From positions 1 through 30,749 of IMG/VR virus record IMGVR_UViG_3300011115_000524: 30,749 nt of DNA, one strand, 5' to 3'. The position numbers and the translations under genes are program-made. Shown here piece after piece: positions 1 through 30,749 of this stretch (position 1 is its first letter; every line of letters starts with the position of its first letter). The notes under the pieces were generated by a model, which saw only the letters and a program-made list of their open reading frames with translations, did not search any database and had not been told where the DNA came from. This stretch comes from a virus.

Positions 1-1
1 A

Positions 2-391
2 GTTCAATCAATCAAAGATTTTCCGCAAATGTTGGAAATACGTACCATTGTAGTAGATGAGAACAATATCATATTAGGCGGAAATATGCGTTTTAAAGCT
101 TGCATTGAAGCTGGGTTAAAGGAAGTGTTTATAATCAAAGCAAAAGACCTTACAGGGGAACAAAAACACGAATTTATAGTAAAAGATAACGTAGGTTTTG
201 GAGAATGGGACTGGGATATTTTAGCGAATGAATGGGACACTGAAAAGTTAAAAGATTGGGGATTAAATATTCCTATTTATATTGATGAAGATATTGATTT
301 TGATAATATAAATTCAAATGAAGATAGAAGTTCAGATAAGCAAAATAAAGTAGTAACGTGTCCTAAGTGTTTACATAAATTTGACGTATAA
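2..391 (+). CDS. ParB-like nuclease-domain protein (5' partial)
   Basis: The frame is open to the left edge, so the true start lies upstream; the first internal ATG is at 29. The residues from SIKDFPQMLEIR through VVDENNIILGGNMRFKA match the ParB/sulfiredoxin-like domain found beside phage DNA methylases, and the GGNMR part is the usual nucleotide-binding core. The middle (GEWDWDILANEWD, LKDWGL) is typical of these phage ParB-like proteins. The end carries CPKC, half of a zinc-ribbon-like site. The stop overlaps the start of the methylase by one base (TAATG), so the two are translationally linked. A role with the methylase in DNA modification or packaging is inferred from this context. Confidence 0.75.
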   Translation, partial: VQSIKDFPQMLEIRTIVVDENNIILGGNMRFKACIEAGLKEVFIIKAKDLTGEQKHEFIVKDNVGFGEWDWDILANEWDTEKLKDWGLNIPIYIDEDIDFDNINSNEDRSSDKQNKVVTCPKCLHKFDV

Positions 392-1308
392 TGCCAATAC
401 CATACATGGGGTCAAAACGTAAATCCTCACAAAAAATTTACCAAACAATTAAAAATTTTAATGTAGATTCAGATACTATTGTAGATTTATTTTGCGGTGG
501 CTTTGCTATTGGAGAAATATTCTATAAAAATGGATTTAAAGTAATTGCAAATGATAAAAATCAATTTGTAACAGCACTTCTTGACCAAACAATAAATAAA
601 GGATTAGATGAGCAAAAATGCTTAGAATTTATTACAAGGTCAAAGTTTGAAGATGTCTTGAAAAACACGAATAATTATGAAGATTGGTATGTTGGTTATG
701 TAATGTGTATTTGGTCATTCGGAAATAATCAAAAAGGGTATATTTTCGGAAAAGAAACGGAGGCTTATAAAAGAGCAGGTCATGAATTAGTAATAAATAA
801 AGACCCAAAACTATTAAAAGAATTATTACCAAATATTCCACAAAAATACATTGAAGGTATCTTAAAGCAAACTGATTGGCATAAGAGACGAATAGCACTT
901 GGTAAGGTTGCAAAAGTTTTAAAAAATAGAATTTTAGAACTCCAACAACTCGAACGACTCGAACAACTCGAACAACTCGAACGACTCCAACAACTCGAAA
1001 TTTACAATAATAGCTATGATGAAGTAGAAATCCCAAAAGATGCGATAATATATTGCGATCCTCCATATCAAGGAACAGCAGAATACAAAGAAGGTAGTTT
1101 TAATCATGCAAAGTTTTGGGATTGGGTAAGGAAAATATCAAAGACTAATAAAATTTATATTTCTGAATATAACGCTCCAAATGATTTTGAAGTGATATTA
1201 TCTTTTAGTCAAAAAAGTACATTACAAGGAGGGGTACAGAAACATAATAATCAACCTGATGAAAAACTATTTGTACCAATTGGTCAGGAAGTGAATAAAC
1301 AACGATAA
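391..1308 (+). CDS. D12-class (Dam-like) DNA N6-adenine methyltransferase
   Basis: Probably transfers methyl groups from S-adenosylmethionine to adenine in DNA. The N-terminus has PYMGSKRK (residues 4-11) and DLFCGGFAIG (32-41), the usual AdoMet-binding start of D12 methylases. The catalytic motif DPPY is at 223-226. Between them, residues 183-203 are seven Leu-centred triplets (QLE, RLE, RLQ) encoded by a 9-bp tandem repeat, probably a charged helix in the region joining the target-recognition part to the catalytic core. The length of 305 residues is normal for the family. The gene starts within the stop codon of the ParB-like gene and sits just ahead of the terminase genes. It likely protects phage DNA or marks it for replication or packaging; the target sequence cannot be read from here. 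Confidence 0.9.
   Translation: MPIPYMGSKRKSSQKIYQTIKNFNVDSDTIVDLFCGGFAIGEIFYKNGFKVIANDKNQFVTALLDQTINKGLDEQKCLEFITRSKFEDVLKNTNNYEDWYVGYVMCIWSFGNNQKGYIFGKETEAYKRAGHELVINKDPKLLKELLPNIPQKYIEGILKQTDWHKRRIALGKVAKVLKNRILELQQLERLEQLEQLERLQQLEIYNNSYDEVEIPKDAIIYCDPPYQGTAEYKEGSFNHAKFWDWVRKISKTNKIYISEYNAPNDFEVILSFSQKSTLQGGVQKHNNQPDEKLFVPIGQEVNKQR
937..999 (+). repeat. 9-bp tandem repeat inside the methylase gene
   Basis: Seven in-frame units, consensus CAACTCGAA with variants CGACTCGAA, CGACTCCAA and GAACTCCAA, encode ELQ-QLE-RLE-QLE-QLE-RLQ-QLE. Because the unit is a multiple of three, gain or loss of copies keeps the frame. The repeat also opens a spurious reverse-strand frame rich in VVR. Confidence 0.95.
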
Positions 1309-1318
1309 TACAACGAAC

Positions 1319-1669
1319 ATGGCAGGTTATAAAGATATTAAGCCCGTATGGGAAAAAGGCGAAAGCGGAAACCCCAATGGCAGACCAAAAGGTAGCAAAA
1401 ACCGTAGCACAATAGCACGCAAATGGTTAGAGGTTAATCAATCACTTAAAAACCCGTTAACAGGCGACAACGAAACGATGTCTCAAGAGGACTTGATGAC
1501 TTTAGCTCTAATAAAAAAGGCTAGGGATGGAGATACGAACGCTTATAAAGCACTAATGGACTCAGGTTACGGCGCACCTATTCAACAAATAGAGCAAACG
1601 AATACCGAAATAGACCTATCAAACCTTACTACGGATGAATTAAAGGACTTATTAAACGAAGATGAATGA
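1319..1669 (+). CDS. terS: Small terminase subunit-like protein (DUF5681-like)
   Basis: A 116-residue basic protein with GESGNPNGRPKGSKN near residues 14-28, the hallmark of the DUF5681-like group found directly upstream of large terminase genes in phages. The remainder is helical with an acidic C-terminus (LSNLTTDELKDLLNEDE), which may contact the large subunit. It overlaps the large terminase gene by 8 bp, which supports a role in recognising phage DNA for packaging. The small-subunit role rests on position and on the motif, not on a recognised DNA-binding fold. Confidence 0.7.
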   Translation: MAGYKDIKPVWEKGESGNPNGRPKGSKNRSTIARKWLEVNQSLKNPLTGDNETMSQEDLMTLALIKKARDGDTNAYKALMDSGYGAPIQQIEQTNTEIDLSNLTTDELKDLLNEDE

Positions 1670-3020
1670 ACGTAAAGAACACGCAAAAGAATTGCTTAGA
1701 CGAGAGTTATCAAGACGTTCACTATGGGAGTTTTGCCGTTATTATGACCCTACTTTCTTTAATAACAGACCTTTTCTCAAGGAAATAGCAGATGCATTCC
1801 AAGAAATAGAGGAGAAAACAATCAAGAGTCTAAGCGTTTCAATGCCCCCAAGAGCGGGTAAGTCTTATATTACGTCTTTATTTTGTGCATGGACCATTGG
1901 ACGTAACCCTGACAAGTCAGTAATGAGGAACACGTGTACAGCTACATTATTCCTTAAATTCAGTTATGACGTTCGGGCAATCGTTAAATCGGACAAATAC
2001 CGTAAAGTATTCAATCACGTTACCTTATCAGATGACAAATCTAATCTTCAAGGATGGAACACTAATACAAGTAAGCAAGTGGGTTATTTTGGTGCTGGAG
2101 TTGGGGGTACGATTATCGGATTTGGAGCGTCAAACGTTGCAATAACGGATGACCTTTACAGAGGTATTGAGGACGCTTTATCTGATACGGTTAACGATAG
2201 GATAAACCAATGGAAAGAATCAACACACGATTCACGTTTTGAGAGCGGATGTGCTAGGATTGATATAGGTACACGTTGGAGTTTAAACGATGTAATTGGG
2301 CGCAATATGGACTCAAAAATATACGATAAGTCGATTATAGTAAGCGCAATGAATGAACAAGGGGAGTCATTTTGCGAGGATGTGTTAACAACAGCTGAAT
2401 ACATAGAGAAAAAGAAGAGAACAGCACCCGAAATATGGGAGGCTGAATATCAACAACAGCCAGTCGATATGAAAGGTAGGTTGTTTAATGAGTTAAAATT
2501 TGTATCAAAAGAGGAGTTTGAAGAAATAAGCAAAAATAACCCTATTGAAGGTTGTCTTGGCTACGTGGACGTATCAGACCAAGGTACTGATTACACGGCT
2601 GTTACAATTTGCGCTGTAATCAAGAAACAGTTGTTTATTGTTGACTATTTAATGACTAGGGATAACACCGATATAACGATCCCTCAAACCGCTGCAATGC
2701 TGAATAAATGGAACGTTACATATTGTAGGGTTGAATCAAATAGCATGGGTGCAATGTTTTCACGTCAATTACAGACACAGACGAAAACACGAATACTTCA
2801 AGTTCATAACACACAAAACAAAATCACTCGAATAATAATGAGTTCAGCACACGTTATGAATTCAATGACATTTGTACGTAATGGAGATAATCAAAGTGAG
2901 CTATTTATCCAAAATGTACTAAGTTTTAGTAAGGAGGGTAAGAATAAAAATGATGACGCTCCTGACTGTTTGGCTGGATTAAGTATTTTTGTACAATCAA
3001 TGTTTAAAAATTTATCGTAA
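1662..3020 (+). CDS. terL: Phage terminase large subunit
   Basis: The packaging motor: an ATPase followed by a headful or cos nuclease. Walker A is MPPRAGKS (residues 61-68, Lys67). Walker B is probably VAITDD (159-164). IDIGTRW (200-206) is the usual coupling region, and EAEYQQQPVD (260-269) is the family linker. The RNase H-like nuclease residues are probably Asp303 (YVDVSDQG), Glu358 (RVESNS) and an Asp of NDDAPD (430-435). At 452 residues both domains are complete. Translation is coupled to the upstream gene by an 8-bp overlap. It acts at the portal vertex. Confidence 0.95.
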   Translation: MNERKEHAKELLRRELSRRSLWEFCRYYDPTFFNNRPFLKEIADAFQEIEEKTIKSLSVSMPPRAGKSYITSLFCAWTIGRNPDKSVMRNTCTATLFLKFSYDVRAIVKSDKYRKVFNHVTLSDDKSNLQGWNTNTSKQVGYFGAGVGGTIIGFGASNVAITDDLYRGIEDALSDTVNDRINQWKESTHDSRFESGCARIDIGTRWSLNDVIGRNMDSKIYDKSIIVSAMNEQGESFCEDVLTTAEYIEKKKRTAPEIWEAEYQQQPVDMKGRLFNELKFVSKEEFEEISKNNPIEGCLGYVDVSDQGTDYTAVTICAVIKKQLFIVDYLMTRDNTDITIPQTAAMLNKWNVTYCRVESNSMGAMFSRQLQTQTKTRILQVHNTQNKITRIIMSSAHVMNSMTFVRNGDNQSELFIQNVLSFSKEGKNKNDDAPDCLAGLSIFVQSMFKNLS

Positions 3021-3025
3021 CTTTG
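3018..3025 (+). promoter_or_regulatory. Possible Bacteroidota promoter -7 box before the portal gene
   Basis: TAACTTTG matches TAnnTTTG and overlaps the terL stop codon, 22 bases before the portal ATG. No good TTG box is seen at the expected distance upstream, so this is a weak call based on the -7 match alone. Confidence 0.35.
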
Positions 3026-3047
3026 CTTAAATTCTAATCAAAACAGA

Positions 3048-4493
3048 ATGGAGATTAACTTTTGGGATTCTTTTTTTGGAGTCAATTCAGGACAACAAAA
3101 CAGATTTATAAATCAATTTAACCGCCTTAGACCAATACAAAATCAAGTGTGGGGGGTTAAAAACGCAATATGGATTGATACTAATAACGCTTGGGAATGG
3201 TTTTTGACAATTCCTGAGTTCAGAGCTGTAATTGATAAGCGCGCGTCAATGATGAGTTCAAATATTCCTAAGTTATACGATAAAAATAACGAAGAAATAA
3301 CGGAGCATTGGTTCTTAGACATGGTTAAGCATCCTAATCCTGTTCAAAGTTGGTCAGATATTGTTTATTCATTATCCGTTAATGATGCTCTTTATTCAAA
3401 TGCATTCGGTTATTGCCCATTAAGAGCATTGAATCAACGTAATTTATTCGTCCCATTGCCTTCAAATAAGATTCAAATCATGACAAGTGGTAAAACGCTT
3501 AAACAAATGGATATGAACGGTCTTGTTGATGGGTATAAATTCGAATATGACGATAATAAACTCGAAACATTACCGATTGAGGATGTTATTTATTTGACTA
3601 CAACGGATGGAATGAATATCATTAAGCCAACAAGCCGAATTGATGCATTAAAATATCCATTAAGTAACATCAAAGCAAGTTATCACAAGCGAAATGTATT
3701 GCTTGAAAATATAGGGGCAATAGGTATTTTATCGGCTCAAAATAGTGATATTGGTGGAGCTATTCCAATGACTCCTGAAGAAAAAAGAGAGATACAAAAG
3801 GATTGGTTTAACCGTTCAAAAGACGAAATAATCATTACAGAAAGCCAAGTTAATTGGCAATCGATGAGTTATCCAACACGTGATTTGATGTTATTTGAAG
3901 AGCTTAACGCTGACAAAATGGCTATCATTGACGCATACGGAATGAATGCAAATCTATTCTCAAGTGAAAAAGGTAGTACATTCAGCAATGTTAAAGACTC
4001 AATTCGGATGGTTTATACGGACACAATCATCCCTGAGACACAACAGATGTACGATTCAATTTGTCATCAGTTAGGATTGGATAAACAAGGGATCCGTATA
4101 GAGGCTTGTTTTGACCATTTACCGGTACTACAAGACGATGAGTTAGCAGAATATCAAGCATTGACTGAGAAGGTAACAGCTTATAATCTATTATTGACTG
4201 ACGGAGTAATCACTAAAGAGCAATATGCGATGGAATTCGGCTATGAATTAGAGCCAATTGATAAGGCACAAGCGCAACAAAACGGATTGATCCAGGCACA
4301 AACAGAATTGAGAGGAACTGTCGGAGGATTGAATGGGATAATTGCATTGAATACAGCTGTTGCAATGGGGCAAATGACCAATGAAATCGCAGTTAATACC
4401 TTAGTAAATTACTACGGATATGACCGTATTGTCGCTGAATCAATGATAACGGCAACACCTGAAATACCTATGACACCACCAACAACATTTTAA
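3048..4493 (+). CDS. Phage portal protein (HK97-like)
   Basis: At 481 residues it lies between the large terminase and the prohead protease, the canonical portal place in HK97-type heads. The N-terminal part (NNAWEWFLTIPEFRAVIDKRASMM, read in pieces) and the segment on HPNPVQSWSDI resemble HK97-type portals. The central AYGMNANLFSSEKGSTFSN region corresponds to the conserved portal stretch before the long helices. The C-terminus is Gln/Ala-rich. It should form the dodecameric ring that admits DNA and docks the neck. The portal family is well supported by position and by these segments; the exact subfamily is not certain. Confidence 0.88.
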   Translation: MEINFWDSFFGVNSGQQNRFINQFNRLRPIQNQVWGVKNAIWIDTNNAWEWFLTIPEFRAVIDKRASMMSSNIPKLYDKNNEEITEHWFLDMVKHPNPVQSWSDIVYSLSVNDALYSNAFGYCPLRALNQRNLFVPLPSNKIQIMTSGKTLKQMDMNGLVDGYKFEYDDNKLETLPIEDVIYLTTTDGMNIIKPTSRIDALKYPLSNIKASYHKRNVLLENIGAIGILSAQNSDIGGAIPMTPEEKREIQKDWFNRSKDEIIITESQVNWQSMSYPTRDLMLFEELNADKMAIIDAYGMNANLFSSEKGSTFSNVKDSIRMVYTDTIIPETQQMYDSICHQLGLDKQGIRIEACFDHLPVLQDDELAEYQALTEKVTAYNLLLTDGVITKEQYAMEFGYELEPIDKAQAQQNGLIQAQTELRGTVGGLNGIIALNTAVAMGQMTNEIAVNTLVNYYGYDRIVAESMITATPEIPMTPPTTF

Positions 4494-4495
4494 CT

Positions 4496-5245
4496 ATGAA
4501 ATCAAATACCTACCAAACAAAGGGAGCATCCGAAATAAAGGATATAAGCTCAGATAAACGTCAAGTGGCTGTTTACCTAGCGAAGTTCGATAATATCGAC
4601 TCGGACAATGATATGATTAAAAAGGGAGCGTTCAGTAAATCCATTTTGGAACGTGGTCCTGAAAGCCCTAGCAACAGAAAAATAGCATTCTTAAGGTGGC
4701 ACGACTGGGAAAAGCCTATCGGTAAATTCCTGACGTTACAAGAAGACGATTATGGATTGTTTGCAGTTAGTCAATTAGGCACGTCAGTAGGTGGAAATGA
4801 CGCATGGAACGATTATAACGATGGAATAATTCGTGAGCATTCAATCGGATTTCAATACATACAGGACAAAATGCGCTGGATTGACGATGTTAATACCCCA
4901 GCGCAAGGTTATTGGATGATAACAGAACTGAAATTATACGAGGGGAGCGCAGTAACATTTGGAGCCAATAGCGAAACGAATGTTGTTGACGTAATGAAAT
5001 CAGAAGATAAGGTCGAAAAGGCGGTAAAAATATCGAACGAAATAGATTTATTAATCAAAGGACTTGCAAATGGTAAAGGATCGGATGAGCGTCTATTTGA
5101 AATGGAAATGAAATTAAAATATTTGAACAGTCAGATGTTAATACTCGCAAAAAGTGAGCCGTTCGTAAAAGAACATTCAGTGATTAGTGAGCCAATTATA
5201 ACAGATGTACCGTTCAATTGGAGTGAAGTAATAAGTAAATTTTAA
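4496..5245 (+). CDS. HK97-type prohead maturation protease
   Basis: A serine protease that trims the capsid delta domain during head maturation. The catalytic His is probably His69 (LRWHDW), and the Ser is Ser116 in REHSIGF, the conserved pair of the HK97 prohead protease family (peptidase U35). The protease core ends near residue 165 (EGSAVTFGANSET), and a helical C-terminal tail of about 80 residues follows, perhaps involved in scaffolding or self-processing. The gene begins two bases after the portal stop and is followed by the major capsid gene. Confidence 0.92.
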   Translation: MKSNTYQTKGASEIKDISSDKRQVAVYLAKFDNIDSDNDMIKKGAFSKSILERGPESPSNRKIAFLRWHDWEKPIGKFLTLQEDDYGLFAVSQLGTSVGGNDAWNDYNDGIIREHSIGFQYIQDKMRWIDDVNTPAQGYWMITELKLYEGSAVTFGANSETNVVDVMKSEDKVEKAVKISNEIDLLIKGLANGKGSDERLFEMEMKLKYLNSQMLILAKSEPFVKEHSVISEPIITDVPFNWSEVISKF

Positions 5246-5258
5246 ACAAAAATCAAAC

Positions 5259-5277
5259 AAAAAACAAGAAAAAATGA
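5259..5277 (+). promoter_or_regulatory. A-rich translation leader of the capsid gene
   Basis: The 19 bases AAAAAACAAGAAAAAATGA end in the start codon of the major capsid gene. The same 19 bases recur at the tail-tube gene (8265-8283). There is no Shine-Dalgarno site; A-rich leaders are a known enhancer of translation in Bacteroidota. Confidence 0.7.
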
Positions 5278-6470
5278 CTGAAAATTTAACACCAGAACAA
5301 GTAGTTGAAAAAATCAACGAAAAGTTCAATGCAACTTTGGCGACAATGCCAACAAAATCAGACCTAGACGGTTTGAAATCTGACGTTGAAGCTCTTAAAA
5401 CATTAGAGGCTAAGAGTCAAGAAATCGAAAAAGCAATAGCTAGATTCGAAGGTAAAATGGAAGCAATGGCTGAAAAAGGATTCAAGACAGAGCGCAAACC
5501 ACGTTCACTTGGTGAGGCTATTTCTCAAGCGTATGTTGCTAATATCGACAAAATCAAGGAGACAGCTGAAAAAGGCGGAATGATGACATTAGAAACAAAA
5601 ACTCTTTATGACACTACAATTGATGGTGATTATACGGGAAATATTGCGTTATCTACATTAGAGGCTGGAGTATCTACAATTGCTCGTCCTATCATTAAGA
5701 TTCGTGACATTGTAAACATGGGAACAACAACATCTAAATTCGTTACTTACATCTCTCAAAGCGTTCAAACAGCGTCAAGTTGGATTGATGAAGCTGGAGT
5801 GAAGATTTCAGGCCAACCGTCATACGAGGAAATTTCGGAAGAGGTTAAGAAAATCGCTGGAACTGTTAAAATTTCAAAAGAAATGTTAGCGGATCTTGCA
5901 TTCGTTCAATCTGAAATCAATAGAGATTTGATGGCGTCTATTGACCAATCAATTGAAGATGCTTTATTGAATGGAGCAGCGGGCGGTATTAATGGAATTT
6001 TATCGAATGCTGTTACTTTCTCGGCTGGTACTTTTGCAGGTACTGTTGTAACTCCAAACATCTCGGATGTTATTAGAGTGGCAATTGCACAGATCCAAAA
6101 TGCTAACTTTGAGCCTACGCACGTTGTATTAAATCCTGAAGATGTTGCAGCAATGCAATTGACTAAATCGTCAACTGGCGAGTACACTTATCCAATGTTC
6201 TTAATGGACGTTAATAAGGTTGCTAATCTTATTGTCGTTTCAACAACTAATATGACAGCTGGAACATTCCTAGTAGGAGATTTCACGAAGTCAAATGTTA
6301 GAATGAGAGAGGCAATGAACGTACAAGTTGGTTATGTAAACGATGATTTCCAAAGAAACATGGTTACTATCTTAGCTGAGGCACGTTTAGTTCAATATGT
6401 GAAAGCAAACGATTATCCAGCATTCGTTGATGGAACAATCGCAACAGCAATCGCAGCGTTGGCAGTATAA
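5274..6470 (+). CDS. Major capsid protein (HK97 fold) with delta domain
   Basis: At 398 residues it has the typical HK97 gp5 layout. An N-terminal Lys/Glu-rich coiled coil (about 1-80) should be the delta scaffold domain removed by the upstream protease. A linker follows, and then the shell domain starts near residue 105. Recognisable shell features are ARPIIKIRDIVN, the TASSWIDEAG segment and the VVLNPEDVAAMQ helix, all common in HK97-like capsids. The last part, REAMNVQVGYVNDDFQRNMVT in pieces, followed by AEARLVQYV, matches the conserved end of the family. It is followed by a hairpin at 6481-6506 and a new promoter-like box. Confidence 0.93.
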   Translation: MTENLTPEQVVEKINEKFNATLATMPTKSDLDGLKSDVEALKTLEAKSQEIEKAIARFEGKMEAMAEKGFKTERKPRSLGEAISQAYVANIDKIKETAEKGGMMTLETKTLYDTTIDGDYTGNIALSTLEAGVSTIARPIIKIRDIVNMGTTTSKFVTYISQSVQTASSWIDEAGVKISGQPSYEEISEEVKKIAGTVKISKEMLADLAFVQSEINRDLMASIDQSIEDALLNGAAGGINGILSNAVTFSAGTFAGTVVTPNISDVIRVAIAQIQNANFEPTHVVLNPEDVAAMQLTKSSTGEYTYPMFLMDVNKVANLIVVSTTNMTAGTFLVGDFTKSNVRMREAMNVQVGYVNDDFQRNMVTILAEARLVQYVKANDYPAFVDGTIATAIAALAV

Positions 6471-6480
6471 AATAATAACG

Positions 6481-6506
6481 GGGGTTGAGTTCTTAACCCC
6501 TCTTTT
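6481..6506 (+). terminator. Hairpin terminator after the capsid gene
   Basis: GGGGTT (6481-6486) pairs with AACCCC (6495-6500) around an 8-base loop, followed by TCTTTT. It lies 10 bases after the capsid stop codon and looks like a short rho-independent terminator that would reduce read-through. Confidence 0.6.
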
Positions 6507-6513
6507 AAATTTG
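6506..6513 (+). promoter_or_regulatory. Promoter -7 box, predicted leaderless start
   Basis: TAAATTTG fits TAnnTTTG and ends only four bases before the ATG at 6518, so transcription would begin at or next to the start codon. It directly follows a terminator-like hairpin. No clear TTG -33 box was found. Confidence 0.45.
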
Positions 6514-6517
6514 CACA

Positions 6518-6820
6518 ATGGAAAAGAAAACTCGTAAAAAAAAGGATATTGACGTAACGTTAAACGTGAATAATGCTGAATTGAAAGTTAAAAGAGATAT
6601 TAAGGGAACAGAAATTGACCTAGATACTCGAATAATTGACGTTCACATTGACAAGACGGCAACTGAAACAAAGGTACAAGTTGAAATTGATGACAAGGTT
6701 ATTTATGAATTTGTCGGAAATGGAGAATCAAAGCATTTGCCTAAGGGAGCAATATTTAAAATAACGGGTGAAATGTTAAAGCATTTTATCAAAAAAGGGT
6801 TTGGAAAACTAAAAAAGTAA
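6518..6820 (+). CDS. Hypothetical head-region protein
   Basis: A 100-residue, highly charged protein starting MEKKTRKKKDIDV, with alternating Lys and Asp/Glu beta-like stretches and a basic C-terminus (HFIKKGFGKLKK). No family is recognised. It lies between the major capsid gene and the connector gene, where phages of this type often carry a capsid decoration or head-completion protein; that role is a guess. It has its own promoter-like box with almost no leader, and the next gene starts four bases downstream. Confidence 0.7.
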   Translation: MEKKTRKKKDIDVTLNVNNAELKVKRDIKGTEIDLDTRIIDVHIDKTATETKVQVEIDDKVIYEFVGNGESKHLPKGAIFKITGEMLKHFIKKGFGKLKK

Positions 6821-6824
6821 GTAG

Positions 6825-7583
6825 ATGTTTTTAACAGTTCAAGATTTTACGGGAAAATATCAGTTAAGTACGGGAATGTATGACGTGACTAAGTTACAAG
6901 ATTACATTGATAAGTACGAAAAACGTTATTTAATAGAGTTATTTGGAGCGAAATTATACGATGAGTTTATCAGTGATTTGAACATTCAGAATGTTCCTAA
7001 GTCGCCAAACTTTCTAAAAATTTACAATCCGTTCTATGAAAATATTACGTTTAGACAATTGATAATTTCCGAGGGGATTTTAGAGATGTTAAAAGGATTC
7101 ATTTATTTTGAGTATTCAAAGGATCTAATCAACCAAATGACACCGTACGGAAATGTTCGCCCAATTAGTGAAAACTCGGAGCCAGTCAGCACGTTATATT
7201 CAATGATTTATGCACGTTATAACGAGGCTATTAAGACGTATAGAGCAATCCAAACGTATATTGTGACTAATTTCAATGCGCCAACAGGTCAAGTGATTTC
7301 AATTTCGTTGCTTACTGGAGGGACCAATTACGTTTCACAGATTAACAACGGAACGCAAACGCTCATTTATGGGGACGGTAACTTGACGTTGAATATTGTT
7401 GCGAACAACTTTTTTGTTGTAACGGGCGGAACGGTCAATATTGCTGGGGTAAATTACGTTGCTGGAGCTATTACAACGGTTGTCGGTGGGAATTATGACG
7501 CTACTTTTGAGATTACATACGTTGGTAAAGGGGATTTCACTACGTTTAACGGTCAAGCAAAACAAACAGTTTACTGGGTATGA
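6825..7583 (+). CDS. Probable head-tail connector protein with added beta domain
   Basis: At 252 residues, the N-terminal 150 or so are helical (LQDYIDKYEKRYLIELFGAKLYDEF, read in pieces) and resemble the DUF6712-type connector proteins of Bacteroidota phages that sit just after the capsid gene. From about residue 155 it changes to a Gly/Asn/Thr/Val-rich beta region in which similar phrases recur (GTNYVSQINNG, GVNYVAGAITTV), suggesting an added beta domain exposed at the neck. It overlaps the next gene by four bases (ATGA). The family call is moderate. Confidence 0.6.
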   Translation: MFLTVQDFTGKYQLSTGMYDVTKLQDYIDKYEKRYLIELFGAKLYDEFISDLNIQNVPKSPNFLKIYNPFYENITFRQLIISEGILEMLKGFIYFEYSKDLINQMTPYGNVRPISENSEPVSTLYSMIYARYNEAIKTYRAIQTYIVTNFNAPTGQVISISLLTGGTNYVSQINNGTQTLIYGDGNLTLNIVANNFFVVTGGTVNIAGVNYVAGAITTVVGGNYDATFEITYVGKGDFTTFNGQAKQTVYWV

Positions 7584-8260
7584 TAAACGAACTTTCAAAT
7601 ATTGTTCAGAACATTGTTTTTGGCATAGACAACATGATTCAGGGAGTTTATGACATTAACGATGAAAAGACGTATGCGTGTAAAACGAAATGGACCAGAG
7701 TAGGGAAAACGGTTGTTTGTAATGGCGAGGAGTTCACTGTAACGGGGCTTGAAGAGGATGAGTGGTTAACGGGGACGAGTCCAAATCCGTTGGTATTATT
7801 AGACGGGGTTATTACTTTGCCTCAACCGTTCTTTATTCATGGAACTAAAAAGGCTACTAATAGAGAATGGACTATCTTAAGCAACAATGTAAGCTCAAAA
7901 ACACCGATTATTTGGCTGTTAGGTTCGTTAAATTACAAACAGTTTGGGCGTGAAAGTACAATCGACATTGAAAGTTCATTGCGAATATTCTTTTTAGATG
8001 AAACAGACGTTACTAACTATTACACAGCGGATCATGTAACGCAAGTTGTTTATCCAATGGAGCAACTAGCGATGGAATTTATAGCTACAATAAACAAAAA
8101 CAGAAATTTTAAAACTATTGAAGATTGGGAGATTATCGAATTTACGAGGTTTGGTGTTGAACAAGAAAACGGAATGTTTCAGAACATTTTAGATGCAAAT
8201 TTAAGTGGGGTGGAGTTAAGAATAACGCTCACAAAGTACAAGGAAAATTGTAAATGTTAA
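7580..8260 (+). CDS. Probable neck or tail-completion protein
   Basis: A 226-residue protein with no confident family. It lies between the connector and the tail-tube gene, where head-tail joining or tail-terminator proteins are encoded. Its mix of beta strands and the amphipathic end (LSGVELRITLTKYKE) are compatible with a tail-terminator fold, but no diagnostic motif is visible. It starts within the stop of the preceding gene (ATGA overlap), so the two are probably co-translated. Confidence 0.55.
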   Translation: MINELSNIVQNIVFGIDNMIQGVYDINDEKTYACKTKWTRVGKTVVCNGEEFTVTGLEEDEWLTGTSPNPLVLLDGVITLPQPFFIHGTKKATNREWTILSNNVSSKTPIIWLLGSLNYKQFGRESTIDIESSLRIFFLDETDVTNYYTADHVTQVVYPMEQLAMEFIATINKNRNFKTIEDWEIIEFTRFGVEQENGMFQNILDANLSGVELRITLTKYKENCKC

Positions 8261-8264
8261 TTAA

Positions 8265-8283
8265 AAAAAACAAGAAAAAATGA
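8265..8283 (+). promoter_or_regulatory. A-rich translation leader of the tail-tube gene
   Basis: Identical over 19 bases to the leader of the capsid gene at 5259-5277, ending in the start codon. The sharing marks the two structural genes expected to need the highest expression. Confidence 0.7.
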
Positions 8284-9182
8284 GTATAGGATGTAATTGC
8301 GCAAGTGGATTAAGTAATACGGGGAGACCTAATTGCGTATCACTTCAAAGCGTAACAAGTAAATTAATAATGGTTCCGTTGTTTGCAGCGGATGGAACGG
8401 CAAACTATTTAGATTTGTCAGCTCCATTACCAGTGTGGGCAACATTAGTAAATGAGGCGGATGCTTCAAAAAGATGGTTTCCATTACCAAACTTCGAGAA
8501 TGTAGAGTTACCAAAAGCAGATAGCCAATTCGAGGAGGCAAATTCAGGACGTATGGTATTCCTTAGACAAGGGAAGCGTTCTTTTGCTGGAGAGCTTTGG
8601 GCTGAAGATTCAACACCTACATTGTTAGGTAAATTGCAAAACAATCGTTGTGTTGATTTTGGAGTTTATATTGTTGATGTAAACGGCAATTTAGTAGGGT
8701 CAAAACACGATGGTGGTTTATATCCTATCACTGTTGACAATCCAAGTTTTAACCCAACGTTCACATTTGCGACTGATTCAACAACGCAAAAAATTATGTT
8801 AGGATTTGACTTTGACAGATTATTTGATGAGTCAACAATGTACATGATAACACCTACTGAGGCTGGTATTAATTTCAACGACCTTAACGGGTTGGTTGAC
8901 GTGAATCTAATCAATGAAGTTATTGCATCAACGAGCATAACTTTTGACGCAGTTCTTGATTATGGAACGGCATTGAATCCGATTAAATTCTCGGGTGCTG
9001 TTTCAGCTGATTTCTCTTTAAACAATAATGTTACTCCAGGATCCGTTTCTGTAACGGCTGTTGAGAATTTACCTTTGGAAGGTAATTACACGTTGACTTA
9101 TGTAGCTCAAACGGGTGATTCTTTGACTTTATCAGTTACGAAGTCAGGATTTGACGGTGAATTAACTTATGTAGGAGTATAA
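8280..9182 (+). CDS. Probable major tail tube protein
   Basis: At 300 residues it begins MSIGCNCASGLSNTG, a Cys/Gly-rich N-terminus I associate with tail-tube proteins of Bacteroidota phages. Residues 1-210 are a beta-rich core with a phrase (MVFLRQGKRSFAGELW) typical of tube monomers. From about 210 to 300 there is a Thr/Ser/Val-rich Ig-like module (VTAVENLPLEGNYTLTYVA). Its place between the neck genes and the tape measure, and the strong leader it shares with the capsid gene, support an abundant tail component. Confidence 0.7.
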   Translation: MSIGCNCASGLSNTGRPNCVSLQSVTSKLIMVPLFAADGTANYLDLSAPLPVWATLVNEADASKRWFPLPNFENVELPKADSQFEEANSGRMVFLRQGKRSFAGELWAEDSTPTLLGKLQNNRCVDFGVYIVDVNGNLVGSKHDGGLYPITVDNPSFNPTFTFATDSTTQKIMLGFDFDRLFDESTMYMITPTEAGINFNDLNGLVDVNLINEVIASTSITFDAVLDYGTALNPIKFSGAVSADFSLNNNVTPGSVSVTAVENLPLEGNYTLTYVAQTGDSLTLSVTKSGFDGELTYVGV

Positions 9183-9343
9183 TGTACGTTCAAGTTGGGA
9201 ATATTCAATTTGCAGTCATTCATTTGACTGACAAATCGCTAAAAGACGCACAGTTATTGTTTAAGCACGTTAACCCGATAGTGGTAAAGAAAGCGTTTGA
9301 CTTAGCTAATAAAGGTCTTAAAAAGCGTTCAGTAAAGAAGTAA
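9182..9343 (+). CDS. Small basic hypothetical protein
   Basis: A 53-residue frame starting at the ATG that overlaps the tail-tube stop codon by one base (TAATG) and ending before a strong terminator. It reads MYVQVGNIQFAVIHLTDKSL and then a Lys-rich helix ending GLKKRSVKK. No family is recognised. The one-base overlap, the sensible codon use and the terminator right after it argue for a real gene, the last of the head and tube transcript. Confidence 0.65.
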   Translation: MYVQVGNIQFAVIHLTDKSLKDAQLLFKHVNPIVVKKAFDLANKGLKKRSVKK

Positions 9344-9360
9344 TATTAACGCAAAATCTG

Positions 9361-9391
9361 AAAGGGAGTGATTAAGTTCATTCCCTTTTTT
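9361..9391 (+). terminator. Strong rho-independent terminator
   Basis: AAAGGGAGTGA (9361-9371) pairs with TCATTCCCTTT (9378-9388) over 11 bp with one G-U, around loop TTAAGT. T residues follow (9389-9391) and an A tract precedes it, so it may work in both directions. It closes the head and tail-tube block. Confidence 0.85.
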
Positions 9392-9395
9392 GTTG

Positions 9396-9403
9396 TAACT
9401 TTG
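9396..9403 (+). promoter_or_regulatory. Promoter -7 box, predicted leaderless start
   Basis: TAACTTTG fits TAnnTTTG and ends five bases before the ATG at 9409, immediately after the strong terminator. This is the expected place for a promoter restarting transcription of the tail genes. No convincing -33 TTG was seen. Confidence 0.55.
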
Positions 9404-9408
9404 TAATT

Positions 9409-9867
9409 ATGGGACTAATGGATACGGTTTTGGGTGATTTAATGGAACGTACAATGCATATTTCGCAAAAAGAGATATGGTTTTATGTCTTTTATGACAC
9501 TAAATTTAAGACCGAAGTACTAGATTTCATTCGTATTGACCAATTATTTGAACAAGGCGTAAACGAAGATGACAAGGTAATTGGTACTTATTCGATTATT
9601 ACAGAAACGGTTTATAATCCATCAAAGGTTGCAGGAAGTCATTATACGCTTTTTGATACGGGAGATTTTTACCGTAGTTTTATGCTTCAAGTTATACCAG
9701 ACGGTATAATTATAAACGCTGATGGAATAAAAGATGACGGAACGGACTTATTGGAAAGATTTACGGACAAAATTTTGGGGCTTACTGACGAGAGTAAAAT
9801 CAAGCTCATTAAAAAAGTCAAAGACAAATATTACGAAACAACACTTCGATTATTACGAGGGGATTGA
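9409..9867 (+). CDS. Tail or neck protein in tail-chaperone position
   Basis: A 152-residue protein with HYTLFDTGDFYRSF around residues 78-91, a pattern (L-DTGdfyrS) seen in HK97 gp10-like and minor tail or neck proteins. It ends in a Lys-rich helix. Position between tail tube and tape measure corresponds to the G/GT chaperone genes of lambda-type phages, so it may act in tail assembly. Its last 134 bases overlap an open +1 frame that continues as the next gene. Confidence 0.6.
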   Translation: MGLMDTVLGDLMERTMHISQKEIWFYVFYDTKFKTEVLDFIRIDQLFEQGVNEDDKVIGTYSIITETVYNPSKVAGSHYTLFDTGDFYRSFMLQVIPDGIIINADGIKDDGTDLLERFTDKILGLTDESKIKLIKKVKDKYYETTLRLLRGD

Positions 9868-10285
9868 TGAACTCCCGTTATACAATTGGATAAAATGTAC
9901 GTCTAATGATTTAAAGTTCGTAAGAAAGGATAAAAAAGGCACAGAACAAGATGATATTGAGGCTTGGGAAAGAATTTATGACAGTTACATAGCCGAATAT
10001 GGACTAAACGAAGTCTATAAAAAGTTGTTAAACGCAATGAAGAAAAAAGCGTTGTTAGAAGTTGATTATATTTTGACTAGAGAACGGTTTAAATTGACAG
10101 AAATTGAAATGCAAATAGCAAATTTAGACGCTATGATGATGAACGGGGGAAACGGAATGACAATTGAACAATCATTAATCCATTTAAGCAAGTGGATGGG
10201 GAGCTGGATAAATGCAAAGGAAATAAGTACAAAGGAATATTTTAATTTAATGAACGAATATGGCAAAGAAAATAAGCGCAAGTGA
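9734..10285 (+). CDS. Tail assembly protein; start uncertain (ATG 9734, ATT 9830 or frameshift)
   Basis: The clearly protein-like part starts at HFDYYEGIDELPLYNW, near 9845, and runs to an Asn/Met-rich region and the end (MTIEQSLIHLSKWMGSWIN). This resembles the small helical proteins that precede tape measures in Bacteroidota phages. The only ATG upstream is 9734, which would need a 134-bp overlap with the preceding gene and an unlikely Trp/Lys/Ser-rich leader. ATT at 9830 or a +1 frameshift from the preceding gene are alternatives. The 3' end overlaps the tape-measure gene by 26 bp. The likely role is as a tail assembly chaperone, the part T of a G/GT pair; this is inferred from position. 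Confidence 0.6.
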   Translation: MTERTYWKDLRTKFWGLLTRVKSSSLKKSKTNITKQHFDYYEGIDELPLYNWIKCTSNDLKFVRKDKKGTEQDDIEAWERIYDSYIAEYGLNEVYKKLLNAMKKKALLEVDYILTRERFKLTEIEMQIANLDAMMMNGGNGMTIEQSLIHLSKWMGSWINAKEISTKEYFNLMNEYGKENKRK

Positions 10286-13226
10286 TATATTTGCAGAGGA
10301 AGACATCTTTTTAGGGATAAGAAATTCAGCTGAAAAAACTATATTAACGTTTCAGGAAATTGATGCGGAGGTTAAAAAGCTAGGTGCAAATATCAAAAAG
10401 GATTTGGCGGGTGCTGACTTTGGAAACACGAAAGGAATAAATGCCTTTGTTGATGCAACTCAAAAAGCAAATAAAGCTAAAACAGATGCCGTACAAATTG
10501 ATAAAGTACTTGCCCAAGCGACAAAAGACCTAGCAGCAGCGGATAAAATTCTAGTTGATATTGATATTAAAAAGCAAAAGTTAGCACAAGAAACAATGCG
10601 AACTGACCAACAGCGCATTAAAAACGAACAAGCCAACGCAAACGCTGCAAAGAAAACAGCTGAAGCGTCAAAGGTCCAAACAGATACTTATAAAAAACTT
10701 GTTACATCGACAAGGGATTTAAAAAACGAATCCAAAGAATTGGGGGCGCGGATGCTTGAAATGGAGCATAATGGTTTGGGTGCTGGGGTTGCTTATGATA
10801 AACTTTCTAAACAATACATGGAGGTTACGAATGAGGCTCGTAAAAGTGACGAACAATTAAAGCATATTGACAAAACAATAGGGGATAATTTCAGAAATGT
10901 AGGTAATTACGAAGGAGCAACAAAAGGGTTAAAACAGCAATTGCGTGAAATGACTGTTGCCCTTCAAAATATGGAGTCAACCGATCCACGTTTCAAACAA
11001 ATGACAATCGATGCTGGGGAGCTGAAAGATAAGATAATGGACACGAATGCCGTTATTAAATCAACCGCTGGTAGTGCTGTTGAAAATCTAGGAACAGGAA
11101 TAGCTAAAGCTGGAAAAGTTGGTATTGATGCGTTCGCTGGAATGACAGGCGCAATGGGATTGTTTGGTATTGAGTCAGAAGGCGCAATGCAAGCGATGTT
11201 GAAACTCCAACAACTTGCCGCAATGAGTGAAGCCTTGACAAGTTTAGGCGCATTAGGTGACACTATGACTGAGATTAAAGCGTCATTTATTGCAGCGGCT
11301 ACAAAATTAGGAATATTCACAACAGCTAAAGAAGTTGATGTTGCTGTAACTGAAGTTCAAACGGTTGCGACTGTTGAAGCTGAGGTTGCGACTGTTGGGC
11401 TTGGAAAAGCAATGACAGCTCTCCCAATTATTGCGATTATTGCTGGAATTGCAGCGTTAGCATACGGAATTTATAGTTTAGTAAGTAGTAATGAAGATGC
11501 TGAAAAGGCAACAAAAAAACGTAATGAGGCTGAAAAAAGAGCAAATGAAGAAACAATAAGAGCTAGAGAAACAATTGCTCAAGAAAGCGCAGAATTTGTC
11601 GGATTAATAATACAATTGAAAAAAACGAATGAAAATAGTAAGGAAAGAAATAGTTTAATCACAAAAATTAATGCTCAATATGGAACTACTTTAAAAAATA
11701 TCAGTAGTGAAACGGCATTTCAGGCTCAATTAAATTTAGCAATAAAAGATTATATTTCATTCCAAAGACAGAAATACCAAATGCAAAAAAATGAAAAGTT
11801 TATTACTTTGAATTTGCAGAAACAAGATGAAATACAAACGAAGATAAATAAGACACAAAGAGAACAATTTACTATTAATATGGAATATCAACGTTTACTT
11901 AAAACGGGTATTTCACAAGAACAGGCATTCGATTCTTCAGGTTTAAAAAAGAATAAAGAAGAATTAGCAGCTTTAAATCAAGAAATGGCAAACGCACAAA
12001 AAAGATTAGATGGTTATGGGGCTTCTCAATTATTTCTAACTCAAGAAACAGCAGATAAATACATTCCATCTGTTCAAGGAGCAACAAAAGCAACAAATGA
12101 TAATAGTAAGGCATTAGAAACAAATATTGAATTATTAGAGCGTGAAAATAATGCGAGAAAATCATTATTTGATACAGCTGAATTAGAACGAATACTTTTA
12201 TTAGATGAGGAAAGAGCTGTTTTATCTTCGGATATTGCAGTTACTGAGGCTGAAATTGCATTATCTAAAGCTAATCAGTCAGGAAGTATAAAGGAAATTG
12301 CAAAAGCTGAAGATGATTTGCGAAAAGTAAAAGAAGAGCAAATCAAAGCACAATTAAAACTTGACCTTGCAAAAACTGACGATGTAAATAAACGAACGTT
12401 ATTAGAAAAAGAAGCTGAATTAGCAATAATCAATTTAGGCAATGGAAAAATTGAGGGAGCTGAAAAAGCAAGTTTAGAGAAACGTTTAAAAACACAAGAG
12501 GAATTTATCAAAGCAACAACAGATTTTTTCATTAAAAACTCGGAAAAGAAAATTGCACAAATGGATATTGAAATAGCTAAGGCACAAAATCAATATACAG
12601 TACTTCAAACATTAGCAGCCAATGGAAACATAAACGCTCAAGAATCCTTAGCAGAACAGCAACGAATAATCAATGAGGCAAATGCCCGAAAAGAAAAAGA
12701 AATGAAACGTCAACAACGGATCAAATTAGCTGAAAGCGTTTATTCAACTTATAATTCAAAGGTTGCGTCAGGTAGTGAACACCCATTGATGGACACGATT
12801 AAGGACACAATGCTTTTACAACAATTTATAGCTAGTTTACCAACGTTTTATGATGGAACAGAGGACACAGGCAAGAATGGTAACGGAATTGATGGTAAAG
12901 GAGGTTTTCACGCTGTATTACATCCGAATGAAAGAGTAATACCAAAGAGTCTAAACGAACAAATCGGAGGGTTAAGTAATGAAGCATTGGCAAAAATGGC
13001 TAGTGAATATCAAAATGGTAAAATAATACGCTCGAACAGTCAAATAGGAAGCGCATTTGATACGGCAATATTGGTAAATGAGTTAAAAACTTTGAATGAA
13101 ACGATTAAGGCTAAGCCTGAAACAAACATAAATATAGGCGAAATTACTCAATCGGTTATGGAGATTGTCAAAAGCACGAAACAAGGAAATACAACTACTT
13201 ATAACCGTTATAAAGTTAGACGATGA
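10260..13226 (+). CDS. Tail tape measure protein
   Basis: At 988 residues this is the longest gene, with long Lys/Glu/Ala/Gln coiled coils, as expected for the protein that sets tail length. The N-terminal half has heptad-like helices. A hydrophobic stretch at about 388-411 (LPIIAIIAGIAALAYGIYSL) is the usual membrane-spanning part. A long helical rod follows. The C-terminal segment FHAVLHPNERVIPKSL near 883-898 is common in tape measures of this group. With about 1.5 angstroms per residue, a tail of very roughly 150 nm would be expected. It overlaps neighbours by 26 and 4 bases. Confidence 0.9.
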   Translation: MAKKISASDIFAEEDIFLGIRNSAEKTILTFQEIDAEVKKLGANIKKDLAGADFGNTKGINAFVDATQKANKAKTDAVQIDKVLAQATKDLAAADKILVDIDIKKQKLAQETMRTDQQRIKNEQANANAAKKTAEASKVQTDTYKKLVTSTRDLKNESKELGARMLEMEHNGLGAGVAYDKLSKQYMEVTNEARKSDEQLKHIDKTIGDNFRNVGNYEGATKGLKQQLREMTVALQNMESTDPRFKQMTIDAGELKDKIMDTNAVIKSTAGSAVENLGTGIAKAGKVGIDAFAGMTGAMGLFGIESEGAMQAMLKLQQLAAMSEALTSLGALGDTMTEIKASFIAAATKLGIFTTAKEVDVAVTEVQTVATVEAEVATVGLGKAMTALPIIAIIAGIAALAYGIYSLVSSNEDAEKATKKRNEAEKRANEETIRARETIAQESAEFVGLIIQLKKTNENSKERNSLITKINAQYGTTLKNISSETAFQAQLNLAIKDYISFQRQKYQMQKNEKFITLNLQKQDEIQTKINKTQREQFTINMEYQRLLKTGISQEQAFDSSGLKKNKEELAALNQEMANAQKRLDGYGASQLFLTQETADKYIPSVQGATKATNDNSKALETNIELLERENNARKSLFDTAELERILLLDEERAVLSSDIAVTEAEIALSKANQSGSIKEIAKAEDDLRKVKEEQIKAQLKLDLAKTDDVNKRTLLEKEAELAIINLGNGKIEGAEKASLEKRLKTQEEFIKATTDFFIKNSEKKIAQMDIEIAKAQNQYTVLQTLAANGNINAQESLAEQQRIINEANARKEKEMKRQQRIKLAESVYSTYNSKVASGSEHPLMDTIKDTMLLQQFIASLPTFYDGTEDTGKNGNGIDGKGGFHAVLHPNERVIPKSLNEQIGGLSNEALAKMASEYQNGKIIRSNSQIGSAFDTAILVNELKTLNETIKAKPETNINIGEITQSVMEIVKSTKQGNTTTYNRYKVRR

Positions 13227-14941
13227 GACATTTTTTAAATGAGATTGAAATAACACCGCGAAATCGCGAAGCAATCGGAGTTGTTTCAGATTTTACGGAT
13301 AATCCCGAAGTTTTGAAGGTCAATGTTGATACTATTGTTTTACCAAGAGAAGCGTATGGAATCGTTCAGGACCATATTAACACAATAGGTTTATTTGAGG
13401 GCATTCCTTATCGTGTACAAATGGCGAACGGAATAAGTCTTGACTATTACGTTGACCTAACAAGTGCGCCCGTATTTCGTAGTTATGAATGTGAGTTAAA
13501 AATCAAACGAAGACGAGCAAATGATAACTTTTTTGATAACGCAAACGGTACATCCTTTGAATTATTATTAGCAAAAGGAGTTGTTTTCCCAACGTTTAAC
13601 GTGCCTTATTTAATCATAAGGGACAATCAGGCTGAATTGGCAATTATGTTATCTATTGCGCTTTACAATATGGTTCAGGCAAGTATTTCAGCTATAAAAG
13701 AACTAGCCAATACTATTAGTGAGGGGACTTCTGCTTTTACACCTAGCATTGGAGCAACGGGACCAGTGATAAATGTAGGTCCAATTGTGGCGTATTTCCT
13801 AAATATTGCGATTCAGGTTATTTATGTAGCAAGTCTTTTATTTGCGATTACTGAAATGGCAATAAGATTATTTAGTCTTATTTTCCCGAAAGTTCGCAAT
13901 TTATTAGGATGTAAAGTAAAAGATTTGATTGAGCAAGGCTGTCAATATTTAGGGTTTTCACTAGATTCAACACTTTTAAGTACAGAAAATTGGACTATTT
14001 TGCCCGTTCCATTGGTGCGAGGTCGAAAAGGTATTTTTAAATTTATACCTGACGATTTGATAAGTCCATTTAACAAGGGGGTGCCAAGTTCAAGCGACAC
14101 AGTTAGTACATTAGGGAGCCTAATTAAAGCCGTAGAAGACACGTTTAACGCAAGAACAAAAGTAATCAATGGAGTTGTTCAAATTGAAAGGCGAGATTAT
14201 TGGCAAGACATAGCAATCAACAACATTATTCCTGCAATGGTTATTCAAGCGGATAGACAAGATGAATATAGCTTTAACCCTGAGGATGTTTGGAAGCGTT
14301 ATTACATTCATTATCAATTAGACCAAATGGATCTAAATACGATGGATGAACTTTACGATATTCACGATGCCGAATATTCAACCGAGCCTGTAAACGTTGT
14401 GAATAGTGATTTGGTAACGATTAAAGGACTTAACGATGTTGCACCACCGTTTGCATTAGGACAACGAAAAGACGAGCTTAATTGGATTGAATTACTTGCT
14501 AAAGGATTGTTTGCTGTTATTGACGCAATAACGGGACTTTTTGGAGGGGGTACAAATCTAGTGGCTAAAATTGAGGGACGAGTTGGGGTTTTGGTTATCA
14601 GTCAAAATTTCTTTTCAGTTACGAAATTGCTTTATACAATAAACGGAAAACAGCCCGCAAATTTCAAGGATATTGTAAGCGCAAAAGGTCTTTGGCAAAA
14701 TTATCACTACATTAATCAAATCGCATTGAACAGCTGGAAAATTAAAAGTGATGTACGTTTGAGAATAATGGAGGAAGATTTTGTAACTTTGCTAAATAAT
14801 AATTGGATTGAAGTGGACGGGGTTAATTGTGAAATATTACGTTTGGAATGGATTGATGAGAAAAGTTTAGCGACTTTAACGTATCGAATTCCTGACAATT
14901 TCGCAAATGGTAAAGTATCAACATTGGTAATAAATGAATAA
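13223..14941 (+). CDS. Large distal tail protein with hydrophobic segments
   Basis: At 572 residues, it follows the tape measure with an ATGA overlap, the usual place of the distal tail or baseplate hub proteins. Residues 1-95 form a beta region like distal-tail N-termini. Two long hydrophobic helices lie near 133-160 and 183-222, which is unusual for a hub and may insert in the membrane during DNA entry. The rest alternates beta strands and ends TYRIPDNFANGKVSTLVINE. No enzyme motif is seen. The distal-tail role is from position. Confidence 0.6.
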   Translation: MRHFLNEIEITPRNREAIGVVSDFTDNPEVLKVNVDTIVLPREAYGIVQDHINTIGLFEGIPYRVQMANGISLDYYVDLTSAPVFRSYECELKIKRRRANDNFFDNANGTSFELLLAKGVVFPTFNVPYLIIRDNQAELAIMLSIALYNMVQASISAIKELANTISEGTSAFTPSIGATGPVINVGPIVAYFLNIAIQVIYVASLLFAITEMAIRLFSLIFPKVRNLLGCKVKDLIEQGCQYLGFSLDSTLLSTENWTILPVPLVRGRKGIFKFIPDDLISPFNKGVPSSSDTVSTLGSLIKAVEDTFNARTKVINGVVQIERRDYWQDIAINNIIPAMVIQADRQDEYSFNPEDVWKRYYIHYQLDQMDLNTMDELYDIHDAEYSTEPVNVVNSDLVTIKGLNDVAPPFALGQRKDELNWIELLAKGLFAVIDAITGLFGGGTNLVAKIEGRVGVLVISQNFFSVTKLLYTINGKQPANFKDIVSAKGLWQNYHYINQIALNSWKIKSDVRLRIMEEDFVTLLNNNWIEVDGVNCEILRLEWIDEKSLATLTYRIPDNFANGKVSTLVINE

Positions 14942-15159
14942 TGACTGAAAATATTACGGAAATAACGAAAACTTTGGAGCAATCATTTAATAAATTGCTA
15001 AATATGAACAAAGAATTGTTGAAATCTTTAAACGAAGAGCAATTAAAACAAGTTTTGCCTATTCAAAACGACATTAATAACGTGTTGAGAGCGGTTAAAG
15101 GTGGGGATATTTTAGCAATAAACGAAATACAGAAAAAATATGCCAGTTCAGATATTTAA
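14941..15159 (+). CDS. Small helical tail-region protein
   Basis: A 72-residue, mainly helical, Lys/Glu/Leu/Asn-rich protein (ITKTLEQSFNKLLNMNKELL) without Cys or membrane segments. No family is recognised. It begins at the last base of the previous stop codon and overlaps the next gene by 20 bases, so it belongs to the tail operon and may be a small chaperone or baseplate spacer; this is inferred from position only. Confidence 0.65.
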   Translation: MTENITEITKTLEQSFNKLLNMNKELLKSLNEEQLKQVLPIQNDINNVLRAVKGGDILAINEIQKKYASSDI

Positions 15160-17410
15160 TAAAAACTATACGGATATTTTTAGTAATTCTTTGAGTTATT
15201 ATAAGACGAATGTAGGTGATCCAATTAGTCTTGATTTGACGTTACACGCGTCAATTAGGATAACTTCGCAAACAAATCCTTTATTCCTAGATTTATCAAC
15301 AACTCCCTATTATATTACGTCAAGCTCACAAAGTTGGATTGATGAGGGTTTTAGAGTTGGGGACACCGTTACAATTGATTCGTTTGACGCTTTGTCTAGC
15401 ACACCAGCAACGACATTTACAGCTACTGTTGTTTATGTTGATAATACTACTTTGGGGGTTAATACGATTTTGAGTTGGTACGATTTGGCTTTAAATCAAT
15501 ACGTTGTAATTACGGTTACAAATAGAGCGAGAGCAACCCTAGAAATTCTTTTAAATCACTGTTTAAATTCAACCGCTGGGTTACCGTTTTCACTTATTGA
15601 TGGCGAAAGTACACGCGCGAGATTTGAAGATACTGACGGAATGATTGTTGGGGATGTTATTTTGGGAATTATTCTAGTTAATCAGTCAGGACAATTTTTA
15701 AAAAAATGTACAATTGAAAGGCTAGCAAATTACGCAACGGGTATTTTTGCTTATACCCTGAATGTTCAATATATCAACTCAGGAATTTATGATAGTTCAA
15801 GTTTTGCGACATCCAATTGTTTAAAAACTTATTTAAAAATGGAGTGGGCGAGTTTAGATGGGGAGCCATTCGCAAAGACGGTAAGCGTATTAAATGAGTC
15901 AGGCGATACGGGTTATTTTGACCAGCCTTACAATACAGGTGTTGTTGATGCTGTATTAATTCAGGGAGTTAATCAATTAGATTACGCAATTCCTAGCACA
16001 TTTGACGTTATTATTGATTCAGCGAGTACAGATTACGCAATCGGTTCGGCTTATCAATCTACAAACACAGCGTATTATAAAAATAGGACTTATTCACAGT
16101 CTAATTTGGCAATGATTATTGAGTCAACTATTCCAACAATTGGAGTTCAAATTGATTCTTATGCTAATGAATTTGGCGCAAAATATAATCTAAAATTAAA
16201 CTCGATTACAACGGTTGGAACGGTCAATACTCTAAATATTACGTTTACACCAAACACAGATTTTACAACATTCTTTGATTCATTAGAAGTTGGCGATAAA
16301 TTAATGAAGTTATGGGTAAAATTCGGAAATTTAAACTTACTTATATTTGATGACCAGGCGACAAAAGAGCCACCAATCGGAGGTGATTTAATTCCAGTTC
16401 AAAACATATTTATTGACCATTCAGATAACACAACTGAATCTTTATATTCGCATGACGGTTACGAAGCAAACACCGAAGATGACCTTGCTTTTTGTGGTAA
16501 ATTTATGCTTGAAAAGGGTGCTATTTATGATTCAATAACGTACAAAATAGAAGCGTTTAACAGTACAACGTTAGAAAGTTTTGATTTGAGTAACTGTTTT
16601 TTCAACATTTCAACCGTTCCGCAAGTAGGGGGGGTTTACATTCTTAACCAAACGCAAACGGTTCAAAACACTTTACCGACAACTTCGGAAAAAAGGGTTG
16701 CTAGTTTGATTTTAGAGCCTTCAATTGACACATTAACTGAATACGGAATAAAGGTTTATTTTCCTTTCTTGTTACGTTGGGAATATTGGCTACAACAATT
16801 GAATGCAGATGCTGATTTTTATCCTAATCAACAGACCAAAAATTGGTTTAACTTCAATAATCTAGGAGATTGGGGAATTCGTTTGAACATTGAGCTTGTA
16901 AGAGACGGATTAGGCTATATTTTTACAGATATTATTCGAGACAAAGACTATGACTCAAATCCTGACATTTACCAAACGATTGAATTGTATATTGACTCTT
17001 CAAACACGAATGTTGGAATAGTTACTGAGGGGCAATTAATGCGAGTGATTGCAACACACACACTTATTAGCGGTCAAATTTGGGACGATGCGACAGTTTG
17101 GGGACAAATCACAGTTGAGCCAACAGAAAGCAATCCTAGATTTATTTCAAGTACAGTTATTAACTACGATTATAATCCTTCAAATCCATTGACTCCATTA
17201 GTTGGTGAGGTTGGTTGTAAATTAACTTTTCCAACTCCTACATTGGCTAAATTAGAATGCTATTTCAATCCTGATTTGATTAATCTTTCAAATGGTGTGA
17301 AATTCACTACTAAAATAAAAGGTTGTAAAGTTGAAAGTCCAGTATTTAAGATTACAACTACTGACTTAGACAAGTTGACAACAACTGATAATAATAAAAT
17401 TATAGCGTAA
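15140..17410 (+). CDS. Large tail or baseplate structural protein
   Basis: At 756 residues it is rich in Thr, Ser, Asn and Tyr with many predicted beta strands (for example TTFTATVVYVDNTTLGVN) and no enzyme motif or membrane segment. Placement after the distal tail gene and before the fibre genes fits a baseplate or tail-tip protein. The start overlaps the preceding gene by 20 bases. The function is inferred from position and composition only. Confidence 0.6.
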   Translation: MPVQIFNKNYTDIFSNSLSYYKTNVGDPISLDLTLHASIRITSQTNPLFLDLSTTPYYITSSSQSWIDEGFRVGDTVTIDSFDALSSTPATTFTATVVYVDNTTLGVNTILSWYDLALNQYVVITVTNRARATLEILLNHCLNSTAGLPFSLIDGESTRARFEDTDGMIVGDVILGIILVNQSGQFLKKCTIERLANYATGIFAYTLNVQYINSGIYDSSSFATSNCLKTYLKMEWASLDGEPFAKTVSVLNESGDTGYFDQPYNTGVVDAVLIQGVNQLDYAIPSTFDVIIDSASTDYAIGSAYQSTNTAYYKNRTYSQSNLAMIIESTIPTIGVQIDSYANEFGAKYNLKLNSITTVGTVNTLNITFTPNTDFTTFFDSLEVGDKLMKLWVKFGNLNLLIFDDQATKEPPIGGDLIPVQNIFIDHSDNTTESLYSHDGYEANTEDDLAFCGKFMLEKGAIYDSITYKIEAFNSTTLESFDLSNCFFNISTVPQVGGVYILNQTQTVQNTLPTTSEKRVASLILEPSIDTLTEYGIKVYFPFLLRWEYWLQQLNADADFYPNQQTKNWFNFNNLGDWGIRLNIELVRDGLGYIFTDIIRDKDYDSNPDIYQTIELYIDSSNTNVGIVTEGQLMRVIATHTLISGQIWDDATVWGQITVEPTESNPRFISSTVINYDYNPSNPLTPLVGEVGCKLTFPTPTLAKLECYFNPDLINLSNGVKFTTKIKGCKVESPVFKITTTDLDKLTTTDNNKIIA

Positions 17411-17412
17411 TT

Positions 17413-18615
17413 ATGGCAAATCAAAAAATACACGAATATCCTATTGAACGTTTTGTCTACGGTGACGATGACTATTATGACATCGATTTTTGGGATGGCT
17501 CAATTTACCAAACGGCAAAGATAAAAGGGTCAACAATTAAATCGGCTATTTTATCAGGTATTGCGATAAGTTTAACCGCTCCAAGTGCCTTTATTGTCGG
17601 AGGAAGTCCTGTTGATGGAACAGGAACTTTGACGTTAACGGCTGCTGGACTTGCAAATCAATACATACGAGGTGATGGAACGCTTGCAACATTCCCAACA
17701 AGTGGTGGCGGTGGTAATAACGTAAACTATTACTTAAATGGTGGTACTTCAGCGAGTGTAGCTACTTATTACCAAATGAGTAAAACGGCTGTTATTGGTA
17801 CGGGTGTAGATTTCTCATTAGCTGGAAATGGTTTAATTTCACAATGGCTTACAGATGTTGGCGATCCAAATGTAACGGAAATTCCTGCTGGAAATTGGAA
17901 CTTTGAGATGTATTTTTCGGCTAGTTCAAGCGGTGGAACACCAGCATTTTATATTGAATTGCTGAAATATGACGGGGCAACATTTACAACGATAGCGAAT
18001 AATTCAGCAACTCCTGAGGGAATAACAAGCGGAACAACTATTGATTTATATTTGACAAGCATTCCTGTTCCTTTAACTTCATTAGCAGTTGGTGACAGAT
18101 TGGCTATTCGTGTTTATATTGTAGATAGTGTTTTAGGACGAACAATGACACATCACACGCAAGATTCTCATCTTTGCCAAGTTATAACTACTTTTTCAAG
18201 TGGTTTATCTTCAATCAATGGACTTACAGCACAAACGCAATATTTAGCCGTTGGAACGTCAGGAACTGATTTTGCTATAAGTTCGGTAACAGATACACAT
18301 ACATTCAATTTACCAACGGCAAGTGCAACAAAAAGAGGTGCTTTGAGTAGTGCAAATTGGAGTACTTTTAATGGTAAAATGGACGTACCGACAACGTTTA
18401 GATGGACGTTAGATTTAAAAGCTGTTTTAACGGGTGACATTTACCCAAATCAATCTTGTACAATAGCAAGTGTTACAAATCTAGTAGGTGCGCCAACAAC
18501 AACTATTTTAAAGAATGGCTCAGCTTATACGTTTGGTGGTGCGATTTCAAGTGGTGACAAAATTACGGTTACGGTTTCGATTGCTAGTGTAATTGATTTA
18601 AATTTCACGATATGA
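17413..18615 (+). CDS. Tail fibre protein
   Basis: At 400 residues. The N-terminus (MANQKIHEYPIERFVYGDDDYYDI) should anchor to the baseplate. Residues 76-100 contain QYIRGDGTLATFP followed by a Gly-rich hinge, a phrase common in Bacteroidota phage fibres. Residues about 268-323 contain GLTAQTQYLAVGTSGTDFAI and TASATKRGALSSANWSTFN, the phrases seen in their receptor-binding shafts. The C-terminus is a small beta domain. It overlaps the next gene by four bases, suggesting the two are made together. It probably contacts the host surface. Confidence 0.8.
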   Translation: MANQKIHEYPIERFVYGDDDYYDIDFWDGSIYQTAKIKGSTIKSAILSGIAISLTAPSAFIVGGSPVDGTGTLTLTAAGLANQYIRGDGTLATFPTSGGGGNNVNYYLNGGTSASVATYYQMSKTAVIGTGVDFSLAGNGLISQWLTDVGDPNVTEIPAGNWNFEMYFSASSSGGTPAFYIELLKYDGATFTTIANNSATPEGITSGTTIDLYLTSIPVPLTSLAVGDRLAIRVYIVDSVLGRTMTHHTQDSHLCQVITTFSSGLSSINGLTAQTQYLAVGTSGTDFAISSVTDTHTFNLPTASATKRGALSSANWSTFNGKMDVPTTFRWTLDLKAVLTGDIYPNQSCTIASVTNLVGAPTTTILKNGSAYTFGGAISSGDKITVTVSIASVIDLNFTI

Positions 18616-19211
18616 TAGGAGACAAATATACTAAATTTAGCGCAACGGGTGCGGTTGCTTCCGTAGGTGCTACATTAATGAAAACGGGTCAAACAACATC
18701 TTACAGAACTGGTGACGATGGCGATACTGAAGCGGGGCGCGCAACGTCATTTACGGTACTTGCAAGTAATAATCCATTTGGTAATACAAACAGATTTACA
18801 GATGAGTTAGGTGGTACAACATACACTAAAAATATAGTAATTGATTGGTCTACTTATAACGGCACAAATGTACTTGGATATTATCGAACTATTAGTGTTA
18901 CCAATATCACTTGGAATGCCGCAATAGATGCTGCGCTTGCTTTGTCAATTACAGGATTTACAAGTGGATGGAGATTGCCTAATAAAGGTGAATTTGAAAA
19001 CATCTTTGATTATGAACAAGCGTATGGAATAAGTTATGCGCCATTTTCACTGCCTAATAGTGCTATTTGGACATCAACAACTTATAAAGCAAGTACTACT
19101 TTTGCATATATGCATTCTGGTAGCTGGATAAATCTAGTGGGCAAAAGTGGCGCAGATGGTCGATGGATTGCCTGTAGAACATTCACAGTAACAGGAACAA
19201 CTTTAACTTAA
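18612..19211 (+). CDS. DUF1566 (Lcl C-terminal) tail-tip protein
   Basis: At 199 residues. The phrase MKTGQTTSYRTGDDGDTEAGR and the segment GWRLPNKGEFENI near 119-131 are the marks of the DUF1566 (Lcl C-terminal) domain, which has a C-type-lectin-like fold used for ligand binding. The end (SADGRWIACRTFTVTG, read loosely) is the conserved closing strand. In phages this domain can be the variable target of diversity-generating retroelements, but no reverse transcriptase or template repeat is seen here. Coupled to the fibre gene by an ATGA overlap, it is likely a receptor-binding tip. Confidence 0.82.
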   Translation: MIGDKYTKFSATGAVASVGATLMKTGQTTSYRTGDDGDTEAGRATSFTVLASNNPFGNTNRFTDELGGTTYTKNIVIDWSTYNGTNVLGYYRTISVTNITWNAAIDAALALSITGFTSGWRLPNKGEFENIFDYEQAYGISYAPFSLPNSAIWTSTTYKASTTFAYMHSGSWINLVGKSGADGRWIACRTFTVTGTTLT

Positions 19212-19215
19212 AATT

Positions 19216-19434
19216 ATGACAATAAAACTAGAAAATTTCACAGCAACAATTGACGTTACAAGCGTTGAAATAACAAGCGTAACAGATAATGTTAAATCAA
19301 CTACTGCAAGTGTTAGCGTATTGATTAACGAAAAATACGGAATTAATTTAAGTGGATTTACGTATATAACTTCTTGGGAAGATAATGAGGTTTTAGAATG
19401 GGCAATTAAAGAATTAAATAAATACAAAATATAA
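19216..19434 (+). CDS. Small tail-region protein
   Basis: A 72-residue protein, Thr/Ser/Val-rich in the first half (TATIDVTSVEITSVTDNVKS) and helical at the end (EVLEWAIKELNKYKI). No family recognised. It lies between the DUF1566 gene and the cysteine-rich tail gene with almost no spacing (4 and 0 bases), so it is probably a minor tail or fibre-assembly protein. Confidence 0.65.
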   Translation: MTIKLENFTATIDVTSVEITSVTDNVKSTTASVSVLINEKYGINLSGFTYITSWEDNEVLEWAIKELNKYKI

Positions 19435-20850
19435 ATGTGTGATTGCGTAAAAATAACTTATTCAACGGGTGACGTTGCATTAAACACAATTGAGGTTAAT
19501 ACTTCTGGAATTCACAACGGTGCAAATTACTACACTTGGACGGATGCTTTTAATACTTATTTTCTGTTTTGGACGGGACAATGGGAGTTTTCATACACTT
19601 TAGGAGGTTCAGCATTAGCATTTCTAAAAGATGGCGTTATTGATTGTCCTGACTTTTCGTCTACTTGGACTACCGAGACGTTTTTAACGTTAGTTACAGA
19701 TGCGTGTGACGATTGTAGTTGTGGTGTTACTTTTACGCTTGAAGATACAACACCATTTACATACAATTTACAGCCTACTGGCGAAATAATCAACGGTGAG
19801 AACGTTTACGAGTTTACTGATGACATAGGTTATGGAGTTCAACTTTACGCTATTTATTACAATTCAACAAATTGGGTTTGCGAGGGTAGTTTACAAGGCG
19901 AAATTGCTGAACTTTTAACAACTTTCCCTTGTCCGATTGGAACCTGGTCGATTAGTTTATTCCATTGGACGATGATTAGTACTGGAACCATTTGCCCTGA
20001 CTGTTCAAATGAAGATAGGATTTTTAGAGCTTACAAATCAATAAAATTGCCACAGTCATTTGTTGAACAAGATAGAGGATTAATCGATTGTTGTTGTGTT
20101 GCAATGGTTTTAGGTTCCAGCGCTGAAAGTTGGAAAAATGATGTTACGTCTTTTTGGATGAAATTATCAGATGTTTTGGATTCGGTAAGTTTTGACCTTT
20201 TAGATTGTGAGGGCAATGTTATTCATTCATTTACTTACACAGCTTTTCCAAATGAAACGAATGCTTATTATGCCACTTGCGATTGGGGTTATATTTTAGC
20301 AACATACGGACAAGGCAATTATAGTTTAGGCATGAGTTACAGTATTTCAGGCGTTTCAGGACAACTTTTATGGGGAGATTATAAACTATTGCCTTATAGC
20401 ATACATAACGCTCTTAAAACGGCTAGGGTTCGTGCTATTTTTAATGGTAAACAAACGATTGACGGCATAGATTTCACAAATAGTAACGTAGAAAGTACTC
20501 ACAGATTTTACGGTTACATTGGAAATAGACAGCCGAACATGGAAATAGATAATATCATTTATGATAATAGGGAAATGAAACGAGTAATTAGGGAAAATCT
20601 AAACGATTACGAAATTATAACCGATCCCGAAGATGAATGTATTTTGCGCCCGTTATTGGAGTTGTTTTTAATAAGTGAGAATGAACTATTTATTTCAGAT
20701 TATAACGCTCACAATCATTCATATCGTTATTTAGATTTGCCTGTTATTGTTTCAGAAAGTCCAGCTGTTGAGTACAAAGATTTCAGCAGAAAAGCGGTTT
20801 TGAAATGCAAGGTTGCTGATAAGTTCAAGAATTCAAGGACTTTTTACTAA
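19435..20850 (+). CDS. Cysteine-rich tail protein with two related N-terminal modules
   Basis: At 471 residues. Residues 1-96 and 97-190 look like two diverged copies of one module: each opens with C-x-TF/TY strands, has an INGENVY or HNGANYY turn, aromatic strands, and ends on a close Cys pair (CDDCSC; CPDC). The middle (GLIDCCCVAMV) and later Cys residues suggest disulfides or metal binding after assembly. The C-terminus is a different, Lys/Arg/Glu-rich domain ending KNSRTFY. No family is recognised. Position at the end of the tail block suggests a tail-tip or side-fibre protein. Confidence 0.68.
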   Translation: MCDCVKITYSTGDVALNTIEVNTSGIHNGANYYTWTDAFNTYFLFWTGQWEFSYTLGGSALAFLKDGVIDCPDFSSTWTTETFLTLVTDACDDCSCGVTFTLEDTTPFTYNLQPTGEIINGENVYEFTDDIGYGVQLYAIYYNSTNWVCEGSLQGEIAELLTTFPCPIGTWSISLFHWTMISTGTICPDCSNEDRIFRAYKSIKLPQSFVEQDRGLIDCCCVAMVLGSSAESWKNDVTSFWMKLSDVLDSVSFDLLDCEGNVIHSFTYTAFPNETNAYYATCDWGYILATYGQGNYSLGMSYSISGVSGQLLWGDYKLLPYSIHNALKTARVRAIFNGKQTIDGIDFTNSNVESTHRFYGYIGNRQPNMEIDNIIYDNREMKRVIRENLNDYEIITDPEDECILRPLLELFLISENELFISDYNAHNHSYRYLDLPVIVSESPAVEYKDFSRKAVLKCKVADKFKNSRTFY

Positions 20851-20878
20851 CTTTAACAGCTGAAACCAATCATAAACA

Positions 20879-21112
20879 ATGACAGAATTAGCAGAATTAG
20901 CCAAAAAATACGGAGTAACGGGTGTGTTATGCGCTTGGCTCTCAATTACTACGATGCGAGTAGGCAACCTTGAAACAAAATTAGAAGATTGCTGGAATGA
21001 TCGAATGTTTGAGATAAAAAATACCCCACGAAGTGATGAAAAATACGTACATAAAGACCAAGTTCATGCTATAATTCCTGAAAAAATAACCATAAAAATA
21101 AATAGAGCATGA
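20879..21112 (+). CDS. Small membrane-associated protein in the lysis cassette
   Basis: A 77-residue protein with a hydrophobic stretch near residues 11-27 (YGVTGVLCAWLSITTMR) and a charged C-terminal half with two His. It could be a small holin-like or anti-holin-like protein. The next gene overlaps it by four bases and is also membrane-spanning. The lysis role rests on this context and not on a recognised family. Confidence 0.55.
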   Translation: MTELAELAKKYGVTGVLCAWLSITTMRVGNLETKLEDCWNDRMFEIKNTPRSDEKYVHKDQVHAIIPEKITIKINRA

Positions 21113-21312
21113 AACTAATCGAAAGAATAAAGAAGAGAACACCACGAAAGGACCGAATAAAGGGACAAATCGCAACAACTATTGGCGCAATTTGTGGAGC
21201 AATTTTAGCAACTGGATTGATTATTAACCCTGTTGGAATAGTTTGTTTAACGGTTGGAACGATTGTGTTTGGAGGTAAGGCATTATATCACTCGCAAAAA
21301 GTAGTAAAATGA
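21109..21312 (+). CDS. Holin-like protein with two membrane segments
   Basis: A 67-residue protein with a Lys/Arg-rich N-terminus (LIERIKKRTPRKDRIKG), then hydrophobic stretches at about 21-37 and 39-57 (IATTIGAICGAILATGLI; PVGIVCLTVGTIVFGG) separated by a Pro turn. This hairpin topology and its size are typical of class II holins. Flanked by a small membrane protein and the endolysin gene, it is the best candidate for the pore-forming lysis protein. Confidence 0.6.
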   Translation: MKLIERIKKRTPRKDRIKGQIATTIGAICGAILATGLIINPVGIVCLTVGTIVFGGKALYHSQKVVK

Positions 21313-21401
21313 ACAATGAAACACAGTTAATTGTAGGGACAATTTGCCTAATAATCGCGGTTATTGGTTATTATGTAGGTATAAAATATATCAAATGGTA
21401 A
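21309..21401 (+). CDS. Thirty-residue single-pass membrane peptide
   Basis: A short frame overlapping the previous stop by four bases (ATGA) and the endolysin start by seven. It reads MNNETQLIVGTICLIIAVIG and then a Tyr/Lys tail (YYVGIKYIKW), a clear single membrane helix. Tight overlaps on both sides suggest it is translated. It may be a second small lysis factor or antiholin; that is inferred from place. Confidence 0.6.
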   Translation: MNNETQLIVGTICLIIAVIGYYVGIKYIKW

Positions 21402-21967
21402 GGGCATACACAGACGCACAGTTATTAAACAAGGTTAAATCATTACCGAGTTTCAAAGGTTTTCCGCAAGATTATTGGATTCTTGGAGTTCAATCCGATG
21501 AGGACGCATTTAACGTATTTGATGACAAATTCTACTTATTTTATGGCGAAAAGTTCATTTTAGTAACGTCAGGAACAACCAATGCTGGAAAAAATGGACT
21601 TGAAAAATACGATAGTTACAATAAAGATGGCGTTGCTGTTATAAAGACGAATGAGTTTTATTATAACGTTTGGAAATACGGTCTTCATAAAGGTAAAATG
21701 AGAGCGTTAAAGCAAGTTCGAAATTTCCTTATTTCTAGGGATGGCGACAAGGACCATTCGATTGAAGAGGGTTTATCTATTCCCGTTATTTGTGGTATCA
21801 ACTTTCACGCAAACAATTATAATTTAGACAATAAAGAAATCAAAGAAATAATCGGAGGTTGGAGTTTAGGTTGCCAGGTTATAAATAATACACCAAATTA
21901 CGTCAAAATAATAGATTTTGTTGAGCCACAAAAGGTCGTTTCATACTGTTTATTAAAAGAATTCTAA
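21395..21967 (+). CDS. Putative endolysin, YkuD-like peptidase
   Basis: The ATG at 21395 gives a 190-residue protein and a 7-bp overlap with the upstream mini-gene; an upstream start at 21344 would run through that gene's frame and adds an unlikely leader. Residues 135-161 contain FH (His138) followed by GGWSLGCQV (Cys160), matching the H...S-x-GC pattern of YkuD-like L,D-transpeptidase-type enzymes, which act on peptidoglycan peptides. No signal peptide is seen, as expected for holin-dependent release. It follows the holin-like genes and ends just before the terminator, the standard lysis arrangement. Confidence 0.7.
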   Translation: MVRAYTDAQLLNKVKSLPSFKGFPQDYWILGVQSDEDAFNVFDDKFYLFYGEKFILVTSGTTNAGKNGLEKYDSYNKDGVAVIKTNEFYYNVWKYGLHKGKMRALKQVRNFLISRDGDKDHSIEEGLSIPVICGINFHANNYNLDNKEIKEIIGGWSLGCQVINNTPNYVKIIDFVEPQKVVSYCLLKEF

Positions 21968-21992
21968 AATAAATCAAAATATTTTCAATCTT

Positions 21993-22025
21993 AAAGCCCT
22001 TATAAACTAAGGGTTTTATTTTTTA
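21993..22025 (+). terminator. Rho-independent terminator closing the late operon
   Basis: AAAGCCCTTA (21993-22002) pairs with TAAGGGTTTT (22008-22017) over 10 bp with one G-U around a 5-base loop, followed by a T-rich tract. It ends the block of structural and lysis genes before the early promoter. Confidence 0.85.
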
Positions 22026-22069
22026 TTCACATTTTTTTGTACTTTTTTTGTTAATAATAGTTCTATATC

Positions 22070-22091
22070 AAAATAAAGTTTATATATTTGT
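22070..22091 (+). promoter_or_regulatory. Early promoter with conserved extended element
   Basis: The string AAAATAAAGTTTATAT leads into TATATTTG (TAnnTTTG, 22083-22090). The same extended string occurs at 26289-26308 before the ERF gene. Both precede replication or recombination genes, so they may be the matched early promoters of the phage. Confidence 0.65.
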
Positions 22092-22121
22092 CAAACAGAA
22101 ACGAATTTAAAACTAAAAATT

Positions 22122-22424
22122 ATGTATTTAAAATATGACATTCAAGAATTTAAAGCATTTTGCGTAAATCATAAAGCTGAGTTAAAACAAGTTGACTTTC
22201 TTAGAATCATAACTTATAAGGGTACAACGTTTCATCAAACGTTAAAAAGTTTTGGCGAAAAAATACTTGAGCTTGAAAAAAGAGGATTAAAAAGCGTACA
22301 GATTACTTCAATTTTTGACCATGCAAAAAATTACAACGGGAATGCTTATAAAACAGCTGATGTATTTTTTGATTTATTTATAAACGGAAAGATTGCAACA
22401 ATAGAATTTACAACAGGATTTTAA
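22122..22424 (+). CDS. Hypothetical early protein
   Basis: A 100-residue protein with no recognised family (MYLKYDIQEFKAFCVNHKAE...). It reads as a compact alpha/beta protein ending KIATIEFTTGF. It is the first gene after the early promoter, which in phages is often a host-takeover or regulatory protein. Its leader AAAACTAAAAATTATG is repeated exactly before the next gene at 22430-22445. Confidence 0.65.
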   Translation: MYLKYDIQEFKAFCVNHKAELKQVDFLRIITYKGTTFHQTLKSFGEKILELEKRGLKSVQITSIFDHAKNYNGNAYKTADVFFDLFINGKIATIEFTTGF

Positions 22425-22442
22425 CTTTAAAAACTAAAAATT

Positions 22443-22589
22443 ATGAACGAGCAAATGTTATTAGAATTAGTAAAAATACACAATTTTTACGTTGAAACAA
22501 GAGATTTTCAAAGCGCAAGTCAGGTTACTTTAGCAATGGATGTAATTATTAACTATTATCAAACAGTAAAAGAAGATGAAAACAACTAA
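22443..22589 (+). CDS. Small early hypothetical protein
   Basis: A 48-residue helical protein (MNEQMLLELVKIHNFYVETR then SASQVTLAMDVIINYYQTVKE) with no known family. It uses the same leader string as the upstream gene and overlaps the next frame by 14 bases. Good codon use and these links support it being real. Confidence 0.6.
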   Translation: MNEQMLLELVKIHNFYVETRDFQSASQVTLAMDVIINYYQTVKEDENN

Positions 22590-22737
22590 AAAAAACACAT
22601 TCATTCCAGTAAAATCGGATTTAGCAACAATGATTAGATTTTGGAAAGGGCAAAAGTCAGAAAACGACAAGGGCGGTAGCTTCAATTTAACGCTCTATTT
22701 AGACTATCTTAATGTGATTAATCAACAATGCAAATAA
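22576..22737 (+). CDS. Small early hypothetical protein
   Basis: A 53-residue protein starting MKTTKKNTFIPVKSDL and continuing IRFWKGQKSENDKGGSF. No family is recognised. It begins inside the end of the 22443 gene in a different frame and stops 31 bases before the DnaA-like gene, so it is likely one of a run of tiny early genes. Confidence 0.55.
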   Translation: MKTTKKNTFIPVKSDLATMIRFWKGQKSENDKGGSFNLTLYLDYLNVINQQCK

Positions 22738-22768
22738 ACACGCTTAAATCAATTAAAAACGATAAAAA

Positions 22769-23182
22769 ATGGCACACATTGAAGACGAATTAAAAGCATT
22801 AATGAATTTAACACGAATAAATTATAAAGATGTTATCGATTCAAGCCCGTACACATTTAAAGAATTACAAGAAAAAGGAAGAATTACTGACATAAAAATT
22901 TGGAGACAGTTTTTAGTAAGTTTTGCGAGGTTGCAAGGAATGACTGTCATGAATGCTGGGAGTTTAGTTAATCAAGGACATGTAACTGTTATCCACGCAA
23001 TAAAATGTGTTTATTCTAGGTTAAAATCAAATCAATATCCTGAATATTCAAAAGTACTGGATGCAATAAAATACAATATTGAGGTAAATATTGCCTCAAG
23101 TGAAGACACGAATATTAACGAAATGAATTGTTTAGTTCTAATGGATCACTTAATTTCTAAAAAATATGCAAACATTAATTAA
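22769..23182 (+). CDS. DnaA domain IV-like DNA-binding protein
   Basis: At 137 residues. Residues 62-84 (NAGSLVNQGHVTVIHAIKCV and on) resemble the DnaA signature in which a helix-turn-helix binds DnaA boxes (G-x-x-x-x-x-H-x-T-V-x-H-A). There is no AAA+ domain, so it is a free-standing DNA-binding module. In a phage replication block it could bind the phage origin or act on host DnaA. It overlaps the next gene by 17 bases. Confidence 0.7.
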   Translation: MAHIEDELKALMNLTRINYKDVIDSSPYTFKELQEKGRITDIKIWRQFLVSFARLQGMTVMNAGSLVNQGHVTVIHAIKCVYSRLKSNQYPEYSKVLDAIKYNIEVNIASSEDTNINEMNCLVLMDHLISKKYANIN

Positions 23183-23417
23183 ATCAGTAAATCAATACCG
23201 AGCAATTTCGACAAGGTTTCTAAACTTCGATTGTAACGCTCAGGAGCTTGAATTTGTAGGATACGTCAAAAACGATGGGATCAGCAAAATGAAAGGTATT
23301 ACAGTCTATAATTTTGATACTATTTCTTATTTGTCAACATCTGAGAAAGGATTTTATCATTGTGTTGGGCTTAACGGAAAGATATTAACACAAATTATAT
23401 TAAAAGAAAGCGAGTAA
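23166..23417 (+). CDS. Hypothetical protein in the replication block
   Basis: An 83-residue alpha/beta protein with no recognised family (MQTLIKSVNQYRAISTRFL...). It has a 17-bp overlap with the DnaA-like gene and stops just before a promoter-like box. It may be a small regulator or accessory replication protein. Confidence 0.6.
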   Translation: MQTLIKSVNQYRAISTRFLNFDCNAQELEFVGYVKNDGISKMKGITVYNFDTISYLSTSEKGFYHCVGLNGKILTQIILKESE

Positions 23418-23431
23418 TTAGATATTATTTG

Positions 23432-23439
23432 TATATTTG
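23432..23439 (+). promoter_or_regulatory. Promoter -7 box ahead of the structured leader
   Basis: TATATTTG fits TAnnTTTG. Transcription would begin near 23444-23446, close to the 5' edge of the first hairpin, so the whole 23443-23546 structure would be the leader of the replisome-organiser mRNA. Confidence 0.6.
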
Positions 23440-23442
23440 CAA

Positions 23443-23546
23443 TATAACGGACAGGTTATAGAAAGAACTTATTAAAACCCTTTTGAATCAGTAGGCTGTC
23501 CCCGAAAGTTCAAAGGGGTTTTGTCATTTAATAATGGACAGATTAT
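23443..23546 (+). ncRNA. Structured leader with matching hairpin loops (kissing-loop candidate)
   Basis: Three hairpins are visible. The first is TATAAC/GTTATA (23443-23448, 23455-23460) with loop GGACAG. The second is a 14-bp stem with one G-U (23474-23487 with 23509-23522), whose 21-base loop contains CTGTCC at 23496-23501. The third is ATAAT/ATTAT (23531-23535, 23542-23546) with the same loop GGACAG, and its 3' arm includes the first two bases of the ATG at 23545. CTGTCC is the exact complement of GGACAG, so the second loop can pair with either the first or third. The second hairpin ends in TTTT, so it may also terminate transcription. Confidence 0.6.
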
Positions 23547-24234
23547 GAATAAACCAATTAAAACAGTAAAACCCTTTTTTAAGGTAAATTTTGAAGACTT
23601 GCAATTTGCAAAGGATTTCTTCGAAAATGAAAAGCATTATATCGAATGGCTTTTTTGTATTTCTGAATATTATCAAGGTAATATTTTAATCCCAAAAACT
23701 AAAATTGTTGCAAAGTATTTCAATAATTACAAAAAGACGATGGATTTTATTATTGATTCTAAATTAAAAGGTAAAGAGGGTGCAATTATAAAGGCTGAAA
23801 AACAACAAGTTAACAACGATACCCTTGAAGGGGTGCTTGAAGGGGGCTTTAAGGAATCCTTACAGCTAATAATAAAGAATAAAGAATTAAATATAAAAGA
23901 TGAACAAACTATTTCACCGACTAAAGTCGATGCATTTGAATTAATTGATTTTGAAAAGTTAGTAAGTTTTATAAATTTAACATTTGGCAGGAGCTTTCAA
24001 GTAGTAAACAAAAAAGTTAAAAACAGTTATAATGCACGAATTAAAGAGGGTTATTCAAAGGACCAAATAACAGATGCAATAAACAACTGTAAAACCAACG
24101 ACTACCATAGAGAACAAAATTATCAATATTGTACACCTGAATTTTTCAGTAGAGCTGAAACCTTAGATAAATATTCAAACGTTACAAAACAAGACAAGAT
24201 TGTTTATGCTTTTCATCCAGTAATATTTGATTGA
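23545..24234 (+). CDS. Replisome organiser-like protein (phage C-terminal domain)
   Basis: At 229 residues from the ATG at 23545; a TTG at 23521 would lie within the stem of the leader hairpin and is less likely. The N-terminus is helical and charged. Residues about 146-212 (YNARIKEGYSKDQITDAINN then YCTPEFFSRAETLDKY) match the conserved C-terminal domain of phage replication proteins (Phg_2220_C type), which bind or load the helicase. It runs straight into the helicase gene with one base of overlap, as expected for an initiator and loader pair. Confidence 0.8.
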   Translation: MNKPIKTVKPFFKVNFEDLQFAKDFFENEKHYIEWLFCISEYYQGNILIPKTKIVAKYFNNYKKTMDFIIDSKLKGKEGAIIKAEKQQVNNDTLEGVLEGGFKESLQLIIKNKELNIKDEQTISPTKVDAFELIDFEKLVSFINLTFGRSFQVVNKKVKNSYNARIKEGYSKDQITDAINNCKTNDYHREQNYQYCTPEFFSRAETLDKYSNVTKQDKIVYAFHPVIFD

Positions 24235-25226
24235 TGTATAAAAGACTAGAAAATATTAAGGGAGAATTAGACCATTTTAGGCAACATGGAGTTGAAAGAG
24301 GTAAGGATATAGGCTGGACTTGGGAACAGTTACCTTTGACGATTAAACTCAAATGTACAACTTTTATTGGAGCGGCTCCAGCAAGTGGAAAGACGGAATG
24401 GTGGTTTGAAATATTAATCAATTTAAGTTGTTTGCATGGATGGAATCACGTTGTTTATTCTCCTGAAACGGGAGATTGTAAAGATATTTATTCAGAACTT
24501 TGTCATAAATACATAGGTAAAAAATATGTAAATGGCGAAAATTCAATGACAGAAAGTGAACGCGCGAAAGCTGAATATTTTATAAACGAACATTTTATTG
24601 TAATTGATCCAATAGATGAGGATTTGACTGTAACGAAATTTTATGAAATAGTTGATAACATCGAAAAGGATTTGAATATAACGATTCACACAACAACAAT
24701 TGACCCTTGGAATGAACTTACAGAACAATTTGAGCCGAATGATTTGGGACGTGAGGATAAATATTTGAGTAGAATTTTAGGATATGCGCGAAAAAATGCA
24801 CGAAAAAAGAATAGGCATAATTGCATTATTACACACGTTCGGGACCAACAGCCAATGACAAAAGACGGAATTACATATTATCCAGCACCAAGCGCACGTG
24901 ATTTGGCTGGAGGTCAGGTTTGGTTTAGAAAAGGTTTATTGATGATTACACTTTGGAGACCACCAGCGGGAGTTGCTGAGAATGAAAGCGGATATTATGA
25001 ATCAAATGAACTTCACGTAAGGATAGCCAAATCAAAACCAAAGGGAGTGAGTAAAAACGGAGTTTACAAAATGTTTCTTAACATTGAAAAATATCAATAT
25101 TACGTTAAAGATTATTTAGGTGGCGAAGTTTACGCTAATCGCAAAGACCATAACCAAAAAAAGACGATTGAATTAAAAAGTTTTTCGGAATCATTGAATG
25201 AACACAGAGAGAATTTACCATTTTAA
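24234..25226 (+). CDS. Replicative DNA helicase of the DnaB/RecA type
   Basis: At 330 residues using the ATG at 24234; the TTG at 24231 would add one residue. Walker A is GAAPASGKT (46-54, Lys53), the SPE motif (VYSPETG) holds the likely catalytic Glu78, Walker B is TTTIDP (Asp157), and IITH (201) is the sensor region. This is the RecA-like motor core of DnaB-type helicases without the N-terminal collar, a short phage form. It should unwind DNA at the fork, and follows the loader gene with a one-base overlap. Confidence 0.88.
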   Translation: MYKRLENIKGELDHFRQHGVERGKDIGWTWEQLPLTIKLKCTTFIGAAPASGKTEWWFEILINLSCLHGWNHVVYSPETGDCKDIYSELCHKYIGKKYVNGENSMTESERAKAEYFINEHFIVIDPIDEDLTVTKFYEIVDNIEKDLNITIHTTTIDPWNELTEQFEPNDLGREDKYLSRILGYARKNARKKNRHNCIITHVRDQQPMTKDGITYYPAPSARDLAGGQVWFRKGLLMITLWRPPAGVAENESGYYESNELHVRIAKSKPKGVSKNGVYKMFLNIEKYQYYVKDYLGGEVYANRKDHNQKKTIELKSFSESLNEHRENLPF

Positions 25227-25238
25227 AACTATAAAAAC

Positions 25239-25529
25239 ATGGATTATTTACAGATATTAAACGCACAAGGCAGTATTTTAGCCAACATTGAATCAATGAA
25301 AGTTACACTTGCAGAAATACGGACAAAAAAACCTGAATCAAACTATGTTCAAGGACTAGAAAAACACATTCGACAAATGAGTGAATCTTATTTCACGTTC
25401 AAATTTGTACATCAACAGTTTGAATTAATGCAAAAAATGAACAATAACTACCATCGTGAAAATATGGAGTTGAGATTTGAGATTGAAAAGTTAAAGGAAA
25501 AGAATAATAATTTAATGAATGGTATATGA
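25239..25529 (+). CDS. Coiled-coil hypothetical protein
   Basis: A 96-residue protein, helical throughout with Lys/Glu/Asn heptads (for example MELRFEIEKLKEKNNNL). No family is recognised. It lies between helicase and a zinc-binding small protein, so it may be an accessory replication factor. Its 3' end is similar to the end of the next gene over 27 bases. Confidence 0.6.
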   Translation: MDYLQILNAQGSILANIESMKVTLAEIRTKKPESNYVQGLEKHIRQMSESYFTFKFVHQQFELMQKMNNNYHRENMELRFEIEKLKEKNNNLMNGI

Positions 25530-25744
25530 CTTTGATTGAGTGGATTGAACTAAATTTCAAAGAGCCGTTAAAATCTGAAAAATTAAAGGAAGTTGAACAA
25601 ATATTGAAAGGCTTAAAAATTCAAAATTGCAAACACGAAAAGTTTTATTTTGATATTGATAAAATGGATGATATTTGCCAAATCTGTAAAAAAACAAAAT
25701 TATACATTAAAAGCAGAAATAATAATTTAATTAACAGGATATGA
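25526..25744 (+). CDS. Small Cys/His zinc-binding protein
   Basis: A 72-residue protein with a Cys35-x-His37 pair and a Cys51-x-x-Cys54 pair (CKH then CQIC), a likely zinc site. No family is recognised. It overlaps both neighbours by four bases (ATGA), so it is co-translated between the coiled-coil protein and NinG. Confidence 0.6.
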   Translation: MTLIEWIELNFKEPLKSEKLKEVEQILKGLKIQNCKHEKFYFDIDKMDDICQICKKTKLYIKSRNNNLINRI

Positions 25745-26277
25745 GCAAAAAATGTAAGGAATGCCGTCAACCATTTGAGCCAAGATTTTCAACTTTAGAG
25801 CGTTATTGTTGGAAACACGAATGCAAATTTATTGAAGCAATGCAGAAAGTAGAACAAAAGAAAAAAAGTGAGTCAAAGGAATGGAGCGAAAGGAAATATA
25901 AGTTAAAAAAAGAACTTTTAACAGTTCAGGACTATCTAAAATTGGCTCAACAAGTTTTTAATCAATACATCCGTAAAAGAGATGAGGGTAAAAATTGTAT
26001 ATCGTGCCAAAAACCTTGTAAAAAAGAAAATGCTGGACATTATTTTAATGCGAACAATCATTGGAATGTGAGATTTGACGAGTTAAACGTACATCTTCAA
26101 TGTGAGGCGTGTAATACTTATTTGAGTGGAAATCTAATTGAATACGGAATAAACCTTGAAAAATTAATCGGAGCAGATGAATTCACAATTTTGCGTGAAA
26201 AAGCCTATGAAACAAGGAAATTTACAAGGGATGAGCTAAAAGAAATAATTATTATTTATAAAAATAAATTAAAATAG
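25741..26277 (+). CDS. ninG: NinG/Rap-like recombination protein
   Basis: At 178 residues. The N-terminal zinc-like Cys pairs (Cys5/Cys8, Cys23/Cys28), a helical Lys-rich linker, and the C-terminal region with CISC (86-89), AGHY (98-101) and RFDELNVHLQCEACN (111-125) and SGN match the NinG (Rap) family. Lambda Rap is a Holliday-junction-type endonuclease that works with phage recombination. Its location between the helicase and the ERF/exonuclease genes fits that role. Confidence 0.88.
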   Translation: MSKKCKECRQPFEPRFSTLERYCWKHECKFIEAMQKVEQKKKSESKEWSERKYKLKKELLTVQDYLKLAQQVFNQYIRKRDEGKNCISCQKPCKKENAGHYFNANNHWNVRFDELNVHLQCEACNTYLSGNLIEYGINLEKLIGADEFTILREKAYETRKFTRDELKEIIIIYKNKLK

Positions 26278-26288
26278 TAGTTTATATG

Positions 26289-26308
26289 AAAATAAAGTTT
26301 ATATTTGT
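26289..26308 (+). promoter_or_regulatory. Second copy of the early promoter element
   Basis: AAAATAAAGTTTATATTTGT contains TATATTTG (26300-26307) and repeats the element at 22070-22091, two bases shorter before the -7 box. The ATG of the ERF gene lies 20 bases further. It would drive the recombination genes. Confidence 0.65.
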
Positions 26309-26327
26309 TCAACAAAACTAAAAAGAT

Positions 26328-26864
26328 ATGAAAAAAGAAACATTTGAGGACGCAATTCCTAAGCCAAACAACATTTATTTCAAGCTCCATTTAGCAAAGC
26401 AAGAAATCGGAAAAGTTACCAAAGGGAGTAACAATCCATTCTTTAAATCAAAATACGCTGATTTAAACGCTATTTTAGAAGCAACCGAACCAATCCTATT
26501 AAAATATAGTTTACTGTTGCTACAGCCTATCCTAGACGGCAAGGTTTGCACACAGATAATTGATATTGAAAACGGGGACATGGTTACAAGTGAGTTAATT
26601 TTGCCAGTTATAACAGATCCACAAAAACAAATTGCTGGAATAACCTATTTTAGACGAGCAAGTTTACAATCACTTTTGAGCTTACAAGCAATTGATGACG
26701 ATGGAAACGAGGTTACAAAGACTGTTTCAACACAAAAACCGACAATTACTATTGACCGATTTGAAAATGCGCTTACAGCAATTCAGGATGGAAAAGCCAA
26801 AAAAGAGGATTTATTTAAATTTGAGTTAACCGACCTTCAAAAGGCAGCATTACAATTGTTATGA
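26328..26864 (+). CDS. erf: ERF-family single-strand annealing protein
   Basis: At 178 residues. The phrase NNPFFKSKYADLNAIL (35-50) and the closing TYFRRASLQSLLSLQ with DDDGNE (about 106-127) are the marks of ERF-type recombinases. These anneal complementary single strands during phage recombination and genome circularisation. The next gene is the exonuclease, which starts four bases before this stop, an arrangement like lambda Bet/Exo. Confidence 0.88.
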   Translation: MKKETFEDAIPKPNNIYFKLHLAKQEIGKVTKGSNNPFFKSKYADLNAILEATEPILLKYSLLLLQPILDGKVCTQIIDIENGDMVTSELILPVITDPQKQIAGITYFRRASLQSLLSLQAIDDDGNEVTKTVSTQKPTITIDRFENALTAIQDGKAKKEDLFKFELTDLQKAALQLL

Positions 26865-27547
26865 GCGAGTTATTATTTAGATGCAGTTCACTTGGAAAGC
26901 TGATGACTGACCCAAGAACAAAAAGCGAAACATTGTCAGAAACGGCAAAAAGTTACATCCAGGACCTATTCAAAGAGCGTGAATTAGGTATTTACAAGGA
27001 GTTTTCAAGCCGTTATACTGATAAAGGGTTGGAGATGGAAGACGAGGCAATTCAATTTGCGTCTGAGGTCTTAAATTGGGATTTTGTAGTAAAAAACGAA
27101 GTGAGATTTAACAACGAATGGTTAACCGGTGAGCCTGACATTAATACGGATAATCTTTTGGCTGATATAAAATGTTCATGGAGTGGTAGTACGTTCCCTT
27201 TATTTGACGAAACGTTAAAAAACAAGGACTATTACTACCAATTGCAAGGGTACATGATGTTGACGGGACACGAGATAAGCGAGTTAGTGTATTGTTTGAT
27301 GAATACTCCCCACCAAATTGTTGAAGACGAGGTCAGGAGACAGCATTGGAAGTTGAATTTAATTGAAGAGGACTTAGATGTTAGACAAGCGGTACAAGAG
27401 ATGCATAATTTCGACCAAATACCGAATAATTTAAGAATTAAACGTTTTATTGTGCAAAAAGACGAAGCAGCACAAGAGAAAATTAAAGAGCGTGTAGAGA
27501 TTGCCCGTGAATATTATAATCAATTATTAACACAAATAAATAAGTAA
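26861..27547 (+). CDS. YqaJ-like PD-(D/E)XK recombination exonuclease
   Basis: At 228 residues. The active-site pattern is Glu58/Glu60 (LEMED), Glu91-Pro-Asp93 (GEPDI) and Asp102-Ile-Lys104 (ADIKCS), with YYYQLQGYMMLTG (about 124-136) giving the QxxxY helix. This is the fold of lambda-type exonuclease. It would resect double-strand ends to give single strands for the ERF protein. Overlap with the ERF gene (ATGA) supports co-expression. Confidence 0.85.
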   Translation: MSELLFRCSSLGKLMTDPRTKSETLSETAKSYIQDLFKERELGIYKEFSSRYTDKGLEMEDEAIQFASEVLNWDFVVKNEVRFNNEWLTGEPDINTDNLLADIKCSWSGSTFPLFDETLKNKDYYYQLQGYMMLTGHEISELVYCLMNTPHQIVEDEVRRQHWKLNLIEEDLDVRQAVQEMHNFDQIPNNLRIKRFIVQKDEAAQEKIKERVEIAREYYNQLLTQINK

Positions 27548-27549
27548 AA

Positions 27550-27957
27550 ATGAGTGAAATTACAAAAATCAAAGGAACAGTTTACAAGGTAGGTCAAGAA
27601 GAGATTAAGAGCGAAAAGTTCAAAAAACGTGAGGTTATTTTGGAAGTAATCGAGGGAACTTATAAGCAATATTTAACAGTTCAGTTTGCTAATGCTAAAT
27701 GCGACCTTTTAAACAACGTTAGACAAGGCGACATGATAAGCGTTTCAATCAATTTAAAAGGTCGTTTATGGACTGGGAATGATGGAATTGAAAAATGCTT
27801 TAATACAATTGAGGGGTGGCAAATTGAAGCTGACGGTTTAGGAAGCACAACAACGAATATTCCGATTCAGAAAAAACAAATGGGTAATATTGAGTCATCT
27901 TTTCAGGAGGAAGCAATCCGAATGATGGCTGAAGATGATGATGATTTACCATTTTGA
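27550..27957 (+). CDS. DUF3127-like single-strand DNA-binding protein
   Basis: At 135 residues. The OB-fold-like beta core (EITKIKGTVYKVGQEEIKSE and on) fits DUF3127 proteins of Bacteroidota and their phages. The C-terminus ends EDDDDLPF, the acidic tail with a terminal Phe that in SSB proteins recruits partners. Placed right after the ERF and exonuclease genes, it completes a resection, annealing and strand-protection set. Confidence 0.82.
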   Translation: MSEITKIKGTVYKVGQEEIKSEKFKKREVILEVIEGTYKQYLTVQFANAKCDLLNNVRQGDMISVSINLKGRLWTGNDGIEKCFNTIEGWQIEADGLGSTTTNIPIQKKQMGNIESSFQEEAIRMMAEDDDDLPF

Positions 27958-27964
27958 TAACAAT

Positions 27965-27985
27965 GGGAGTGTAAAAGCTCCCTTT
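27965..27985 (+). terminator. Weak hairpin after the SSB-like gene
   Basis: GGGAG (27965-27969) pairs with CTCCC (27978-27982), one further U-G pair possible, then TTT. It may end or reduce transcription before the HTH gene. Confidence 0.5.
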
Positions 27986-27999
27986 AAAAACACGAAAAA

Positions 28000-28218
28000 A
28001 TGACACTAAAAGAACTATCAAACATCAATCAAATAACACGTAAGTTAATAACTGATTACATAACTAAAAACAATATTTCAGAAAACAAATTTGCAAAGGA
28101 TGCTGGAATAAGCCAAAATCAACTGTGGATCTATCTTCATTCAGGAAATGAGAAAAAAGGAATACATACAACAACATTGGAGAAAATAGGTAAATTTTTA
28201 AACACAAAAAACAAGTAA
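28000..28218 (+). CDS. XRE-type helix-turn-helix protein
   Basis: A 72-residue protein with the lambda-repressor-like fold: ENKFAKDAGISQNQLWIYLH is the recognition helix region (around residues 29-48), followed by the usual closing helix (TTLEKIGKFLN). Likely a DNA-binding regulator of early genes. No paired antirepressor or C-terminal domain is seen, so whether it is a lysogeny repressor is unclear. Confidence 0.78.
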   Translation: MTLKELSNINQITRKLITDYITKNNISENKFAKDAGISQNQLWIYLHSGNEKKGIHTTTLEKIGKFLNTKNK

Positions 28219-28219
28219 C

Positions 28220-28303
28220 ATGAAAGAAAACATCGCAATAATCAGATTTTTATTAGCACTGGTAACAATTGGATTCAGCATTTATTTATTCACAAAGCAT
28301 TAA
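28220..28303 (+). CDS. Tiny single-pass membrane peptide
   Basis: A 27-residue frame starting one base after the HTH stop, reading MKENIAIIRFLLALVTIGFS and then IYLFTKH, a clear single membrane helix. It ends just before the large hairpin at 28306. No family is known. Confidence 0.55.
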   Translation: MKENIAIIRFLLALVTIGFSIYLFTKH

Positions 28304-28305
28304 TT

Positions 28306-28438
28306 TATAACTGTTTTGGGCTTGGCGAAGGGCAAAATAAAGAGTACAAAAGCTCAACCAAGCACAATGCCAATAGAAAGTACAAAAGCCCAATGTTAGC
28401 ACTAATGTTTGCCTTTTGCCAAACCCGTGTTATCGGCT
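28306..28438 (+). repeat. Large imperfect inverted repeat resembling an attC site
   Basis: About 133 bases bounded by TATAAC (28306-28311) and GTTATCGGCT (28429-28438). The inner arms at 28318-28336 and 28408-28426 pair over 19 positions with 16 Watson-Crick pairs, two G-U and one mismatch. The loop region holds two copies of AGTACAAAAGCYCAA. Size, the TAAC...GTTA ends and long folded arms are like integron attC sites; the core is not the strict consensus. Confidence 0.55.
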
Positions 28439-29486
28439 GTTTTTTTCGGTCGGTTCGTCAAATGTCAAATTATTAATAACTTAAAATAAAGTAAAAAATG
28501 AAAAAATATCCAAGTATCGAACAATTTAGAAATGTGATTAGAAACGTAAAAGCTATTCACGACTATCAAGGTAAAGATGAAGAAGGGAAAGCAATTTACC
28601 AACACAAAGAAAACTACCCAACACTTAAATTTAAAGGCACAATTAAACTACACGGAACTAATGCAAGTATTGTAAAGTATGCTGACAGATTAGAGTTTCA
28701 GTCAAGAGAAAGAGTATTATCATTAGTTGATGATAATGCTGGGTTTATGGCAACAATGATAAATAAAGATTTAGAATTTTTATTTAGTCAATTTTCAGCA
28801 AATGATTATACTGCAATTTATGGCGAATGGTGTGGTGGCAATATTCAAAAAGGTGTAGCAATAAATGGGATTGAAAAAATGTTTGTCATTTTTGGAATTA
28901 TGGTTGATGATGTTTGGATTGAATTACCAAAAGAATTACATAAAAACGAAATTGGAATTTATAACATTTTACAATTCCCAACTTACGAAATTGATATTGA
29001 TTTTAACGCACCCGAAATAGTGCAAAATAAATTAATTGAAATGACTATTGCAGTTGAAGAATGTTGCCCTGTTGGTAAATTCTTTAACAAAGAAGGTGTA
29101 GGCGAAGGGATAGTTTTTACTTGTGTAACAAATCAAGATTTAAAATTCAAATCAAAAGGCGAAAAACATTCAGCTTCAAAAGTCAAAGTGTTAAATACTA
29201 TTGATGTAGAATTGATGGAAAGTATTAATGAATTTGTAGAATCAGTTGTTTCAGAAAATAGGTTGAAACAAGGTATTTCATTCTTCAACGAAAACAATAT
29301 TTCAGTTGATTCAAAAAATACTGGCGAATTTTTAAGGTGGATTGTTACTGACGTTCTTAAAGAGGAAAAAGATACATTAGAAGCAAGTGGATTAGATGAA
29401 AAGAAAGTCAAAAATGCAATAGTTACAAAGGCTCGAATTTGGTTCTTGAATCAATGGTAGGGTGTCGCTCTAAAATAGCCGATAAC
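28429..29486. mobile_element. Candidate gene cassette holding the RNA ligase gene
   Basis: GTTATCGGCT (28429-28438) and its exact inverse AGCCGATAAC (29477-29486) flank the RNA ligase gene, and the match extends with one mismatch into the adjoining T/A runs (14 of 15). Together with the attC-like arms on the left, this suggests a mobile cassette. No integrase of any kind is in the window and the right-hand repeat lacks its partner half, so this is a candidate only. Confidence 0.4.
28498..29460 (+). CDS. Rnl2-family RNA ligase
   Basis: At 320 residues. Nucleotidyltransferase motif I is K50-L-H-G-T-N, whose Lys takes the AMP; motif III is YGEW (108-111), motif IV is EGIVF (203-207) and motif V is KFKSK (216-220). 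These and their order match T4 Rnl2-like ligases that seal 3'-OH/5'-PO4 nicks in RNA duplexes. Such enzymes can repair tRNA cut by host defence nucleases. It lies between attC-like repeats and is separate from the core phage operons. Confidence 0.88.
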   Translation: MKKYPSIEQFRNVIRNVKAIHDYQGKDEEGKAIYQHKENYPTLKFKGTIKLHGTNASIVKYADRLEFQSRERVLSLVDDNAGFMATMINKDLEFLFSQFSANDYTAIYGEWCGGNIQKGVAINGIEKMFVIFGIMVDDVWIELPKELHKNEIGIYNILQFPTYEIDIDFNAPEIVQNKLIEMTIAVEECCPVGKFFNKEGVGEGIVFTCVTNQDLKFKSKGEKHSASKVKVLNTIDVELMESINEFVESVVSENRLKQGISFFNENNISVDSKNTGEFLRWIVTDVLKEEKDTLEASGLDEKKVKNAIVTKARIWFLNQW

Positions 29487-29536
29487 GGTAGGCAACCTGG
29501 AGTAGTTGCGATTTATTAATAAAAAACTTAAATAGA
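29461..29536 (+). other. Region after the ligase gene
   Basis: Holds the right-hand inverted repeat AGCCGATAAC (29477-29486) and a small hairpin, GCAAC/GTTGC, near 29492-29509. No gene is seen. Confidence 0.5.
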
Positions 29537-29779
29537 ATGATTAACGAATTACTAATGAAATACAAAGACCAAATACCAAAAACATTTGGAAAAAACCATA
29601 GCGAAAGATGTTATCCTGTTAGTGCTGTAATATCTATGTTAGAAGAACAAGCCAAGCAATTGCGCCAAGATGCTGTTATCAAATCGGCTTGCGTTAATTG
29701 TGGTAAGCCAAAAGAAGAACACAGTAAAGCTTCAGAATTGTGTCCAACAAGGTTTGCGCACTTTAAGCAAGCTGTTTGA
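29537..29779 (+). CDS. Small Cys-rich zinc-binding hypothetical protein
   Basis: An 80-residue protein with a likely zinc site: Cys52-x-x-Cys55 (CVNC), His62 and Cys69. The N-terminus is helical. No family is known. The stop codon lies within the start of the large hairpin at 29776-29829, like the right-hand repeats of cassettes. Confidence 0.6.
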   Translation: MINELLMKYKDQIPKTFGKNHSERCYPVSAVISMLEEQAKQLRQDAVIKSACVNCGKPKEEHSKASELCPTRFAHFKQAV

Positions 29780-29829
29780 TAACTATCGTACAGGCGCTCG
29801 TTTTAATGGCGCTTGTACTTTGTTATCAA
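29776..29829 (+). terminator. Large hairpin with TAAC/GTTA ends (terminator or attC-like)
   Basis: TTGATAAC (29776-29783) pairs with GTTATCAA (29822-29829). Inside, GTACAGGCGC (29788-29797) pairs with GCGCTTGTAC (29809-29818) with one G-U, separated by small internal loops. It overlaps the stop codon of the 29537 gene. It could be a terminator or a second attC-like site; there is no strong T tract after it. Confidence 0.55.
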
Positions 29830-29849
29830 TTTATTTAACAATAGAAAAT

Positions 29850-30050
29850 ATGAAAAATAGTGCAGAAATTATTGAACAAGCTAAAAATGCATTAGCTGAA
29901 ATCGAATATAAAAAAAGAACTTGGAAAAGTGATTTAATGAGAGAAAGGGATATTTGGCAAAGTATAGCAGAAGAAATAAATTCATGTAAAGGTAAAAAAC
30001 AAAAATTTTGGGGTTTAGTAATGGATTTATATCATGAGAAATACAGATAA
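29850..30050 (+). CDS. Small helical hypothetical protein
   Basis: A 66-residue, Lys/Glu-rich helical protein (MKNSAEIIEQAKNALAEIEY...). The ATG at 29850 is chosen because an upstream start at 29670 would run across the hairpin and overlap the 29537 gene. No family is recognised. Confidence 0.6.
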   Translation: MKNSAEIIEQAKNALAEIEYKKRTWKSDLMRERDIWQSIAEEINSCKGKKQKFWGLVMDLYHEKYR

Positions 30051-30082
30051 TCAATTTATTTACTATCTTTCGCAAAAAACGA

Positions 30083-30349
30083 GTGAATCAATGCGCTAAA
30101 TATAGAAACGGAATACCAACAGAAGAATGGATTGCAACAATCGTAATTGAGACCCAAAAAGACGAAACCGTAATAGGATACTCGATTGAGTTTAGTTACG
30201 ATTTAATTCCAGCTGTATGCGTTTACACTGATGTTGATTTACATAGATTAATAATAGCATTTAGGCGCAATGGAATAGGAATACTAAAGACATTGACTAT
30301 CGGACACCTCCATTACATCTATTTTTTACGAAATTCAACAGAAAATTAA
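30083..30349 (+). CDS. Hypothetical protein (GTG start)
   Basis: An 88-residue alpha/beta protein; no ATG is available between the upstream in-frame stop (30035) and 30083, so GTG at 30083 is likely, with no clear leader. The sequence (WIATIVIETQKDETVIGYSI...) is mixed beta/alpha with no known family. Confidence 0.55.
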   Translation: MNQCAKYRNGIPTEEWIATIVIETQKDETVIGYSIEFSYDLIPAVCVYTDVDLHRLIIAFRRNGIGILKTLTIGHLHYIYFLRNSTEN

Positions 30350-30357
30350 TACATTTG
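30350..30357 (+). promoter_or_regulatory. Promoter -7 box, predicted leaderless start
   Basis: TACATTTG matches TAnnTTTG and ends four bases before the ATG at 30362, another near-leaderless arrangement. Confidence 0.5.
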
Positions 30358-30361
30358 TACT

Positions 30362-30595
30362 ATGAAACAAACAAAAAAACAGATTGCGCGTAAAATTCTA
30401 GGACTTATATTAATTCCGTTTTTTACAGCAATATTTGTATTTGACAGATTTTTACTCGTCTTTTTGATATGGTTAGAACAGCCAAAAGTAAAGAGCTGGT
30501 TTACGGGGCAAAAAGAAATGACATCCTCATTCGTTCGAGTGATATCATTTGTGTTGATTTATTCCGTTTATTCACTTATAAAATGGTTATTGTGA
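30362..30595 (+). CDS. Small two-segment membrane protein
   Basis: A 77-residue protein with a basic start (MKQTKKQIARK), a hydrophobic segment near 12-37 and a second near 57-77 (SFVRVISFVLIYSVYSLIKW). No family is known. It may be an early membrane protein such as a superinfection or host-takeover factor. Confidence 0.6.
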   Translation: MKQTKKQIARKILGLILIPFFTAIFVFDRFLLVFLIWLEQPKVKSWFTGQKEMTSSFVRVISFVLIYSVYSLIKWLL

Positions 30596-30749
30596 GAGAT
30601 TACTACGAAATAAGTGGGAGCGCAGAACGGAAAATGCCTGAGGAATATGACAACTGTATTCTAGGATATGACCTTTCAAGTGATTTACCAATCTATTCAG
30701 TAAAAAAGATTGTTAAGTTGATCCAAAGAGAGGGAATTGATTACTTTGA
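30583..30749 (+). CDS. Hypothetical protein, cut by the window edge
   Basis: A frame from ATG at 30583, 13 bases inside the previous gene, open to the right edge (55 codons). It reads MVIVRDYYEISGSAERKMPE and ends KIVKLIQREGIDYF at the boundary. No family recognised; it is incomplete. Confidence 0.5.
   Translation, partial: MVIVRDYYEISGSAERKMPEEYDNCILGYDLSSDLPIYSVKKIVKLIQREGIDYF

Follow-up and report, generated by a model that had tools for sequence, protein, structure and literature searches.

A putative kissing-loop leader RNA switch before replication genes of Bacteroidetes phages

The leader of a replication-type gene in a 30,749-nucleotide stretch of viral DNA (IMG/VR record IMGVR_UViG_3300011115_000524, positions 1 to 30,749; hereafter the window) belongs to a class of leader RNAs in phages that has apparently not been described before. 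It is best explained, with a probability of roughly 0.55, as an RNA switch that Bacteroidetes phages carry in a 5' leader and in which the loop of a large hairpin (loop b of hairpin H2) would alternate between two copies of its complement, one in the hairpin upstream (a1 in H1, the on state) and one in a small hairpin at the start codon (a2 in H3, the off state). For the class as a whole it seems slightly more probable still that the kiss between H1 and H2 is a common input with interchangeable outputs, namely a terminator or, before replication genes, a start-codon copy of a1 that competes for H2, and that phages otherwise almost identical exchange their loop letters completely, with the copies staying matched. 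Sequence comparison leaves H1, H2, the a1:b helix and the placement of a2 at the start codon well supported as structure.

The leader in the window and its gene

A sequence-only reading of the window had pointed to two GGACAG loops on either side of a CTGTCC loop, at coordinates that proved exact (a1, 23449-23454; b, 23496-23501; a2, 23536-23541). Beyond these three, neither strand of the 30.7 kb window contains a GGACAG or CTGTCC, although about 6.5 scattered occurrences would be expected. The features are as follows.

23432-23439, + strand: promoter -7 box, TATATTTG, Bacteroidetes type, by motif match
23443-23460, + strand: hairpin H1, TATAAC[GGACAG]GTTATA, loop a1 at 23449-23454, by RNAfold and stem covariation
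23473-23523, + strand: hairpin H2, carrying loop b, by RNAfold and comparison; -19.4 kcal/mol for H2 alone
23496-23501, + strand: b, CUGUCC, apical loop of H2 and complement of a1 and a2, by sequence match and homologues
23531-23546, + strand: hairpin H3, ATAAT[GGACAG]ATTAT, loop a2 at 23536-23541, by framing stem and covariation
23545-24234, + strand: regulated gene, encoding a 229-aa replication-initiation-like protein, by open reading frame, PHROG 428 and Pfam

The profile of the -7 box over 84 elements of the class is ATTnnTATATTTG, and the distance from its TTTG to the start of a1 is 9-11 nt in 73 of 88 elements. Judged from the position of the box, transcription would start at about 23443-23445, the base of H1. 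RNAfold, run on the single sequence, predicts each of the three proposed hairpins (H1, the large H2 and a small one close to the ATG), and they are further supported by covariation among elements whose loop sequences are unrelated. The single-sequence z-score of the leader is -1.64, which is insufficient for folding energy to serve as proof, and it is the comparison that carries the case. The H1 stem exactly frames its 6-nt loop and covaries in relatives, as GTTC/GAAC, GGGT/ACCC and TACCT/AGGTA. In H2, a 16-bp outer stem (23473-23488 with 23508-23523) encloses the internal motifs AGUA (23490-23493) and CGAA (23503-23506); by its sequence the H2 of the window is a weak terminator-like hairpin with a short U-tract. 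The third hairpin had been said to cover the AT of the start codon, and it does: the 3' strand of H3, which also covaries, includes the AU of the ATG at 23545-23547. A pairing of the 3' arm of H2 with the repeat TAAAACCCTTTT at 23567 was considered and rejected, the repeat being VKPFF codons and altered in the relative L002, in which H2 is kept. Separately, a four-codon open reading frame (23534-23548, ATG GAC AGA TTA TGA) begins in H3 and stops over the start of the replication gene in an ATGA overlap, which is changed in L002.

The regulated gene had been taken for a replication gene, and the 229-aa protein indeed matches PHROG 428 (phage replication initiation; E 1.7e-7), with a further match to Pfam Phg_2220_C at E 2.6e-5, below the family cut-off. 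A helicase/ATPase-like gene follows it, and two genes upstream an open reading frame (22769-23182) weakly matches the DNA-binding domain of the DnaA C-terminus (PF08299, E 0.0047). Relatives of the 229-aa protein are encoded on nine viral contigs. The gene looks modular, since the proteins of the window and of L002 are near-identical over their first ~115 residues and then diverge; L003-L005 share only the C-terminal part. The same holds for the Riemerella phage homologues, which have only the C-terminal domain in common with it and before whose gene no element was seen. A search of genome contigs with the replication protein found no homologue.

Loop pairing across the class

Changes in the loops of related phages were looked for among the relatives that share the N-terminal part of the protein, in which the gene start is comparable. 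In these, the promoter, a1, the b hairpin, a2 and the ATG follow one another in identical order, and the leaders differ in letters with a1, b and a2 still matching, which is the compensatory change that the sequence-only reading had asked for. The letters of a1 are GGACAG in L002, ACACGACA in L006, CATCTCAC in L008 and CACGACC in L009 and L010, and L007 has ACAACCA as a1 and CGACCAC as a2, so that among these homologues the window has its loop letters in common with L002 only. Turnover of the letters can be fast relative to the proteins: L006 and L007 have downstream proteins 97% identical and unrelated loop sequences, matched within each phage at a1, b and a2, and among leader pairs with downstream proteins at least 80% identical a1 differs in 14 of 37.

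A scanner that requires the promoter, then a1, then a hairpin with the reverse complement of a1 in its loop was applied to 93 viral loci retrieved via the neighbouring helicase. It gave 89 matches, among which a1 takes 43 different sequences, a few of the weaker matches being chance, and it also located members in the Flavobacterium phages FCL-2, FL-1 and FCOV-F2. Shuffled single phage genomes give about 0-1 matches each, and lone weak matches were therefore left out. In total there are at least 88 non-redundant elements, each with a promoter, H1 (a1) and a terminator-like H2 whose b is the complement of a1. This promoter-H1-H2 unit is the common core of the class, with a2 and H3 as an add-on found only before replication-type genes. 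Two further candidates were discarded: a long-hairpin match in L061, which has no open reading frame after it and a hairpin unlike the class, was judged chance, and a search by stem-sequence pattern returned 104 stretches, nearly all unrelated.

When the elements were checked for a ligand core of the riboswitch type, conserved sequence was found to be confined to short internal-loop motifs that differ between subfamilies. The internal loop under b is AGUA/CGAA in fam1, to which the window belongs, UGAA/GGAU in fam2 and GAAAUGCC/GGCUA in fam3, and some others occur. Formal pair counts were taken from alignment A5 only, because the MAFFT alignments A3, A4 and A6 displace the loops of some members. 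In the structural alignment of 11 fam2 members, 98.0% of cells are paired and 21 of 28 pairs have changes on both sides. Double-changed cells number 75, compared with 23.3 after shuffling, and the covariation score reaches 0.754, whereas slid structures give 0.103 at most; the a1:b helix itself is 100% paired, with 6 of its 8 pairs double-changed. Since the scanner had itself demanded a1:b pairing, the pairing was retested with the pattern TTTGN{19,23}ATAGAACYTNAAGRWRTTATT, in which there is no letter of a1 or b. This returned 58 new distinct elements with 14 different a1 sequences, and a1 and b match perfectly over 7-10 bp in all 58 (over at least 8 bp in 57), against about 21% of re-paired controls still matching at 8 or more, common a1 sequences being recurrent.

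The third copy, the U-tract and the proposed switch

If a2 is taken to be any stretch of 6 nt or more that can pair with b, with one G-U tolerated, and that overlaps or lies near an ATG, it occurs in 17 of 88 elements, always overlapping the ATG or at most 5 nt from it, and is missing from the other 71; counting exact copies only, a2 stands at the start codon in 14 of 83. For background, a copy of at least 6 nt of the a1 of another element is found anywhere in the 90 nt downstream in about 1.6% (1.55%). The copy stands before a long replication-type open reading frame in 17/17 and before a small first open reading frame in 0/39 (Fisher 3.6e-6). The longest T run after H2 has a median of 4 in elements with a2 and 7 in those without (Mann-Whitney p 1.5e-6), both p-values treating as independent elements that partly share ancestry; at least 6 T follow H2 in 6/17 and 63/71, respectively. 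Fam1 by itself already contains elements of both kinds. The shorter U-tract of the elements with a2 looks as if one output had replaced another.

In fam1 the H3 stem exactly frames the a2 loop and covaries, as ATTTA[GGGCAG]TAAAT, TTATTTTA[AGGCAG]TAAAATGA and TTTATTTTA[GTGCAG]TAAGATGAG, and in the members with the latter two it takes in the whole start codon. The summed H1 and H3 stems were reached by 0 of 1000 flank shuffles. Several a2 copies outside fam1 have no clear H3.

These stems bear on the idea that a1, b and a2 are sites in DNA, namely iterons or operators for a replication or repressor protein, with incidental hairpins. Short repeated sites beside a replication-initiation gene that vary between phages would be in keeping with it, but the stems of H1, outer H2, inner H2 and H3 all covary as base pairs, b is invariably antisense and invariably in an apical loop, some a2 differences pair only as G-U (L007, L156, L216) and the third copy is missing in 71/88, which makes sites in DNA very improbable.

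In the proposed RNA switch, transcription would begin at H1 and loop b would kiss loop a1 as H2 emerges, a contact expected before a2 exists because H1 and H2 are made first. With b:a1 formed, H3 would be free to melt and the replication protein would be translated; were H1 lost, blocked or outcompeted, b would pair with a2 and the start codon would be locked shut, so that the trigger would be whatever removes or occupies H1. Initiation in Flavobacterium involves no Shine-Dalgarno pairing and needs adenines upstream of a weakly structured start region (PMC9976891). Given this need, b:a2 pairing four to nine nt before the ATG, together with the closing of H3, should repress. The sequence-only reading had proposed that pairing of the middle loop with the first or the third would be mutually exclusive; the alternative complementarity is kept by covariation, and exclusion in the cell, like the assignment of the on state, is what the model would predict from it. 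By analogy with ColIb-P9 repZ, b:a2 pairing may instead activate. The sequence-only reading was right on the anatomy and probably right on the principle of a switch of translation or attenuation, which is here narrowed, for the start-codon part, to the a2/H3 add-on, with the direction of switching a matter of the model.

Start-codon switching cannot be the sole role of a1:b, since a2 is absent from 71/88. In this commoner subtype the a1:b contact falls on a strong intrinsic terminator and would probably set read-through; it is the strong U-tract of these elements that suggests transcription termination as their output. The output is thus probably termination in some elements and start-codon control in others, as far as the sequences tell. 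An effect of a1:b on termination is guesswork, since it is not obvious that the stem of H2 would change when its loop is engaged in a kiss.

Read-through could also come about if the kissing H1-H2 RNA bound RNA polymerase and carried it past terminators, as a put-like element. The class resembles put of HK022 in being a two-hairpin, promoter-proximal RNA that heads phage transcripts; put is made just downstream of an early phage promoter and, while nascent, acts on the elongation complex directly (PMC9378689). In the phage class, however, it is the second hairpin that forms the strong terminator, the primary sequence of the hairpins is not common to the subfamilies, short internal-loop motifs excepted, and a2 would have no role, all of which makes a put-like element improbable. 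HK022 put also differs in working on the E. coli RNA polymerase, and put RNA is not known to have kissing loops or an embedded terminator.

Known systems, carriers and significance

No description of the class was found in open-access papers, preprints excepted. At the gathering score, no family of Rfam 15, C4 and IsrK included, matches the window or the relatives tested, and a search loosened to E up to 5 gave only chance matches elsewhere in the loci. P1/P7 C4, a phage leader RNA from antirepressor or immunity operons, has an internal antisense logic. Gifsy IsrK is another such leader, in an antirepressor/immunity operon (PMC4825925). The fam2-type leader of Tenacibaculum phage Gundel_1 (L315:1900, record ~33899) likewise stands directly before an annotated antirepressor gene, but the class differs from C4 and IsrK in architecture as well as in the lack of a match to the Rfam models.

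The seqA-seqB-seqC leader of satellite phage P4 is the closest known logic: in the leader of the replication genes, sequences complementary to the CI RNA lie on both sides of it and pair with it (PMC4825925). Likewise, in 17/88 elements, the window included, a leader segment is complementary to upstream and downstream sequence before replication genes. Unlike in P4, b lies in the apical loop of a promoter-near, terminator-like hairpin, the contact is made between loops, a2 touches the start codon and the downstream copy is missing in most relatives. In addition, by the single pattern tested (fam2, 84,980 genomes), the carriers do not look like prophages.

Given this likeness, action in trans as a P4-like immunity or feedback RNA has to be weighed, although it is rather unlikely. 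A leader ended or processed at H2 would then build up as a small RNA, and its b would shut off replication genes by pairing with the a1 and a2 in further copies of the transcript, possibly acting against related phages too. This would fit the a-b-a order, which equals seqA-CI-seqC of P4 (PMC4825925), the strong terminator tail on H2 in most elements, the antirepressor gene behind the Gundel_1 element and the lack of shared loop letters when two elements lie in the same phage (a1 6-mer in common in 0 of 11 pairs on one contig, which is suggestive and not by itself significant). On the other hand, b is already matched in cis by the a1 of its own leader, and the fam2 leader pattern, the one searched for, has 0 matches in 84,980 bacterial and archaeal genomes, so that lysogens are not suggested. 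Moreover, pair entropies are at most 1.5 bits for a1:b and up to 2.3 bits for the inner stem of H2; with a1:b less variable than that stem, nothing suggests that an arms race acts on the loop letters, and this favours contact within one molecule.

In leaders of the ColIb-P9 type, translation is switched on by a pseudoknot, which is itself under the control of a separate antisense RNA. For ColIb-P9 repZ (IncI-alpha) and IncL/M repA, the titles of Asano and Mizobuchi 1998 and of Athanasopoulos 1999 (in PMC10724649) point to a hairpin loop that pairs just upstream of the initiator start. The phage leader resembles repZ in that an upstream hairpin loop is complementary to sequence just before the start of the replication gene; it differs from ColIb-P9 and IncL/M in having a second, identical target upstream in cis and a downstream pairing that covers the start codon. 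The element of the window would work like a mixture of the P4 and ColIb-P9 repZ leaders.

Cultured carriers are the Flavobacterium phages FCL-2, FL-1 and those of FCOV type and Tenacibaculum phage Gundel_1. In FL-1 (L132:611-720, record ~3699-3810) a unit of promoter, hairpin and terminator whose loop match is 8 bp long sits in about 1 kb without annotated genes and is possibly a stand-alone small RNA. At five loci (L133:40334, L151:3455, L169:5094, L261:2705, L281:7077) the same kind of leader stands directly before genes that, judged by eye, resemble NUMOD4/HNH homing endonucleases, as if leader and endonuclease travelled together. In fam2 leaders that lack a2 (e.g. L151, L154, L160, L161), a conserved TTTTATGCTTAAAAATT downstream of the terminator begins a very short open reading frame, which extends into the beginning of the first gene, and in L134, L135, L141 and L004/L137, also without a2, a TTTTTGCATTT-like sequence after H2 replaces the pure U-tract.

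The class appears to be a widespread and unlisted type of structured RNA that heads replication operons of Bacteroidetes phages. Little is known of gene regulation in these phages, and their hosts initiate translation without Shine-Dalgarno pairing. Its members in cultured phages (FCL-2 and relatives, FL-1 and Tenacibaculum Gundel_1) make direct testing possible. The loop code is simple, with 6-8 letters, each natural pair being another version of one switch, and together the natural loop pairs might be useful as orthogonal RNA switches.
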